A program made the position numbers and the translations under genes. From assembly GCF_900111945.1 (NCBI RefSeq), contig NZ_FOYO01000001.1, positions 38,251 to 102,250 of the forward strand: a stretch of DNA of 64,000 nt, read 5' to 3'. The stretch comes from Litoreibacter janthinus (GTDB taxonomy: Bacteria > Pseudomonadota > Alphaproteobacteria > Rhodobacterales > Rhodobacteraceae). The stretch's first letter is position 1. The number at the start of each line of letters is the position of its first letter. Below, piece after piece: positions 1 through 64,000 of the stretch. The notes under the pieces are model-generated. The model was not told the origin of the DNA. It did no database searches and was given only the letters and a program-made list of their open reading frames with translations.

Positions 1-239
1 CCGCGCTGGAGGTCCGCACCAAAGATGCCATGCCAATGGACTGGGCCATCACACAATTCAACCTGTGCATCCTGCATCTCGCCCTGTTCGACCAAACCAA
101 CGCCCCCGCACATCTCGACACGGCCCAAGCCCATCTCGACAACGCGGTGGAAATCTTCACCCGCGCCGGGGCCAGCCACTACCTCAATTCGTGCGCCACC
201 CAGCAAACCGAAATCACCACCCGCCGCGACGCGCTTTGA
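1..239 (+). CDS. TPR-like repeat protein, C-terminal end only
   Basis: The frame is open from the window edge to the stop at 237-239, so only the last 78 or so residues are seen. They begin ALEVRTKDAMPMDWAITQFN and continue into a helical stretch rich in Ala, Leu and His. The pattern 'RT.DAMP.DWA.TQ.NL' is typical of degenerate tetratricopeptide units in large bacterial TPR proteins, so this is probably the last repeat of such a protein. An internal ATG at 30 exists, but the open frame continues upstream of it. The function cannot be told from this fragment. Confidence 0.6.
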   Translation, partial: ALEVRTKDAMPMDWAITQFNLCILHLALFDQTNAPAHLDTAQAHLDNAVEIFTRAGASHYLNSCATQQTEITTRRDAL

Positions 240-303
240 CCCCACGCCGCGCCTTCCCCCCGCCCGTCGTTTCGCGTTACGCTCTGCGGCGAAGGAGTCC
301 CCC

Positions 304-582
304 ATGATCACAGCGCAGTTCCTGCTCACCGCCCTCGTCGTCGTCCTCGCCCCCAGCACCGGCGTCATCGACACGCTGGCTATGGGCCTCGGCCAAGGTC
401 AACTGGCAGTTCTTTGGGCGGCGTTGGGTTGCACCGTCTGGGTTTTCGTTCTGCACGGCCTCTTCGCCGCCCGCGCTCGCGACGCGATCCTAGGCTCCGA
501 GCGGGTGCTAAAATGGCTCAACCGCTCCTTCGCCGCAATCTTCGTGGGCCTTGCGGGAAAACTGGCGTTGGAGCGCGCATGA
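304..582 (+). pseudogene. LysE-family translocator remnant, internally deleted
   Basis: The predicted product is 92 residues. The first 45 (MITAQFLLTALVVVLAPSTG...) match the amino end of RhtB/LysE amino-acid exporters, with the family motif around APxTGV, and the last 45 (VFVLHGLFAARARD..., then RVLKWLNRSFAAIF) match their carboxyl end. LysE proteins are normally about 200 residues, so roughly 110 residues carrying the central membrane helices are missing, yet the reading frame is kept. The start has a good Shine-Dalgarno GGAG at about 293-297. The ATG of the next gene overlaps the stop. An intact exporter fold looks impossible; it may be a decayed gene or a small membrane protein retained for translational coupling. 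Confidence 0.65.
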
Positions 583-1016
583 TCCCCCGCTCTGCTCTTA
601 CCCTTGGCCTCGCGGGGCTGCTGCCGTTCTTGTGGGGGGCGCTCGGTATGCTGGTCCCTGCCATAGACGAGCAGACCACGGCCTTGTTGGGCCAGCGGTT
701 CGGCGCGTCCTATATCCTGATTTCCTTCGGCACCGTGATCTTGTGCTTCATGTCCGGCGTGCTCTGGGGCTTCGCGACCAAAACCAACGCAGCCATAGCC
801 TACGCGCTGAGCACCCTGCCCGCGCTCTGGGCGTTCTTCACCATCGGCGGCGGTGGCACCCGCGCGACCATAGCCGTGCTGATCGGATTCCTGCTGGTCT
901 TCGCCTGCGACGTGCAATTCGCTCGCTGGAACCTGACACCCCCATGGTGGCTCAAGCTCCGCGCACTTCTGACGGTGATTGTCTGCGGCTGCCTCCTCAT
1001 AGGAATTTTCGCATGA
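579..1016 (+). CDS. DUF3429 family inner-membrane protein
   Basis: A 145-residue protein with four to five hydrophobic helices, starting MIPRSALTLGLAGLLPFLWG. The amino end, with a Leu-rich helix followed by a short acidic loop, and the conserved length match DUF3429 membrane proteins of proteobacteria, which have no established function. The start ATG overlaps the stop of the LysE remnant (ATGA) and its own stop overlaps the start of the methyltransferase gene, so it is translated as part of the same operon. No catalytic motif is visible. Confidence 0.75.
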   Translation: MIPRSALTLGLAGLLPFLWGALGMLVPAIDEQTTALLGQRFGASYILISFGTVILCFMSGVLWGFATKTNAAIAYALSTLPALWAFFTIGGGGTRATIAVLIGFLLVFACDVQFARWNLTPPWWLKLRALLTVIVCGCLLIGIFA

Positions 1017-1603
1017 GCGACAAGGAAACCATCGACGTCTACAACGCCCGCGCCGCCACCTATGCGGACACTTTCGCGCGCACCAAACCCGACGCCGACC
1101 TGCTGGCTTTCATGGACGCGGTCATCCCCAAGGGTCACATACTCGATCTCGGTTGCGGCCCTGGAAATTCCGCCGCGATGATGCAGGCCGCTGGCTTCAC
1201 GGTCGAGGCCACCGACGCGTCACCTGAGATGATCCGCATCGCGCGTGAGCAACACAAGGTCGGTGCCCGCCTCGCAACCTTCGATGAAATTACAGGCACT
1301 GAGTGCTACGATGGCATCTGGGCCAATTTCTCGCTGCTCCACGCGCCGAAAGCCGACATGCCCCGCCACCTGTCCGCGCTACGCAAGGCGTTGAAACCCG
1401 GCGGCATATTCCATATCGGTCTCAAGATCGGAGACGACGCCGACCGCGACAAGATTGGGCGGCTCTACAGCTACTATCAGGAAGACGAATTGAAACACCT
1501 GCTTCAAGCCGCGGGCTTCACCCCGCGCACCACCCGCCTTGGCGCGGAGCCGGGGCTTGACGGCACCGTCGCCCCCTTCATCATCGTGCTGTCCGATGGC
1601 TGA
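1013..1603 (+). CDS. Class I SAM-dependent methyltransferase
   Basis: A 196-residue soluble protein. Motif I is [13 protein letters not shown] at about residues 42-54 and is the S-adenosylmethionine binding loop; an acidic residue in EATDASPEM (motif II) follows about 20 residues later; the motif [12 protein letters not shown] is the usual post-motif strand. The start ATG at 1013 overlaps the previous stop, and the stop overlaps the rnhA start by eight bases. The amino end ([15 protein letters not shown]) resembles Rhodobacterales methyltransferases of unknown substrate. A small molecule or tRNA precursor substrate is possible; the sequence does not decide. Confidence 0.85.
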
Positions 1604-2045
1604 GCTTTTCGCCTATACGGACGGTGCATGTTCCGGCAATCCCGGCCCCGGTGGTTGGGGTGCGATCCTTATTGCACGCGATGGCGAAGCTGTCGTCAAA
1701 GAGCGGGAGTTAAAAGGCGGCGAGGCCAATACCACCAACAACCGCATGGAAATGCTGGCTGCCATCAATGCATTGGAAGCCCTCGCCCGTTCCTCCAAAC
1801 TGACGATCGTGACAGATAGCGCCTATGTCAAAGACGGGATCACCAAGTGGATCCACGGCTGGAAAGCAAAAGGTTGGAAGAAAAAAGGCGGCGAGATCAA
1901 GAATCTCGACCTTTGGAAACGGCTCGACGAGGCGCAGGCCCGTCACGACGTCAAGTGGGAATGGGTCAAGGGGCACGCAGGGCATCCCGAGAACGAGCGC
2001 GCTGACGAGCTGGCACGCGCCGGCATGGCGCCGTACAAACCATGA
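1596..2045 (+). CDS. rnhA: Ribonuclease HI
   Basis: The 149-residue product is the normal size for RNase HI, which degrades the RNA strand of RNA-DNA hybrids during replication. Conserved elements are visible in order: [16 protein letters not shown] at the start with the first catalytic Asp, the NNRMEM segment with the catalytic Glu, VTDSAYV with the second Asp, a basic handle region ([16 protein letters not shown]), and [15 protein letters not shown] with the active-site His and last Asp. The start was set at [10 protein letters not shown] because longer versions add a Ser/Pro-rich leader read out of the methyltransferase gene. The gene overlaps both neighbours. Confidence 0.95.
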
Positions 2046-2662
2046 GCGCGCTGGCCCTTCTTGATTATGCCTCGGTGTTCGTCTTCGCTCTGACGGGTGC
2101 GCTTGTCGCTAGTCGCGCTCAGCTTGATATCGTTGGGTTCGTGTTTATTGCGTGCATAACTGCTGTCGGTGGCGGCACTGTGCGCGACGTCATTTTGGAT
2201 AGACCGGTGTTCTGGGTGGCCAATCCCAACTTTATCATCGTCGCCTCGGTCGCTGCCTTTGTGGTATTTTTCACGGCTCACCTTTTGGAATCCAGATACC
2301 GCACGATCCTTTGGATCGATGCGCTTGCGCTTGCTGTGGCAGTTCCTGCAGGGGTCGCTGCAGCCGTGGCAATGGAATCCGTTTGGCCGATCATCCTGAT
2401 CATGGGTGTGGCCACGGGATGTTTCGGTGGCCTAATGCGCGACGTGGTATGCAACGAGGTGCCGCTCGTCCTTAAACAAGGAGAGCTTTATGTCACCTGC
2501 GCATTTGCCGGTGCTGGCGCAGCTGTTGTGCTTCTTACGTTGGGCCAGCCGCTTCCGTTGGCATTGATCGGATGCGCTGCCGTCACGCTTGCCCTGCGTG
2601 TGGGATCTATGGCTTTCGGATGGAGATTGCCGGTCTACAAAAGCCGTCCCCCGCGCGTTTAG
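2042..2662 (+). CDS. TRIC/UPF0126 (YicG-like) cation channel family protein
   Basis: A 206-residue membrane protein with seven predicted hydrophobic helices in two repeats. Each repeat carries the family signature: [14 protein letters not shown] at about residues 40-53 and [21 protein letters not shown] at about 127-147. Bacterial members are homotrimeric potassium-type channels related to animal TRIC; older annotations call them UPF0126. The start overlaps the rnhA stop (ATGA). The stop overlaps the stop of the convergent fmt gene by four bases, so no terminator separates them. Confidence 0.88.
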
Positions 2663-3567
2663 CTAAATGTCTCAGGCGGGGTCCAGCCTTGCAAGAAAAC
2701 GGCTACGTCAGCCGCTTTCTTACCAGCCCGTTGCAGTGTCAGGATGGAAACAGCACCATCACCGCTCCCAACCACAAGCTTTCCATCAGAGACGTGCAAT
2801 GAGCCGGCAGGGAGATCACCGCTAGCGACGGATGCTTGCAGCACCTTCACCCGCTCTCCCGATGCCTCGGTCCACGCTCCGGGAAAGGGTGACAGTCCGT
2901 TGATCTGCCGCACGATCTCTACGGAGCTTCGGGTCCAGTCGATTCTAGCCTCGGCCTTGTCAATCTTGCTGGCATAGGTGACCCCGTCTTCCGATTGGGT
3001 TTCCGGAGCCAGATCGTCCAGTTTCGAAAGCGCTTCGACAATCATTCGCGCGCCCATCGCGCTGAGACGGTCATGCAAGACACCAGTGGTTTCAGTTGGT
3101 CCAATTGGTGTGGCCTCGCGTAGCAAGACCGGCCCTGTGTCTAAGCCTGCTTCCATCTGCATGATGCAAATGCCCGTTTCAATGTCACCGGCCATGATTG
3201 CGCGATGGATCGGAGCAGCCCCGCGCCATCGAGGCAAAAGCGAGGCATGAATATTTAGACAGCCGCGCTTAGGTTGGTCCAAAACTTCCTGCGGTAGGAT
3301 AAGACCGTAAGCTACGACGACAGCAATATCCGCGCCTAACGCGGCAAGCTCCGCTTGTTCATGCGCGCCTTTCAGAGACACCGGATGGCGGGTCGGCAAG
3401 CCCAACTCTTCAGCCCGTGCTTGAACGGGGGATAGGCGGTCTTTCTTACCTCGGCCAGCAGGGCGTGGTGGCTGAGAATAAACCGCGACGACATCATGGC
3501 CTGCGTCAACCAAAGCCTCCAGAACCGGAACCGAAAAGTCAGGCGTCCCCATGAAAACAACCTTCAT
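2659..3567 (-). CDS. fmt: Methionyl-tRNA formyltransferase
   Basis: A 302-residue cytosolic enzyme that formylates initiator Met-tRNA using 10-formyltetrahydrofolate. The amino end [19 protein letters not shown] is diagnostic. The catalytic set is present: Asn and His in [18 protein letters not shown] (around residue 110) and Asp in [11 protein letters not shown]. The carboxyl domain (SPFPGAW and following) matches the tRNA-binding OB fold. The gene is the last of a four-gene group behind three deformylase genes, which is the classical fmt-def pairing; its start overlaps the stop of the third def-like gene by four bases. Confidence 0.96.
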
Positions 3568-4058
3568 CGCGTCAGCTTCCTTGCTTTTTTGAGCAGCATT
3601 TCCCGCTTGGTCCGACTTAGGTGGTCGAAATACATCTTCCCCCTCAGATGGTCGATCTGGTGCTGAACAGATGTTGCCCAGAGGCCCACGAAATCGCGTT
3701 CTTCCAACTCGCCGCCGTCGTTCAGGAACCGCACGGTCACAGCACGAGGCCGCTTGATCACAGCGGACACGCCAGACAAGTTGGGCGAAGCTTCGTCATG
3801 TTCCCGCATCTGCCCGCTGGCATGAAGCACTTCGGGGTTCGCCATAAGAACCGCTTGCCCGCGCTTTTCAGAGGCATCCACAACAGCAAGACGTTGCATC
3901 ACGCCGATCTGCACAGCAGCCAGTCCAACACCGGGCATAGCGTCCATGGTCTCGACCATATCGGCCCAAATAGCGCGAATGTCGTCAGTGACGTCCGCCA
4001 CATCGGCAGCCACGCTGCGCAGGCGCTTGTCTGGCCACATCACAAAGGGGCGCTTCAT
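3564..4058 (-). CDS. Degenerate peptide deformylase-like protein
   Basis: A 164-residue member of the peptide deformylase fold that is probably not a deformylase. Motif 1 GVGLAAVQ (residues 43-50) is kept. Motif 2, normally EGCLS, reads S-P-N-L-S at 91-95, so the metal-binding Cys aligns with Asn93. Motif 3, normally HExxDH, reads HQIDH at 133-137, so the catalytic Glu is Gln134. Both changes are at residues essential in the family. The protein keeps full length, its gene sits between an intact def and fmt, and it overlaps both neighbours by four bases, so it seems to be maintained. A regulatory or binding role is possible. Confidence 0.85.
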
Positions 4059-4510
4059 GCTGCTACCTCGTAGTCCAAAATCAAAACGCCATCGAGGTGG
4101 TCCATTTCATGCTGTACACAGGCTGCATCGAACCCTTCAAAGCTGCCGCGTTTCAAGCTACCGGTCTCGTCCATCCACATAGCTTCGATGCGGGCTGGGC
4201 GCTCGACCCAAACCGGATGATCAACGATCGACAGGCACCCTTCTTCATTGCGTTGCATTTCGGGCGAGCGTGAAAGGATTTCCGGATTTATCATCACTAC
4301 TGGCGTCCGCGTCCCTTCCTTCCACGTCGTGTCCATCACAAACAGGCGGATCGGTTTTCCGATTTGGGGCGCAGCCAGCCCGCGCCCCGGCGCATCATAC
4401 ATCGTGTCGAACATATCAGCGATCAATCCGGCCAAGCTTTGCGCATCCAAGACAGGTTGGCACAGCTGACGCAGCATTGGGTCGGGATGCTGCAAAATAG
4501 GAAGGATCAT
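4055..4510 (-). CDS. def: Peptide deformylase (second copy)
   Basis: This 151-residue protein has all three deformylase motifs: GRGLAAPQ at 42-49, EGCLS at 90-94 with the metal Cys92, and HEMDH at 134-138. It should remove the formyl group from nascent peptides with an iron or zinc ion. It is about 15-20 residues shorter than the first copy because the carboxyl tail stops soon after motif 3 ([10 protein letters not shown]), as in type 3 alphaproteobacterial deformylases. It overlaps the first copy by one base and the degenerate copy by four. Confidence 0.9.
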   Translation of the reverse strand: MILPILQHPDPMLRQLCQPVLDAQSLAGLIADMFDTMYDAPGRGLAAPQIGKPIRLFVMDTTWKEGTRTPVVMINPEILSRSPEMQRNEEGCLSIVDHPVWVERPARIEAMWMDETGSLKRGSFEGFDAACVQHEMDHLDGVLILDYEVAA

Positions 4511-5028
4511 CAGGTACGGGCCAATTCGCGCTTCAGCTTGACCATTTTGCGAGTGATCATTTGGCGCTTGAGCGGGCGCAAGTAATCAATGAACAGCTTA
4601 CCGTTCAGGTGGTCGATCTCGTGCTGGACGCAGGTCGCCCAAAGTCCGTCGAATGTTTCTTCCTGCTCGCCCCCATCGCGGTCCATCCAACGAACGGTCA
4701 CATCCGCGGGGCGGGTAACGTCTGCATATTGTTCTGGGATCGAAAGACAACCCTCTTCGTAGGTGTTCAATTCTTCCGAAGACGCGATAACTTCAGGATT
4801 GAACATCACCAAGGGGCGGGGCATTTCACCTTCCTTCTTGATGCAATCCAGAACGATAAGACGGTCCATGACGCCAACCTGAGGCGCGGCCAGCCCTATG
4901 CCCGGCGCGTCATACATGGTTTCCAACATATCATCGGCCAACGTGCGCAGCGCGTCTGACACGTCAGCGACAGGTTTAGCCACTTTTTTCAGGCGAGGGT
5001 CGGGATGGATCAAGATCGAGCGTTTCAT
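4510..5028 (-). CDS. def: Peptide deformylase (first copy, canonical)
   Basis: With the start at MKRSILIHPDPRLKK the protein is 172 residues, the usual size for type 1 deformylase. Motif 1 GIGLAAPQ is at 43-50, motif 2 EGCLS at 92-96 (metal Cys94) and motif 3 HEIDH at 136-140. A basic carboxyl helix (RPLKRQMITRKMVKLKREL) follows, as expected for ribosome contact. A longer frame extends 21 residues upstream, but that leader is not family-like and would run into the divergent promoter. This is the first gene of the def-def-def-fmt operon. Confidence 0.95.
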   Translation of the reverse strand: MKRSILIHPDPRLKKVAKPVADVSDALRTLADDMLETMYDAPGIGLAAPQVGVMDRLIVLDCIKKEGEMPRPLVMFNPEVIASSEELNTYEEGCLSIPEQYADVTRPADVTVRWMDRDGGEQEETFDGLWATCVQHEIDHLNGKLFIDYLRPLKRQMITRKMVKLKRELART

Positions 5029-5081
5029 GCCGCTCAGATAACCTTTCCAAGCCAGCGGAACAAGAGCGTCAGACCCCGTGC

Positions 5082-5110
5082 TTGATGTCAAAGGAACACT
5101 GCATTATCCT
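5082..5110 (+). promoter_or_regulatory. Candidate sigma-70 promoter for the unknown membrane protein
   Basis: TTGATG at 5082-5087 and TATCCT at 5105-5110 are separated by exactly 17 bases. It lies in the 100-base gap between the divergent def gene and the membrane protein. It argues against a start at 5078 for the latter, since that start would lie upstream of the promoter. Confidence 0.4.
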
Positions 5111-5128
5111 AGGCTTGGGGGCTTTCAC

Positions 5129-5785
5129 ATGGGACACTCCACCATGCGCAACGCCAAAGACATAGGTCCAGCCCGCTGGATAAACGCTATAATTGGCTTT
5201 GCTGGCCTCTCAGTGATAGCAGCGGGCAATCTGCTCGCAGATCACTTTCACACTTTGCCGTTTCTGTTTTGGGCCGTCGGCGCAGCAGTTTTTTTGACTG
5301 CTTTGCTCTTCCACGGGTTCCTCTATCGCCAACCAAAATCGGTAATCACGCCTCAACAACTCGCTGATTTTCGGCATAAAAACTTGTTGAGCGTCACCCT
5401 CGCCGCCATTGGAACTTGGCTATACGTCATCGGTGGCGCGATGGTCTGGGCGCAGCCCTACGCCATCGTTTTTGCGACCGGTGGGGTGCTAATGCTCATA
5501 GGGGTCGTTGTGGGAGTATGGGGTGGCATTCCACTGATAAGGACCGCGCGGTTTGCCAAGCTGGATGCTACGTTATCAAGTGAACAAACGATGGGCAGCC
5601 AGCGCATCTCCTACCGCAACGCCTACCTTGTCGGGCTTCAGGCCGCAGTTGTGCTTGCACTTTTGTCGTCATGGAACCTGTTCGATCTGCACGCCAGCAC
5701 ACTGGGTTTTGTGGTCACGGCAGTTATGGTCCTTGCTCAGGTCACAACATTGGCGTGGCAGGAATGGGCAAAAGGCGACGCGTAA
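5129..5785 (+). CDS. Unknown multi-pass membrane protein
   Basis: I do not recognise this 218-residue protein. It has about six hydrophobic segments in three pairs: two near the amino end (AIIGFAGLSVIAAG; FLFWAVGAAVFLTALLF), two in the middle (LLSVTLAAIGTWLYVIGGAM; IVFATGGVLMLIGVVVGVWGG), and two at the end (YLVGLQAAVVLALL; LGFVVTAVMVLAQ). The loops are basic and carry no catalytic motif. The start is uncertain: ATG at 5129 or 5144 both follow the candidate promoter. It is transcribed away from the deformylase operon and stands alone before the aminotransferase gene. Confidence 0.65.
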   Translation: MGHSTMRNAKDIGPARWINAIIGFAGLSVIAAGNLLADHFHTLPFLFWAVGAAVFLTALLFHGFLYRQPKSVITPQQLADFRHKNLLSVTLAAIGTWLYVIGGAMVWAQPYAIVFATGGVLMLIGVVVGVWGGIPLIRTARFAKLDATLSSEQTMGSQRISYRNAYLVGLQAAVVLALLSSWNLFDLHASTLGFVVTAVMVLAQVTTLAWQEWAKGDA

Positions 5786-5917
5786 CGCGCCTGATCGGGC
5801 TCAAACTTTAACTCCCAAGCCTTTGATCAACTAGAGACCTCATGGGTTAACATTTTCGCCCTTGCAGCCCCTCAGGAATCCCGCGACCTTGCGCCAAATG
5901 ACAAGGAGAGCTGATCC

Positions 5918-7087
5918 ATGAGTTTCGACACCCCAATCGACCGCCGCGGAACCCATTGCGTGAAATGGGACCAAATGGAGGCCCTTTATGGGGTTTCCCC
6001 GACAGACGGTATTGCAATGTGGGTTGCGGACATGGAATTCCAGCCACCGCAATGCGTACAGAAAGCGGTTCAAGATCTGCACGATCACGGCGTCTACGGG
6101 TATTTCGGGGACGAGACTGCATACCGATCAGCCATCCAATGGTGGATGCAGACACGTCACAACTGGACTTTGAACCCCGACCATATTTTCACCACTCATG
6201 GGTTGGTAAACGGAACCGCTATGTGCATCGACGCCTTTACCGCACCCGGTGATGGTATCGTGCTGTTCACCCCAGTTTACCATGCATTTGCAAAAGTCAT
6301 CAACGCCGCTGGCCGCGAAGTCGTCGAATGCGAGTTGGCAAATTCCGACGGCCGCTACGAAATGGATTTCGACGCTTACGATGCGCAAATGACGGGCAAT
6401 GAGACCATGGTTATCTTGTGCTCACCTCATAATCCGGGAGGGCGCGTTTGGACGAAGGGAGAGTTGCAAGCCGTCGCTGCGTTCGCGAAGCGCCACGACT
6501 TAATTCTCGTGTCAGATGAAATTCATCACGACCTCGTCTTTCCCGGACACACGCACATCCCGATGGCCAACCTGCCGGGTATCGAAGATCGTCTGGTGAT
6601 GATGACCGCCACGACCAAGACCTTCAATATTGCGGGGTCGCACGCTGGCAACGTGATTATCGCAGACCCTGATCTGCGCGCCCGTTTCGCAGCGCGGATG
6701 GCCGCCTTGGGGTTGAGCCCCAACAGCTTTGGCCTCTTCATGGCGACGGCGGCCTACACGCCCGAAGGTGCGGCATGGGTGGACGAACTTGTCGAATACC
6801 TCGACACCAACCGCAAGATTTTCGACGCTGGAATCAACGCGATTCCTGGTTTGTCCTCGATGCAGATGGAATCAACCTATCTGGCGTGGGTCGATTTCTC
6901 CGGCACTGGAATGAGCCGCGAAGAATTCACCTCCCGCACACAAGATGTCGCGAAAATTGCCGCCAATCACGGCCCGACCTTCGGCACGGGCGGCGAGGAG
7001 TTTCTCCGCTTCAACATCGCGGCACCACGCGCTGTTGTGGAAGAGGCTGTGACCCGCATGCAGGCGGCGTTCGCCGACCTGCAATAA
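5918..7087 (+). CDS. MalY/PatB-type PLP C-S lyase (cystathionine beta-lyase-like)
   Basis: A 389-residue fold-type I PLP enzyme. The amino end FDTPIDRRGTHCVKWD and IAMWVADMEF are typical of the MalY/PatB subgroup, which cleaves C-S bonds of cystathionine or cysteine conjugates and releases a thiol. The PLP lysine is in ATTKTFNIAGSH (around residue 232); CSPHNPGGR and SDEIHHDLVF supply cofactor contacts, and FLRFNIAAPR carries the carboxylate-binding Arg. The start has a strong AAGGAG at 5903-5908. The gene is monocistronic; the ABC permease gene converges on it five bases downstream. Substrate is inferred only at family level. Confidence 0.88.
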   Translation: MSFDTPIDRRGTHCVKWDQMEALYGVSPTDGIAMWVADMEFQPPQCVQKAVQDLHDHGVYGYFGDETAYRSAIQWWMQTRHNWTLNPDHIFTTHGLVNGTAMCIDAFTAPGDGIVLFTPVYHAFAKVINAAGREVVECELANSDGRYEMDFDAYDAQMTGNETMVILCSPHNPGGRVWTKGELQAVAAFAKRHDLILVSDEIHHDLVFPGHTHIPMANLPGIEDRLVMMTATTKTFNIAGSHAGNVIIADPDLRARFAARMAALGLSPNSFGLFMATAAYTPEGAAWVDELVEYLDTNRKIFDAGINAIPGLSSMQMESTYLAWVDFSGTGMSREEFTSRTQDVAKIAANHGPTFGTGGEEFLRFNIAAPRAVVEEAVTRMQAAFADLQ

Positions 7088-7092
7088 CCGCT

Positions 7093-9600
7093 TCATTCGC
7101 GAGCGCGCAAAACACGCGCTGGCCGCGTTGCCAATGGGCGCCATGCAAACATGAGCCCAGTTGCCAGCGTGGCCAAAATGCCGCCCGCGATGATTGCAAT
7201 GGCCGACCCGATGGCCACGTGGAAATCAGTCTCCATAACGAAGACGGAAACGGCCCACGCCGCTGCAATTCCCGCAAACAGAGCGATCCCGCCGGCAGTC
7301 AAACCCAAAAGTGCAGAGCGCAATGCGAAGTTGCCAAGCACTGCTGCGCGTGACGCGCCAAGCGTTTTGAGCACAGCCCCCTCATAAACTCGCGCCTTTT
7401 CACCGGCGGCCGCCGTTCCGATCAACACAATTCCGCCGGTCACCAACGTCGCCAAAGCACCGTAGGTGATGGCCGCCGCGATCCCCTTCAGAACCTCGCT
7501 CACACGGTCGATAGCGTCGCGCACACGGATCGCTGTTATGTTGGGATAAGCTTTCGCCAGATCGCGCAGAATCGCGGGCTCGTCTGCTTCTTCGGCATAG
7601 ATCGTTGCAATATGAGTGTGCGGCGCACCTTCCAGCGCAGCTTTGTTCATTGACAGCACAAAGCCCAGCCCGCCCGTTGAGAAATCGACTTCGCGGAAAC
7701 TGGTAATCTCTGCCGTAATGTCACGCCCCAGCACGTTCACAGTTAGGGTATCGCCCAACTTCAGCCCAAGCTCCTCGGCTTCCTCTGCGGCAAAGCTGAT
7801 CTGCGGCGGGCCTTGATAGCCTTCGCCCCACCATGTGCCGTCGGTTATCATTGTGCCGTCCGGCAAAGCGTCGGCATAGGTGACACCTCGGTCTCCGCGG
7901 ACGACCCAGTGATCGCCTGCCACCTCCATCGCAGACTCACCATTGATCTGGGTAATGACCCCTCGCAGCATCGGCGCGCTTTCAATCTTTGACACGCTCG
8001 GTCGCGCTTCCAGCGAAGCCTTCACCGGCTCCAACTGGTCGGGCTGAATGTCTACGATGAAGTAGCTCGGCGCAATTTCGGGTAAATCCCCCGCAATCGC
8101 GTTCCGCAAGTTGGAATCGATCTGCCCGACCGCCGCCAGAACGGAAAGTCCTAACCCCAACGAGACGACAACGGCCTGCGCCTCGCGACCCGGCCCACCG
8201 ATCGCACCCAATGCAAATCGCAACGTCCGGAAACCGCGCATGCGTGGTGCAAGCCACCTCGCCAACGCGCCAACACCCAACGCCGCAAGCACGAGCAACA
8301 CGAACGCCGCCATGATGCCACCCGCAGCCCACAAGGTTAGCATCGCCAAGCCGGACAATAGCGCAGCAGAGCCAACCAGCGCTGCAAGTACGACAGCGCA
8401 GACGACAATCCAAATCGACCGTGGCCATCCGCGCAGACCGCTTTGCGCGTCCCGAAACAGGGCTGCGGCTCGGATATGCTCGGACTGTCCCAACGGCCAG
8501 AGCGTGAACAACGTCGCAGCCAGAGCCCCGTAAAGCGCCGCCTCTGCCAAAGGGCGAACCCGCAACGCAAGATCAACTGGAACTGGCAGGCTCGCCTCGA
8601 TAATCGGACCAAAAACCAGCGGCAAGACGCCCCCCAGAAACAGCCCCATTGCAATGCCCAATGCGGCCAGCGCACCGACCTGCAGCAGGTAAACTCGGAA
8701 CACCAATCCACCCGACGCGCCTAAACTTCGCAGAGTGGCGATTACTTCAGTTTTTCCAGCGAGATAGGCCCGCACCGCCGCCGAAACCCCGACGCCACCA
8801 ACGGCCAGACCAGTCAGGCCAACCAACACTAGAAATGCCGACAACCGCTCCACGAAACGCGAAATGCCAGGTGCCCCATTGCGACGGTCTCGCCAGCGAT
8901 AGCCGGTGCCTTCCAAAGCGGTTTCAGCTTGGGCTTTGGCGGTTTCCAGATCTAACGCTTCAGGCGTTTTGATCCGGTATTCCGTTTCGAACAAAGATCC
9001 CGGTGCCAACAACCCTGTGTCTCCCAACGCGGCGCTTGAAACCAAAGTCGGTGGCCCTAGTGAGAAGCCTGCCCCTGCGCTATCAGGCATCCTGTCAAGT
9101 GCAGCCATAGCGATGAAGTCTTTAGCTCCAAGTTTGACCCTGTCGCCCACCTCCAGCCCAAGCCGCGCAAGAAGCACCGGGTCGATCACGGCCCCAGGAA
9201 GCCCGTTGCGACCCGCCAACGCGGCAGACAAGGGCATGTCGGGAGTGAGATTGACAGCCCCATAAAGCGGATAGGCGTCATCGACACCTTTAATCTGCGT
9301 CAATGCCCGCTCGTCCCCGACCGCGAGCATAGATCGGAAATCAACAAGCTCGGACACCTCCCCCAAGCCCTCGAAAAACGCCCGTTCTTCAGGGTCGGCA
9401 AATCGGTAAGTCAGTTGGACTTCAACGTCGCCGCCTAGGATAACCGCCCCTTGCTCCGTCAATCCGGCTTCAATCGCGCCTCGCACGGTCCCGATTGCGG
9501 CGATCGCCGCTACACCCAAAGTCAGGCACGCCAGAAACACCCAGAAGCCGCGCAGGCCACCACGTAACTCACGTCGAGCGATACGCCATGCAAGGCTCAT
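7093..9600 (-). CDS. ABC transporter permease, FtsX-like (YbbP type)
   Basis: An 835-residue inner-membrane permease. It begins [22 protein letters not shown] with the first membrane helix, followed by a large periplasmic domain (about 45-250), a block of helices with an FtsX domain (about 255-480), a second periplasmic domain, and a final FtsX block ending in WRPLATRPARVLRARE. This arrangement and length match YbbP-like proteins, which pair with a LolD-like ATPase. The ATPase gene lies just upstream and overlaps by four bases. The transported substrate is not known; association with an esterase gene suggests lipid or envelope work. Confidence 0.9.
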   Translation of the reverse strand: MSLAWRIARRELRGGLRGFWVFLACLTLGVAAIAAIGTVRGAIEAGLTEQGAVILGGDVEVQLTYRFADPEERAFFEGLGEVSELVDFRSMLAVGDERALTQIKGVDDAYPLYGAVNLTPDMPLSAALAGRNGLPGAVIDPVLLARLGLEVGDRVKLGAKDFIAMAALDRMPDSAGAGFSLGPPTLVSSAALGDTGLLAPGSLFETEYRIKTPEALDLETAKAQAETALEGTGYRWRDRRNGAPGISRFVERLSAFLVLVGLTGLAVGGVGVSAAVRAYLAGKTEVIATLRSLGASGGLVFRVYLLQVGALAALGIAMGLFLGGVLPLVFGPIIEASLPVPVDLALRVRPLAEAALYGALAATLFTLWPLGQSEHIRAAALFRDAQSGLRGWPRSIWIVVCAVVLAALVGSAALLSGLAMLTLWAAGGIMAAFVLLVLAALGVGALARWLAPRMRGFRTLRFALGAIGGPGREAQAVVVSLGLGLSVLAAVGQIDSNLRNAIAGDLPEIAPSYFIVDIQPDQLEPVKASLEARPSVSKIESAPMLRGVITQINGESAMEVAGDHWVVRGDRGVTYADALPDGTMITDGTWWGEGYQGPPQISFAAEEAEELGLKLGDTLTVNVLGRDITAEITSFREVDFSTGGLGFVLSMNKAALEGAPHTHIATIYAEEADEPAILRDLAKAYPNITAIRVRDAIDRVSEVLKGIAAAITYGALATLVTGGIVLIGTAAAGEKARVYEGAVLKTLGASRAAVLGNFALRSALLGLTAGGIALFAGIAAAWAVSVFVMETDFHVAIGSAIAIIAGGILATLATGLMFAWRPLATRPARVLRARE

Positions 9601-10292
9601 TGCGCCGCCACCGCCAAGCTGTCGCTCATCACCTGCCCATCACGCAGCTGGACAACGCGGTCGCATCGCGCGGCCAACTCGGCGGCATGGGTCACAAGGA
9701 TCAAAGTTGCGCCGTAACGGTCACGCAGGTCGAACAGCAGATCCATCACCATCTCGCCCGTTGCCGCGTCAAGATTGCCCGTTGGCTCATCGGCGAGCAA
9801 AATCTTTGGCTGCCCTACAACCGCGCGCGCCAAAGCAACTCGTTGCTGCTCTCCGCCAGACATTTGCGACGGGTAATGCCCGCCGCGTGATGCCAACCCG
9901 ACTGCCGCCAATTCCGCCTCGGCACGCGCGAAGGCATCGCGCTCTCCAGCCAATTCCAGTGGCAAAGCGACGTTCTCCAAAGCGGTCATTGTCGGAATTA
10001 AGTGGAAGGATTGGAAAACCACCCCCATATGATCCCTACGGAAGCGGGCAAGCCCGTCCTCACCCATCGGGGTGAGGTCTTGACCCAAAACCGATATAAG
10101 CCCGGATGTGGCGCGCTCCAGCCCGCCCATCACCATCAGGAGAGACGACTTGCCAGACCCCGAAGCCCCAGTAAGCCCAAGTGTTTCTCCCTCTGCGACC
10201 TCCAGAGTGATGCCTTTTAGTATCTCCACGACACCCGCATTTCCGTCCAATGACAGCGTTAAGTTTTCGAGGCGCATCACTGGGTCGGTCAT
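9597..10292 (-). CDS. ABC transporter ATP-binding protein (YbbA/LolD-like)
   Basis: A 231-residue ATPase. Walker A is GASGSGKSS, the signature is [14 protein letters not shown], Walker B is [12 protein letters not shown], and the switch His is in [11 protein letters not shown]. The start was set at [11 protein letters not shown], because the upstream extension of the frame is not conserved-looking and would cross the divergent esterase start. The partner permease gene follows with an ATGA overlap. Together with the divergent GDSL esterase this reproduces the ybbA-ybbP-tesA arrangement of enterobacteria. Confidence 0.93.
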
Positions 10293-10341
10293 CTGTTGGT
10301 CCTTGGGCTTGGGGCGTTCCCTTCTAGATAGACCCTTCGAG

Positions 10342-10974
10342 ATGCTTCGCAACCTCACGATTGCATCAGTTTTGGCTACACCGGGTTTGGCGGAGCCTGT
10401 GACCATCGCCGCGCTAGGCGACAGTCTGACCCAAGGCTACGGGCTGGCGCCTGAAGAGGGCTTTGTTCCCCAGCTTCAAAAATGGCTAACCGAGCACGGC
10501 GCCGAGGTGATTTTGATAAATGCAGGCGTCTCGGGTGATACGACAGCAGGCGGGTTGTCCCGCATTGACTGGACCCTCACCCCAGAGGTCGATGCAGTTA
10601 TCGTTGCATTGGGTGGTAACGACGTCTTACGAGGCCTTCCTCCGGAGCAAGCCAGAGAGAATATCGACGGCATCCTAACCAAAATCAACGCACGCGGCTT
10701 ACCCGCCTTGATCGCCGGTATCGACGCACCCTCCAATTTTGGGCAGGATTATGAAGCCGCATTCGAGGCGCTTTATACCGATCTTGCGACTAAACATGAC
10801 GCCTTGGTCTTCCCAAATTTCCTTGAAGGTCTGACCCAGATTGAAGATCGAGCCATGGTGATGCGCGAACATATGCAACGCGACGGCATTCATCCGGACG
10901 CGTCAGGCGTCGAGCTTGTCGTAGATGCCATTGGGCCTGCTGTTCTGGAGTTGATCTCCCGCGCACAGCCTTAA
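10342..10974 (+). CDS. GDSL arylesterase / thioesterase I-like (TesA)
   Basis: A 210-residue SGNH hydrolase. Block I is ALGDSLTQGYG with the nucleophilic Ser, followed by NAGVSGDTTAGG, block III ALGGNDVLRG with the oxyanion Asn, and block V DGIHPDASG with the catalytic Asp and His. The first 17 or so residues (MLRNLTIASVLATPGLAEP) look like a short signal peptide, so the enzyme is probably periplasmic. It is read divergently from the YbbA/YbbP genes with a 49-base gap, as tesA is in E. coli. Substrate preference (short acyl esters or thioesters) follows from family only. Confidence 0.9.
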   Translation: MLRNLTIASVLATPGLAEPVTIAALGDSLTQGYGLAPEEGFVPQLQKWLTEHGAEVILINAGVSGDTTAGGLSRIDWTLTPEVDAVIVALGGNDVLRGLPPEQARENIDGILTKINARGLPALIAGIDAPSNFGQDYEAAFEALYTDLATKHDALVFPNFLEGLTQIEDRAMVMREHMQRDGIHPDASGVELVVDAIGPAVLELISRAQP

Positions 10975-11081
10975 AGTCGTTCAAGCTTTTTTCGCCGCAG
11001 TGCAGCGCTTGCGCTGCGTCGCGCAATAACATATCAACAATAGCGACAAATGCGAAACTTCCTTACTCGAAAGAATCGAAC

Positions 11082-12038
11082 ATGAGCTTCCGCCTTCAAC
11101 CCCCCTCACCTGCCCGCCCCAACCGTTGCCAACTGTTCGGTCCCGGCTCGCGCACTGCTCTGTTCGAGAAGATGGCGGCTTCGGCTGCTGACGTCATAAA
11201 CCTTGATTTGGAAGATTCGGTTGCACCGTCCGACAAGGACACAGCACGCGCAAACGTCATTCAAGCGACCCACGATGTCGACTGGGGCAACAAGTACTTG
11301 TCGGTGCGCATCAATGGACTCGACACGCCATACTGGTACCGTGATGTGGTTGATCTTCTTGAGAAATCTTCCGAGCGCCTCGATCAAATCATGATCCCAA
11401 AAGTAGGATGCGCTGCCGATATTTATGCCGTGGATGCGCTTGTTACCGCCATCGAGGCCGCAACTGGCCGCACGAAAAAGATCTCCTTTGAGGTCATTAT
11501 TGAAAGTGCCGCTGGCATCGCCCACGCCGAAGAGATCGCGGCGTCCTCGCCCCGACTGCAAGCAATGTCGCTTGGTGCGGCGGACTTCGCGGCCTCTATG
11601 GGGATGCAGACCACTGGCATCGGTGGAACGCAAGAAAACTACTACATGCTGCAAGGCGGCAACCAACACTGGTCAGACCCTTGGCATTGGGCGCAGGCAA
11701 AAATCGTTGCCGCCGCCCGCACGCACGGGGTGCTGCCCGTCGACGGCCCGTTTGGTGACTTCTCTGACGATGACGGCTTCCGCGCGCAGGCGCGTCGCTC
11801 TGCTGTTTTGGGTATGGTCGGCAAATGGGCAATCCATCCGAAACAAATCGCGCTGGCCAATGAGGTTTTCACGCCATCGGACGAACAGGTCAGCGAAGCG
11901 CGCGAAATTCTTGCCGCGATGGAGACAGCAAAGGCCAATGGTGAGGGAGCTACCGTTTACAAAGGCCGCCTGGTGGATATCGCATCTATCAAACAGGCTG
12001 AGGTCATCGTCACACAATACGAGATGATCAACAGCTGA
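11082..12038 (+). CDS. mcl1: L-malyl-CoA / beta-methylmalyl-CoA lyase
   Basis: A 318-residue CitE-like enzyme that cleaves malyl-CoA to acetyl-CoA and glyoxylate and beta-methylmalyl-CoA to propionyl-CoA and glyoxylate. It acts in the ethylmalonyl-CoA pathway and in 3-hydroxypropionate-like routes. The length equals Rhodobacter Mcl1, and the typical elements are visible: LFGPGSRTALFEKMAASAAD at the amino end, DLEDSVAP with the Mg-binding acidic residues, MIPKVG, EVIIESAAGI with the second Mg ligand, and GKWAIHPKQI. A strong bidirectional terminator follows within six bases. This is a marker for growth on acetate-like substrates without isocitrate lyase, but no other ethylmalonyl-CoA gene is present here. 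Confidence 0.93.
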   Translation: MSFRLQPPSPARPNRCQLFGPGSRTALFEKMAASAADVINLDLEDSVAPSDKDTARANVIQATHDVDWGNKYLSVRINGLDTPYWYRDVVDLLEKSSERLDQIMIPKVGCAADIYAVDALVTAIEAATGRTKKISFEVIIESAAGIAHAEEIAASSPRLQAMSLGAADFAASMGMQTTGIGGTQENYYMLQGGNQHWSDPWHWAQAKIVAAARTHGVLPVDGPFGDFSDDDGFRAQARRSAVLGMVGKWAIHPKQIALANEVFTPSDEQVSEAREILAAMETAKANGEGATVYKGRLVDIASIKQAEVIVTQYEMINS

Positions 12039-12043
12039 CACAC

Positions 12044-12078
12044 AAAAGGCCGCCCTTCGCAAACAAGGGCGGCCTTTT
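12044..12078. terminator. Bidirectional rho-independent terminator
   Basis: A perfect 14-base inverted repeat, AAAAGGCCGCCCTT at 12044-12057 and its complement at 12065-12078, with a seven-base loop. The A and T runs at its outer ends give a U-tract on both strands. It lies between the convergent mcl1 and AraC-type genes and serves both. Confidence 0.92.
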
Positions 12079-12082
12079 TGAT

Positions 12083-12919
12083 TCAATTCAACGGCAGATA
12101 AATTTCGGTCAATAGGTCTTCTGGCGCAGTATCAGTCGGATCGTTGAGATAGACCTCCATAGCTGGCGCGTCGCGTGGTTCCTCGCCACTTTGAGGCAGC
12201 CAAGCACCGTAGAGATAGTCATAGGCTGCCTTCAAACCAGCATATGGCCCCTGATAGGTCAGCACTGCCACCTTACCTTCTGCGATCGTCAGGTCTTCCA
12301 TGTCGCCCGGCATGTCAAATTCCGACCCGACAAGAATTCCAGCATAGCTTCGCAGGTCCGCCTCCGGCACAGCGTTCGGATCATCGTAGTAAATTCCCGC
12401 CATGCCGCGGGCGTGCGGCCAAAGCCCTCGCGATGAGAACATCGAGCTCACAGCTTCAAACTTTTTGCCTATCTCGATATACGGGCCAGTGTGGGCCAAA
12501 GCTGCCAGGCGACCTTTCGGCTGCGTTCTGATTTCTACCGGATACATTGCATCATCTCCTCTTTGGGGTTCCATTTGCGGGGACAGCAAGGCCCCGCGTG
12601 TTCGAAACGCAACCGGCGTGAGGGTGAACACCTCCCGAAAAGTACGCGTGAAACTTCGCACGTTGTCATACCCGCACCGCTTGGCCACTTCGGCTATCGA
12701 CCAGTCCTTCTGGATGAGCCAGCACGCCGCCCGATGCATCCGAATACGTCGCACAGCGCCAGCACAAGTCTCGCCGGTCATGCCGTGAAACACGCGGTGC
12801 CAATGAAACCGGCTCATCGCCGCAACGTCGGCCAGAGCATCAAGCGAAAGATCCCCTGCAGGGTTGTCGTGAATATACTCTTTCACGCGCAGCAAGCGAG
12901 CTTCATAGGGGTTTGCCAT
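12083..12919 (-). CDS. AraC family regulator with GyrI-like effector domain
   Basis: A 278-residue regulator. The amino end (residues 8-105) is an AraC double helix-turn-helix: DLSLDALADVAAMSRFHWHRVFHGMTG, then SIAEVAKRCGYDNVRSFTRTFREVF. The carboxyl half (about 125-278) is a GyrI/SOUL-like small-molecule binding domain with the recurring HTGPYIEIGKKFEAV and YQGPYAGLKAAYDYLYG units. The architecture resembles Rob, SoxS-related and EmrR-like drug sensors. It stands alone, is divergent from accA across 118 bases, and ends at the shared terminator. Targets are unknown; it could control accA or itself. Confidence 0.9.
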   Translation of the reverse strand: MANPYEARLLRVKEYIHDNPAGDLSLDALADVAAMSRFHWHRVFHGMTGETCAGAVRRIRMHRAACWLIQKDWSIAEVAKRCGYDNVRSFTRTFREVFTLTPVAFRTRGALLSPQMEPQRGDDAMYPVEIRTQPKGRLAALAHTGPYIEIGKKFEAVSSMFSSRGLWPHARGMAGIYYDDPNAVPEADLRSYAGILVGSEFDMPGDMEDLTIAEGKVAVLTYQGPYAGLKAAYDYLYGAWLPQSGEEPRDAPAMEVYLNDPTDTAPEDLLTEIYLPLN

Positions 12920-13037
12920 TCTCTACTCCGTTACGTCTCACTGTTAGGTCTAGCGTAGCTCATTCTCACAAATCTTGCTGAGTTGCATCTAGCGTCAAGC
13001 ATGGTCATATAACGCCCAAGCAACGAGGAGCGCGTAA

Positions 13038-14000
13038 ATGTCCAACTACCTTGAGTTCGAGAAAGCCTTGGCCGAAATCGAAGGCAAAGCCGAAGAATTG
13101 CGCGCAATGGCACGCGACAACGAGGAAATGGACATAGAGAAAGAGGCGACCGCGCTGGATAAGAAAGCGGCAGACCTGCTGAAGGACTTGTACAAAGATC
13201 TGACGCCATGGCGCAAATGCTTGGTCGCGCGCCATCCCAACCGGCCTCATTGCAAAGACTACATCGAGGCCCTGTTTGACGAATACACGCCGCTGGCTGG
13301 GGACCGAAACTTTGCGGATGATCACGCCGTCATGGGCGGTCTAGCCAGATTGGGTGATCGGTCCGTCGTGGTCATCGGCCACGAAAAAGGCAACGATACC
13401 AAAACCCGGATCGAGCGCAATTTCGGCATGGCCCGCCCCGAGGGCTACCGCAAAGCCATCCGTCTGATGGACCTCGCGCATCGCTTCGGACTTCCCGTTG
13501 TCACACTAGTAGACACACCCGGCGCATATCCTGGCAAAGGTGCTGAGGAACGCGGTCAATCCGAGGCGATCGCCCGGTCAACACAGAAGTGCTTGGAAAT
13601 TGGCGTGCCATTGGTCTCGGTGATTATTGGCGAGGGTGGCTCTGGCGGGGCTGTCGCGTTTGCAACCGCCAATCGTGTGGCGATGCTGGAACATTCGATC
13701 TACTCGGTGATCAGCCCTGAAGGCTGCGCGTCCATTCTTTGGAAAGATGCCGAAAAAATGCGCGAAGCCGCTGAAGCGTTGCGCCTCACCGCGCAAGATC
13801 TCAAGAACCTCGGCGTATGCGACCGTATCATTGCGGAGCCTGTAGGCGGCGCGCAACGTGACGCGAAAGCTGCGATTGCAAGCGTTGGTACAGCACTCGG
13901 CGAGATGATTGATGACCTGTCAAAACTGACTGCTGAAGAGTTGATCAAGGATCGCCGCAAGAAGTATCTGGACCTTGGCTCCAAGGGGCTGGCGGCCTAG
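13038..14000 (+). CDS. accA: Acetyl-CoA carboxylase carboxyltransferase alpha subunit
   Basis: A 320-residue protein, the standard size for AccA. It transfers the carboxyl group from biotin to acetyl-CoA with AccD, committing carbon to fatty acids. Characteristic blocks are [20 protein letters not shown] at the amino end, [43 protein letters not shown], the glycine-rich [10 protein letters not shown] that binds CoA, and [17 protein letters not shown] strong Shine-Dalgarno (CGAGGAG) lies at about 13023-13029. It is a single-gene unit; the next gene converges. Confidence 0.97.
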
Positions 14001-14010
14001 TCGGCACCAG

Positions 14011-14613
14011 CTACCACATAGTGTCTTTCGCTCGGTCGCCCCAAGCGGAGTCGTATTCCTTGCCGTCAAACCCTGCCTTCATCTCTGCCAGCATGTCGCC
14101 AACTGTCGGCAAATCGACGTTCGGGCTTTGCCCGCCCCATAGATCCGCCCGCATCAATGCGCGCGCGCACTGGGAATAGACCTCACTAATCTTTACCACG
14201 ATGACGGAGCGGGGCTGACGCCCTTTGTCACTAAAGCGCGCGCATAGCGCCTCGTCAAAAGTGATCTTCGCCTCACCATTCACGCGCACCACGTTGTTCG
14301 AGCCGGGAACCATGAACATCAGGGCGATGCGAGAATCGCGCACGATGTTTCGCAAACTGTCCATTCGATTGTTCCCCCGCCAATCCGGCAGCGCTAGCAA
14401 AGTGTCGTCCAACTCCAAAGCAACAGGACCATCATCGCCACGCGGCGACCCGTCCACGCCTTCGGGGCCAACTGTCGTCAGCACGCAGAACCGCGACGCC
14501 ATGATCCATTTGCGGTAGCTCGGGGTCAGCCGATCCGCCACCTTGATCAGCGACGCCTCTCCAGGAATTCCATAGACCGCCTCTAGTTCGGCAACATCCT
14601 CGACGTAGTCCAT
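14011..14613 (-). CDS. Pyridoxamine 5'-phosphate oxidase-family (FMN-binding split barrel) protein
   Basis: A 200-residue protein of the PPOX/MSMEG_1061-like group. Visible markers are WIMASRFCVLTTVGPEGVDGSPRGD at about 37-62, a beta-barrel strand (ALPDWRGNNRMDSLRNI) and ALMFMVPGSNNVVRVNG. These proteins bind FMN or F420-like cofactors and many are of unknown substrate. The start follows the plsC stop with no gap, so it is co-transcribed with plsC, ftsX and ftsE; no link to their function is evident. It converges on accA with a 10-base gap. Confidence 0.82.
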   Translation of the reverse strand: MDYVEDVAELEAVYGIPGEASLIKVADRLTPSYRKWIMASRFCVLTTVGPEGVDGSPRGDDGPVALELDDTLLALPDWRGNNRMDSLRNIVRDSRIALMFMVPGSNNVVRVNGEAKITFDEALCARFSDKGRQPRSVIVVKISEVYSQCARALMRADLWGGQSPNVDLPTVGDMLAEMKAGFDGKEYDSAWGDRAKDTMW

Positions 14614-15351
14614 CTAGGTCTCCTTGGGCTGAAACCCCGCCTCTAAAAGCAGTCTGTCGGAGGCCGTTTCAACCTCCGCCTCCAACTTCGCGAGAAACTC
14701 CTCTTTTGGCAGACCCGGCGCGATTGGCTCCAAAAACTCTACTACAGCTACACCAGGCTTACGGAAAACGCCCCGTCGTGGCCAAAACACGCCTGCATTG
14801 GTGGCCACTGGATAACATGTCTGTCCCATTTGTTCGTAAAGGACCGCTGTGCCGATCTTATAGGGCCGTTTCACACCAGGCGCCAAACGCGTACCTTGGG
14901 AGTAGATGACCAATTGCCCTGGCAGCTTATCGCCCTTTTCAACATCCGCCAGCATCTTGGCGATCGCCGCGCCCCGCTTACCGCGGTTCACTGGAATACA
15001 ACCAATGCGGTAAGCGTATTGCCCCAATACGGGAGCATAAAGCAGGATCGCCTTCATGATGAACTTCCCATGCGGGATCGCGTCAAAAATCATAATGATA
15101 TCAAGGAAGGACTGGTGCTTGGCTGCGACAAGAACTTCTCCGGTCGGGGGGGTGCCACGCACTTCGCTATGTAGACCAACCATCCACCGAGCCGTCCATT
15201 TCACATAGCGGCAATAGGCATGACAGGCCGCAACAGCACCGTGCGGGCTAACGATTGCCCACGGTAAGTAGATAAGCGCATAGGTCGGCATGGCGACGTA
15301 CATGGAAAAGTTGAAAACCAGTGATCGAACCCACTGCACTGCGTATTTCAT
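14614..15351 (-). CDS. plsC: 1-acyl-sn-glycerol-3-phosphate acyltransferase
   Basis: A 245-residue membrane-bound acyltransferase of phosphatidic acid synthesis. The start MKYAVQWVRSLVFNFSMYV is followed by an amino-terminal helix. The HX4D catalytic motif is HQSFLD (around residue 88); motif II is PVNRGKRG, and motif III, usually PEGTR, reads SQGTR here with Gln in place of Glu, a change common in alphaproteobacterial members. A longer frame (33 extra residues) reads back into ftsX and was rejected. Two bases separate the start from the ftsX stop, so the gene is translationally linked to ftsEX. Confidence 0.9.
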   Translation of the reverse strand: MKYAVQWVRSLVFNFSMYVAMPTYALIYLPWAIVSPHGAVAACHAYCRYVKWTARWMVGLHSEVRGTPPTGEVLVAAKHQSFLDIIMIFDAIPHGKFIMKAILLYAPVLGQYAYRIGCIPVNRGKRGAAIAKMLADVEKGDKLPGQLVIYSQGTRLAPGVKRPYKIGTAVLYEQMGQTCYPVATNAGVFWPRRGVFRKPGVAVVEFLEPIAPGLPKEEFLAKLEAEVETASDRLLLEAGFQPKET

Positions 15352-15353
15352 GG

Positions 15354-16277
15354 TCACGTCACCTCGTTCAATGTCCGCAAAGCCGCGCTCCGTGTAGCCG
15401 CGAAGGACACCAAAGCGGCCAGCGGTGGAATGGTCAACGGCCAAAGCCATTGGATCCCCTGAAAACCCAGTCCGGTTAAAAACGCCCCTTCATCGGCGGC
15501 GCTTGGCAACAACGCAACTGCGATGCCACCTGCAATCGTTCCGATGGTAGCCCCAACCAATGCACGGATGGTAAAGCGACGCACAAACGCGCGGGCAATA
15601 TAAACATCACGGGCACCAACCAGTCGCGTCACCCGGATAACCTGCGCATTCGCGGCAAGCGCTGCTCGGGCGGCTAGAGTAATCATCGCAGCCGTCGACA
15701 AGGCAAGTAACCCAATCGCGATCCACCCAAGCCCCCGAAGTCTTTTCGCGGCCTCCACCAGAGGTCGTCGCCAGCGTGTGTGATCATCAAGAAACGCACC
15801 TGGCGCTTCTCCGGCCAGACGCAACCGCAATCCGGCGGCATCATATCCATTTTCATCTTCGACCACTTCGATAAGCCTAGGGATGGGTAAGTCCTCCAAG
15901 GGTAAGTCGGGGCCAAACCACGGCTCCAGCAGCAACATTTGCTCTTCTTCGGACATAATGCGCGAGCGCACCACGCCGGGTGTGGTCCGAAGAACTTCCT
16001 GCGCGGCCAGCGTCTGCGCCTCGATTTCTTCGGGCGGAGCAGAGATGCGCACGGTTGATGTCTGGGCAAGCTCGCTCGCCCAGCGCTCTGCCAGACGCCC
16101 CGTAGCAAGCGAAAGTGCCAACGCAAACACGGTCAAAAATGCCATTGAACCAGCGGTAAAGGTCGTCAGAGTCGCGGTGAAGCCAGTTGGCGGCACGACG
16201 CTATCCGCCGCGCGATCACCAGCAACAAGATCACTTACAGCATCGAAAATCGCGCGGGCTTGCCCAAAAATGCTCAC
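15354..16277 (-). CDS. ftsX: Cell division protein FtsX-like permease
   Basis: A 307-residue membrane protein with one helix near residue 40 (TTFTAGSMAFLTVFALALSLA), a periplasmic domain of about 110 residues, and three helices in the carboxyl half (IGLLALSTAAMITLAARAALA; LVGATIGTIAGGIAVALLP; LWPLTIPPLAALVSFAA). This is the FtsX topology; the protein pairs with the FtsE ATPase to activate cell-wall hydrolases at the septum. The start overlaps the ftsE stop by four bases. Alphaproteobacterial FtsX diverges in the periplasmic loop, so the call rests on topology and the ftsE partner. Confidence 0.88.
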   Translation of the reverse strand: MSIFGQARAIFDAVSDLVAGDRAADSVVPPTGFTATLTTFTAGSMAFLTVFALALSLATGRLAERWASELAQTSTVRISAPPEEIEAQTLAAQEVLRTTPGVVRSRIMSEEEQMLLLEPWFGPDLPLEDLPIPRLIEVVEDENGYDAAGLRLRLAGEAPGAFLDDHTRWRRPLVEAAKRLRGLGWIAIGLLALSTAAMITLAARAALAANAQVIRVTRLVGARDVYIARAFVRRFTIRALVGATIGTIAGGIAVALLPSAADEGAFLTGLGFQGIQWLWPLTIPPLAALVSFAATRSAALRTLNEVT

Positions 16278-16951
16278 AGATCCGCCCCCGCCAATTGCAA
16301 ACGACGATCCTTAATCCGAAGTACCCGCGCGGAAACCTGCGCCTTGGCATTTCGGATCAGATTAAGATCGTGCGTTGCGACCAGAACCGATTTTCCCATC
16401 TTGTTCAGTTCGATCAGCAACGACATTAGCCGCTGTGACATCTCCCAATCGACGTTTCCTGTTGGCTCGTCTGCCAAAATAACGTCTGGCCCCATAATCA
16501 CGGCGCGCGCCAAAGCGGCGCGCTGGCGTTCGCCTCCGGACAGCTCCGGCGGCAATTGGTTCTGTTGGTTGGTCAAACCGACCCAACCCATCAAATCAGC
16601 AAGGTTCTGTCGCTCGGATTCAACATCCCTGCCCGACACTGTCAGTGGAAGCGCGATGTTGTCAGCAACTGACAGGTGATCCAGAAACTGGCACTCTTGA
16701 TGGACAACCCCGATACGGCGGCGGGCAAGCGCGATGTCGTCGCGACCCAGAGTGGCTACGTCCTGACCAAACACCTGCACCAGCCCCTTGGAAGCGGCCA
16801 ATTCCATGTAGCAGAGCTTTAGAAACGTGGACTTACCTGCGCCCGAAGGCCCGGTTAGAAAATGGAAAGAGCCGGGCTGCAACCTCAACGAAATGTCGGT
16901 CAACAAATCGCCGCCGCCATAGCTATAGGCTACGTTTTCTAATTCTATCAC
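16274..16951 (-). CDS. ftsE: Cell division ATP-binding protein FtsE
   Basis: A 225-residue ABC ATPase. Walker A is GPSGAGKST, the signature LSGGERQRAALARA, Walker [13 protein letters not shown], and the switch His in LVATHDLNLI. I chose a GTG start at 16951 (VIELENVAYSYGGGD), because this matches the universal FtsE amino end, has a GGAG eight bases upstream, and the longer ATG frame adds a Cys-rich leader with no family resemblance. First gene of the ftsE-ftsX-plsC-PPOX operon, divergent from the zinc-ribbon gene. Confidence 0.92.
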   Translation of the reverse strand: MIELENVAYSYGGGDLLTDISLRLQPGSFHFLTGPSGAGKSTFLKLCYMELAASKGLVQVFGQDVATLGRDDIALARRRIGVVHQECQFLDHLSVADNIALPLTVSGRDVESERQNLADLMGWVGLTNQQNQLPPELSGGERQRAALARAVIMGPDVILADEPTGNVDWEMSQRLMSLLIELNKMGKSVLVATHDLNLIRNAKAQVSARVLRIKDRRLQLAGADL

Positions 16952-17110
16952 GGGGACTGCTCCAAATTCGACTGCGCAACAATTACGCCATAGGCAGCAA
17001 CAGTTGCAATCAATTGGAAACAACAACGCTTGGAATACGCTTTTCCACAGGCTAAGACTTGGTGAGATTTGAGGCGCGTCAAGGCTTTAGGGCGCGAAAG
17101 CGGGGTTATC

Positions 17111-17944
17111 ATGCGGCTGGTTTGCCCAAATTGCGATGCGGAATACGAAGTTGATGACAGCTTAATTCCGCTCGAGGGGCGCGACGTGCAATGTTCCAAT
17201 TGCACGACAACTTGGTTTCAGGCCGGGCCTGAAGCCGGAGAAAGCGCTGTGCCAACTCCTGCTGACGAAGTGGCAGAAGTACCGCCAGAGGATCCCGATC
17301 TTGCAACCATCGCTGCCGCTGCCGCCGCCGCAGCGACTCCGACCATTCGCAAACCAACTGTGGACCAAGCCGCGCTGGACGTCATCCATGAGGAAGTTGA
17401 GCGCGAGACCTCGACAAGGAAGGCCGAGCTGGGAGGTATCGAGATACAGCCTGATCTGGGCCTTGATGACGGCGAGACTGAAGTCCGCGCCTCAGCTGCG
17501 CGCGACCGGATGGCCCGGCGCCGAGGCCTTGACCCACAAGCCGCGACAATCGAAGACAATGACGAGGCCCTAGCGGCCGCTCCGAAGCGTGATGAAGGCC
17601 ACGCCAAAAAAGAACTCTTCCCCGATATCGAAGAGATCAATTCGACCCTTTCGCCAGAAGCCGCAGAGGCCGAAGCGGAAGCCGCACGACTGGCTGCTGA
17701 AGGGGGCGAGCTTGCGCCAAGCAGAAGCAGCGGCTTCAGACTTGGCTTTGGGTTGATGCTGCTGCTCGCGGTGGGCTTACTGGTCCTCTACGTTTACGCG
17801 CCGCAACTGGCACAGAAATCACCTTCATGGTCAGGAGCGTTGTCGAGCTACGTTTCAACTGTCGACAGCATGCGGGTCTGGTTGGACACCGCGGCTCAAG
17901 GTCTTGTCGAAAAGATCGGCGTAACGCTTAGCGACCAGTCCTGA
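17111..17944 (+). CDS. Zinc-ribbon (MJ0042-type) single-pass membrane protein
   Basis: A 277-residue protein. Residues 1-36 form an MJ0042 zinc finger, with CPNC and CSNC pairs (MRLVCPNCDAEYEV...VQCSNCTTTWFQ). Next is a long acidic, Ala/Pro-rich linker (about 40-210), a membrane helix (LGFGLMLLLAVGLLVLYVYAP, about 215-240), and a short periplasmic tail. This is the standard layout of the alphaproteobacterial zinc-ribbon protein encoded next to ftsEX. Function is unknown; proximity to ftsE suggests a cell-division or envelope role. ATG at 17111 was chosen so that the finger begins the protein. It converges on the TIGR02302 gene with a two-base gap. Confidence 0.85.
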   Translation: MRLVCPNCDAEYEVDDSLIPLEGRDVQCSNCTTTWFQAGPEAGESAVPTPADEVAEVPPEDPDLATIAAAAAAAATPTIRKPTVDQAALDVIHEEVERETSTRKAELGGIEIQPDLGLDDGETEVRASAARDRMARRRGLDPQAATIEDNDEALAAAPKRDEGHAKKELFPDIEEINSTLSPEAAEAEAEAARLAAEGGELAPSRSSGFRLGFGLMLLLAVGLLVLYVYAPQLAQKSPSWSGALSSYVSTVDSMRVWLDTAAQGLVEKIGVTLSDQS

Positions 17945-17946
17945 AG

Positions 17947-20544
17947 CTAGAACTGATCCAGCAATCGCTTCAGGTAGTCCCGTTCGATTTCAGGACGCTC
18001 CTGTTCGCCCGACCTGCGACGGATTTCGTCCAACAATTCACGTGACCTGCGCTGCGCATTCTCGTCCTTCAACATGTTGTCCTCCGAGCCGATCATGCCA
18101 TCAGAGCCTTGCTCACGCCCTAGCGGGTCACGGTTCTGACGAGAAGCTTGGCCTTGATTTTGGCCTTCTTGACCTTGGCCTTCACGCTGCTCCTGAGCCA
18201 GTGCTTCGCCCAAATTGCGCATTCCCTCGCGTAGCGCTTCCATTGCGTCGGATTGAGCGCCTAGTGCCTCCGCGGTTTCGTCGTTGCGCAAGGCGTCTTC
18301 GGCACGATCCATCGCCTCTCCGGCGCGATCAAGGGCTTCGCGCGCTGCGTCGCCCTCTTCGGTGCCTTGTCCGGGCAGGCTGCGTTGCTGGCGGTTTAGC
18401 TCATTCCGAAGGGCTTGCTGACGATCAGCTAACGAGCGTTCGGACCCTGCGCCATTTTGCTGACCTTCAGCTTGCTGGTTGCCTTCGCCCTGCTGGCCCT
18501 CTTGCTCGCCTTGCTGACCGCCCTGTCCGTCGTGGCTCTGGCCGCGACCCTGGCCGCCATTACGACCCTCGTTGCCCTCATTCTCGCCAGCCTGCGCACC
18601 TGGATTGAACTGCTCTTGCAGATCACGGAACGCCTCGTCGCTGAGCCCTTGCTGTTCGCGCAGCGTGTCCTGCAGGCCTTCCATCGCTTGCTGCCCCGGA
18701 CTTTGCTGGCCTTCGCCATTCTGTCCTTGCGTGACCTGCATGTTCTTCATCATTTCCATCAGCTGGTCGAGCAAGGCCTGCGCTTCGGCCATTTGCCCCT
18801 CTTCCATCAACCGCTGAATCTCGTCCAGCATCTCCTGCAGTTGGTCGTTGGTGATTTCCTGAGAGTCGCCCTGCGCCTGCTGCTGAGGTTCTCCTTCTTG
18901 CCCTTCTTGCGCCAGCTGCTCCATGTATTGCTGCATGGCTTCACTGAGTTCTTGCATCAACTCCGCAATCTCGTCGTCGGTCGCGCCGTCTTTCATTGCA
19001 TCTGATAGGCGTTCCTGCGCACGCTGGAGCCGCTCCAACGCATCAGACAGGCGGCCATCCTCAAGAAGCGTTGCGGCTTGCCAAAGCATGTCAGCGATTT
19101 CCGCCTGCTTGTCGTCATTGATGCCGAACTCTGTCGCCAACTCTAAGCGTGTGATTGCCATGCGTACCGTCAAGTACGCAACTTCGCTGGGAAAGAAGCC
19201 CTCGGGGTCGTAAGTTATGGTTCGCAGTACATCGCTAATGCGCGGCGCATTCGATCGTGCCCAGAGCAGATCACGCCGTTGCTCAATTAGAGCCTTTGCA
19301 ATCGGTTGGAAAAAGCGTCGCCCCGGCAACTCGGCGGCAACCGTGGTTGGGCTGTTCGTCTGTTCCGATGCATCCATAACCGATAGGTCGATTTTGACTG
19401 GCAAACCGGCCCAAGGGTGTTCAGACAGGTTTTCGATTAGGCTTTCTGTAAACTCTTCCCGCTGGCCTGAAATTGGCATTGGAAGGTCCAAAACGATGAC
19501 TTCTCGAGACTCTGGCTCCGCCTCCAATCCGTAGCGCCGATCCACAGCCGCCAAATCCAAAGAAATCGTAGCACTGCCGCGTTCAACTCCGTAATCGTCA
19601 GATGCCGTGAAGGGTAGCTCCATTTCGCCATTGATCTGCCGCGATACTTCACCTGACACGGCAACCGATGGCGGTTGGTCAGCTTGTGCAGTGATTTTCC
19701 ATTCCGCCGCGTCGCCGCCTTCGATCCGGATCACACCGTCTTGTTCAATCACTCTGCTAAATGCTGTTTTAGGGTCCGCGTCTTCCTCTACGCTCCCGCT
19801 CACCCCTGAAACTGTTTCGGACAGGGTCAAACTTCCGACCTGACCATAAAGTCGAACCGTAAGGTCGCTGCCCTTTGGCACGGTTAAATCTGATACCTTA
19901 ACTTCGTTCAGATAAAGGCTGGGTTTGCCGGTGTATGCGGGCGGCTCGATCCAGATTTCCCACGCGGGGCCTGCCGCCACGGCTTGTCCCAAGCCGCCTG
20001 ATGTCAGATCATCCAAAGACGTTGCCCGCCAAAGACTGCCGAAACCAAGCGTCATGACCAAAAGCAACACCGCCACATAGCGCAAAGCGTAGGGATCTTG
20101 CGAAGATACGCGCAAGTCAGGCGAGACAGCCTCAGCCTCGGCCAAGCGGGCTTGCATCCTTGCCTGATGAGCCTTCCAGATCGCTTGCGAAGCTGCGTCA
20201 CTGCCGCCAAGCGCCTGTGTGTCCAAAGCCGCTGTCACGGGACGCCCGGCCATCGTGAGGTCAATCCGATTCAACGCGTCGGACCATGTCGGGCTGCGAT
20301 ACTTCTTCAGCCCATAGACCAGTGAGGCTAGCGTCGCGGCCCCCGCGACCATCGTGACGCCCCAGAGGGCCTCCGCAGGCATTGCAACGCCAGCAAAGAG
20401 CGTCAAAACCACCAAGCTAAGAATAACAACTGTCCAAAAAGGCCAAAACGCCTGCGTAATACGTTCAGCCCACAGACCAACAAGTGTCAGTCGTGTTGGC
20501 CACTTTAAGGCAGAAAGGTCTAGCTCGGTGTCAGGCTTGCTCAT
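17947..20544 (-). CDS. TIGR02302 / DUF4175 family membrane protein
   Basis: A protein of about 865 residues. Two hydrophobic helices lie near the amino end (TVVILSLVVLTLFAG; WGVTMVAGAATLASLVYG) and a third near residue 170. A beta-rich region follows (about 200-420), then a helical region with repeated Glu/Gln/Leu heptads (about 470-640), a Gly/Gln/Glu-rich low-complexity segment (about 600-720), and a charged helical tail ending EIERDYLKRLLDQF. The family is almost confined to alphaproteobacteria and has no known function. Start taken at MSKPDTELDLSAL; a start seven residues upstream is possible. Confidence 0.88.
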   Translation of the reverse strand: MSKPDTELDLSALKWPTRLTLVGLWAERITQAFWPFWTVVILSLVVLTLFAGVAMPAEALWGVTMVAGAATLASLVYGLKKYRSPTWSDALNRIDLTMAGRPVTAALDTQALGGSDAASQAIWKAHQARMQARLAEAEAVSPDLRVSSQDPYALRYVAVLLLVMTLGFGSLWRATSLDDLTSGGLGQAVAAGPAWEIWIEPPAYTGKPSLYLNEVKVSDLTVPKGSDLTVRLYGQVGSLTLSETVSGVSGSVEEDADPKTAFSRVIEQDGVIRIEGGDAAEWKITAQADQPPSVAVSGEVSRQINGEMELPFTASDDYGVERGSATISLDLAAVDRRYGLEAEPESREVIVLDLPMPISGQREEFTESLIENLSEHPWAGLPVKIDLSVMDASEQTNSPTTVAAELPGRRFFQPIAKALIEQRRDLLWARSNAPRISDVLRTITYDPEGFFPSEVAYLTVRMAITRLELATEFGINDDKQAEIADMLWQAATLLEDGRLSDALERLQRAQERLSDAMKDGATDDEIAELMQELSEAMQQYMEQLAQEGQEGEPQQQAQGDSQEITNDQLQEMLDEIQRLMEEGQMAEAQALLDQLMEMMKNMQVTQGQNGEGQQSPGQQAMEGLQDTLREQQGLSDEAFRDLQEQFNPGAQAGENEGNEGRNGGQGRGQSHDGQGGQQGEQEGQQGEGNQQAEGQQNGAGSERSLADRQQALRNELNRQQRSLPGQGTEEGDAAREALDRAGEAMDRAEDALRNDETAEALGAQSDAMEALREGMRNLGEALAQEQREGQGQEGQNQGQASRQNRDPLGREQGSDGMIGSEDNMLKDENAQRRSRELLDEIRRRSGEQERPEIERDYLKRLLDQF

Positions 20545-20577
20545 CCGGTCATCCCATCGGCCCATCGCACCATAGCG

Positions 20578-21843
20578 TCAGAGCCATTCTGGAATGGTAT
20601 CTCGATTTATCATCTCGTCAAAGGTAGGACGCTCCCGAATGACGGCGAATTGATCCTCATGTACCAAAACTTCAGGAATAAGCGGCCTTGAGTTGTATTC
20701 GGACGCCATTACAGCACCATATGCACCTGCAGAGCGGAACGCGACCAAATCACCGGCTGAGACTGGCGGCATGATCCGTTGTTTTGCAAAGGTGTCGCCA
20801 CTTTCGCATACAGGACCGACAATATCATACTTCACCTGTTCGACACCTGCCGCAGGCTCGATGACCGGAATGATATCATGATGCGCGCCATACATGGCAG
20901 GGCGAATGAGGTCATTCATCGCTGCATCAATAATCATGAAACTACGGTCTTCACCCTCTTTGATGTAGATAACCTCTGACACCAAGAGACCCGCGTTCCC
21001 TGCGATCAGTCGTCCGGGTTCGATTTCGATCTCGCATCCAAGATGTCCGACTTTGTCTTTCACGAGTTGGCCGAACTCTTGCGGCAAAGGTGGCGCATCG
21101 TTCGAGCGCTCGTAAGGAATTCCCAAGCCACCGCCCAAATCAAGGCGGCGAATATCGTGACCTTCGGCACGAAGAACTTTGGTCAACTCCGCAACTTTCT
21201 CGAATGCCTGACCGAAGGGTTCAAGTTGTGTCAGCTGGCTGCCAATATGAACGTCGATGCCAATTACATCTAACCCGGGCAACGCCGCGGCTTCGGCATA
21301 AACTTCTTTTGCGCGGGAAATCGGAATACCGAATTTGTTCTCTGATTTGCCTGTTGAAATTTTCTCGTGGGTTTTTGCATCTACGTCTGGATTGACCCGA
21401 ATGGTCACTGGCGCCACGGCTCCCATGGACGACGCGACGTCGGACAAAACCCGCATCTCCGGCTCGCTCTCGATATTGAATTGGCGGATACCACCTTCAA
21501 GCGCGAGACGCATTTCTGCGCGGGTTTTTCCAACTCCGGAGAAAACGATCTTATCGCCCGGAACGCCAACAGCCTTGGCCCGCATGTACTCGCCGCCTGA
21601 AACGACGTCCATGCCCGCTCCCAGATCCGCCAGCAGCTTCAACACAGCTTGGTTGGAATTGGCTTTCATGGCGTAGCAGACAAGATGATCCGCCCAGTCC
21701 AATGCTTCGTCAAACAAACGGAAATGGCGCGAAAGCGTCGCGCTCGAATAGACATAAAACGGCGCACCCACTTGAGCGGCAATTTCGGAAATTGCGACTT
21801 CCTCAGCGTGCAAAACGCCGTCGCGGTAAAGAAAATGATCCAT
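20578..21843 (-). CDS. lysA: Diaminopimelate decarboxylase
   Basis: A 421-residue PLP enzyme that makes L-lysine from meso-diaminopimelate. The PLP lysine is in CYAMKANSN (around residue 55). Other family elements are HIGSQ, the glycine-rich LDLGGGLGIPY, the phosphate-binding EPGRLIAGNAG, and the active-site CESGDTFA near the carboxyl end with Cys at the dimer interface. The start MDHFLYRDGVLHAEEV is the usual one; a 32-residue upstream extension is not conserved. The stop of the DUF2834 gene overlaps the start by one base. Confidence 0.96.
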   Translation of the reverse strand: MDHFLYRDGVLHAEEVAISEIAAQVGAPFYVYSSATLSRHFRLFDEALDWADHLVCYAMKANSNQAVLKLLADLGAGMDVVSGGEYMRAKAVGVPGDKIVFSGVGKTRAEMRLALEGGIRQFNIESEPEMRVLSDVASSMGAVAPVTIRVNPDVDAKTHEKISTGKSENKFGIPISRAKEVYAEAAALPGLDVIGIDVHIGSQLTQLEPFGQAFEKVAELTKVLRAEGHDIRRLDLGGGLGIPYERSNDAPPLPQEFGQLVKDKVGHLGCEIEIEPGRLIAGNAGLLVSEVIYIKEGEDRSFMIIDAAMNDLIRPAMYGAHHDIIPVIEPAAGVEQVKYDIVGPVCESGDTFAKQRIMPPVSAGDLVAFRSAGAYGAVMASEYNSRPLIPEVLVHEDQFAVIRERPTFDEMINRDTIPEWL

Positions 21844-22160
21844 CAGTCGAGTGGCCTTGTGCGCAGAAATAAATAGAGCGGCAAGCCGCAAGAGACACCG
21901 ATACAGAATGTCGCCGGGATCGCAACCAGAGCCAGCCAATTCCTACGAACTGATACCTCTGCCAAAATCCAGACAGTTAGGGCGAAGGCGGCAATAGTAA
22001 GGTCCCAGACCAACCCCGAGGACGCTGCATTGGCGTGCCAAGCATCAACCATCAGGCCGATAGAAAAACCGTTCTCAGAAAACCACTGAACGAAATAATA
22101 CATCGGGTGGATTGCCCCCCAAATCGCGAGGGCAAGATAGATCATACGCAACACGGACAT
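21843..22160 (-). CDS. DUF2834 small membrane protein
   Basis: A 105-residue protein with three hydrophobic segments. The sequence pattern MYYFVQWFSENG, then an acidic/Asn loop (DAWHANAASSGLVWDL) and a Pro-rich end matches DUF2834. No function is known for this family. I set the start at MSVLRMIYLALAIW because the earlier Met adds a charged leader before a membrane helix. It is the first gene of a two-gene unit with lysA. Confidence 0.75.
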   Translation of the reverse strand: MSVLRMIYLALAIWGAIHPMYYFVQWFSENGFSIGLMVDAWHANAASSGLVWDLTIAAFALTVWILAEVSVRRNWLALVAIPATFCIGVSCGLPLYLFLRTRPLD

Positions 22161-22307
22161 TGCAGCGGCTCCTGTACCAGTGAGCGGCGATGTAGCCCAT
22201 TCCCGCACCGCCGGAAAGGTCTCAGGCCCAGCGATAACCCCGCATTTTCCTTATTTTCGCCCAATGGACGGGGCAAACCGTGCAAAAGGGCTTAGGGGGC
22301 CGACCGA

Positions 22308-23276
22308 ATGATGAGACACTACCTACTGTTTTCTTTGGCATATTTGGCCTGCGCTGTGGCGTTGGTCTTTGCCTTGCGAGAACAGCCGGGGGTCTTGCTG
22401 CAAGGTGCGGTGCAAACATCCCTCTACCTTTTGAGGTCGTTCGCCGAATGGATGCCTATACTCGGAGTGTTTCTGGCGGGGTCGCTTTTCCTGACACGAA
22501 AGTTCGGCATCAAGGAGCGAATTCTACCAACCCTTTACGCCTTACTCGGCTGTCTGGCGTTCTCGATGGCGTTTTCTCTGGTTAAGACATCAATCCCTTA
22601 TATCCAGCCTTTCTACGCCGACCCGCTCTTCGCAGATCTGGATAGGGCACTTCATTTCGGTGTCGATCCGTGGCGCATTACCCACGCGATCGCGGCCTAC
22701 GTACCGCCCGCTGCCATCGTTATCTTGTACTTTATGGTTTGGTTCCTCCCAGCCGTTTTCCTACCGGTTTTCATAGCCCTGACGGATACTGACAAGGACA
22801 GATCGAAACGGTTTATGATCCTTTATGTCGGATCATGGATTGGCTTGGGCAACCTGCTTGCCGTTGTCGGAAGCTCCGCAGGCCCCGTCTATTATGACCG
22901 CCTTCTTGGCACTGCGCGGTTTTCCGACCTGACAATCGCACTTGAGAGCAGCGGAATCTCCGCATCGGCTCTTGGACGAGTGCAAGAGAATCTTTGGCAA
23001 TTCTATTCCGAAGGCGGGCAAAGTCTCGGCTCAGGAATTTCGGCGTTCCCGTCAGTCCATGTAGGTTTGGCCGCAGTCACGCTCCTTTATTTGTGGGAAC
23101 GCTCACGCCTTCTGGCCCCGTTTGGCGTCGTTTTCGCTGTAATGATTTTATTCTCCTCCGTCTATCATGGCTGGCATTACGCAGTGGACGGTTATGTCTC
23201 GATCGCGGTCGTAACAGTCCTCTGGGCTGCGCTGCGGCGACGCAACGTCGCAATTGCCACTTACATTCCTGCTTGA
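22308..23276 (+). CDS. PAP2 superfamily phosphatase / transferase
   Basis: A 322-residue membrane protein with about seven helices. The PAP2 catalytic motifs are present late in the sequence: PSVHVGLA (motif 2 with the His) and SSVYHGWHYAVDG (motif 3 with the nucleophilic His and Asp). The form with a long amino-terminal membrane region resembles the PAP2_3 group, which includes inositol-phosphorylceramide synthase-like enzymes. The substrate may be a lipid phosphate. It is read divergently from the lysA unit across 147 bases. Confidence 0.8.
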   Translation: MMRHYLLFSLAYLACAVALVFALREQPGVLLQGAVQTSLYLLRSFAEWMPILGVFLAGSLFLTRKFGIKERILPTLYALLGCLAFSMAFSLVKTSIPYIQPFYADPLFADLDRALHFGVDPWRITHAIAAYVPPAAIVILYFMVWFLPAVFLPVFIALTDTDKDRSKRFMILYVGSWIGLGNLLAVVGSSAGPVYYDRLLGTARFSDLTIALESSGISASALGRVQENLWQFYSEGGQSLGSGISAFPSVHVGLAAVTLLYLWERSRLLAPFGVVFAVMILFSSVYHGWHYAVDGYVSIAVVTVLWAALRRRNVAIATYIPA

Positions 23277-23342
23277 TTGAAGGTTTAAAGCTAACAAAGT
23301 TGCGAACCCGCCCCCACGGGGCGTTGCGAGAGGAATTGAGAC

Positions 23343-24977
23343 ATGGCCGAGATTGAACGCGAAAGCATGGAATATGATGTGGTTATCGTGGGGGCCGGCC
23401 CAGCCGGACTTAGCGCAGCCATCCGCCTGAAGCAGCTCGACGCTGACATCAATGTCGTTGTCTTGGAAAAAGGCTCCGAAGTCGGCGCGCATATCCTGTC
23501 TGGTGCGGTCCTTGATCCCTCGGGCCTTGACTCGCTGCTGCCGGATTGGCGCACGATGGACGCCCCGATCAAAGTGCCGGTGAAATCCGACAACTTCTAC
23601 ATGCTCGGCGAGGCCGGTCAGGTGCGCATCCCGAACTTCGTGATGCCGCCACTTATGAACAACCACGGCAACTATATTGTCTCCATGGCTAATGTTTGCC
23701 GCTGGATGGCCGAGTTAGCCGAAGGCATGGGTGTCGAAATATTCCCCGGCATGGCCTGCTCTGACATCGTCTACGGCGACAATGGAGAAGTGAAGGGTGT
23801 TATAGCTGGCGTATTTGGTCTGGAAGCAGACGGCTCCTACGGCGAAAACACAGAGCCGGGGATGGAACTTCATGGCAAATACGTCTTCCTGTCGGAAGGC
23901 GTTCGCGGATCGCTCTCCAAACAAGTGATCGAAAAATACGATCTCGCGAAAGGCGCAAGCCCACAGAAATACGGTCTCGGTATGAAAGAGATCTGGGAAA
24001 TCGACCCAGCCAAGCACAAAGAAGGCACTGTGACCCACACAATGGGCTGGCCTTTGGGGAGCAATGCAGGCGGCGGGTCGTTCATTTACCACCTCGACAA
24101 CAATCAAGTCTATGTAGGGTTCGTGGTGCATCTGAACTACGAGAACCCGTATCTGTTCCCTTACATGGAATTCCAGCGTTTCAAGCACCACCCGATGGTT
24201 GCAGATCTGCTGGAAGGCGGCAAACGAGTGGCTTACGGTGCGCGGGCAATTACTGAGGGCGGCTGGCAGTCACTGCCCAAGACCGCTTTCCCGGGCGGTG
24301 CGTTGCTGGGCTGCTCCGCGGGAATGGTCAACGTCCCGAGGATCAAGGGCAACCACAACGCAATGCTGTCCGGCAAAGCCGCAGCCGAAGCTGCATTTGA
24401 GGCTATCGGCGCAGGCCGCTCTGGCGATACATTGGACGGCTACGACACCGAAGTGCGCACTGGCGCGATTGGCAAAGACCTGAAACGCGTGCGCAACGTA
24501 AAGCCACTGTGGTCGAACTATGGTTTGACTGCCTCCTTGGCCATCGGCGGCGCCGATATGTGGTGCAACAACATCTTTGGCACGTCTCCGCTGAACCTCA
24601 AGCATGGCAAGTCGGACGCGGAAGCTACGGGAAAGGCAGCCGATTTCAAGGAAATCGACTACCCCAAGCCAGACGGCAAGCTGTCCTTCGACCGGTTAAC
24701 CAACGTCGCCTTTGCCGCGACCAACCACGAGGAAAGCCAACCGTCACACCTGAAGCTGAAAGACGAGAGCATCCCGATTGGTGTTAACCTGCCCGTCTAT
24801 GCAGAACCTGCGCAGCGCTATTGCCCTGCAGGTGTTTACGAAGTGGTCGACAACAACTTTGTCATCAACTTCCAAAACTGCGTTCACTGCAAAACCTGCG
24901 ACATCAAAGACCCGTCGCAAAATATTGTGTGGACGACGCCTCAAGGCGGTGACGGGCCTAACTACCCCAATATGTAA
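23343..24977 (+). CDS. Electron transfer flavoprotein-ubiquinone oxidoreductase
   Basis: A 544-residue peripheral inner-membrane enzyme that passes electrons from ETF to ubiquinone in fatty-acid and amino-acid catabolism. The amino end has the FAD fold VVIVGAGPAGLSAAI (residues 14-28). The carboxyl domain binds one 4Fe-4S cluster through CPAGVYE, CVHCKTCDIKDP. The characteristic GGWQSLPK and PGGALLGCSAGMVNVP blocks lie between. The length is normal. It is preceded by a GC-rich stretch and a good Shine-Dalgarno (AGAGGAA). Confidence 0.96.
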   Translation: MAEIERESMEYDVVIVGAGPAGLSAAIRLKQLDADINVVVLEKGSEVGAHILSGAVLDPSGLDSLLPDWRTMDAPIKVPVKSDNFYMLGEAGQVRIPNFVMPPLMNNHGNYIVSMANVCRWMAELAEGMGVEIFPGMACSDIVYGDNGEVKGVIAGVFGLEADGSYGENTEPGMELHGKYVFLSEGVRGSLSKQVIEKYDLAKGASPQKYGLGMKEIWEIDPAKHKEGTVTHTMGWPLGSNAGGGSFIYHLDNNQVYVGFVVHLNYENPYLFPYMEFQRFKHHPMVADLLEGGKRVAYGARAITEGGWQSLPKTAFPGGALLGCSAGMVNVPRIKGNHNAMLSGKAAAEAAFEAIGAGRSGDTLDGYDTEVRTGAIGKDLKRVRNVKPLWSNYGLTASLAIGGADMWCNNIFGTSPLNLKHGKSDAEATGKAADFKEIDYPKPDGKLSFDRLTNVAFAATNHEESQPSHLKLKDESIPIGVNLPVYAEPAQRYCPAGVYEVVDNNFVINFQNCVHCKTCDIKDPSQNIVWTTPQGGDGPNYPNM

Positions 24978-25095
24978 CGCAGAATTGGCGCGGCGGGCTT
25001 TCCCCCGCGCTATTGTTACCAAACGGCACATGGACAACCTGAGTCGGTGGACCTAGTTTCCTTCTGTGACGTTAGAAGAATTGGGCCCGACTATT

Positions 25096-26805
25096 ATGAC
25101 ATCGACCACTCTCCGCAATTGCGCGACTGCGCTGCTGCTTTCGTTCGCGGCAGGAACGGCACCAGGATGGGCCGCGCAAAATGGTCTTGCTGGCCCCTAC
25201 CTTGCAGCGCGACAAGCGACCATATCCTTCGATTACACCGAAGCGGCGCTCTACTACCGCCGCGCAATCATCGCAGAACCGACGAACCTTCCATTGAAGG
25301 AAAGCGCAATCATTGCGCTGATTGGTCAGGGAGACATTGCTGGCGCGGCTGAAGTCGCGACGGAACATGAAAAATCCGGCGGCAGAAACCAAATCGTTGA
25401 TCTGGTGCTGGATACGGTTTCAGTAGCCGAGGGTGAATTTGATCGCGCATCAGAAGAAAGCCCCGAGACAACTGGCCTTGCCCCCCTTTTGGGCGGCCTG
25501 ACGCGGGCGTGGGCTCTTCTTGGGCAAGGCAAAATGTCCGACGCCACTGATGCCTTTGACGCAGTCGCGAAAACTGAAGATTTTGCATCCTTCGCCTATT
25601 ATCACAATGCTTTGGCGCTTGCTTCTGTCGGTGACTTTGAAGGGGCGGATCAAATCCTGTCCGGCGAGAAACACGGTCCCCTGATCTTAAGCGCGCGCGG
25701 CATCGAAGCGCATGCACAAATTCTTGCACAGCTTGACCGACAATCTGACGCGATTGAGTTGCTGAATGCTACAACTGCGAACGGGTTCAGCGCCGAGCTC
25801 GAAGCCCTGAAAGAGCGCCTCGAAGCACGTGAAACGGTTGAATACGACTTCGTCACCAACGCAAGCGAAGGCGTGGCTGAGGTCTATTTCAATCTGTCTT
25901 CGGTGCTTGTTGGCCGCACCGCGCCAGAGCATGTCTTGCTATATGTCCGCATGGCGCAATTCATTCGTCCAAACCACGCCCCCGCGGTTTTGATGGCTGC
26001 CCAAATTCTTGAGGACATGGGTCAGTTTGACCTGGCGACGGACGCTTATGCGTCACTTGATGCCGACTCCCCTGCATACGTACTGGCCGAGATCGGTCGG
26101 GCGAACGCGTTGTATTCGGACGACCGCAAAGACGCCTCAGTCGAAGTTCTGACCGCCCTGTCAAAATCTCGTGGCGATATCGCCTTGGTTCATTCAACCC
26201 TTGGCGACATGCTCAGCCGGACCGAGAAGAACGAAGCCGCGATTGAAGCATATTCACGTGCGCTAGATATCAACGGGATCGGCAACCGCTCCAACTGGCG
26301 TATTTTCTACGCGCGCGGCATCGTTCGAGAGCGCATGGATGACTTCACAGGGATGGAATTGGATTTCCGCAAAGCGCTTGAGCTGTCCCCTAATCAGCCG
26401 GACATTCTGAACTACCTTGGCTACTCGCTGGTCGAGCAGCGTATCAAGCTCGACGAAGCATTGGGGATGATTCAGACAGCCGTAAAAGAAAGCCCCGAAA
26501 GCGGATATATTACCGACAGTCTTGGCTGGATCTTCTATCGTCTCGGGCGTTTCGAAGAGGCCGTTGCACCTATGGAAAAGGCAGTTGAACTGCTACCTGT
26601 AGATCCAATTGTAAACGACCACCTTGGAGACGTGTATTGGATGGTTGGCCGAGAGAGGGAAGCCGAATTCCAATGGAAGCGTGCCCTTTCGTTCGAGCCG
26701 GAGGAAGCGGAAGCCGAGCGCATTCGCGACAAGCTGGCACGGGGCCTGACCGTCGTGCTTGAGGAAGAAGCCAGCGCTGGAACGACACAAACCGCCAACG
26801 AATGA
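25096..26805 (+). CDS. Exported tetratricopeptide-repeat protein
   Basis: A 569-residue protein with a signal peptide (MTSTTLRNCATALLLSFAAGTAPGWAAQ), so it is periplasmic or outer-membrane anchored. TPR units are seen through most of its length, for instance AALYYRRAIIAEPTNLPL, AIEAYSRALDINGIGN, MELDFRKALELSPNQPDILNYLGYSL, EEAVAPMEKAVELLPVDPIVNDHLGDVYW. It resembles the NrfG/PilF-like TPR proteins common before ispE in Rhodobacterales. Start set at 25096 to begin the signal peptide. It overlaps ispE by four bases. Its partner is unknown; outer-membrane assembly or cell-wall roles are possible. Confidence 0.85.
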   Translation: MTSTTLRNCATALLLSFAAGTAPGWAAQNGLAGPYLAARQATISFDYTEAALYYRRAIIAEPTNLPLKESAIIALIGQGDIAGAAEVATEHEKSGGRNQIVDLVLDTVSVAEGEFDRASEESPETTGLAPLLGGLTRAWALLGQGKMSDATDAFDAVAKTEDFASFAYYHNALALASVGDFEGADQILSGEKHGPLILSARGIEAHAQILAQLDRQSDAIELLNATTANGFSAELEALKERLEARETVEYDFVTNASEGVAEVYFNLSSVLVGRTAPEHVLLYVRMAQFIRPNHAPAVLMAAQILEDMGQFDLATDAYASLDADSPAYVLAEIGRANALYSDDRKDASVEVLTALSKSRGDIALVHSTLGDMLSRTEKNEAAIEAYSRALDINGIGNRSNWRIFYARGIVRERMDDFTGMELDFRKALELSPNQPDILNYLGYSLVEQRIKLDEALGMIQTAVKESPESGYITDSLGWIFYRLGRFEEAVAPMEKAVELLPVDPIVNDHLGDVYWMVGREREAEFQWKRALSFEPEEAEAERIRDKLARGLTVVLEEEASAGTTQTANE

Positions 26806-27653
26806 TGCTGGAAGAATTTGCGCGAGCGAAGGTCAACCTGACGCTACATATCACTGGGCAACGCGAAAATGGCTATCATATGCTCGATAGCTTGGTGATG
26901 TTCGCATCCACCGGAGATATTCTTAGCTTCGACCACGCTACTGACCTGTCCCTCAGGATTGACGGCCCAGAAGCCCGAGCGCTTCCCGTCGAAAACAACT
27001 CGATCCTGTCAGCTGCGCACAACCTTGATTCCACCAAAGGCGCAAGTATCAGGCTGACCAAACACTTGCCGGTCTCATCTGGGATCGGTGGCGGAAGTGC
27101 GGACGCTGCAGCTGCTTACCGTGGCCTGTCAAAGCTCTGGAACTTACCTGAGCCACCACTCTCACAGGATTTTTGCGCAAGAATTTCGCGGATAGGCGCC
27201 GACGTGCCAGTGTGTGTTTTCTCAAGAACGACGCGCATGTCGGGAATTGGGGAGCGCCTTGAGTTCTTGACGCATCTTCCCATGCTCCATGCAGTTTTAG
27301 TAAATCCCCGAGTTGCAGTGTCGACACAGGCCGTGTTCAAAACCGTCACGAATAAGTCCAACCCAGCAATGGGTGAGCTTCCATCGTTTTTTTCGGGCCA
27401 GGCGTCGTTCATAAGTTGGCTTAGTCAGAATCGAAACGACATGCAGTCAGCGGCGATGTCGTTGGAACCTGCAATCTCGGACACTTTGAATGCAATCTCG
27501 AGCTCGCATGCGTGCCAGCTTGCCCGTATGTCAGGCTCTGGCGCAACGTGTTTTGGGATTTATCCAGATGCGGGCGCAGCAGAAAATGCGGCATCTCAGA
27601 TCAGCGGGAAGCACTCGGACTGGTGGGTGCAATCCTGCACTCTGGGCGCCTAA
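26802..27653 (+). CDS. ispE: 4-diphosphocytidyl-2-C-methyl-D-erythritol kinase
   Basis: A 283-residue GHMP kinase of the MEP isoprenoid pathway. Landmarks are the amino end ARAKVNLTLHITGQRENGYHMLDSL, the ATP-binding glycine-rich loop PVSSGIGGGSADAAAAYRGL and the late SGSGATCFGIYP. Start overlaps the TPR gene stop (ATGA); a second Met one codon later could also be used. The stop converges with the polyprenyl synthase stop with a four-base overlap. Both enzymes belong to isoprenoid synthesis, so the grouping makes sense. Confidence 0.96.
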   Translation: MMLEEFARAKVNLTLHITGQRENGYHMLDSLVMFASTGDILSFDHATDLSLRIDGPEARALPVENNSILSAAHNLDSTKGASIRLTKHLPVSSGIGGGSADAAAAYRGLSKLWNLPEPPLSQDFCARISRIGADVPVCVFSRTTRMSGIGERLEFLTHLPMLHAVLVNPRVAVSTQAVFKTVTNKSNPAMGELPSFFSGQASFISWLSQNRNDMQSAAMSLEPAISDTLNAISSSHACQLARMSGSGATCFGIYPDAGAAENAASQISGKHSDWWVQSCTLGA

Positions 27654-28651
27654 TTCAGGCGCGACACGACATAGTCAGCCAAGTCATGAAGCATATCCGT
27701 CAGATCCCCTTTGGGTGCTGACCGAAGCGCCTGCTTTGCAACGTCCGACCAAGCAAGCGCATCTTCGCGAGCCCGATCCAAAGCATCATGCTGATCTAGC
27801 AAATGCAGAGCTTGTTCCAGATCTCCGTCCCTTTGCTTGCCCTTTTCAATCGTGCGCACCCAGAACTCTCGGTCGACGTCTCCGCCAGCAGCGATCGCTT
27901 TGATCAATGGCAATGTCAGCTTCCGCTCCCGGAAATCATCGCCGACATTCTTGCCTGTCTTGGTCGCGTCACCAGCGAAGTCCAGAATGTCGTCAGCGAT
28001 CTGGAAACTTACCCCCAGTGCATCTCCATACGTATATAAGGCTTGAACAACTTCTGCTGGGGCATCCGCGATCATCCCACCGACTTTAGTTGCCGCCGAG
28101 AACAAGGCAGCCGTCTTTCCGCGCACGACTTGCAAATAAATCTCTTCTGTCGTCGATAGATTTTGCGCTGCGGTCAGTTGCAAAACCTCGCCTTCCGCGA
28201 TGACAGCAGAAGCGTTCGACAGAACTTTCAGCACGTCCAAGCGCCCTGTCTCGGTCATCAGTTGGAATGAACGGGCAAAGAGGTAGTCCCCCACCAACAC
28301 AGACGATTTGTTATCCCAAAGTAGATTTGCAGCAGGTCGGCCGCGACGCTGCTCGCTGCCGTCAACGACGTCATCGTGCAACAGAGTAGCGGTGTGAATA
28401 AACTCAACGGTTGCAGCAAGGTGGACATGGTAAGGCCCATCGTAGCGGCACAGCCGGGCGGCCGCCAAAGTGAGCATTGGGCGCAACCGTTTTCCTCCGG
28501 CCTCAACCAAATGCGCGGTCACTTCTGGAATGCGCGGCGCATGCTCTGATGCCATCCTGTCGCGGATCATTGCGCCAACAGCGTCAAGGTCTTCGGCGAG
28601 AGCCGCCTGAAGGCGATCGTGGGGCTTAACAGAGGGGTAATCCAAACTCAT
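27650..28651 (-). CDS. Long-chain polyprenyl diphosphate synthase (ubiquinone side chain)
   Basis: A 333-residue trans-isoprenyl diphosphate synthase. The first Asp-rich motif is LLHDDVVD and the second is QIADDILDFAGD; the amino end MSLDYPSVKPHDRLQAALAEDL and VEAGGKRLRPML are as in IspB/octaprenyl or decaprenyl synthases. It supplies the quinone tail, which ETF-QO and cbb3 respiration in this window would use. Start was set at 28651; the longer frame adds a non-conserved leader. It converges with ispE. Confidence 0.94.
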   Translation of the reverse strand: MSLDYPSVKPHDRLQAALAEDLDAVGAMIRDRMASEHAPRIPEVTAHLVEAGGKRLRPMLTLAAARLCRYDGPYHVHLAATVEFIHTATLLHDDVVDGSEQRRGRPAANLLWDNKSSVLVGDYLFARSFQLMTETGRLDVLKVLSNASAVIAEGEVLQLTAAQNLSTTEEIYLQVVRGKTAALFSAATKVGGMIADAPAEVVQALYTYGDALGVSFQIADDILDFAGDATKTGKNVGDDFRERKLTLPLIKAIAAGGDVDREFWVRTIEKGKQRDGDLEQALHLLDQHDALDRAREDALAWSDVAKQALRSAPKGDLTDMLHDLADYVVSRLN

Positions 28652-28708
28652 CTTCGCGATCTGCCTCGTCTCTCGACAAACGTGCTGGGCTGTCGTTAAC
28701 TCTATCAC

Positions 28709-28924
28709 ATGAAAGAGCTTTTGCGCAGCAACGATCCAACCATCATCGCCTTCTCTAAAGCCCTGCTATCCGGGGAAGATATAGGCGTGTTCGAAATGGA
28801 CGTCCATATGAGTGTTCTTGAAGGGTCCGTTGGCATATTGCCGCGCCGCCTTATGGTGCGCGAGCAAGACTTGTTCATGGCGCGCGCAATTCTGCGTGAT
28901 AACAAAATTTCCATCGACGGCTGA
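28709..28924 (+). CDS. DUF2007 small protein
   Basis: A 71-residue protein with a compact alpha/beta fold pattern: MKELLRSNDPTIIAFSKALL, EDIGVFEMDVHMSVLEGS, PRRLMVREQDLFMARAIL. This matches DUF2007 (a putative signal-transducing domain related to GlnB-like folds). It reads divergently from the polyprenyl synthase gene across 57 bases and is followed by a methyltransferase gene with a six-base gap, probably one operon. Function is unknown. Confidence 0.88.
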   Translation: MKELLRSNDPTIIAFSKALLSGEDIGVFEMDVHMSVLEGSVGILPRRLMVREQDLFMARAILRDNKISIDG

Positions 28925-28930
28925 CGGCCT

Positions 28931-29680
28931 ATGGGCTTCGCGCAAGATGAGCTGACGCACGACGCATTCCTTGGTGGAAAGCTCCATCTGTGGCAGCCCC
29001 GCAAGGGCTACCGCGCGGCCACTGATCCTGTCCTCCTTGCAGCCTCTTGCCCTGCCAAGCCGGGCCAGACTGTGCTTGAGCTTGGATGCGGTGTGGGCAC
29101 CGCGTCGCTTTGCTTGCACACAAGGGTGCCGGTCAAATTGACCGGTATTGAGCTTCAATCGGCGTATGCTGCTCTCGCACGCCGAAATTCTGCCGAAGTC
29201 GGAACAAGCATGGACGTGATCGAGGCCGACCTTGCACACCTACCCGCAGATATCCGAGCACGTAGCTTCGATCATGTTCTGCTGAATCCCCCCTATTATG
29301 GACCAGGCACGGCTTCACCTGACCAAGGTCGGGATACTGCGCTTAGGGAGCAGACCCCGCTCGCTGCTTGGATCGACGCAGCACTGCGCCGCGCGGGCCC
29401 AAAGGGATGCGTGACCGTGATTCACTTGGCTGAGCGGGTGGGAGACTTGATCGAATTGCTCAATTCTCGGGCAGGGCTTATCGAAATCAAACCCATTGCT
29501 TCACGGGCCGGCAAGCCCGCTCGGCGTGTGTTGCTGCGGGCGCATAAAGGGCGCGCAGCAAGAAGCATATTGCATAATCCCTTGGTGTTACACGATGGAG
29601 CCACGCATCTCTCAGACGGGGATGACTACTCCGAGGAGGCAACCAGAATCCTGCGCCATGGGTGTTCACTAGATTTTTAG
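28931..29680 (+). CDS. tRNA1(Val) adenine N6-methyltransferase-like
   Basis: A 249-residue SAM methyltransferase. Motif I is VLELGCGVGTASLC (about residues 46-59) and the catalytic motif IV is LNPPYYG, the NPPY signature of adenine N6 methyltransferases. Together with the beginning HLWQPRKGYRAATDPVLLAA it matches the TrmN6/YfiC group. It would methylate tRNA or a related RNA adenine. The gene is close behind the DUF2007 gene. Confidence 0.85.
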   Translation: MGFAQDELTHDAFLGGKLHLWQPRKGYRAATDPVLLAASCPAKPGQTVLELGCGVGTASLCLHTRVPVKLTGIELQSAYAALARRNSAEVGTSMDVIEADLAHLPADIRARSFDHVLLNPPYYGPGTASPDQGRDTALREQTPLAAWIDAALRRAGPKGCVTVIHLAERVGDLIELLNSRAGLIEIKPIASRAGKPARRVLLRAHKGRAARSILHNPLVLHDGATHLSDGDDYSEEATRILRHGCSLDF

Positions 29681-29774
29681 AAACTATCGCCGCATCGCCG
29701 CGACGCATTTGCGTGACTTGCGCGAAAAGTTGTGCTGCAATGAAAGTCTAACCACACAAACAGGAGGTATGCCC

Positions 29775-29939
29775 ATGACAATCAGTTCTCACCTTTCGGA
29801 GCTGAAACGCAAACACGAGGTATTGTCCCAACGCGTGGAAGAGGCCCAGAAAAGCCCAAGCTCTGATGATCTGACAGTTGTAGAGCTGAAAAAGCAGAAA
29901 CTGCGCCTTAAGGAGGAAATCTCCAAATACGCAAACTAG
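29775..29939 (+). CDS. DUF465 (YdcH family) small protein
   Basis: A 54-residue helical protein, MTISSHLSELKRKHEVLSQR, ending LKKQKLRLKEEISKYAN. The pattern of Lys/Glu/Leu heptads and the HL..LK.KH..L..... start are those of the YdcH/DUF465 family. A strong AGGAGG at 29762-29767 lies seven bases before the start, which decides for 29775. It stands alone, with the EamA gene converging on its stop. Confidence 0.9.
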   Translation: MTISSHLSELKRKHEVLSQRVEEAQKSPSSDDLTVVELKKQKLRLKEEISKYAN

Positions 29940-30802
29940 AGTTTTCGTGAGCCAAGCGCGGCTAGCCCTGCACCGGCTGTAATTAAAACTGCAGCCAGCA
30001 GCAAACCAGCCGTTGCTTGGGCATATCCGGTTGCGATTAATATGCATGTCGACAGCAACGGCGCAGCATAGGATGCTGCGCCTAAGAGTTGTATGTCGCC
30101 TTTTTTTACCCCAACATCCCACAAATAGAACGCAAGCCCGACAGGTCCGAGGCCAAGGCCGATGACCGAGAGCCAGTTGGCCGTGCCACTGGGGCGAACG
30201 GTTTCTTCGAGTAGCAAATGTGCGACACCCGAGAGGCCTGCTGCGGCAAGACAGAAATAGGCGACAACTTCCGTAGGAACGTCATTGAAGCGTCGTGAAA
30301 GAACCGAATACCCCGACCAGGTAAGCGCACAAAGGGCGGCTAGGACATACCCGACAGCATAATCCCACTGAAACTCTGTTCCGCCGCCACCGACAATGAG
30401 ACCAGCGCCAGCGAAAGAAACCAAGGCACCCAGAACATGCAGCGCACGCAGACGTTCGCCGGGAAGCAATCCTGAAAACAGCACAATCAACAGCGGCCAA
30501 AGATAAGCGATCAACCCAGCCTCGGCCGCCGGGGCCATACGCAATGCCGAGAAGTACAATGCGTGATAGCCGAACAATCCTCCAACACCCAGAATCCAAA
30601 CCACTAAAGGTGTCTGTGCCATTGATGCCAAGACCTGTCCCTTGCGTAGAGAATACCCCAAACCAATTGCGCCACCCAAAGCGAACGTCATGGCGCTAAG
30701 CTGAAAAGGGGGAATTGGCGATGATCCGACGGTTAAGAGCGCGAGCATCGACCACAACATGACGGCTCCGAAGCCAATGAGAGTTGCCGAAGACTTAGTC
30801 AT
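29936..30802 (-). CDS. EamA/DMT family transporter
   Basis: A 288-residue membrane protein with ten predicted helices in two EamA repeats, beginning MTKSSATLIGFGAVMLWSMLAL. The carboxyl repeat contains LGAASYAAPLLSTCILI and the conserved ending GAGLAALGSRKL. The type resembles YddG-like aromatic amino-acid or metabolite exporters. The start overlaps the LysR gene stop by eight bases, so regulator and exporter form one unit. Confidence 0.85.
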   Translation of the reverse strand: MTKSSATLIGFGAVMLWSMLALLTVGSSPIPPFQLSAMTFALGGAIGLGYSLRKGQVLASMAQTPLVVWILGVGGLFGYHALYFSALRMAPAAEAGLIAYLWPLLIVLFSGLLPGERLRALHVLGALVSFAGAGLIVGGGGTEFQWDYAVGYVLAALCALTWSGYSVLSRRFNDVPTEVVAYFCLAAAGLSGVAHLLLEETVRPSGTANWLSVIGLGLGPVGLAFYLWDVGVKKGDIQLLGAASYAAPLLSTCILIATGYAQATAGLLLAAVLITAGAGLAALGSRKL

Positions 30803-31736
30803 CGACCGTCACTGGCAGGAACTCCAGCGCTTGCGCAGAAAGCTCCATCCCTTCCATCTCTCGCACGACCCATTCAATGAACCGCGCAACCTGAGGGCGT
30901 GTTTCATGCCCCTTCGGGCAGACAACACGGTAGCTTGCACCTGTCGGCAGCGCGCGTTTTACCGGCATCACTAGACGGCCGTCACGCAAATACGATTCCG
31001 TTAAAGATAACCGGCCTAACACCACCCCACCGCTTGCCAAAGCTGCGTCAACAGCGTGATCAGCCTGCGAAAACCGAGGACCATGTTCATCGATTGCGTC
31101 CACTCCGGCCGCAGCGAAATACCGGTTCCAGTTTACGGGCGGCTTTAGAAAGCCGATATCCTCTTGGTGAAGTAGCGTCTGGTTCCGCAAATCAGATATG
31201 ACTTTCACCTTTGCAGCAAGCTCGGGCGCCATCATTGGGGCCACCCATTCATCAATCAGTGTTCGCGAGTACAACGCATCATCAAAATCCTGCCCAAATC
31301 GAATGGCCACATCCACATCGTCCCGCGCGAAATCCACAAGCCGCAAACCTGCTGAAAAGCGTAACTCGATCTCTGGGTATTCTCTTGCAAAACTGAACAA
31401 ACGAGGTGCCAGCCATTTCGCGGTGAACGCTGGCCCCGCTGTAACGGTCAATGTCGCACTGTCCAATCGGCGCTTCACCGCGCGCCACGCCGACTGCAGC
31501 GCGCCGAAGCCATCCGACACCCCGGGGGCAAGCAACTCGCCCTCCTCCGTCAGTTCTACAGCGCGGTTCAGCCTTCGAAAGACCGCCACACCCAAGTGTT
31601 CCTCCAGCGATTTGATCTGAAAGCTGAGCGCAGCCGGAGTAACATTGAGCTCATCCGCTGCGCGCGCAAAACTAAGGTGCCGCGCTGCGGCCTCGAACGC
31701 TCTAAGCGCTGTGAGTGGTGGAAGTCGATCCGTCAT
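30795..31736 (-). CDS. LysR-type transcriptional regulator (GcvA-like)
   Basis: A 313-residue LysR regulator. The amino helix-turn-helix is LPPLTALRAFEAAARHLSFARAADELNVTPAALSFQIKSLEEHLG; the remainder is a type 2 periplasmic-binding-like effector domain. The opening TALRAFEAAARHLSF is typical of GcvA-like regulators. Its stop overlaps the EamA gene, and a 42-residue frame reads divergently 113 bases away. Start chosen at MTDRLPPL over the Met three residues upstream. Probable targets are the EamA gene and the divergent small gene. Confidence 0.9.
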   Translation of the reverse strand: MTDRLPPLTALRAFEAAARHLSFARAADELNVTPAALSFQIKSLEEHLGVAVFRRLNRAVELTEEGELLAPGVSDGFGALQSAWRAVKRRLDSATLTVTAGPAFTAKWLAPRLFSFAREYPEIELRFSAGLRLVDFARDDVDVAIRFGQDFDDALYSRTLIDEWVAPMMAPELAAKVKVISDLRNQTLLHQEDIGFLKPPVNWNRYFAAAGVDAIDEHGPRFSQADHAVDAALASGGVVLGRLSLTESYLRDGRLVMPVKRALPTGASYRVVCPKGHETRPQVARFIEWVVREMEGMELSAQALEFLPVTVDD

Positions 31737-31848
31737 TCCACACAAGTATATCTTAACTGAAGCGGTGAAAAGTCTCGTTTGTTCTTCTCATTTCTGAAAG
31801 CGATAACAGATTCAGTTCAAAAATTCATGTTCACGAGAGGAACAGCTC

Positions 31849-31977
31849 ATGATCGAGACAAAACTCAGCCCGCGCATAATCGATGCGCATGCGCGTGCCC
31901 ATCAAGAGCGCGCCGACGCCTTTGCACGCATTCTGCACAGCATCCCAAAATTCGTCGCCTCCATTCGGATACGGTGA
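31849..31977 (+). CDS. Small hypothetical protein, 42 residues
   Basis: An ATG frame of 42 residues (MIETKLSPRIIDAHARAHQE..., ending ASIRIR) with a GAGAGGAA Shine-Dalgarno 7-10 bases upstream. It is helical, rich in Ala, Arg and His, with a hydrophobic end. It is read divergently from the LysR gene, where regulator-controlled short genes often lie. I do not recognise the family. The stop is followed closely by the hairpin for the opposite phbB unit. Confidence 0.45.
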   Translation: MIETKLSPRIIDAHARAHQERADAFARILHSIPKFVASIRIR

Positions 31978-31997
31978 TATCGACCCATCCCTAGACG

Positions 31998-32032
31998 AAA
32001 AAAGGGGCCGGCGCTTCACGGCGCCAGCCCCC
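31998..32032 (-). terminator. Rho-independent terminator after phbB
   Basis: Reading on the minus strand, a GC-rich hairpin (arms GGGGCCGGCGC at 32004-32014 and GCGCCAGCCCC at 32022-32032, one mismatch) is followed by six T (the A run at 31998-32003). It lies 25-59 bases downstream of the phbB stop. Confidence 0.8.
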
Positions 32033-32056
32033 ACTAACTTCGTTAACCTCGCGAGG

Positions 32057-32782
32057 TCAGGCCATGTACTGACCGCCATTGGCCGAAATTGTCGAACCTG
32101 TCACGAAACCAGCATCGTCCGAAGCAAGGAAGACCACAGCGCGCGCAATTTCCTCAGGTTCGCCTAAACGGCCAACCGGAATCTGCGGCAGGATAACTTC
32201 ATTCATCACTTTCTCCGGGATCGTGCTCATCATCTCAGTGTTGATGTAACCGGGGCAGATCACGTTTACAGTGATGCCGGCACGAGCGCCTTCCTGCGCC
32301 AACGCCTTGGTAAAGCCGATGTCGCCAGCCTTGGCAGCGGCGTAGTTCGTCTGAGCAAACTGACCCTTTTGCCCGTTGATAGAGCTGATAGTGATGATGC
32401 GGCCGAACTTCCGCTCACGCATGCCAGGCCAGACCGGATGGGTCATGTTGAAGACGCCGGAAAGGTTGGTGTTCATGACTTCGGACCATTGCTGTGGCGT
32501 CATTTTGTGGAATGGCGCGTCGCGGGTGATGCCTGCATTGTTCACCAGTACTTCGACTGGGCCAAGGTCGGCCTCGACCTGCGCAATACCTGCAGAACAG
32601 GCCTCATAGTCCGCCACATCCCACTTGTATGTTTTAATGCCAGTCTCGGCCGTAAATGCAGCAGCCTTCTCGTCGTTACCTGCGTAGGTCGCCGCTACAG
32701 AGTATCCTGCGGCTTGAAGTGCCTTAGAAATGGCAGCGCCAATTCCGCGCGATCCTCCGGTAACAAGTGCAACTCGGGACAT
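32057..32782 (-). CDS. phbB: Acetoacetyl-CoA reductase
   Basis: A 241-residue short-chain dehydrogenase that reduces acetoacetyl-CoA to (R)-3-hydroxybutyryl-CoA for polyhydroxybutyrate. The cofactor loop is VTGGSRGIGAAI, the active site is SSINGQKGQFAQTNYAAAKAG with Ser and YxxxK, and the end MISANGGQYMA is typical of PhbB. Start at MSRVALVTGG with AGGAGG seven bases upstream; the Met five codons earlier was rejected. It follows phbA by 84 bases and is terminated by the hairpin downstream. Confidence 0.95.
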   Translation of the reverse strand: MSRVALVTGGSRGIGAAISKALQAAGYSVAATYAGNDEKAAAFTAETGIKTYKWDVADYEACSAGIAQVEADLGPVEVLVNNAGITRDAPFHKMTPQQWSEVMNTNLSGVFNMTHPVWPGMRERKFGRIITISSINGQKGQFAQTNYAAAKAGDIGFTKALAQEGARAGITVNVICPGYINTEMMSTIPEKVMNEVILPQIPVGRLGEPEEIARAVVFLASDDAGFVTGSTISANGGQYMA

Positions 32783-32829
32783 ATGATTCCTCCTCAATAA
32801 GGTTGTAATATTCTGTCTAAATCAGTTTA

Positions 32830-32854
32830 GGTTGCGCAATTTTCATGCGCAACC
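32830..32854. repeat. Intergenic hairpin between phbA and phbB
   Basis: A perfect nine-base inverted repeat, GGTTGCGCA at 32830-32838 and TGCGCAACC at 32846-32854, with a seven-base A/T-rich loop. It lies in the 84-base gap between the two genes and has no T-run, so it is more likely an mRNA-stability or processing element than a terminator. Confidence 0.65.
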
Positions 32855-32866
32855 CTGATCGCAATA

Positions 32867-34042
32867 TCAATCGCGCTCAACGCAAACTGCCACACCCATG
32901 CCACCGCCAATACACAGCGTGGCCAAGCCGCGCTTCGCATCACGTCGCTGCATCTCAAACAAGAGGGTGTTGAGGACGCGGCAGCCAGAAGCGCCAATCG
33001 GGTGACCGATTGCAATAGCACCGCCATTGACGTTAACGATCGCTGGATCCCAGCCCATGTCCTTGTTCACAGCACATGCCTGAGCCGCGAAAGCCTCGTT
33101 GGCTTCAACCAAATCGAGGTCAGAGACTTTCCAACCAGCTTTCTCAAGAGCCTTGCGAGACGCATAGATCGGCCCAACGCCCATGATGGATGGGTCCAGA
33201 CCAGCGGTTGCGTAGCTTGCGATGCGTGCAAGAGGTTGCACGCCGCGCTTCTCAGCGTCGTCCGCGCTCATCAGCAATGTGGCGGCAGCACCGTCATTCA
33301 GACCAGACGCGTTCGCAGCTGTGACCGAACCGTCTTTGGTGAAAGCTGGGCGCAGTTTGGCCATAGCGTCCATCGTTGCCCCGTGACGAATGTACTCGTC
33401 CTGATCAACCGTCACATCGCCCTTTCGAGTACTGATTGTGAACGCTGCAATCTCGTCAGCAAATTTACCAGCTTTCTGCGCGGCTTCGGCTTTGTTTTGC
33501 GAAGCAACGGCGAACTCGTCCTGCATCTCACGGCTGATCTGCCATTGATCCGCAACATTTTCTGCCGTTTGACCCATGTGATAGCCGTTAAATGCATCCC
33601 ACAGACCATCTCGGATCATACTGTCGATGTACTTCATGTCGCCCATCTTTTGGCCTTGACGCAGGTTCGCGACATGGGGGCTCATGGACATGTTTTCTTG
33701 ACCGCCAGCAATCACGACAGAGGCGTCGCCAAGCATGATGTGCTGTGCACCCAGCGCGACGGCACGAAGACCGGAACCACAGACTTGGTTGATGCTCCAG
33801 GCCGACGCCTCTTTCGGCAAACCTGCGTTGATATGCGCCTGACGGGCCGGGTTCTGACCTTGGCCTGCCGTAAGAACCTGACCAAGAATGGTTTCGGACA
33901 CCTCTGCCTTATCGACGCCTGCCCGTTCGACTACAGCTTCGATCACAGCGGCGCCAAGATCATGAGCTGGGGTATTTGAGAAAGAGCCGAGGAAGCTGCC
34001 TACAGCAGTTCGGGCGGCAGAAGCGATTACGACGTTGGTCAT
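32867..34042 (-). CDS. phbA: Acetyl-CoA C-acetyltransferase
   Basis: A 391-residue biosynthetic thiolase that condenses two acetyl-CoA to acetoacetyl-CoA. The amino end [18 protein letters not shown], the nucleophilic Cys in [15 protein letters not shown] (around residue 88), [19 protein letters not shown] with the active His, and the carboxyl [13 protein letters not shown] with the second Cys are all present. First gene of the phbA-phbB unit. Confidence 0.96.
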
Positions 34043-34214
34043 GGACTTTCCTTTCCTGTAGCCGGCGCGTCTCTGTTTCCCAGAGCGCTGGATATCACCG
34101 GCTGAATATAGCGAAGCGTTTAGCTGGCTTACGTAGGGTATACAAATAGACAGGGTGTCTCACATGGCCATCAGACGCAAGAAGTTGCGACGTCTGCGCT
34201 GGGGCAAACGAGTG

Positions 34215-35042
34215 CTAGCCGAAATGCGCCAAACCTTGCTGGCCAGCCCCCACGAGCCACGGCTTGGATACTGATGGCACGCCGAAGAGATATCCTTGAA
34301 GGCAATCAACCCCAATTTGGGCAAGATATTCAGCCTCTTGCGGGTGCTCGATACCTTCGGCAACGGTGAACATATCAAACTGATTTGCGATCGAGACCAA
34401 CGCTGTCATCAGGACCTGATTGTCTGCATCTTCGTCGATATTTCGAGCAAAGCTGGTATCAATTTTTACAAGGTCGAAATAGAAATCCTTGAAGTGTCGA
34501 AACGCCGTATAACCTGCACCGAAGTCATCCAACGCGAAGGAAATACCGCGCCTCTGCATGCGAGTCATGAAATCTGACACTAAGTCAGGCATTAGCAGAG
34601 CCGATGATTCGGTGATCTCTATGATCAACCGCTCCCCGATTGTGGGGTCACGCAACAACCCTCGTTCAAGAGCCGTTTCCCATTCAGGATTCCCGATAGA
34701 ACGTGGTGACATATTGATCGACAGCCGAAGGCGTGGCTCAGCTGCAAGGCTCGCCAAGCCCAATTCAACCGCAAGGCAATCGATCATGCGCCCCTCGTTA
34801 CGAGGCTCAATTGTGTCAATGAAGTCCCTGGCAGGGATTATCCGTCCCGTTTCATCAAGAACCCGGATCAGCCCTTCATAAAACGCAACGCGCCTCATAT
34901 CCCCACTCCTGACGACTGGCTGATAAGCGAGCAGCACATCCTTTTTACGCAATGCGGAGCGCACCATATCCAAAACGTGAGCGTCCCGCTGAGCGACTGC
35001 AGCAGACAAAGGGCTATCCTCGGATGATGGGTCGAGTGGCAT
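34215..35042 (-). CDS. EAL-domain cyclic-di-GMP phosphodiesterase
   Basis: A 275-residue protein made almost wholly of one EAL domain. The metal and catalytic set is recognisable: YEGLIRV (the EAL motif, reading EGL, with Glu56), INMSPRS, EITESS, LDDFGAGYTAFRHF, VKIDTSF, AEGIEHPQEAEYL and QGYLFGVPS. It should hydrolyse c-di-GMP to pGpG. There is no GGDEF or membrane domain, so it is a cytosolic stand-alone enzyme. It is flanked by 172 and 136 bases without other confident genes. Confidence 0.9.
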   Translation of the reverse strand: MPLDPSSEDSPLSAAVAQRDAHVLDMVRSALRKKDVLLAYQPVVRSGDMRRVAFYEGLIRVLDETGRIIPARDFIDTIEPRNEGRMIDCLAVELGLASLAAEPRLRLSINMSPRSIGNPEWETALERGLLRDPTIGERLIIEITESSALLMPDLVSDFMTRMQRRGISFALDDFGAGYTAFRHFKDFYFDLVKIDTSFARNIDEDADNQVLMTALVSIANQFDMFTVAEGIEHPQEAEYLAQIGVDCLQGYLFGVPSVSKPWLVGAGQQGLAHFG

Positions 35043-35178
35043 TATCTATTCTGCATTGAGTTCTGACCCGCAACTGGTAGGCGCTCTGGACTTAAATGCA
35101 GGTTAATGTTCCAATTTTGTTCTATTTGAGCTAAACTTTTAATTGGATTGTTAAAGCGATGAATACGGTGGCAAATGT

Positions 35179-35751
35179 ATGAATGATCGGTGTGGGTGGT
35201 GCGGTTCAGAAGAAATTTATGTCAATTATCACGACACAGAATGGGGTGTTCCGGAATACGATAGCCGGGCGCTATGGGAAAAGCTCGTTCTGGATGGCTT
35301 TCAGGCCGGATTGAGTTGGATCACCATCTTGAAGAAACGAGAGGCCTTCCGCGAAGCCTTCGAGGGGTTTGACCCCAACATCATCGCTGGATGGGACGAT
35401 ACTGACGTGGAGCGCCTTTTGAAAAATGCAGGCATTGTGCGGCATCGCGGAAAGATCGCAGCAACGATCGGCAACGCCCGTGCGTGGCAAAAGATTGAGC
35501 AGCGCGAAGGTTTTGATACCTTCCTTTGGAAGTACTTCGATGGAGAGCCGCTACAGAACCAGTTTCTGACGCTCCAAGACGTGCCAGCCTTCACGCCCCT
35601 GAGCACGCAGATTTCAAAGGATCTGAAGAAAGAAGGGTTTCGCTTCTGCGGCCCTACGATCGTCTATGCGTTTGCACAGGCGTGTGGATTGATCAACGAT
35701 CACCTAATAAACTGCCCACGCCACGAGGCCGTCAAAAAACTCGCGCGTTAG
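35179..35751 (+). CDS. tag: DNA-3-methyladenine glycosylase I
   Basis: A 190-residue base-excision enzyme that removes 3-methyladenine. The zinc site is formed by the CGWCG segment at the amino end and late His/Cys residues (NDHLINCPRHEA). YVNYHDTEWGVP and QAGLSWITILKKREAFREAF are family blocks. It converges with gnd by a four-base overlap. The start is ATG at 35179. Confidence 0.95.
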   Translation: MNDRCGWCGSEEIYVNYHDTEWGVPEYDSRALWEKLVLDGFQAGLSWITILKKREAFREAFEGFDPNIIAGWDDTDVERLLKNAGIVRHRGKIAATIGNARAWQKIEQREGFDTFLWKYFDGEPLQNQFLTLQDVPAFTPLSTQISKDLKKEGFRFCGPTIVYAFAQACGLINDHLINCPRHEAVKKLAR

Positions 35752-37154
35752 GAGCCCCAAGGGCCGTGGAACGCGCCTTCCTGATCTACTCGCTCAAAGC
35801 TGTGTGCGCCGAAAAAGTCCCGTTGCGCTTGGATCATGTTTGCGGTTGATCGCGCCGTCCGCATAGCGTCGTAGTAGCCAAGCCCTGCCGCAAGAGCCGG
35901 CACCTGCAAACCATGCGACAATGCGGTCGCCACGACTTTACGAAGTGCAGGCGCATTCTCTTTGATCATATCAGCGAAGTATGGCGCAAACATCAGGTTG
36001 TCCTGTGGCGCCGCCGTCAAGGCATCGGCCATATCGTTGAGCATAGTGGAGCGGATGATACAGCCCTCTCGCCAAACACGCGCGATGTCCGGCATCGGGA
36101 GGTCCCACTTGAACTCAGCGCTTGCGGAATTGAGTAGGTGGAAGCCTTGTGCGTAGCACATGATCTTGCCAGCGATCAACGCCTTCTCCAGTTCGTCCAG
36201 GCTCAACGCCCCGTCAGCAAGCACCGTCGGCGCAGCGCCAAAAGTCGCTTCGCCGCGCGCGCGCTCTGCCTTGATTGCGGACAGGTTACGCGCAGCAACA
36301 GCGGCTTCAATGACAGGCACAGGTGCGCCAAGATGCTGCGCTTCGATCACAGTCCACCGCCCTGTCCCTTTTTGGCCAGCGCGGTCAAGAATTATGTCGA
36401 GCACAGCATTGCCCGTCGCATCATCAGTTGCCGCAGCAACCTTTCCCGATATCTCGATGAGGTATGACTGGAGCGGGCCCTTATTCCACGTCTCGAACGC
36501 AGAGGCACAGGTCTGAGCAGAGGCGCCCTGACCATCCCGCATGATGCCATACACCTCTGCGATCATTTGCATGTCGGCGTATTCGATACCGTTATGGACC
36601 GCTTTCACAAAATGTCCGGCACCGCCCTGTCCCATCCATGTGGCGCATGCGGTGCCCTCGTAATCAGCTGCAATCGCGGTGAGGATATGTGCCACTTGAT
36701 CCCAAGCCTCCTTGCGACCGCCACCCATGATGGAGGGCCCGTGACGAGCCCCCTCTTCGCCCCCTGACACGCCGATCCCTAGGAACGGCACGCCGTCTGC
36801 TTCTGCCTGCGCCGCACGCGCCTCAGTATCACGGAAATTGGCGTTCCCGGCGTCAATGATCAAATCGTCTTTTCCCAGCAACGGGCGTAGGGCCGCGATC
36901 TGCTGATCGACGGCCTTACCGGCTGGGACCATTAGAATGATAGCACGGGGCTCAGCAATTGACGCGACCAACTCTTCTAGCGTTTCGCAAGGTGTAATCC
37001 GATCGGCAAGATTGCCAGCCTCAGCGTAGAACTCCGAAGTCCGGGACGTCGTTCGGTTAAAGACCGAAATCGCGTGACCTTTCTCAGCGATATTCAGAGA
37101 CAGCATCGCCCCCATGGTGCCAAGTCCGATTAGGCCAATCTCAGATTTCGACAT
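35748..37154 (-). CDS. gnd: 6-phosphogluconate dehydrogenase, decarboxylating
   Basis: A 468-residue enzyme of the oxidative pentose phosphate pathway. The NADP loop is IGLIGLGTMGAMLSLNI at the amino end; other blocks are GIGVSGGEEGARHGPSIM, KAVHNGIEYADMQMIAEVY with the substrate-binding Lys and Asn, and DRAGQKGTGRWTV. The ending TARSTANMIQAQRDFFGAHSFERVD is normal. It is monocistronic and read in the same direction as the cco genes, with a 128-base gap from ccoS. Confidence 0.96.
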   Translation of the reverse strand: MSKSEIGLIGLGTMGAMLSLNIAEKGHAISVFNRTTSRTSEFYAEAGNLADRITPCETLEELVASIAEPRAIILMVPAGKAVDQQIAALRPLLGKDDLIIDAGNANFRDTEARAAQAEADGVPFLGIGVSGGEEGARHGPSIMGGGRKEAWDQVAHILTAIAADYEGTACATWMGQGGAGHFVKAVHNGIEYADMQMIAEVYGIMRDGQGASAQTCASAFETWNKGPLQSYLIEISGKVAAATDDATGNAVLDIILDRAGQKGTGRWTVIEAQHLGAPVPVIEAAVAARNLSAIKAERARGEATFGAAPTVLADGALSLDELEKALIAGKIMCYAQGFHLLNSASAEFKWDLPMPDIARVWREGCIIRSTMLNDMADALTAAPQDNLMFAPYFADMIKENAPALRKVVATALSHGLQVPALAAGLGYYDAMRTARSTANMIQAQRDFFGAHSFERVDQEGAFHGPWGS

Positions 37155-37282
37155 AAGAAGTTCCCCACATTTTTCCCATTTGTGTTACCGCTACCGGCAC
37201 AACAGGTCAAACCGTGTCGATCTAATTCAAAAAAATACGGAAGAGATCAGGTCGGTGACACCGAGCCAAAGCGTCGAATGTC

Positions 37283-37435
37283 TTAGCGTTTCGGCTCTTC
37301 ATCATCGAACAAGATGCGTGTCGCGTCGCCTTCGATATCCTCGTACTGATTGTGCCTCACTGTCCACAAAAAGGCCGCGATGCCCATCCCGCCAAGGATG
37401 AGCGACACCGGAATTAGGATCACAAGTACGTTCAT
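37283..37435 (-). CDS. ccoS: Cytochrome cbb3 oxidase maturation protein CcoS
   Basis: A 50-residue protein beginning MNVLVILIPVSLILGGMGIAA with one membrane helix, then a charged tail (WTVRHNQYEDIEGDATRIL, DDEEPKR). This is the whole CcoS/FixS pattern, including the QYED motif. Its start overlaps the ccoI stop by four bases (ATGA). It is the last gene of ccoGHIS and is needed for cofactor insertion in the cbb3 oxidase. Confidence 0.92.
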   Translation of the reverse strand: MNVLVILIPVSLILGGMGIAAFLWTVRHNQYEDIEGDATRILFDDEEPKR

Positions 37436-39591
37436 GCCCGCACCCTTAACGCATTCAAGATCACGAGGATAGACGAGCTCGACATCGCCAAGGCCGCCAT
37501 GAGCGGGCTTGCAAAGCCGGAGATCGCAAGTGGAACGGCGACAGCGTTATAGCATATGGCGATCCCAAAGTTTTCCCGAATTCGCGCCCGCGCCCGTCTG
37601 GCCACCCGCAAAGCATCTTGCACAGGCGCAAGTGAGCGACCCAGTAAAACAATGTCAGAAGTGGCTCGGGTCGCATCAACGCCCGACGCTGGCGAAATCG
37701 AAACGAAAGCTTGTGCCATTGCTCCCATGTCATTCAGCCCGTCGCCAACCATCAGCACGTGTTTGCGCTGATCTTGCAGAGCCGCGAGATGGTCGATCTT
37801 ATCGGCAGGCAACATGCCGCCCCGTGATTGCACTAGGCCCAGCCGCGCACCCAGTTTGGCGGCTGCAAAATCCGTGTCCCCAGATAATAGCTCTAAATCC
37901 ATACCCTGCGACCGCAGGTTCGCGACCAGTTCGTGCGCACCTTCGCGCAAGGTTTCGTCAATGCGTAAAGCTTGCTCGGGTCCGGCACCGCGTTGGAAAA
38001 CGGTGCCGCCTGACGCAGACGCCGATTTACCAAGTCGGACGATCTCCGCGCCATCGCGCCCTTCTACGCCCCGGCCAGCAATCTCGTGAATGTCTGTTAA
38101 ATCTGCGGGTTCAATCTGCAGACCAGCCAATGCCGAAGCCAGAAGTCGGGAGACCGGATGATCCGACGACTGGCTTAAGGCCAGAACCGCTGCACGGTCT
38201 TGATCAGACAGGCTCTGCAAATCCTCAAGTATCGGCGTCCCGTCGGTCAATGTGCCGGTCTTGTCGAAAACCACCGTATCGACTTCTGCCAATCGTTCTA
38301 GCGCGGTGGCGGACTTGATCAGAAGGCCTTTGCGGAACAGGCTGCCAGACGCGGCGGTGGTCACGGCCGGAACCGCCAATCCTAGGGCACAAGGACAAGT
38401 GATGATCAAAGTAGCGATCGCGATATTCAGCGCATAGCGGGCGTCACCAGTCGCGATGAACCAGCCCACAAACGCCAATGCTGCCAGACCATGCACCAGC
38501 GGTGCGTAAAGCTGAGCAGCACGGTCGGCCAATGGCGTGTAGTGGGAGCGCCCGCTTTCTGCGACAGCGACCATCTCTGCCATCCGGCGCAATGTTGTGT
38601 CCTGCCCAACTGCGGTGGCGCGAATAACCAGCGGGTTGGACAAATTGACTTCACCCGACACGACAGAACTTCCAATCTGTGCCGCAACAGGAAGGCTTTC
38701 CCCCGTAAGAAGGGAGCGGTCCATTTGGGATCGCCCGGTGTCCACAATTCCGTCAACCGGCACACGCCCACCAGCAGGCACCTGCACGAGGTCGCCCACG
38801 ACGATGTCTGCTGCTTTGACGCGGACCGGTTTTCCGTCGCGGATGCACGTTGCCGAGGGAACCTCCAGTGCAGCCAATTCCTGTGCGGCGGAACGTGCTG
38901 CGGCGCGTGTGCGGTGATCAAGATAGCGCCCGATCAACAAAAAGAATGTCAGCGACAGAGCTGCATCGAAATAAGCATCCTCCCCACCGGCCATGGTCTC
39001 ATAGAGCGACAGACCGCTCGCAAGTAGGATCGCAAGCGAGATCGGCACTTCCATGTTAACTCGCCCAACCCGCAAGACCGAAAGGGCGGAGACGAAGAAC
39101 GGACGAGCGGCGAATGCCACAGCAGGCAGAGCAATGATCGCGGAAATCCAATGGAAAAGCTGGCGCGTTGCTTCAGCCGCACCGGCCCAGACTGCAACAG
39201 ACAAAATCATTACGTTCATCATGGCGAATCCTGCCACGGCTAGACGCAGTAGCAACGCGCGACCTGCGGGGTCCCCCTCACTCGCACGCAAGGTGTCGCT
39301 GTCTAAGGGCAATGCTTCGAAGCCCAACCCGAGTAGCGCATTAATGAGGCCGTCCTCGTCAGCATCGCCGCGCGTTTGGACTGTAACCCGTTTCAGGCTG
39401 AGATTGACGCGAGCATCAAGAACCTCGGGCAGTCTCGCTAAGCCACGCTCGACACCTGACACGCAGGCCGCGCAATGTATGCCCGGCAAAGACAGTGAAA
39501 CTGTATCACCCGCCGAAGATGCCGGCGAGCTGCGCGCTGTCTCCTCCGCAAGGGGAGCACCCGCGCAACCGGGACAGCTCATGACGCTCAT
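37432..39591 (-). CDS. ccoI: Copper-translocating P-type ATPase CcoI
   Basis: A 719-residue P1B ATPase. A CxxC pair at 6-9 (CPGC) and the heavy-metal domain motif GIHCAACVSG (Cys40, Cys43) bind copper. Eight membrane helices are expected, with the ion-channel motif CPCALGLAVP. The phosphorylation site is DKTGTLTDG and the hinge is GDGLNDMGAM. In cbb3 operons CcoI loads the CuB site. It overlaps ccoH and ccoS by four bases each. I call it CcoI rather than a general CopA because of the operon. Confidence 0.95.
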   Translation of the reverse strand: MSVMSCPGCAGAPLAEETARSSPASSAGDTVSLSLPGIHCAACVSGVERGLARLPEVLDARVNLSLKRVTVQTRGDADEDGLINALLGLGFEALPLDSDTLRASEGDPAGRALLLRLAVAGFAMMNVMILSVAVWAGAAEATRQLFHWISAIIALPAVAFAARPFFVSALSVLRVGRVNMEVPISLAILLASGLSLYETMAGGEDAYFDAALSLTFFLLIGRYLDHRTRAAARSAAQELAALEVPSATCIRDGKPVRVKAADIVVGDLVQVPAGGRVPVDGIVDTGRSQMDRSLLTGESLPVAAQIGSSVVSGEVNLSNPLVIRATAVGQDTTLRRMAEMVAVAESGRSHYTPLADRAAQLYAPLVHGLAALAFVGWFIATGDARYALNIAIATLIITCPCALGLAVPAVTTAASGSLFRKGLLIKSATALERLAEVDTVVFDKTGTLTDGTPILEDLQSLSDQDRAAVLALSQSSDHPVSRLLASALAGLQIEPADLTDIHEIAGRGVEGRDGAEIVRLGKSASASGGTVFQRGAGPEQALRIDETLREGAHELVANLRSQGMDLELLSGDTDFAAAKLGARLGLVQSRGGMLPADKIDHLAALQDQRKHVLMVGDGLNDMGAMAQAFVSISPASGVDATRATSDIVLLGRSLAPVQDALRVARRARARIRENFGIAICYNAVAVPLAISGFASPLMAALAMSSSSILVILNALRVRA

Positions 39592-40040
39592 TTAGACACC
39601 ACAAATGGTATCCGTTGCTCGAAGAGTGTTCCATCTTTTGCGATAGCTTTCATGCGAAGGTTCCAGTTCCCCGGCGCCAAATCCGCAGCTGCGATATGCG
39701 CTGTCCCGTCGAAACGGAACCCAGGTGATTGATCCTGACTAACATTCGTTGCACGCCCGAGCGTTGCTTCGATTGTCTCTGGCTGCACAGGTCCGTTCGC
39801 ATCTTTGATCTCAAGCCGCAATGCGCCGTCAACATAACCAGCCTTCACATCCCAACCCAAAGCAAGTTGGGCTGTGCGCCGCGCGTCAAAGCTCTGACTT
39901 GCCACGTAAGAGTTCTTGGTCTCGAGGCCTGGAAATGTCCGGATGGCCTGAGTGGCCAAGATCAGATTCACACCGATGATGATACTAAACCCGAACGCGA
40001 ACATCGCGAAAACATGGATGCCCTTGATCTCACGGCTCAT
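39588..40040 (-). CDS. ccoH: Cytochrome cbb3 assembly protein CcoH (FixH)
   Basis: A 150-residue protein with a single amino-terminal helix (IHVFAMFAFGFSIIIGVNLILA) and a periplasmic beta domain containing SFDARRTAQLALGWDV and WNLRMKAIAKDGT. This matches FixH/CcoH, an assembly factor that stays with the oxidase. It overlaps ccoG and ccoI by four bases on each side. Confidence 0.9.
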   Translation of the reverse strand: MSREIKGIHVFAMFAFGFSIIIGVNLILATQAIRTFPGLETKNSYVASQSFDARRTAQLALGWDVKAGYVDGALRLEIKDANGPVQPETIEATLGRATNVSQDQSPGFRFDGTAHIAAADLAPGNWNLRMKAIAKDGTLFEQRIPFVVSK

Positions 40041-41458
40041 TGGCCCGCTTCCTTCCCGTTAAACACGGTATTCGTATACGCACGCTCTCCCGAGATTAAG
40101 TCTTCTACCCAGAAACGCAAATCAGTGCGTTCCGCTGTCGCGCTTGGGTCACCACGACGTGCGGTGACATAGACGCGTTGCAGCTTGGTCTCGTTTGCCG
40201 GAACTACAACGCTCACCAAATCGGTCCCTTCCAGATCAATGCGTAGCACCTCGTCCGATGTCAGCGACATGTGGAATTCGCGGTCATCTCCGTGCTTGTT
40301 CAGCAGGCGGATGTCGTAGGCATTGCGGATTGAGCCGTCAGACATGGTCACGAAGGTCGGGTTACGGATTGGCGAGACAGTCATGTCGATATCAGCGCGA
40401 ATGAACAGAGCGAACACCAAACCGAAGCCAATCGTCGACCACAGGAAGGTGTAAACCAGAGTCCTTGGGCGCAAAATATGCTTCCAAATTGGCTTAGCCT
40501 TGCCACCCGAACGCTCCAGTGGCTCGTCCGAAAGCGCGAGATAGTCGATCAACCCACGCTCTTTGCCGATCTTTGCCATGATGTCATCACAAGCGTCGAT
40601 ACAAAGCGCGCACGTGATGCACTCCATCTGCTGCCCGTCACGAATGTCGATGCCCATCGGGCAGACGTTCACGCACGCCATACAATCGATACAGTCACCG
40701 GTGGTCCCGTCACGCTTCTTTCCGCGCGGCTCGCCACGCCATTCGCGGTATCCGACAGTGATGGTGTCTTCGTCCATCATGGCGCCTTGGATGCGCGGCC
40801 AAGGGCACATGTAGATACAAACCTGCTCGCGCATGAAGCCGCCAAAGATGAACGTCGTGGCAGTCAGAACGCCTATAGTGGCGTATGAAACCGGGTGCGC
40901 ATTGAGCATTACCAAATCAACAGCAAGTTGAGGCGCGTCGGTAAAATAGAAGACCCACGCCCCGCCGGTTGCTATCGCGATAAGGAGCCAAACAAGCCAT
41001 TTGGTGAGTCTGAGCCGCCATTTATGGAAATCCCACTTGGCTTTCCAAAGGCGAACCCGAGCGTTGCGGTCGCCTTCGATCCAGCGCTCCACAAGGATGA
41101 AAAGGTCAGTCCAGACGGTTTGCGGGCATGTGTAGCCACACCAAACGCGCCCCAGTGCAGACGTAAACAAAAACAGGCCGAGGCCCGCCATGATCAAAAG
41201 GCCCGCGACAAAGTAGAACTCATGCGGCCAGATCTCGATCCAGAAGAAATAGAAACGCCGCCCGGCAAGATCCACCAATACCGCCTGATCTGGCAGGTTC
41301 GGCCCACGATCCCAGCGAATCCAAGGCGTTAGGTAATAGACCCCCAAAGTGAAAGCCATGATCCACCACTTGAACGTACGAAAAAAGCCTGTCACGCGAC
41401 GCGGAAAAATCGGTTCCTGCGCGGCATAAAGGGATGGTGGGTTTTCAGCGTCGCTCAT
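40037..41458 (-). CDS. ccoG: Cytochrome cbb3 accessory ferredoxin-type protein CcoG
   Basis: A 473-residue membrane protein with an amino helix bundle and two 4Fe-4S clusters. The cluster Cys runs are CIDCMACVNVCPMGID and CITCALCIDACDD. The RdxA/FixG family beginning ERVFPRRVxGxFR appears as EPIFPRRVTGFFRTFKW. CcoG reduces copper for CcoI. Start set at MSDAENPP; a Met 16 codons upstream adds a His/Thr leader. An FNR box lies 68 bases upstream. First gene of ccoGHIS. Confidence 0.93.
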   Translation of the reverse strand: MSDAENPPSLYAAQEPIFPRRVTGFFRTFKWWIMAFTLGVYYLTPWIRWDRGPNLPDQAVLVDLAGRRFYFFWIEIWPHEFYFVAGLLIMAGLGLFLFTSALGRVWCGYTCPQTVWTDLFILVERWIEGDRNARVRLWKAKWDFHKWRLRLTKWLVWLLIAIATGGAWVFYFTDAPQLAVDLVMLNAHPVSYATIGVLTATTFIFGGFMREQVCIYMCPWPRIQGAMMDEDTITVGYREWRGEPRGKKRDGTTGDCIDCMACVNVCPMGIDIRDGQQMECITCALCIDACDDIMAKIGKERGLIDYLALSDEPLERSGGKAKPIWKHILRPRTLVYTFLWSTIGFGLVFALFIRADIDMTVSPIRNPTFVTMSDGSIRNAYDIRLLNKHGDDREFHMSLTSDEVLRIDLEGTDLVSVVVPANETKLQRVYVTARRGDPSATAERTDLRFWVEDLISGERAYTNTVFNGKEAGQ

Positions 41459-41525
41459 TTTAGAATCTTCCGGAGTTTTAAATCTGTTCGCAGTGTGTGT
41501 GTGCATGGCTAGGACTTAAAGGTCT

Positions 41526-41539
41526 TTGACCCAGATCAA
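41526..41539 (-). promoter_or_regulatory. FNR-type operator upstream of ccoG
   Basis: TTGACCCAGATCAA fits TTGAT-N4-ATCAA with one mismatch. Its centre is about 74 bases from the ccoG start. It fits anaerobic or low-oxygen activation of ccoGHIS by the FnrL encoded in this window. Confidence 0.85.
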
Positions 41540-41951
41540 GCAGAAAGCGGCAGGCCCTTAGACCAGTGTGGCTTGGCACCACTCATGGGCTGCTCGCGAG
41601 GACTGGGCGTTGCTCAGTCCCTACGAAACAGGAAAAACCCGCGAGTTGCATCCCTATATCGTATGACGGAGTGTCACACCCTGACGCGCTTGCGAGTCAA
41701 GCGAAACGTGAGCGCGCGATCTGAAACCATGCGCCGCTAGATTGTGCCTCGAGAGCGTGCTAAACTACCGCTGTCAGCATGGAGATTTTATGTCCCGTTA
41801 AAGTGGGGAACGCGCAAGTTCCCGATGAAATGTAGCCCAATCGCAAGCATCGCAGCTGACTGTAGGCTTCAGCGTGCGTGCGTACGCATTCCATTACACT
41901 CCAGCGCATCGCGAGGCGTCGCCGGCAGGTGGCACATGAAAGCAAATATCC
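41540..41951. other. Long intergenic region between ccoG and rsgA
   Basis: About 410 bases with no convincing gene. It holds a nested inverted-repeat structure at 41593-41645: outer arms CTCGCG and CGCGAG, inner arms GGACTG and CAGTCC separated by nine bases. It also has a ten-base perfect palindrome TGCGTACGCA at 41879-41888 and a GTGTCACAC element near 41672. Only short frames occur, none with a family signature. The rsgA promoter must lie here. Confidence 0.5.
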
Positions 41952-43028
41952 ATGACACGGGACTATTCAAAGTTTCTCCCTACCACATCAGAACACGCGC
42001 CCCCGGCATCCCCGCTCGCCCCCTTGGTCGCACTTGGCTGGCAGCCGTTTTTCGCGCAGCAAGTAAGTATCGAACAGTTGCAAGAGACGCCGCCGCTGCG
42101 TGTCACCGAAGTGCACCGCAACGGGTTGCAGGCACGCGGAGACGGTATTGACATGCACATCCCTCACGGTCCGGAAGCGACAGTCGGAGATTGGCTACTT
42201 CTGAACAGAGAGCTTCCATCTGCAAGCGAAGTGCTGGAGCGCAAAAGCGTTATCAAGCGCCGCGCGCCCGGTAAAACGCTGGGTGTCCAGTTGATTGCTG
42301 CCAACTTGGACACTGCGTTCATCGTGTCGTCCTGCAATGATGATTTCAACGTCGCGCGACTTGAACGATTTATAGCCCTTTCGTTTGAGGCTGATGTGAC
42401 CCCCGTCATCATTCTCACCAAGGTTGATACGTCTGATAATGCAGAACATTACATCGAGCAGGCCGAAGCAATTTCTCCGCTTGTGCCCGTCGTTGCTCTT
42501 AATGCCAAAAGTGACGAGCCGCACTCGAAGCTGGCTGACTGGTGCAAGCCTGGGCAAACCGTCGCTTTCCTTGGGTCGTCAGGTGTTGGAAAATCGACAC
42601 TGACCAATTCGCTCGCGGGTGACACCAGCATCGCCACACAAGATGTTCGCGAGGACGATGCCAGAGGCCGTCACACAACCACGCGGCGGCAGCTTTACTT
42701 TTTGTCGACCGGCTGCGCTGTTCTGGACACGCCCGGCATGCGGGAGCTGCAACTCACCGATGCGGCGTCCGGTCTGGCCGAGATGTTCTTCGACCTCGAT
42801 GAGCTTGGGACCCGCTGCAAATTCAACGACTGCAAGCATACCGTCGAACCTGGATGCGCCATCTTGGCCGCGGTCGAACGCGGCGAGATTGACACCGCAC
42901 GGTTAGCCCGTTGGCAAAAGTTGGTCTTGGAGGACGAGCACAACTCCGCGACGATTGCCGAGCGTCGGTCGAAGGATAAAGCTTTCGGAAAAGCAGTCCG
43001 CAACGCGCAGAGCAAGAAAAAGAAGTAG
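41952..43028 (+). CDS. rsgA: Ribosome small-subunit-dependent GTPase RsgA
   Basis: A 358-residue circularly permuted GTPase that helps mature the 30S subunit. Order of motifs is diagnostic: G4 TKVD (156-159), then G1 GSSGVGKST (208-216), then G3 DTPGMREL, and a zinc-binding Cys/His knuckle (CKFNDCKHTVEPGCAI). The amino OB domain holds PHGPEATVGDWLLL. The carboxyl end is basic (KAFGKAVRNAQSKKKK). It lies between the two cco operons on the opposite strand. The Shine-Dalgarno before the ATG is weak. Confidence 0.94.
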   Translation: MTRDYSKFLPTTSEHAPPASPLAPLVALGWQPFFAQQVSIEQLQETPPLRVTEVHRNGLQARGDGIDMHIPHGPEATVGDWLLLNRELPSASEVLERKSVIKRRAPGKTLGVQLIAANLDTAFIVSSCNDDFNVARLERFIALSFEADVTPVIILTKVDTSDNAEHYIEQAEAISPLVPVVALNAKSDEPHSKLADWCKPGQTVAFLGSSGVGKSTLTNSLAGDTSIATQDVREDDARGRHTTTRRQLYFLSTGCAVLDTPGMRELQLTDAASGLAEMFFDLDELGTRCKFNDCKHTVEPGCAILAAVERGEIDTARLARWQKLVLEDEHNSATIAERRSKDKAFGKAVRNAQSKKKK

Positions 43029-43055
43029 CCTCCGACGAGGACTGAAATGGCATGA

Positions 43056-43085
43056 AAAAGCCCGCTCTGCAGATGCCGAGCGGGC
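43056..43085. terminator. Hairpin terminator between rsgA and ccoP
   Basis: Ten-base perfect arms AAGCCCGCTC at 43056-43065 and its complement at 43076-43085, with a ten-base loop. On the minus strand it is followed by a run of T, so it is mainly a terminator for ccoNOQP; on the plus strand the tail CTTAATT is weaker but could serve rsgA. Confidence 0.75.
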
Positions 43086-43200
43086 TTAATTGTAAGTGTC
43101 CCGCGCCCTAAGCCGAATGCGCGAACAGGAGGCTCAGGGGCGGGATTTCATGCGCAACGACAGGATTTCTACCGAGCAGCGCATGAATTGCTTGGGCGCG

Positions 43201-44064
43201 TTACTCGCCACCACCTTTTTGGTGCACATAGGCAGCAACCGCATTGATTTGAGCATCAGACAAACGTGGCGACCAAGGCGGCATAACCCCAAAGCGCGCG
43301 TTCGCGATTGTCTCTGTCAGGACAGCATCAGAGCTGCCGTAGAGCCAAACAGAGTCTGTCAAGTTCGGCGCGCCCTGCTCGCGGTCACCGCGGCCTTCGT
43401 CGCCGTGGCAAGCCGTGCAGTTGTCCATAAACAACTCAGTGCCTTGCTCAATCAAAGCGGTGTCGTGGTCCAGCCCAGACAAGGACTGAACATAAGCCAC
43501 CAAGGATGCGATCTCTTCTTTCTCCAACTGCTCACCAAACGCTGGCATTTCAGAATAACGGGCGTCTTCGTCTTGCTCGTTCCGAATGCCGTGGCGCACA
43601 GTCACTGCGATCGCATTGATGTCGCCGCCCCAAAGCCAGTCATCGTCCAGCAGGTTAGGATATCCCACCGCACCAGCTGCGCCGGAACCGTGACATTGGG
43701 AACAGTTGTTGGCGAAGACCGAAGCACCTGCCGAAACCGCATATTGCTGCAACGGCGCGTTGTCTTTCAGCGTTGTCAGGTCAATTGCGGCCAATTGGGT
43801 GTTCAGCTCGGAATTGGCGTTCTCTACGCGGGCGATCTCTTCGGCCACCTGAGCACGAGTGGAGAACCCAAGAAAGCCAGCTGTTGCGGAGGAGACCAGC
43901 GGCCAAGCCGGATAGGCGATCGAGTAGATCACCGCCCAAACGATCGTGATATAAAGCGTCCAGAGCCACCAACGTGGTAGCGGCGTGTTCAGCTCTTCGA
44001 TGCCGTCATAGCTGTGACCTGTCGTGTAGGTCTTTGTGGCCTCGTCAAATCTTGGCTCATCCAT
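43201..44064 (-). CDS. ccoP: Cytochrome cbb3 oxidase subunit III, dihaem cytochrome c
   Basis: A 287-residue protein with one amino helix (LWTLYITIVWAVIYSIAYPAWP) and two covalent haem c sites, CSQCH and CTACH, each followed later by a Met ligand (EMPAFG, VMPPWSP). It passes electrons from cytochrome c to CcoO/CcoN. It overlaps ccoQ by eight bases. Confidence 0.96.
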   Translation of the reverse strand: MDEPRFDEATKTYTTGHSYDGIEELNTPLPRWWLWTLYITIVWAVIYSIAYPAWPLVSSATAGFLGFSTRAQVAEEIARVENANSELNTQLAAIDLTTLKDNAPLQQYAVSAGASVFANNCSQCHGSGAAGAVGYPNLLDDDWLWGGDINAIAVTVRHGIRNEQDEDARYSEMPAFGEQLEKEEIASLVAYVQSLSGLDHDTALIEQGTELFMDNCTACHGDEGRGDREQGAPNLTDSVWLYGSSDAVLTETIANARFGVMPPWSPRLSDAQINAVAAYVHQKGGGE

Positions 44065-44269
44065 TGTTTTGGCCTTTCAGTGTAGCAGCATCCTCAACGT
44101 CCGCAGCGGGGTGATCTTCGTTGCGAAACGGTGTTTGGCTGATTTCGTCATGCACGGCGCGAGATCCCGGGCGAAACGCCCAGAAAATCACGCCAAAGAA
44201 GAACGCGAACATGGCGAGCAGCACCCAGCTGTCTGCCAATTGGCGCATGAAGGAATAGGTATCCATCAT
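44057..44269 (-). CDS. ccoQ: Cytochrome cbb3 oxidase subunit CcoQ
   Basis: A 70-residue protein with one membrane helix (WVLLAMFAFFFGVIFWAF) followed by a charged tail (RPGSRAVHDEISQTPFRNED). This is the CcoQ/FixQ pattern; the subunit stabilises the oxidase. It lies seven bases after ccoO and overlaps ccoP. Either of the first two Met codons could be the start. Confidence 0.92.
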   Translation of the reverse strand: MMDTYSFMRQLADSWVLLAMFAFFFGVIFWAFRPGSRAVHDEISQTPFRNEDHPAADVEDAATLKGQNNG

Positions 44270-44276
44270 TCCCTCC

Positions 44277-45035
44277 CTAGCGTGATGCGTCTGGCGTGAA
44301 GGTAGAGAAATCTACCAGCGTGCCGAGCATTTGAAGATAAGCCACCAATGCGTCCATTTCAGACACGCCGGCCGCACCGTCGAAGTTACGTGTTTGCGCT
44401 CCGGGATAACGCTCTAGTAGCGCGTCCCAGTCAGCTTCCGGGTCGGATTGAGCAAGGAAGTCTGCCTGAGCGGTTTCGATCATCTCGTCCGAGTAAGGCA
44501 CGCCCACAAAGCGGTGGGTTTCCATCGTCGCCTGGATATACTTCCCGTCGATCATCGTGTCTGACAGGAATGCATACTTGGGCATCACCGATTCAGGCAC
44601 GACGGATTGCGGGTCTGTGAGGTGATCAACATGCCATTCGTCAGAGTACCGGCCGCCGACGCGGGCCAAATCTGGCCCTGTCCGCTTCGACCCCCACTGG
44701 AACGGGTGGTCATATTGCGACTCCGCAGCCAGTGAGTAGTGGCCATACCGCTCCACCTCGTCGCGCATCGGACGGATCATCTGCGAGTGGCAGACATAGC
44801 AGCCCTCCCGCACATAGATGTCACGACCCGCGAGTTCCAATGGAGAGTAAGGGCGCATGCCCTCAACATCCTCGATGGTGTTCTCAAGGTAGAACAATGG
44901 TGCGATCTCAACGATGCCGCCGACACTCACGACCAGCAAGGATGCAACCAACAGCAAGGTGCCGTTCCGCTCCAAGGTGGCGTGGCGTTCGAGAAAGGTG
45001 CGGCGCTTCTTCGGGTTTGTTTGTTCAGATGTCAT
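44277..45035 (-). CDS. ccoO: Cytochrome cbb3 oxidase subunit II, monohaem cytochrome c
   Basis: A 252-residue protein with one amino membrane helix ([22 protein letters not shown]) and one haem c site in [14 protein letters not shown]. Later [11 protein letters not shown], near the axial Met, and the acidic [11 protein letters not shown] end are typical of CcoO. The gap from ccoN is 11 bases. Confidence 0.96.
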
Positions 45036-45046
45036 TCATCCGCTCC

Positions 45047-46651
45047 TTATTCAGCAGCCACACCGACGGGGGCTTGCACAGAGGCGCCACCGCGGATGGT
45101 CATCCACATATTCCAGACCATGATCAGCCCCCCAGCGAGGTAAAGGACCCCACCCAGACCGCGAACCACATACATTGGATACTTGGCAGATACGGTGTCA
45201 GCGAAGCTGTTCACCAAGAAGCCTTGGCTGTCGACTTCACGCCACATCAGGCCTTCCATGATCCCGCTGACCCACATCGACGACGCGTAGAGCACGATGC
45301 CGATCGTAGCCAACCAAAAGTGCGTGTTGATGGCCGAGATTGAATACATCTTCTCACGTCCCCAGAGTTTTGGTGTCAGGAAGTAGATCGCAGCGAAAGT
45401 GATCATGCCGTTCCAGCCAAGAGCTCCGGAGTGCACGTGACCAATAGTCCAGTCAGTGTAGTGCGACAGCGAGTTGACTGCACGGATCGACATCATCGGG
45501 CCCTCGAAGGTGGACATGCCGTAAAAGGCAAGCGAGGCCACCATCAAGCGAATGATCGGGTCGGTGCGCAACTTGTCCCATGCGCCTTGCAGCGTCATCA
45601 GACCGTTAATCATACCACCCCAAGACGGCATCCACAGTACGATCGAGAAGACCATACCAAGCGTCGAGGCCCAGTCAGGCAACGCGGTGTAGTGCAGGTG
45701 GTGAGGGCCGGCCCAGATATAAAGGAAGATCAGCGCCCAAAAGTGGATGATCGACAATTTGTAAGAGTAAACCGGACGACCTGCTTGCTTGGGTACGAAG
45801 TAGTACATCATGCCAAGGAAGCCTGCTGTCAGGAAGAAGCCCACTGCGTTGTGGCCATACCACCACTGCGTCATGGCATCTTGCACGCCCGAGAAGACCT
45901 GAACCGATTTGGAACCCCAGATCGACACCGGAATGGACAGGTTGTTGACCAAGTGCAGCATCGCGACAGTCACAATGAACGACAGGAAGAACCAGTTGGC
46001 CACATAGATGTGACGTTCTTTTCGGGTCAGAATAGTGCCCATGAACACGGCCAGATATGCAACCCAAACGACTGTCAGCCAGATGTCCACATACCATTCA
46101 GGCTCAGCATATTCTTTGGATTGCGTCGCACCAAGCAGGTAGCCGGTTGCAGCCAGAACGATGAAAAGGTTGTAGCCCCAAAACACGAACCAAGCGAGAT
46201 TGCCGCCCCACAGCCGCTGCGCGGATGTGCGTTGCACGATATAGAACGACGTTGCGATCAGCGCGTTACCACCGAATGCAAAAATAACCGCGGACGTGTG
46301 CAGCGGACGAAGACGCCCGAAGTTGGCGAAGGGCTGGGCCCAATCGAAGTTCAGAACGGGAAACGCTAATTGGAATGCGATAAACGTGCCTACAAGAAAC
46401 CCGACGACACCCCAAAAGGCTGTTGCGACAATCCCGAAGCGCACGGGGCCATCCATGTAGCCCGCTTCATCCCCAGCTGTGACGGCGACCGGCTCGTCCG
46501 TGTGCCGAAGCACCCAAACAAACATGACGATCCCCACCACAAGAATCAAAAGCGCGTGAACTTGGTAAGCCAAGTCATGCGCCCAGTTCGCTGCAAGGGC
46601 GGCAAACAATATGACGCCCCCCAACAGTATTAGCTTGATATAATTAAGCAT
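45047..46651 (-). CDS. ccoN: Cytochrome cbb3 oxidase subunit I
   Basis: A 534-residue haem-copper oxidase subunit with about 14 helices. His ligands are visible in [17 protein letters not shown] (low-spin haem), [18 protein letters not shown] and [17 protein letters not shown] (CuB and the crosslinked Tyr region) and [19 protein letters not shown] (haem b3). It is the catalytic core of the high-affinity C-type oxidase used at low oxygen. First gene of ccoNOQP; an FNR box lies about 98 bases upstream. Confidence 0.97.
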
Positions 46652-46742
46652 TTTTCACCCGTTCCGTTCAATCCTGGCCGATTAATTAGGGAATCCCCAA
46701 CCTCAGCATGGCTGCAAATGCCGAATATAAAGAGGTGGGGCC

Positions 46743-46756
46743 TTGATATATGTCAA
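46743..46756 (-). promoter_or_regulatory. FNR-type operator upstream of ccoN
   Basis: TTGATATATGTCAA, one mismatch from TTGAT-N4-ATCAA, in the 188-base gap between ccoN and fnrL. It should mediate low-oxygen control of ccoNOQP by FnrL. Confidence 0.88.
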
Positions 46757-46839
46757 AAGGCACCCAATGCGGGTCGAAGTGAAGTGGTTTTTATAGCTTC
46801 GCGCCGGATTTCTTTTGCAAGTGCAGAAAATTTACGGCC

Positions 46840-47568
46840 TTACGGCAGGGTCGCACCGTCGCTGTCGTCGCCCGCTTCGTCAAGAAGACGGTTGAGGTCG
46901 GGTATGGTTACCTTCCGAGTGCCATCAAGAACCAGAACGCCGTCCCGCTTCAGGGCGGCCATCTGACGGCTCACAGTCTCAATCGTCAAGCCAAGATAGT
47001 CTGACATCGCGTCCCGTGTCAGAGGAAGATCCAATAGCAGCTTCTCGCCTTCCCTTCGACCAAGGCGGCGCGCGCAGATTAACAGGAAACTTGCAATCTT
47101 TTCTCGGGCTGTCTTGCGGCCCAACAAAAGCATCCATTCGCGCGCAGCGTCCAATTCATCCAGCGCGATCTCGACCAAACGCTCTTGAACGTGCGGCGTC
47201 GTTTGGGTGACGCGTTCGAAAGGCCGTTTGTGGAAATGACAAAGCGTCAGCTCCGACACAGCAGTCACATCGAACGACGCCGTTTCCCGCCCAGGACGAC
47301 CGATAAAATCCGATGGCAATAGCAGACCAACCATTTGCATACGCCCGTCGACCATGGATCGCGACAACGACGCCACGCCAGTCACAACCGACGCCACAAA
47401 AGTCATAGGATCGCCCATCAGCACAACAGAGGCACCAGCAGGATAAGTCTTGTAATACTTGATCTTATCAAGCTCGACCAACTCATCATCTGTGCACCGA
47501 GAACAAATTGCCCGAGGGCGTATCGGGCAATTGCTGCAAGTTTTCGAAGTCAGATCAATCTGGGTCAT
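46840..47568 (-). CDS. fnrL: Oxygen-sensing regulator FnrL
   Basis: A 242-residue Crp/Fnr regulator. Amino-terminal Cys residues at 11, 14, 22 and 25 (CSNCP and CSRC) plus the central Cys in LTLCHFHK can hold an oxygen-labile 4Fe-4S cluster. The carboxyl helix-turn-helix is MSDYLGLTIETVSRQMAALKRDG, with Glu and Arg positions suited to TTGAT half-sites. Start at MTQIDLTSKTC; a 20-residue upstream extension was rejected. It is read away from hemN with an FNR box between, and ccoNOQP follows it in the same direction. Confidence 0.95.
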   Translation of the reverse strand: MTQIDLTSKTCSNCPIRPRAICSRCTDDELVELDKIKYYKTYPAGASVVLMGDPMTFVASVVTGVASLSRSMVDGRMQMVGLLLPSDFIGRPGRETASFDVTAVSELTLCHFHKRPFERVTQTTPHVQERLVEIALDELDAAREWMLLLGRKTAREKIASFLLICARRLGRREGEKLLLDLPLTRDAMSDYLGLTIETVSRQMAALKRDGVLVLDGTRKVTIPDLNRLLDEAGDDSDGATLP

Positions 47569-47589
47569 AAAACCTACATGATGGAGAAC

Positions 47590-47603
47590 TTGATCAGGAT
47601 CAA
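47590..47603. promoter_or_regulatory. FNR operator between fnrL and hemN
   Basis: TTGATCAGGATCAA is a perfect TTGAT-N4-ATCAA palindrome. It is 22 bases from the fnrL start and 36 from the hemN start, so one site can act on both genes, most simply fnrL autoregulation and hemN control. Confidence 0.92.
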
Positions 47604-47638
47604 GGTTTACACTGATCTTGTGAAGCATTTAGGCCAGT

Positions 47639-48988
47639 ATGACACAGCATGAAACTCTCCGCCGCTACGGCTTATTCACGTCCAGAGCGCCAAGGTACAC
47701 AAGTTACCCGACCGCTCCGCATTTCAACAAAGAAATCGGGCCCGAAACGATGGCCGATTGGCTGGAGCAGGTCGATGAAAACGCGAAGGTGTCACTTTAT
47801 GTGCACATTCCATTTTGTCGTAGGCTCTGCTGGTTCTGCGCCTGCCGCACTCAAGGGACCCAAACCGACGCGCCGTTGCGCGGTTATCTCGACATGCTCA
47901 AAGCCGAACTGGCGATGATCGCAAATAGCTTGCCTACTGGCGTCAAACTCGGTCGCTTGCACTGGGGTGGCGGGACACCAACCATTTTGCCGCCCGCCAT
48001 GATCCGCGAACTGGCGGCCGAGATTGACCGCTACTTCCCACTCAGTGAAGGCTCGGAGTTTTCGGTTGAGATCGATCCAACCTTGATCGATGCGGACAAG
48101 ATCGCCGCCTTAAGCGAAGCGGGATTGACCCGCGCGAGCCTCGGAATTCAGGATTTTGATCCGCACGTGCAATCCGCAATCGGCCGAATTCAGAGCTTTG
48201 ACGAAACCAAATGGGCCGCTCAGGCCTTGCGCGAAGCTGGGGCGAAGAATCTCAATCTGGACATCCTATACGGACTGCCATTCCAAACAGCTGACAGCCT
48301 GACTGACACGGTGGCAAAGACATTGGATTTGTCTCCGGACCGGCTGGCCCTTTACGGGTATGCCCACGTCCCTTGGGCCGCAAAACGGCAAGTGCTAATA
48401 CCGGAGGACCACCTCCCGGACGGGCCGACGCGTTACGCCTTGTTCCATATGGCCTCTCAGCTGTTTGGCGCGGCTGGCTATGACGCAGTCGGCATCGACC
48501 ACTTCGCCCGAGCAGGCGACGGCTTGTTGAACGCATCCCTGAACGGCACGCTGCGGCGCAACTTCCAAGGTTACACCGATGACCAATCTGAAGTTTTGAT
48601 CGGCGTCGGCGCGTCCTCAATATCGCGCTTCCCGAACGGCTACGCCCAGAACGCACCCGGGACAGGCGAATATGCAACCGCTATAGCATCGGGCAAGCTC
48701 GCGACGACGCGCGGGCACGCGATGAGCGCTGACGACACGCTTCGCGCCCAGTTGATCGAGGATCTGATGTGCCGCTTCGCAATCGACTTTAAAGATGTTG
48801 CGCAAACAACAGGTGCAGAGATCGACGAAGTCGTGAATTTCGCCAAGGACTTGCACAAGTCTTACGCGGATGTGTCCACAATTACGGCCCAATCTCTAAG
48901 CCTGTCTGAGCCCGCCTTGTCCCGCCTCATGGCTATGGACTTGGACGCGTACCAAACTGCATCCAATCGCCACTCCTTGGCGATCTAG
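47639..48988 (+). CDS. hemN: Oxygen-independent coproporphyrinogen III oxidase
   Basis: A 449-residue radical-SAM enzyme of anaerobic haem synthesis. The cluster Cys residues are C60, C64 and C67 in HIPFCRRLCWFCACR. The glycine-rich HWGGGTPTILPP and the SLGIQDFDPHVQSAIGRIQ segment are typical of bona fide HemN rather than the HemW-like proteins. It starts at ATG 47639 and is divergent from fnrL with a shared FNR box. Confidence 0.95.
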   Translation: MTQHETLRRYGLFTSRAPRYTSYPTAPHFNKEIGPETMADWLEQVDENAKVSLYVHIPFCRRLCWFCACRTQGTQTDAPLRGYLDMLKAELAMIANSLPTGVKLGRLHWGGGTPTILPPAMIRELAAEIDRYFPLSEGSEFSVEIDPTLIDADKIAALSEAGLTRASLGIQDFDPHVQSAIGRIQSFDETKWAAQALREAGAKNLNLDILYGLPFQTADSLTDTVAKTLDLSPDRLALYGYAHVPWAAKRQVLIPEDHLPDGPTRYALFHMASQLFGAAGYDAVGIDHFARAGDGLLNASLNGTLRRNFQGYTDDQSEVLIGVGASSISRFPNGYAQNAPGTGEYATAIASGKLATTRGHAMSADDTLRAQLIEDLMCRFAIDFKDVAQTTGAEIDEVVNFAKDLHKSYADVSTITAQSLSLSEPALSRLMAMDLDAYQTASNRHSLAI

Positions 48989-48989
48989 A

Positions 48990-49226
48990 TTAAAACGCCT
49001 TGAAGGTGAGCGTGGTCAATGTCCTCTCGATCGCGGGGATACTGAGCAGGTTGTCGTTGATAAACTGCCCAATATCTTCGCCTTCGGGCACATAGACCTT
49101 CAAAAGCAAGTCGAACGCGCCGGAGGTAGAGTAGAGTTCCGAGTGGAATTCTCTAAGCACAATCTCTTCGGCTACCTTGTAGCCTTGACCCGGCTTGCAT
49201 CTGATCTGGACAAAAACGCAATTCAT
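48990..49226 (-). CDS. Stand-alone Lrp/AsnC ligand-binding (RAM) domain protein
   Basis: A 78-residue protein MNCVFVQIRCKPGQGYKVAE..., with EFHSELYSTSGAFDLLLKVYVPEGEDIGQFIN and the ending IERTLTTLTFKAF. This is the Lrp/AsnC effector (RAM) domain without a DNA-binding domain. Such proteins form dimers or rings and may bind an amino acid or modulate Lrp regulators. A longer frame has a non-family leader and was rejected. It converges with hemN with one base between stops. Confidence 0.85.
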   Translation of the reverse strand: MNCVFVQIRCKPGQGYKVAEEIVLREFHSELYSTSGAFDLLLKVYVPEGEDIGQFINDNLLSIPAIERTLTTLTFKAF

Positions 49227-49300
49227 TTGGGCCTCCCTTGCTGATTGCTCGTGCACTTTGACACGCCTTCGCAGTAGAGGAAAGTCGCCGGTTGAGTTGA

Positions 49301-50900
<1,600 letters not shown>

Positions 50901-50903
50901 TTG

Positions 50904-51446
50904 ATGCTTGCAAGGGTGTCCAAAGCTTGGGCGAGGGCTGAGATTGCCCTCGCCTCTTTCTGCGCAGTGCTGGTCACCGCGTTGATCCTGTTGAACGTCG
51001 TGACCCGAGCGTTCAATGCCTCGATCTATTGGGTCGACGAGGCGGCCATCTATGCGATGGTTTGGATGTGTTTTTTGGCTGCGTCAGCTGCTTTGCACGA
51101 ACGTAGCGCCGTCTCTGTAACGCTGGTTCAGGGCTTACTAGGCGCCAAAGGGCAGAAGATACTGGGCCGCGTGGTCGATCTGTGCGTTTTGGTTTTTGCG
51201 ATATCGTTGCTATACTTTTCGTGGCGCTGGCTGTTGCCGGTTGACCTACTTCGTGCGGGCTTCAACCTAGAAGCCTTCCAAGGCGAAACCTTCAACTTCG
51301 TCTACGCGGAGCCGACGACCACCTTGGGTGTGCGGAAAATCTGGGTGTGGTCAGTGTTGGGCTTGTTTGTCATTGGCACATTGCTTCACGCAGTCGCCAA
51401 TCTGTTTTCGCCTGCACCTGAACTAGAACCGGTGGCCCATACATGA
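50904..51446 (+). CDS. TRAP transporter small permease subunit (DctQ family)
   Basis: A 180-residue membrane protein with four helices (EIALASFCAVLVTALILLNVVTR; AAIYAMVWMCFLAASAALHE; LCVLVFAISLLYFSWRW; VWSVLGLFVIGTLLHAV). It pairs with the large permease. The start is taken at ATG 50904 rather than the TTG before it. Its stop overlaps the DctM gene start by four bases. Confidence 0.9.
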   Translation: MLARVSKAWARAEIALASFCAVLVTALILLNVVTRAFNASIYWVDEAAIYAMVWMCFLAASAALHERSAVSVTLVQGLLGAKGQKILGRVVDLCVLVFAISLLYFSWRWLLPVDLLRAGFNLEAFQGETFNFVYAEPTTTLGVRKIWVWSVLGLFVIGTLLHAVANLFSPAPELEPVAHT

Positions 51447-52702
51447 CGCCAATCGTCTTCGTTGCCTTGCTATTTGGCGCAGTGCCAATCGCGCTTGTCC
51501 TGATTTTGACCTCGATCTGGTATATCTCTGAAAGCGGCAACACTGTTTTGTTCGACAGCTTCATGCAGCAGTTGTTCTCGGGTGTGGAAAATTACGGCTT
51601 GCTCGCCATCCCCCTCTTCATGCTTACGGGCGAGTTAATGAACGAAGGTGGAATGACCAGCCGCCTGATCAACGCGGCGCGTGTCTTTGTAGGCGGCTTT
51701 CGCGGAGGGCTCGCTTATATCAACCTACTGGCCAACATGTTCATGGCCGCAATTATCGGCTCCGCCGCTTCACAGATCGCCGTCATGAGCCGCGCGATGG
51801 TCCCTGCGATGGAGGCCGAGGGCTACGACAAGGGATTTGCTGCCGCGACGACGGCTGCGGGCGGTTTGTTGGCCCCCGTCATCCCCCCTTCGATGCTCTT
51901 CGTGATTTACGGTGTACTCGCTCAGATCCCTATCGGGGACATGTTTTTGGCGGGCATCATCCCAGGCCTTATTTTGGTAGCAGTCTTTTTCGCCGTCATC
52001 ACACTCATCGGGCTTTTCAAACCTATGCCCAAAGGCACTTGGATGAGCTTTAAAGAAGCCCGGTCGGCCTTGCTCGCCTGCTTACCTGCCGCATTGATCC
52101 CCGCAGCAATCATCGGCGGCATCCTGTTCGGGATCGCCACCCCCACCGAATCCGCAGCCGTTGCATCAATGGTAGCGTTTCTCATAGGCTGGCTGGTTTA
52201 CGGCGAAATCAATCCGTTGAAACTAGGCCTTCTTTTCGCGAGAACAGCGCGTAACGCCTCCATGGTCATTTTCATGATCGCTGCGGCGAATGTCTTTGGC
52301 TGGGTGATTATTTACGAAGCCTTGCCGCAAAAACTCGCGGCATTAATCACAACTATAACGTCAGACCCATTCACGTTCCTGCTGATCGTCAACCTCGCCC
52401 TTCTGATCGTTGGAATGCTGATTGATGGCATTGCCGCGCTCATCCTCGTGACACCAATTCTTTTGCCGATCGCAATGAACGACTACAACATTGACCCGTT
52501 CCATTTTGGTGTCGTCATGAGCCTCAACTTGGTGCTGGGACTGCTTACCCCTCCTGTTGGGGTTGGTCTCTACATTGCATCCGCAATGTCAGGCGCTTCG
52601 GCTGGACAAATCTTACGCGCCCTTTGGCCGTTCCTGCTGGCAGTCACAGGCGTCCTTATCCTGCTCAGTTATGTACCGTGGCTTTCCACGGCTTTGCTAT
52701 AG
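51443..52702 (+). CDS. TRAP transporter large permease subunit (DctM family)
   Basis: A 419-residue membrane protein with about 12 helices. The typical features are LLAIPLFMLTGELMNEGGMTSRL, AAATTAAGGLLAPVIPPSMLFVIYG and the carboxyl GLLTPPVGVGLYIASAMSG, which holds the ion-binding region. It is the sodium-driven channel of the TRAP system. It starts with an ATGA overlap with dctQ. Confidence 0.94.
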   Translation: MTPIVFVALLFGAVPIALVLILTSIWYISESGNTVLFDSFMQQLFSGVENYGLLAIPLFMLTGELMNEGGMTSRLINAARVFVGGFRGGLAYINLLANMFMAAIIGSAASQIAVMSRAMVPAMEAEGYDKGFAAATTAAGGLLAPVIPPSMLFVIYGVLAQIPIGDMFLAGIIPGLILVAVFFAVITLIGLFKPMPKGTWMSFKEARSALLACLPAALIPAAIIGGILFGIATPTESAAVASMVAFLIGWLVYGEINPLKLGLLFARTARNASMVIFMIAAANVFGWVIIYEALPQKLAALITTITSDPFTFLLIVNLALLIVGMLIDGIAALILVTPILLPIAMNDYNIDPFHFGVVMSLNLVLGLLTPPVGVGLYIASAMSGASAGQILRALWPFLLAVTGVLILLSYVPWLSTALL

Positions 52703-52813
52703 CAACCGATTAACAGACGCACAGGTGCGCCGACAGAATTGCGCTGACATTGCTGGATTTCACCGCGCTGCTATGGCAAGACCGAAGTCGTAATAGGCAC
52801 AGGGAATAACATA

Positions 52814-53920
52814 GTGAAAAAGGCCCTAATAACCGGCGTAACCGGACAGGACGGCTCCTATTTGGCGGAGTTTCTGCTCGACAAGGGCTACGAAGTGCAC
52901 GGCATCAAGCGCCGCGCTTCGTCATTCAACACCCAGCGCGTAGATCATATCTACCAAGATCCTCATCTCGATAACGCGCGGTTTATGCTGCATTACGGGG
53001 ACCTCACCGACAGCTCCAACCTCACGCGTATTCTGTCCGAGGTCCAGCCTGACGAAGTCTATAATCTAGGTGCGCAATCGCATGTCGCGGTAAGCTTTGA
53101 GTCTCCAGAGTATACGGCCGACGTCGATGCCATGGGTGCGCTACGCCTTCTTGAGGCTATTCGCTTCCTCGGGCTTGAAAAGAAAACTCGATTCTATCAG
53201 GCATCAACCTCGGAGCTTTACGGCCTCGTGCAAGAGACGCCGCAAACCGAGACAACGCCTTTCCATCCGCGAAGCCCTTACGCAGTTGCGAAGATGTATG
53301 CCTACTGGATTACAGTGAACTATCGCGAAGCGTATGGAATGTACGCCTGCAATGGCATCTTGTTTAATCACGAAAGCCCGCGCCGAGGCGAAACCTTTGT
53401 GACGCGCAAGATCACCCGCGGCTTGGCGAATATCGCGCAGGGCTTGGAAGACTGTCTTTACATGGGCAACATTGATGCCCTGCGTGATTGGGGCCACGCC
53501 AAAGACTACGTTCGGATGCAGTGGATGATGCTGCAGCAGGACAAGCCAGACGACTTCGTTATTGCGACTGGGAAACAGTATTCCGTTCGTCAGTTCATTC
53601 TTTGGGCGGCAGAACACCTTGGGATAGCCCTGCGCTTCGAAGGCAGCGATGTTGAAGAAGTGGCCATTGTCGACTCCATCACCGGCGACAAAGCGCCAGC
53701 TTTGAAACCTGGCGACGTGGTTTTGCGCATCGACCCTCGTTACTTCCGCCCGGCCGAAGTCGAAACGTTGCTTGGAGACCCGACCAAAGCAAAACGGGAA
53801 CTTGGCTGGTCACCAGAAATCACAACCCAAGAAATGTGCGCCGAAATGGTCGCAGAGGATCTCAAAGCCGCGCGTCGGATGGTGGTATTGAAAGCCCATG
53901 AGGCGGAGCAAAAAGCCTGA
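52814..53920 (+). CDS. gmd: GDP-mannose 4,6-dehydratase
   Basis: A 368-residue extended SDR. The NAD(P) loop is [13 protein letters not shown]; catalytic Thr/Ser region STSELYG and YAVAK (Tyr156, Lys160); [17 protein letters not shown] binds the nucleotide sugar. It converts GDP-mannose to GDP-4-keto-6-deoxymannose. The start is GTG at 52814. Its stop overlaps the next start by one base. First gene of a four-gene operon. Confidence 0.96.
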
Positions 53921-54855
53921 TGGCGCAGCTAAAAGCAAAGCGGATTCTGCTGACGGGTGGTGGCGGTATGGTTGGGCAAAACCTTCTAGAAGCTGCCCCG
54001 CACCTGAACATTGACCATCCGTCCAGCAAAACGCTTGATCTGGCCAAAGCCAACGACGTTCAGGCCTATCTGCAGGACACCAAGCCAGACTTGATTATTC
54101 ATGCTGCGGGCAAAGTCGGCGGCATTCAGGCAAATATGGCAGATCCTGTAGGGTTTCTGGACAAGAACCTTGCGATCGGGCGAAACCTGATCATGGGCGC
54201 ATATGAAGCAAGGGTGCCGGAGTTTCTGAACCTGGCGTCGACCTGCATCTACCCACGAGCTGCGGACAACCCGCTGCGGGAAGACATGGTTCTCACTGGC
54301 GAGCTAGAGCCAACCAACGAAGGCTATGCGATCGCCAAAATTGCAGCCCTCCGTCTGTGTGAGTATATCCGCCGCCAGCGACCCGAGATGCAATACAAGA
54401 CACTCATCCCCTGCAATCTCTACGGCCCTCACGACAACTTTCATCCCGAAAAATCCCACTTGCTCCCTGCGATCATTCGCAAGGTTCACGACGCAAAGCA
54501 AAGTGGCGCCGGCAAAGTGGAGATTTGGGGCGATGGCACAGCGCGACGCGAATTCATGTATGCGGGCGATCTAGCGAGCGCCATTCTTGCTGCTGCGGCA
54601 CAGATGTCATCCCTTCCTGATCTGATGAACACGGGGCTAGGGCATGACCATTCAATCAATGATTACTATCAAACCGTAGCTGATGTTCTGGGATGGCACG
54701 GAACTTTCACGCATGATTTGTCCAAGCCAGTTGGTATGAAGCAAAAACTTTGCTCGACCGAAAAAGCCACCGCATGGGGATGGACCGCGTCAACATCGCT
54801 TACGGATGGAATTACCAAAACCTACGACTATTTTCTGGAGAACCACGCATCATGA
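53920..54855 (+). CDS. GDP-L-fucose synthase / GDP-L-colitose synthase-like epimerase-reductase
   Basis: A 311-residue SDR. The cofactor loop is LLTGGGGMVGQNL; Cys109 in STCIYPR and the NFHP..SH His are the epimerase residues; Tyr136 and Lys140 (YAIAK) form the SDR pair. This is Fcl/WcaG by similarity. ColC, which makes GDP-colitose from the 3,6-dideoxy intermediate, belongs to the same family, and the next gene encodes a ColD-type dehydratase, so ColC activity is as likely as Fcl. The sequence alone does not separate these. It overlaps both neighbours. Confidence 0.85.
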   Translation: MAQLKAKRILLTGGGGMVGQNLLEAAPHLNIDHPSSKTLDLAKANDVQAYLQDTKPDLIIHAAGKVGGIQANMADPVGFLDKNLAIGRNLIMGAYEARVPEFLNLASTCIYPRAADNPLREDMVLTGELEPTNEGYAIAKIAALRLCEYIRRQRPEMQYKTLIPCNLYGPHDNFHPEKSHLLPAIIRKVHDAKQSGAGKVEIWGDGTARREFMYAGDLASAILAAAAQMSSLPDLMNTGLGHDHSINDYYQTVADVLGWHGTFTHDLSKPVGMKQKLCSTEKATAWGWTASTSLTDGITKTYDYFLENHAS

Positions 54856-56024
54856 GCTTTAAATTTCCGCTCGCAACGTCGTCTTGGGACCAAGCCGAAC
54901 AAGATGCGTTGCAGCGCGTAATCGCATCGGATCGCTACTCCATGGGCAGCGAGGTCGAAACCTTTGAGCGCCAGTTCGCGAAACATTTCGGTTCAAGCTA
55001 TGCTGTAATGGTCAACTCGGGCTCATCCGCCAACCTGCTTATGGTCGCCGCGTTATTCTATTCGCAGAACCCAGAGCTGAGCCTGAAGGCAGGGGACGAG
55101 GTGATTGTTCCTGCAGTCTCTTGGAGCACGACATACTTCCCGCTTCAGCAATACGGCTTGAAGCTGAAATTCGTCGATATAGACGCTGAAACCTTGAACT
55201 ACGACCTTGAGGCTTTGGCCGATGCCGTGACCGACAAGACACGCGCACTGATGGTGGTGAACTTGCTTGGCAATCCGAACGACTTTGACCGGATCAACAG
55301 CATCATTGCTGGCCGAGGGATTGTCATGATTGAAGACAATTGCGAGTCGATGGGTGCAACCTTCAACGGCAAACAAGCCGGCACCTTCGGAGTGATGGGA
55401 AGTTTCTCGTCTTTCTTCTCGCACCACATCTCGACCATGGAAGGCGGCCTCGTAGTCACCGACGACGAAGCACTTTACCACATCATGCTTTCCCTCCGCG
55501 CGCATGGCTGGACACGAAACCTTCCCAAAGAGAACACTTTGACGGGGACGAAAAGCGATGATCCTTTCGAGGAATCGTTCAAGTTTGTTCTTCCAGGATA
55601 CAACCTCAGACCACTGGAAATGTCAGGCGCGCTTGGACAGGCGCAATTGCTAAAGTTGCCTTCGCTGATCGACGGGCGGCGCAGCAATGCCGCGGCCTTC
55701 CAGCAGAAAATGCAGAACCATCCCCTGTTTACGATCCAGAAAGAAACTGGACAAAGCAGTTGGTTTGGTTTCAGCTTGGTGATGAAGGAAAGCGCGAACG
55801 TGTCGCGCAAACAAGCGATCTCGGCGCTGACCGACGCTGGCTTCGAGTGTCGGCCAATCGTGACGGGCAACTTTGCCAAGAACGAAGTTCTGAAATACTT
55901 CGACTACGAAGTTCACCAGCAACTGGCAAATGCCGACTACATTGACCAAAACGGTTTGTTTATCGGGAACCACCACTATCCGATCCAAGATGCGTTTGAT
56001 GTTCTGGCAGAGGTGACAGTTTAA
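54852..56024 (+). CDS. ColD-type GDP-4-keto-6-deoxymannose 3-dehydratase (DegT/DnrJ family)
   Basis: A 390-residue member of the DegT/DnrJ/EryC1/StrS fold. At the PLP lysine position it reads [12 protein letters not shown] (His191-His192) where aminotransferases have Lys. A His at this place is the mark of ColD, which uses PLP to remove the C3 hydroxyl and makes a 3,6-dideoxy sugar. Other blocks match: [10 protein letters not shown] (PLP phosphate), [23 protein letters not shown]. The length matches ColD (388). Start at [12 protein letters not shown], with an ATGA overlap with the gene before. Confidence 0.85.
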
Positions 56025-57472
56025 TGAGTAATTTGATTCATCCGCTCTTGTTGTGTGGGGGCTCTGGCACTCGGCTTTGGCCGCTTTCGCGGAAAAGCTA
56101 TCCTAAGCAATTCGCACAATTGACTGGTGAAGAAAGTCTGTTTCAAGCCTCCGCTCGACGCATGGCGAATGACGCTTTTGCTGCGCCAATGATCGTCACA
56201 GGTTCTGATTTTCGCTTCATCGTTAAGGAGCAGCTTGCTGCAGTCGGCTTAGCGCCTGATGCAATCATAATCGAACCTGAAGGGCGCAATACCGCTCCGG
56301 CAATTCTGGCGGGAGCACTCACACTGGAAGCGCGTGACCCTGGCGCCCTAATGCTTGTTGCCCCGTCTGACCACGTTATCCCCGACGCGAAGCAGTTCTG
56401 CGACGTTGTGGCGGCAGCGATACCAGCGGCCCTTAATGGGCAGTTGGTGACGTTTGGTATCCAACCCGACAGAGCAGAAACCGGCTATGGGTGGCTGGAA
56501 CTGACGACAGCGCTTTCCGAACAGACGGACGCCCTGGCTCAACAACTCAAGGCCTTTGTGGAGAAACCCGACGCCAAGACTGCGCAGACAATGTTAGAGG
56601 GTGGCAAACACCTGTGGAACGCAGGCATCTTCTTGTTTTCCACCACAACGATGATCAAGGCCTTCGAGGCCCATGCACCGGACATGTTGGAAGGCGTTCG
56701 CGCAGCTGTAAGCGATGCAGAAAACGATATCGGGTTTACGAGGCTCGCTGAAAAGCCGTGGGCAGCGCTGGCCTCAGACTCAATCGACTATGCTGTCATG
56801 GAGAAGGCCGAGAACCTTAGCGTTATGCCATACAGCGGTGCATGGTCGGATCTTGGCGGCTGGGAAGCCGTCTGGCGGGAAACCGGGCCGGATGCGAATG
56901 GCGTCGTTACCAGCGGCACGGCTACTGCGATCGAATGTAAAAATACGCTGCTCCGCGCCGAAGATGGCAAACAAGCATTGGTTGGGATCGGGTTAGACGA
57001 CATCATCGCCGTCGCCATGCCTGATGCAGTTTTAGTCGCACACAAGGATCGCGCACAAGACGTCAAGATTGCAGTCGCTGCATTGAAAGAGCAAAACGCA
57101 GTGCAGGCTGAGACGCTTCCGCGTGACTATCGGCCGTGGGGCTGGTTCGAAAGCTTGGGCACAGGCACCCGCTTTCAGGTCAAACGCATCGTTGTAAACC
57201 CCGGTGCGGCGCTGTCCTTGCAAAGCCACAAGCATCGCGCGGAGCATTGGATCGTTGTCGAAGGCACAGCAAAGGTGACCATCGACGAAGAGGTGAAACT
57301 GGTTGAAGAAAACCAGTCCGTCTACATTCCCCTAGGTGCCGTTCACCGGATGGAAAACCCGAAAGATGTGCCGATGGTATTGATCGAAGTTCAAACTGGC
57401 AGCTATCTCGGCGAGGACGACATCATACGTTACGAAGACATTTATGCCCGAGGTCAAGGAGCCAAAGGGTAA
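56024..57472 (+). CDS. manC: Mannose-1-phosphate guanylyltransferase / mannose-6-phosphate isomerase
   Basis: A 482-residue bifunctional protein. The GTP-binding nucleotidyltransferase half begins LLLCGGSGTRLWPLSRKSYPKQF with pyrophosphorylase motif; FVEKPD and WNAGIFLF are typical. The carboxyl cupin isomerase half holds RPWGWFESLGTGTRFQVKRI and SLQSHKHRAEHWIVVEGTA. It makes the GDP-mannose that Gmd uses. It overlaps the ColD-like gene by one base. No phosphomannomutase gene is nearby. Confidence 0.95.
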   Translation: MSNLIHPLLLCGGSGTRLWPLSRKSYPKQFAQLTGEESLFQASARRMANDAFAAPMIVTGSDFRFIVKEQLAAVGLAPDAIIIEPEGRNTAPAILAGALTLEARDPGALMLVAPSDHVIPDAKQFCDVVAAAIPAALNGQLVTFGIQPDRAETGYGWLELTTALSEQTDALAQQLKAFVEKPDAKTAQTMLEGGKHLWNAGIFLFSTTTMIKAFEAHAPDMLEGVRAAVSDAENDIGFTRLAEKPWAALASDSIDYAVMEKAENLSVMPYSGAWSDLGGWEAVWRETGPDANGVVTSGTATAIECKNTLLRAEDGKQALVGIGLDDIIAVAMPDAVLVAHKDRAQDVKIAVAALKEQNAVQAETLPRDYRPWGWFESLGTGTRFQVKRIVVNPGAALSLQSHKHRAEHWIVVEGTAKVTIDEEVKLVEENQSVYIPLGAVHRMENPKDVPMVLIEVQTGSYLGEDDIIRYEDIYARGQGAKG

Positions 57473-57569
57473 GCGTTCGCGGGGCACATACCATCTTTGA
57501 CCTTTACAGGATTGGCTTAGTCTCAGCATTGGCAGACAAGCGATGTTATCTGTGCGAAACCAGAAACAG

Positions 57570-57593
57570 GTGCCAAAGGCACTTCGCAGTGCC
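57570..57593 (+). repeat. Paired inverted repeats before the Crp/Fnr gene
   Basis: GTGCC-AAA-GGCAC (57570-57582) is a 5-3-5 inverted repeat, and it overlaps a second one, GGCACT-TCGC-AGTGCC (57578-57593). The latter ends just before the Shine-Dalgarno (GAGGAGG) at 57596-57602. It could be an operator for the regulator, or a leader hairpin. Confidence 0.4.
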
Positions 57594-57605
57594 TGAGGAG
57601 GTATA

Positions 57606-58283
57606 ATGAACTCAGACGTTTTGAACACGCAGTGGGTTGAGCGATTCCCCGGCCTCTCACGGCTGGAACCCACAACCAAAAAGCTTCTTGTTCAGCGCAG
57701 CACTGTCGTCTCGATGCCGGAGAAGTCCATTATTTTTGGTCCGGGTAAGTCTCCGGAGAACATGTTGTTCCTCTTGAGCGGGACAGTGCGGGTTCAGCAA
57801 GTCTCGGAAACCGGGCACGAAATCGTCCTATACAGGATCAATGCGGGCGAAAGCTGCGTTCTTACTACGGCTTGCCTGCTTGCCTATGACGACTATTCCG
57901 CCGAAGGCGTTGCGGAGTCGGAGGTACAGGCCGCTGCCGTGCCAAGGCTGGTATTCGATGATCTCGTTGCGCAATCCCCGTCGTTTCGAAACTTCGTATT
58001 CGCCGCGTTTTCCAAGCGGATAACGGACCTGTTCCTTATGATCGACGAGGTCGCATTTCAGCGTATGGATGTAAGATTGGCACATAAGCTGATCGAACTG
58101 TCCAATGGCGAAGATCAGATATCGACCACACACCAGAAGCTGTCCGTTGAGCTCGGGACCGCCCGAGAGGTGATTTCACGGCAACTTCAGGAATTTCAGC
58201 GGCGCGGCTGGGTCGAGCAATCACGCGGGACGGTAAAAATTCTGGACCGGCCAGAGCTCGAAAATCTCGCGGATCGCAGTTAA
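57606..58283 (+). CDS. Crp/Fnr family transcriptional regulator
   Basis: A 225-residue regulator with a cyclic-nucleotide-like sensor domain (about 20-145) and a carboxyl helix-turn-helix (LSVELGTAREVISRQLQEFQRRG). It has no amino-terminal Cys cluster like FnrL, but has Cys84 and Cys90 in GESCVLTTACLL, in the sensor domain. This motif recurs in regulators next to sulfide-oxidation genes, and here such genes follow. I infer a thiol or persulfide sensor. A GTGAC-TTT-GTCAC site lies between it and the next gene. Confidence 0.9.
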   Translation: MNSDVLNTQWVERFPGLSRLEPTTKKLLVQRSTVVSMPEKSIIFGPGKSPENMLFLLSGTVRVQQVSETGHEIVLYRINAGESCVLTTACLLAYDDYSAEGVAESEVQAAAVPRLVFDDLVAQSPSFRNFVFAAFSKRITDLFLMIDEVAFQRMDVRLAHKLIELSNGEDQISTTHQKLSVELGTAREVISRQLQEFQRRGWVEQSRGTVKILDRPELENLADRS

Positions 58284-58305
58284 TTTCGACACCCTGTCGC
58301 TTTAT

Positions 58306-58318
58306 GTGACTTTGTCAC
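58306..58318 (+). promoter_or_regulatory. Candidate operator before the DUF2892 gene
   Basis: GTGAC-TTT-GTCAC is a perfect inverted repeat with a three-base centre, 23 bases after the Crp/Fnr stop and 57 bases before the DUF2892 ATG. A TATAGT (-10-like) at 58339-58344 places its centre near -40, as for class II activation by Crp-type proteins. Confidence 0.5.
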
Positions 58319-58374
58319 CGATGGAAGCATGATCGGTCTATAGTCTCTCCTTAGGTTATAAAGGAGTCGGACCT

Positions 58375-58587
58375 ATGGCTACGAATGTTGGCAAAATCGA
58401 TCGTGTGTTTCGCCTAATCTTGGGCATCGTCTTAGTCGCAGCACCTTTTGTTAGTGGAATGGCGCTCTTCAATTCGACCATTGTCACAGCGATCTCGTTG
58501 ATTGCAGGTGTGGTGATGTTGGTAACTGCTGCGGCACGCACATGTCCGCTCTACTCAATCTTCGGCATCAAGACTTGCAAGGTCTAA
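58375..58587 (+). CDS. DUF2892 (YgaP-like) membrane protein
   Basis: A 70-residue protein with two helices (LILGIVLVAAPFVSG; ISLIAGVVMLVTAA). It begins with NVGKIDRVFRLILG and ends ARTCPLYSIFGIKTCKV with two Cys, matching DUF2892. These proteins lie in sulfur-transfer or sulfide-oxidation loci and their role is not known. The Shine-Dalgarno is AAAGGAG, 10 bases before the start. Confidence 0.92.
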   Translation: MATNVGKIDRVFRLILGIVLVAAPFVSGMALFNSTIVTAISLIAGVVMLVTAAARTCPLYSIFGIKTCKV

Positions 58588-58589
58588 TC

Positions 58590-59021
58590 GTGGAAACCGT
58601 ATTCACACCTTGGCAATCCCTGAGCGGCGGCGTTCTTATCGGCGCCGCTTCCGTCATGTTGATGGCCACGCTTGGCCGCGTCATGGGAGCGACTGGCATC
58701 CTGGCTGGCTTGTTCTCACCGTCTAGTATGTCTGATTGGACATGGCGCGCGGCGGTGCTGCTGGGCATGATCTCCGGCCCCATCGCCGTTTTGGCGATCA
58801 CCGGTCAGATGCCCGCGGTCCAAGTTCCAATCTCGACAACCATGCTCGTCATTGGCGGGTTCATCGTTGGCATTGGCGTGACCTTCGGATCCGGCTGCAC
58901 CTCAGGGCACGGCGTTTGCGGCATGGCCCGCTTATCGCCCCGCTCAATCGCGGCGACCGTCATGTTCATGCTGACAACTGGCATCACGGTTTACGTGATC
59001 CGCCACGTATTGGGAGGATAA
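58590..59021 (+). CDS. YeeE/YedE family half-transporter (first)
   Basis: A 143-residue protein with four to five helices. The conserved Cys signature is VTFGSGCTSGHGVCGMARLS. This is one half of a YeeE/YedE (TsuA-like) thiosulfate or sulfur-species transporter, with the other half encoded downstream. Start set at a GTG (58590), two bases after the DUF2892 stop, with AAGGT before it; a longer frame would read back through that gene. Confidence 0.88.
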   Translation: METVFTPWQSLSGGVLIGAASVMLMATLGRVMGATGILAGLFSPSSMSDWTWRAAVLLGMISGPIAVLAITGQMPAVQVPISTTMLVIGGFIVGIGVTFGSGCTSGHGVCGMARLSPRSIAATVMFMLTTGITVYVIRHVLGG

Positions 59022-59024
59022 GAC

Positions 59025-59459
59025 ATGCGCCTGATCGCTAGCTATCTCATCGGTCTGGTTTTTGGTGTCGGGATCTCCATTTCCGGCATGGCCAACCCTG
59101 CCAAAGTGCTGAATTTCTTCGACGTGGCGGGCACATGGGACCCAAGCCTTATTTTCGTGATGGGCGGCGCAGTAGTGGTGACTTTCATCGGATATCGTTT
59201 CGTTCTACGGCGCCCAGCGCCGTCGTTGGAAGACACCTTCAAGCTTCCCACACGTAGCGATCTCGATCTCTCATTGCTCGGCGGGTCTGCCCTGTTCGGC
59301 ATCGGCTGGGGGATTGCAGGATTCTGCCCAGGCGGCGCATTGCCCGCTATTGGCACCGGAAGGTCTGAAGTCCTAATTTTCGCAGTTGCGCTTATTGCCG
59401 GTATCTTTGCCGCGAAAGCGCTTCAGCGCATGTCAGCCGCCAAGGCGGCTGCCGCCTAA
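59025..59459 (+). CDS. YeeE/YedE family half-transporter (second, DUF6691)
   Basis: A 144-residue protein beginning MRLIASYLIGLVFGVGISISGM, with GIGWGIAGFCPGGALPAIG as the conserved Cys-containing loop. It completes the two-subunit YeeE/YedE system with the gene before it. Three bases separate the genes. Transport of thiosulfate or a related sulfur compound is likely. Confidence 0.88.
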   Translation: MRLIASYLIGLVFGVGISISGMANPAKVLNFFDVAGTWDPSLIFVMGGAVVVTFIGYRFVLRRPAPSLEDTFKLPTRSDLDLSLLGGSALFGIGWGIAGFCPGGALPAIGTGRSEVLIFAVALIAGIFAAKALQRMSAAKAAAA

Positions 59460-59482
59460 CACTCTTCCAAAGGAGCGATCCC

Positions 59483-60364
59483 ATGACTTACCCCGTGGAT
59501 ATGAACGTTAAACCAGTGATTTCGGCCCATTTTGACGAAGCAACCAACACCATAAGCTACATCGTGCGCGATCCATCGAGCACACATTGCGCGATTATCG
59601 ATAGCGTCATGGATATCGACTATGCTGCTGGTCGCATCACCTATGACCATGCCGACGCATTGATTGAAGAGATCAAAACCCAAGGCTTGACGCTGGATTG
59701 GATCATCGAGACCCATGTGCATGCCGACCACCTTAGCGCTGCGCCCTACATCCAAGAAAAGCTTGGCGGGAAAATCGGCGTCGGCGAAAAGATCATGGTT
59801 GTGCAAGAAACCTTCGGAAAAGTCTTCAACGAAGGCACCGAATTTCAGCGTGATGGGTCCCAATTTGATGCCCTGTTCAAGGATGGCGACACCTACTCGG
59901 TGGGCAACATGCAGGGGTTTGCTATGTATACCCCGGGACATACACCTGCCTGCATGGTCCATGTTCTGGGCAATGCGGCGTTCGCTGGCGACACGTTGTT
60001 TATGCCTGATGGCGGTTCAGCCCGCGCGGACTTCCCGGGAGGCGACGCTGGTCAGCTGTATGACAGCATCCAGAAAGTTCTGTCTCTTCCCGACGATATG
60101 CGGCTTTTCATGTGTCACGACTACGGCCCCAATGGTCGCGCGATCGAATGGGAAACCACAGTCGCGGAGCAGAAAGCCAACAACATACATGTCGGTGGCG
60201 GCAAAACGCGGGAGGAGTTCATCAAGTTCCGTACCGAGCGCGACGCTCAGCTCGACATGCCAAAGCTGATCATCCCGTCACTTCAAGTGAACATGCGCGC
60301 CGGTGAAATCCCGACCGACCAAGACGGCAATCCAATGCTCAAGGTTCCGATCAACGGCCTTTAA
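59483..60364 (+). CDS. Persulfide-dioxygenase-like MBL-fold hydrolase (Blh/ETHE1 type)
   Basis: A 293-residue metallo-beta-lactamase-fold protein. Metal motif THVHADH (His78, His80, Asp82, His83), a downstream GHTPACMVH, then FAGDTLF, and CHDYGP near the end are the mononuclear iron pattern of ETHE1-like persulfide dioxygenases. It would oxidise glutathione persulfide to sulfite. It is in the sulfide operon with SQR, which supports the role. The family also includes glyoxalase II-like proteins. Confidence 0.9.
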   Translation: MTYPVDMNVKPVISAHFDEATNTISYIVRDPSSTHCAIIDSVMDIDYAAGRITYDHADALIEEIKTQGLTLDWIIETHVHADHLSAAPYIQEKLGGKIGVGEKIMVVQETFGKVFNEGTEFQRDGSQFDALFKDGDTYSVGNMQGFAMYTPGHTPACMVHVLGNAAFAGDTLFMPDGGSARADFPGGDAGQLYDSIQKVLSLPDDMRLFMCHDYGPNGRAIEWETTVAEQKANNIHVGGGKTREEFIKFRTERDAQLDMPKLIIPSLQVNMRAGEIPTDQDGNPMLKVPINGL

Positions 60365-60389
60365 GTTACTCAAAGTTAGGACACCTCAA

Positions 60390-60836
60390 ATGAATAAATC
60401 AGCGATCACGCTGGCTGCGGCTTTCTGGGCCGCAAGCAACGCACTTGCGATGGCGCAAGGCATTCCCGGTCAGCACTTCATGGAAAACTGGGACCTCAAC
60501 GAGGATGGAACAGTCACCTTGGCCGAAATCACCGAGCGCCGCGACAACGTTTTCATCTCCTTCGACGCGGACGACAACGGCTCTTTAAGCGCTGAGGAGT
60601 ATGAGCTGTTCGACGAAGCCCGTGCCAGCCACCAAAACGACGGCGCCCAAGGACAGGGCGGCGGTAAAGGTCACGGCAAAGGCGCCGGCGAAATGATGGA
60701 CATGGTAGTCAATGACACCAACGCGGATGGCGTCGTCTCACGTGACGAGTTCATGGCCCAAGCCCCGCTTATGCTCGCAGCGTTGGATAAGAACTCCGAC
60801 GGAACTGTGACTGCCGCAGACTTCAAGAAGCGTTAA
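60390..60836 (+). CDS. Exported EF-hand protein
   Basis: A 148-residue protein with a signal peptide (KSAITLAAAFWAASNALAMAQG) and four EF-hand-like Asp-rich loops: DLNEDGTVTLAE, DADDNGSLSAEE, DTNADGVVSRDE and DKNSDGTVTAAD, with a Gly/His/Lys-rich linker (GQGGGKGHGKGAGE). All four loops have acidic residues at positions 1, 3, 5 and 12. It should bind calcium in the periplasm. It sits between the metallo-hydrolase and SQR genes in the same direction. The start is ATG 60390. Confidence 0.88.
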   Translation: MNKSAITLAAAFWAASNALAMAQGIPGQHFMENWDLNEDGTVTLAEITERRDNVFISFDADDNGSLSAEEYELFDEARASHQNDGAQGQGGGKGHGKGAGEMMDMVVNDTNADGVVSRDEFMAQAPLMLAALDKNSDGTVTAADFKKR

Positions 60837-60862
60837 GCGACATCAAGGGAGCGAAGCACGAA

Positions 60863-62533
60863 ATGGACCCTAAAACACTCACGGCAAGCGTCTCAGTTTG
60901 CCCACAAATCACGCCAGACGATATTCAGGCGGTCAAGGATCAGGGGTTTCGCTCCATCATATGCAACCGGCCCGACGGCGAGGGCGCAGATCAGCCGTCC
61001 TTCGATGAAATCGCGGCCGCGGCTAAGAAACTCGGGCTAGAAGCACGATATCTTCCCATCGTTTCGGGCAAGGTCAGCGACGAAGATGCGCTGGACTTCG
61101 GCAATGCACTAAACGAGCTACCAGGGCCGACACTGGCCTATTGCCGCACAGGGACACGTTCTGCCACGCTCTGGTCGCTTGCCAAAGCCAAGAGCCTGAG
61201 CGTCGCAGACATCATGGCAGCAACCAAAGCCGCTGGCTATGATATGGGCGGCGTCGTCCGCCGCATCGTCAACGGGGGCAAGACCCCAACCGACAGGGCT
61301 GACGCATCATACGATGTTGTGATTGTGGGTGCTGGCGCCGCAGGGATTGCAGCTGCTTCCAGCCTGCAATCGCGACGCGCTGGCTTGGAAATCGCAATTA
61401 TCGACCCAGCTGACATTCACTACTACCAACCCGGTTGGACAATGGTCGGCGGCGGGATTTTTGACGCGCCAGACACAGCAAAAACCATGGGCTCACTCAT
61501 CCCGCGTGGCGTTCATTGGATCAAGGCTGCTGTTGCGGCGTTCGAGCCGCAGGATGATGCCGTCATCCTCGATGGCTGCCGTGTCGTGAAATACAAGCGA
61601 CTGATCGTATGCCCTGGCCTCAAGTTGGATTGGCAGCGGGTTGAGGGCCTTGTCGAGACCTTGGGCAAGAATGGCGTGACCTCAAACTATCGCTACGATC
61701 TGGCGCCATACACGTGGGAGCTGGTTCAGAATATGAACGAGGGCCGAGCGATTTTCACCCAGCCGCCAATGCCGATCAAATGCGCGGGGGCTCCGCAAAA
61801 GGCGATGTATCTTTCTGGCGATGCCTGGTTCCGCCGTGGCGTTCTGAAGGATATCGACATCCAGTTTAACAACGCTGGTGGGGTCTTGTTCGGTGTTAAG
61901 GACTACGTTCCCGCTTTGGAAAAATACGTCGAGAAATACGGCGCGACCCTCAATTTCTTCCACAACCTTGTAGCTGTTGATGGGGCAGCGAAGAAGGCTT
62001 GGTTCGACGTTAGCAAGCCCGACACGCCTGTCGAACGCGTGGAGATGGAATTCGACATGATGCATGTCTGCCCACCGCAGACCGCGCCTGATTTCATCCG
62101 AGTGTCCCCGTTGGCTGATGCGGCGGGCTGGATCGACGTGGATCAATCAACCCTGCGTCACAAGACATATGAAAATATCTGGTCTCTCGGCGATGTCATG
62201 AACGCGCCAAATGCCAAAACCGCAGCGGCAGCTCGTATTCAGGCGCCCATCGTCGCCGAGAACATCGTCGCGGACATGGACGGTCGCGCACCAGTGGCGC
62301 AGTATAATGGATACGGCTCGTGCCCTCTCACGGTTGAGCGCGGCAAGATCGTTCTGGCGGAATTTGGGTATGGCGGCACCATGCTCCCTAGTTTCCCTAA
62401 GTTCTTAATTGACGGCACCAAACCTTCACGTGCCGCATGGTTGCTGAAAGAAAAGATGCTTCCGCCGATCTATTGGAAAGCCATGCTTCGCGGGCGCGAA
62501 TGGATGGCCAAGCCTGAGAAGATCACGACCTAA
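60863..62533 (+). CDS. DUF442 phosphatase-like / sulfide:quinone oxidoreductase fusion
   Basis: A 556-residue fusion. Residues 1-140 are a DUF442 (TIGR01244, Blh-type) domain with a Cys94-centred loop AYCRTGTRS. From about 150 is a flavoprotein, VVIVGAGAAGIAAASSL, with Cys250 (LIVCPGLKLDW) and Cys307 (PIKCAGAPQKAMYL), the pair that marks type II (SQOR-like) sulfide:quinone oxidoreductases. The carboxyl end matches membrane-bound SQR. It would oxidise sulfide with transfer of sulfur to a thiol and electrons to quinone. Confidence 0.92.
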   Translation: MDPKTLTASVSVCPQITPDDIQAVKDQGFRSIICNRPDGEGADQPSFDEIAAAAKKLGLEARYLPIVSGKVSDEDALDFGNALNELPGPTLAYCRTGTRSATLWSLAKAKSLSVADIMAATKAAGYDMGGVVRRIVNGGKTPTDRADASYDVVIVGAGAAGIAAASSLQSRRAGLEIAIIDPADIHYYQPGWTMVGGGIFDAPDTAKTMGSLIPRGVHWIKAAVAAFEPQDDAVILDGCRVVKYKRLIVCPGLKLDWQRVEGLVETLGKNGVTSNYRYDLAPYTWELVQNMNEGRAIFTQPPMPIKCAGAPQKAMYLSGDAWFRRGVLKDIDIQFNNAGGVLFGVKDYVPALEKYVEKYGATLNFFHNLVAVDGAAKKAWFDVSKPDTPVERVEMEFDMMHVCPPQTAPDFIRVSPLADAAGWIDVDQSTLRHKTYENIWSLGDVMNAPNAKTAAAARIQAPIVAENIVADMDGRAPVAQYNGYGSCPLTVERGKIVLAEFGYGGTMLPSFPKFLIDGTKPSRAAWLLKEKMLPPIYWKAMLRGREWMAKPEKITT

Positions 62534-62545
62534 GCACTGCAAACA

Positions 62546-62569
62546 GCCTCCGCCTGTCTTGGCGGAGGC
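62546..62569. terminator. Hairpin between SQR and SulP genes
   Basis: A nine-base perfect stem (GCCTCCGCC at 62546-62554 and its complement at 62561-62569, six-base loop). There is no T-run after it, so it may be a processing or partial attenuation element rather than a full terminator. Confidence 0.5.
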
Positions 62570-62592
62570 ACCTATACGAACGAGCCCCAATC

Positions 62593-64000
62593 ATGCGTGA
62601 CCACCTGACACGGTACCTCCCCATCGCGACATGGGGTCGTGAATACAATCGCACCACCTTATCAAATGACCTACTTGCCGCGTTGATTGTCACAATCATG
62701 CTGATCCCACAGTCATTGGCCTACGCGTTGTTGGCAGGACTCCCACCGGAAGCAGGTCTTTACGCATCAATTGCACCAATTATTCTTTACGCAATATTCG
62801 GCACCAGCCGCGCGCTGGCAGTAGGTCCCGTCGCAGTTGTCTCGCTGATGACCGCGGCCGCGCTTGGCAACATCGCGGAGCAGGGAACCATGGGCTATGC
62901 GGCAGCGGCGTTGTTGCTCGCGGGAATGTCAGGCGTCATATTGCTTGGGATGGGATTATTCCGTTTGGGCTTTGTTGCGAATTTTCTGTCCCACCCAGTG
63001 ATCGCAGGCTTCATTACCGCATCTGGTATGATCATTGCAGCCAGCCAGTTAAAACACATACTCGGGATCAACGCAGAAGGTCACAACCTGCTGGACCTTT
63101 TGATTTCGCTGGTCGAACACCTGCCGGAAACCAACTGGATCACGGCAATTATCGGCGTCTCGGCAACGGGCTTTCTGTTCTGGGTGCGCAAAGGGCTGAA
63201 ACCCGCGCTCAAACGCGCAGGTGTAAGGTCTGGGATCGCGGACGTGGCCACGAAGGCTGGCCCTGTCGCAATTGTTGTGGCAACCACATTCGCTGTCTGG
63301 GCATTTGGCCTAGATGCACGTGGAGTGAAGATTGTCGGCGAGGTGCCACAAAGCCTGCCCCCACTCACACTCCCTGTCTTTTCAACGGACTTGGTGCGTC
63401 AGTTGCTGCTTCCGGCTTTTCTGATCTCTATCATCGGCTTCGTAGAGTCTATTTCTGTCGCGCAGACGCTCGCAGCCAAAAAACGCCAACGTATTGACCC
63501 AGACCAAGAATTGATCGGCCTAGGCGCTGCCAACGTCGCTGCGTCCCTAACGGGCGGGTTCCCTGTGACAGGGGGCTTTTCCCGTTCCGTTGTAAACTTC
63601 GATGCAGGCGCCGAAACACCCGCTGCCGGTGCCTATACTGCAGTTGGCTTGGCAATTGCGGCAGTTGCTTTGACGCCTTTGATATTTTTCCTGCCGAAGG
63701 CCACACTAGCTGCGACCATCATTGTCGCAGTACTGAGCTTGGTAGATTTCAGTATCCTGAAACGCAGCTGGTCGTACTCAAAAGCTGACTTCGCCGCTGT
63801 GTTGGCGACTATCCTGTTGACCTTGGGAATTGGTGTAGAAGCAGGTGTGTCCGTTGGTGTTGGCCTGTCGATCCTGCTTCACCTTTATAAATCCTCACGC
63901 CCGCATATCGCCGAAGTCGGACTTGTGCCAGGCACCGAGCATTTTCGAAACATTCTACGGCACAAGGTCAAAACGGACCCGAAGGTTATCACCATGCGTG
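62593..64000 (+). CDS. SulP family inorganic anion transporter, 3' end outside window
   Basis: An open frame from ATG 62593 (MRDHLTRYLPIATWGREYNR) to the window end, about 469 residues without a stop. The amino part holds helices with LIVTIMLIPQSLAYALLAGLPPEAGLYAS, the SulP signature, then SRALAVGPVAVVSLMTAAAL, FLSHPVIAGFITASG and TGGFPVTGGFSRSVVNFDAGA. Members carry sulfate, bicarbonate or other anions; the STAS domain should lie past the edge. It closes the sulfide module and may export the sulfite or sulfate formed. Confidence 0.94.
   Translation, partial: MRDHLTRYLPIATWGREYNRTTLSNDLLAALIVTIMLIPQSLAYALLAGLPPEAGLYASIAPIILYAIFGTSRALAVGPVAVVSLMTAAALGNIAEQGTMGYAAAALLLAGMSGVILLGMGLFRLGFVANFLSHPVIAGFITASGMIIAASQLKHILGINAEGHNLLDLLISLVEHLPETNWITAIIGVSATGFLFWVRKGLKPALKRAGVRSGIADVATKAGPVAIVVATTFAVWAFGLDARGVKIVGEVPQSLPPLTLPVFSTDLVRQLLLPAFLISIIGFVESISVAQTLAAKKRQRIDPDQELIGLGAANVAASLTGGFPVTGGFSRSVVNFDAGAETPAAGAYTAVGLAIAAVALTPLIFFLPKATLAATIIVAVLSLVDFSILKRSWSYSKADFAAVLATILLTLGIGVEAGVSVGVGLSILLHLYKSSRPHIAEVGLVPGTEHFRNILRHKVKTDPKVITMR

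Follow-up and report, generated by a model that had tools for sequence, protein, structure and literature searches.

A probable GDP-L-colitose operon in Litoreibacter janthinus and a candidate transfer module elsewhere in its genome

The closest described system is the colitose pathway of Escherichia coli O55 and O111, which comprises the enzymes Gmd, ColD, ColC, ManC and ManB. In ColD a catalytic histidine, H188, replaces the lysine of the aminotransferases (PMC8987622). For 3B8X the figure legend of that paper names K188 and the PDB sequence shows Asn; this minor discrepancy leaves the alignment column unaffected. E1 (RfbH) and SpnQ are likewise PMP enzymes with His in place of Lys (PMC8987622), but their substrates are CDP or TDP sugars and they contain a [2Fe-2S] cluster. 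Colitose has been described from the lipopolysaccharide of some E. coli, Yersinia, Salmonella or Vibrio (PMC8987622), from the capsule of Vibrio cholerae O139 and from Aeromonas trota (PMC3210612), from Pseudoalteromonas carrageenovora (PMC4052302) and, according to a title in the reference list of PMC8614823, from Herbaspirillum frisingense. Furthermore, ColC and ColD were named in the genome of a verrucomicrobial endosymbiont (PMC8204192). The lipooligosaccharide core of Colwellia psychrerythraea 34H ends in colitose (PMC8914368); this organism is likewise marine, but it is a gammaproteobacterium and offers an analogy only for the destination of the sugar. For the transfer step, WbgN of E. 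coli O55 is an alpha-1,2-colitosyltransferase of family GT11 which accepts both GDP-colitose and GDP-fucose (PMC11987014; PMC12723683). Predicted colitose pathways have been surveyed across genomes (PMC7725333), so predictions of this pathway are not new in kind. As far as the accessible parts of these sources go, and with most subscription journals outside the search, no report of colitose from Rhodobacterales was found in the literature.

The operon and its ColD protein

The genome of Litoreibacter janthinus encodes the same enzyme set as E. coli O55/O111, including the active-site His. Four of the genes lie together in the window, i.e. the whole stretch of 64,000 nucleotides of contig NZ_FOYO01000001.1 that was analysed. 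The features are as follows:

52814..53920, + strand: gmd, GDP-mannose 4,6-dehydratase, forming GDP-4-keto-6-deoxy-D-mannose (TIGR01472, 587.7 bits, cut-off 415)
53920..54855, + strand: colC-like gene, predicted GDP-L-colitose synthase (C5 epimerase/C4 reductase), by its ColC grouping
54852..56024, + strand: colD, 66% identical to E. coli O111 ColD (ColD in the PDB, E=4.8e-174)
55422..55424, + strand: codon of His191, equivalent to ColD H188, in the column of the Schiff-base lysine (2r0t Lys, 3b8x Asn)
56024..57472, + strand: manC, bifunctional mannose-1-phosphate guanylyltransferase/mannose-6-phosphate isomerase (TIGR01479, 571.8 bits, cut-off 372.95)
57606..58283, + strand: gene of a Crp/Fnr-family regulator, 133 bp past the operon (PF13545, PF00027)

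The initial annotation had described gmd, an Fcl/ColC-like gene and manC as overlapping in one operon with colD, and indeed gmd, colC, colD and manC overlap in this order by 1, 4 and 1 bases. As in the E. coli O111-type locus (L065), colC stands directly upstream of colD and overlaps it. Unlike the E. coli O55/O111 loci, the operon is compact with four genes, no wzx, wzy or transferase gene is recognised alongside, and manB is unlinked. Gmd is 79% identical to Gmd of E. coli O111. Within the own genome gmd, colC and colD have one full match each, further matches being at most 31% identical (for gmd there is no further match above 30% identity), and manC is its own sole match at E 0.001. A ManB homologue (54% to O111) is encoded at C1:2037132-2038478, so there is a candidate gene for every step from mannose-6-phosphate to a 3,6-dideoxy sugar nucleotide. 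The Crp/Fnr gene is found at the same place in all four of the other Litoreibacter loci, and its co-transcription with the operon or a role in its regulation is possible. Past this gene, at 58542-63999, follow genes for YeeE-type sulfur-transport, metallo-beta-lactamase-fold and BLH-phosphatase/oxidoreductase proteins and for a sulfate permease, which we take to be perhaps a sulfide or persulfide set.

The translation of 54852-56024 comprises 390 residues with no inner stop, and the identity to E. coli O111 ColD extends over 385 residues. The ATG at 54852 agrees with the start of E. coli ColD and is therefore preferred to a TTG at 54750, which would give a longer frame. The claim that a His occupies the position of the PLP lysine was confirmed by the alignment to ColD and DegT aminotransferases which had been proposed along with it: the first His of the motif FFSHH is residue 191 and stands in the phmmer alignments opposite the Lys and the Asn of the ColD active-site mutants 2r0t and 3b8x, respectively, and opposite the His of wild-type ColD (2gms). 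The Schiff-base Lys of a DegT aminotransferase is thus replaced by His191, and two DegT paralogs of the own genome (L002, L004) have Lys at this position. The motif is kept in 47/47 distinct ColD sequences. These come from 48 places (38 named loci, 8 further genomes of the family, the window and E. coli O111); L018 and L039 share one sequence, and L041 is partial. On this comparison of sequences the protein is a ColD orthologue.

By analogy to the E. coli enzymes, from which all reactions given here are inferred, ManC would supply GDP-mannose together with the ManB encoded elsewhere, and Gmd would convert it to GDP-4-keto-6-deoxy-D-mannose. ColD, a PMP enzyme with His191 where the aminotransferases have their lysine, would then remove the C3 hydroxyl with release of ammonia and would be recharged by glutamate. 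Inversion at C5 and reduction at C4 by ColC would yield GDP-L-colitose, the likely end product.

The ColC-like reductase and the predicted product

The ColC-like protein is 49% identical to ColC of E. coli O111 and 39% to Fcl of K-12, and it reaches 317.6 bits with the Fcl equivalog model NF047922, which has a cut-off of 500. A tree was calculated for 68 proteins, after one duplicate had been dropped. They come from 37 of the 38 ColD loci (L041, truncated by a contig end, is left out), eight ColD genomes of the family sample, O111 ColC, K-12 Fcl, the window, and 21 ColD-less genomes of the family, these being the best-scoring with loci out of 55. A branch with 100/100 support separates 44 colD-adjacent rows, the window protein and O111 ColC among them, from 22 Fcl rows and two colD-adjacent rows of Cellulomonas; the tree is unrooted and midpoint-drawn, so that any "clade" depends on the root. 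In addition, 32 columns separating ColC from Fcl were chosen with the window, its genus, O111 and K-12 set aside. At these columns the window protein shows the ColC state 29 times, the Fcl state once and another residue twice; the corresponding numbers are 21, 4 and 7 for O111 ColC and 0, 30 and 2 for K-12 Fcl. A ColC/Fcl match at E 1e-40 exists in 64 of 198 genomes of the family, and the nine best belong to exactly the nine genomes with ColD; the ninth is a divergent protein (G120, 6e-80) which is barely ahead of the first Fcl (8e-78). A search of the own genome found no second ColC/Fcl gene.

The ColD orthology, the partner from the ColC group, the overlap with gmd and manC and the single ColC/Fcl gene together point to GDP-L-colitose, in support of the first proposal of GDP-colitose or a relative as the product. 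We hold it for very probable that gmd-colC-colD-manC is a GDP-L-colitose operon.

The best surviving alternative, in itself improbable, is another GDP-3,6-dideoxyhexose: ColD would act as in E. coli, and the ColC-like protein would work without C5 inversion or with another outcome at C4. An identity of only 49% to the E. coli enzyme leaves room for such a product, and the stereochemistry at C4 and C5 cannot be read from a sequence. Nevertheless, S107, C109, Y136, K140 and H179 (Fcl numbering) are all kept in the window protein, and the ColC state prevails at the separating columns. We take these five to be the catalytic residues of Fcl, with C109 and H179 presumably serving the epimerase and S-Y-K forming the SDR triad.

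A deviating reductase is present in Cellulomonas septica (L036, 1448-2359) and C. terrae (L042, 9045-9956), where it lies between gmd and a ColD of 62% identity. In the tree both proteins stand with the Fcl rows, by a join which the program flagged for long branches, and both have Asn (GSANAYP) in place of the epimerase residue Cys109. From these sequences the two actinobacteria may make a different GDP-3,6-dideoxyhexose. Within the ColC group Cys109 is missing from a single row, the ColC-like protein of a Stagnimonas MAG (L044, ~9072-9998), which has Ala instead and a very long branch.

A still more remote alternative is an operon that is real but silent or decayed, so that no colitose is made. 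The position of the operon away from any recognised polysaccharide cluster would fit this idea. Against it, none of the four reading frames in the window is interrupted, their starts overlap, and four other Litoreibacter genomes possess near full-length matches to all four genes at the same place, with 81-91% identity. In these genomes, whose ColD proteins are 85-88% identical to that of the window, the operon is preceded by hemN and followed by the same crp and yeeE genes as in the window; the TRAP genes found in between in the window were seen in one of the four. Place and neighbours shared by four genomes suggest that the operon has long been resident in Litoreibacter. Among the species that carry it are L. 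meonggei, L. ascidiaceicola, L. halocynthiae and L. albidus. In one further genome of the genus (G171), ColD, ColC and GT11 all remained without a match at the thresholds applied. A recent foreign island was considered but seems unlikely, as the GC content per kb of the operon (0.526-0.558) is little off that of the flanks (0.538-0.577) and its place is the same in the four genomes.

Two more readings are hardly credible. According to the first, the locus would be a plain GDP-fucose locus with an adjoining DegT aminotransferase for a product of the GDP-perosamine type, as the automatic names of relatives and the match of ColD to Pfam DegT_DnrJ_EryC1 would have it. However, the Schiff-base Lys is missing, and in a phmmer ranking of the PDB the perosamine synthetases come only near 1e-30, against 5e-174 for E. 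coli ColD (2gms and others), for which reason an aminotransferase of the perosamine type was rejected. A GDP-fucose locus is out because the reductase groups with ColC instead of Fcl, remains below the Fcl cut-off and, used as a query against the genome, brought up no second ColC/Fcl gene. The warning that such loci are easily mis-annotated proved well founded, as the E. coli ColD rows listed carry the name DegT/DnrJ/EryC1/StrS family aminotransferase, in this or another word order, and the mislabelling as GDP-fucose genes foreseen with it recurs as "GDP-L-fucose synthase" under the match in 5/14 plasmid records. The ColC-like protein scores below the Fcl cut-off and ColD below every cut-off of the 25 families shown, which may be why generic names are given.

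The second, a 3-dehydratase of the E1/SpnQ type in need of an iron-sulfur reductase, could appeal to the same His substitution and to RfbH as the top NCBIfam match of ColD, but this match (NF011936) has 259.1 bits against a cut-off of 423, E1 follows in the PDB ranking at 3.8e-51 against 4.8e-174 for ColD, the adjoining Gmd supplies a GDP sugar, and only two Cys (Cys164, Cys333) are present, so that the four-Cys [2Fe-2S] site of E1/SpnQ, as defined in PMC8987622, is absent and an E1-type enzyme is out.

Distribution of ColD loci and a candidate transfer module

The operon had been regarded as unusual for a marine alphaproteobacterium. This holds insofar as ColD is sporadic, with 9/198 sampled genomes of the family at E 1e-120, the own genome included, but not in the sense of a singular case, as it recurs in many Rhodobacterales. 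A contig scan, whose patterns were built from the query and thus favour near relatives, gave 40 loci: 38 with ColD (L007-L044), a distant DegT protein (L045, 28%) and a fragment (L046). The order gmd-colC-colD is found in 34 of the 38; the exceptions are L036 and L042 with the Fcl-like reductase, the rearranged L038 and the cut L041. In 12/38 loci, taken over all groups, manC follows directly after colD. ColD of Litoreibacter, Roseovarius, Sulfitobacter, Paracoccus and Pseudophaeobacter, with identities of 56-88%, is nearly always encoded in a gmd-colC-colD arrangement, but outside Litoreibacter the surroundings of the Rhodobacterales loci differ and some copies are on plasmids. ColD was found in 14 of 72,556 plasmid records, 13 of which belong to alphaproteobacterial genera. 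Apart from the genes of the pathway itself, the neighbouring families common to the ColD loci are confined to genus-specific ones and to unspecific sugar genes. More distant ColD-like proteins (H25-H29) are encoded on four Azospirillum plasmids (49-50%) and on a plasmid of the archaeon Haladaptatus (40%). A Roseobacter MAG contig (JADFAE010000007.1) carries two loci, L018 and L039, with identical ColD ~95 kb apart and both in the order gmd-colC-colD-manC; to judge from the sequence this pair would be a duplication or an assembly artefact.

A transferase encoded elsewhere would probably add colitose to a surface glycan, either lipooligosaccharide or polysaccharide. The search for this enzyme comprised similarity to four E. 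coli transferases and Pfam domains of 20 window proteins plus ten others (nine of them of the window); among the proteins scanned, none from the neighbourhood of the operon could be recognised as a transferase, flippase or polymerase, and there is no match to WbdI in the window. The O111 transferases are of the GT2/GT4 type by Pfam, not GT11, and were of no help in finding the transferase; E. coli EA13 has the same gene layout. Other transferase matches in the own genome (9 and 8) gave no link to colitose. The best candidate is a single GT11 gene, the one GT11 match of the own genome (PF01531, E=7.4e-32), with its neighbouring genes:

L146:8772-9629 (C1:3253772-3254629): GT11 gene, candidate colitosyltransferase
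L146:9718-10377, divergent to GT11: FkbM methyltransferase, by its domain
L146:10368-11240, beyond FkbM: GT10 fucosyltransferase-domain gene, with four PDB matches, all fucosyltransferases

The set spans C1:3253772-3256240 (L146:8772-11240) with EF-P on its other side, and GT11, FkbM and GT10 occur together with EF-P in all four other ColD-bearing Litoreibacter genomes. WbgN and the own GT11 are likened here by membership of the same family, not by sequence comparison, and the own gene differs in adjoining the FkbM methyltransferase and GT10 genes; at E 0.01 it has no relative in the PDB.

GT11 is present in 7/9 genomes of the family with ColD and in 27/189 without (Fisher p=7e-5; 6/8 without the own genome, p=3e-4), values not corrected for kinship. 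The ColD-less cases divide into 15/55 genomes with Fcl and 12/134 with neither gene. An FkbM gene adjoins GT11 in five of the seven loci examined from ColD genomes but in none of 23 from ColD-less genomes (p=1.5e-4); the own genome counts here by construction, being the source of the FkbM query, and without it the figures are 4/6 against 0/23 (p=6e-4). An FkbM homologue was counted when a tblastn search with the own FkbM gave a match at E 1e-8 in flanks of ~1.2-1.5 kb (one locus shorter), and four of the 34 GT11 genomes, which have no locus, are left out of the count. In a quick tree of 48 GT11 rows, many of whose forks are weak, FkbM-linked rows stand on several branches, the FkbM label changes seven times, three of them forced by well-supported branches, and GT11 proteins of ColD and ColD-less genomes are mixed.

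This mixing, the occurrence of GT11 in ColD-less genomes and the named ColD loci speak in part against a link of GT11 to colitose. The 37 genomes of the named loci, standing behind the 40 loci with L039, L041 and L045 left out, lack a GT11 match in 18 cases, and in 7 of the 19 with GT11 (four Litoreibacter, L163, L164 and L166) an FkbM gene adjoins it. GT11 falls within the flanks covered in two of the 38 loci only, L013 and L040, and likewise in the fragment L046. The best relative of the own GT11 outside Litoreibacter (58%) is encoded in Rhodobacter amnigenus (L013), 1.6 kb downstream of colD, and the second best (54%) in a genome with Fcl and without ColD. GT11 furthermore adjoins ColD in G036, lies ~4 kb from it in G174 and ~6 kb in L040, and stands beside the ColD fragment of L046.

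From this genomic association alone we infer the part of the transferases and of any methylation, and the own GT11 is put forward as a candidate colitosyltransferase using GDP-colitose. It is conceivable, but on balance rather doubtful, that some roseobacters have a dispersed colitose system, in which a lone chromosomal operon is combined with an unlinked, conserved GT11-FkbM(-GT10) module attaching O-methylated L-colitose to a surface glycan.

Meaning for roseobacters

The pathway biochemistry is already known; the unlinked and possibly methylating transfer module is the more novel part, though unproven. Relatives of the operon proteins that are named aminotransferase or fucose synthase could be renamed by the simple sequence tests used here, and GT11-FkbM-GT10 is a testable transferase module. 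The operon predicts for roseobacters a specific, rare surface sugar of the 3,6-dideoxy type, whose best-known occurrence is in the O-antigens of E. coli. Sugars on the cell surface can be of importance in phage adsorption, in biofilms and in contact with algae. If the dispersed system should prove true, marine roseobacters would display methylated colitose as a hitherto unrecognised surface epitope.
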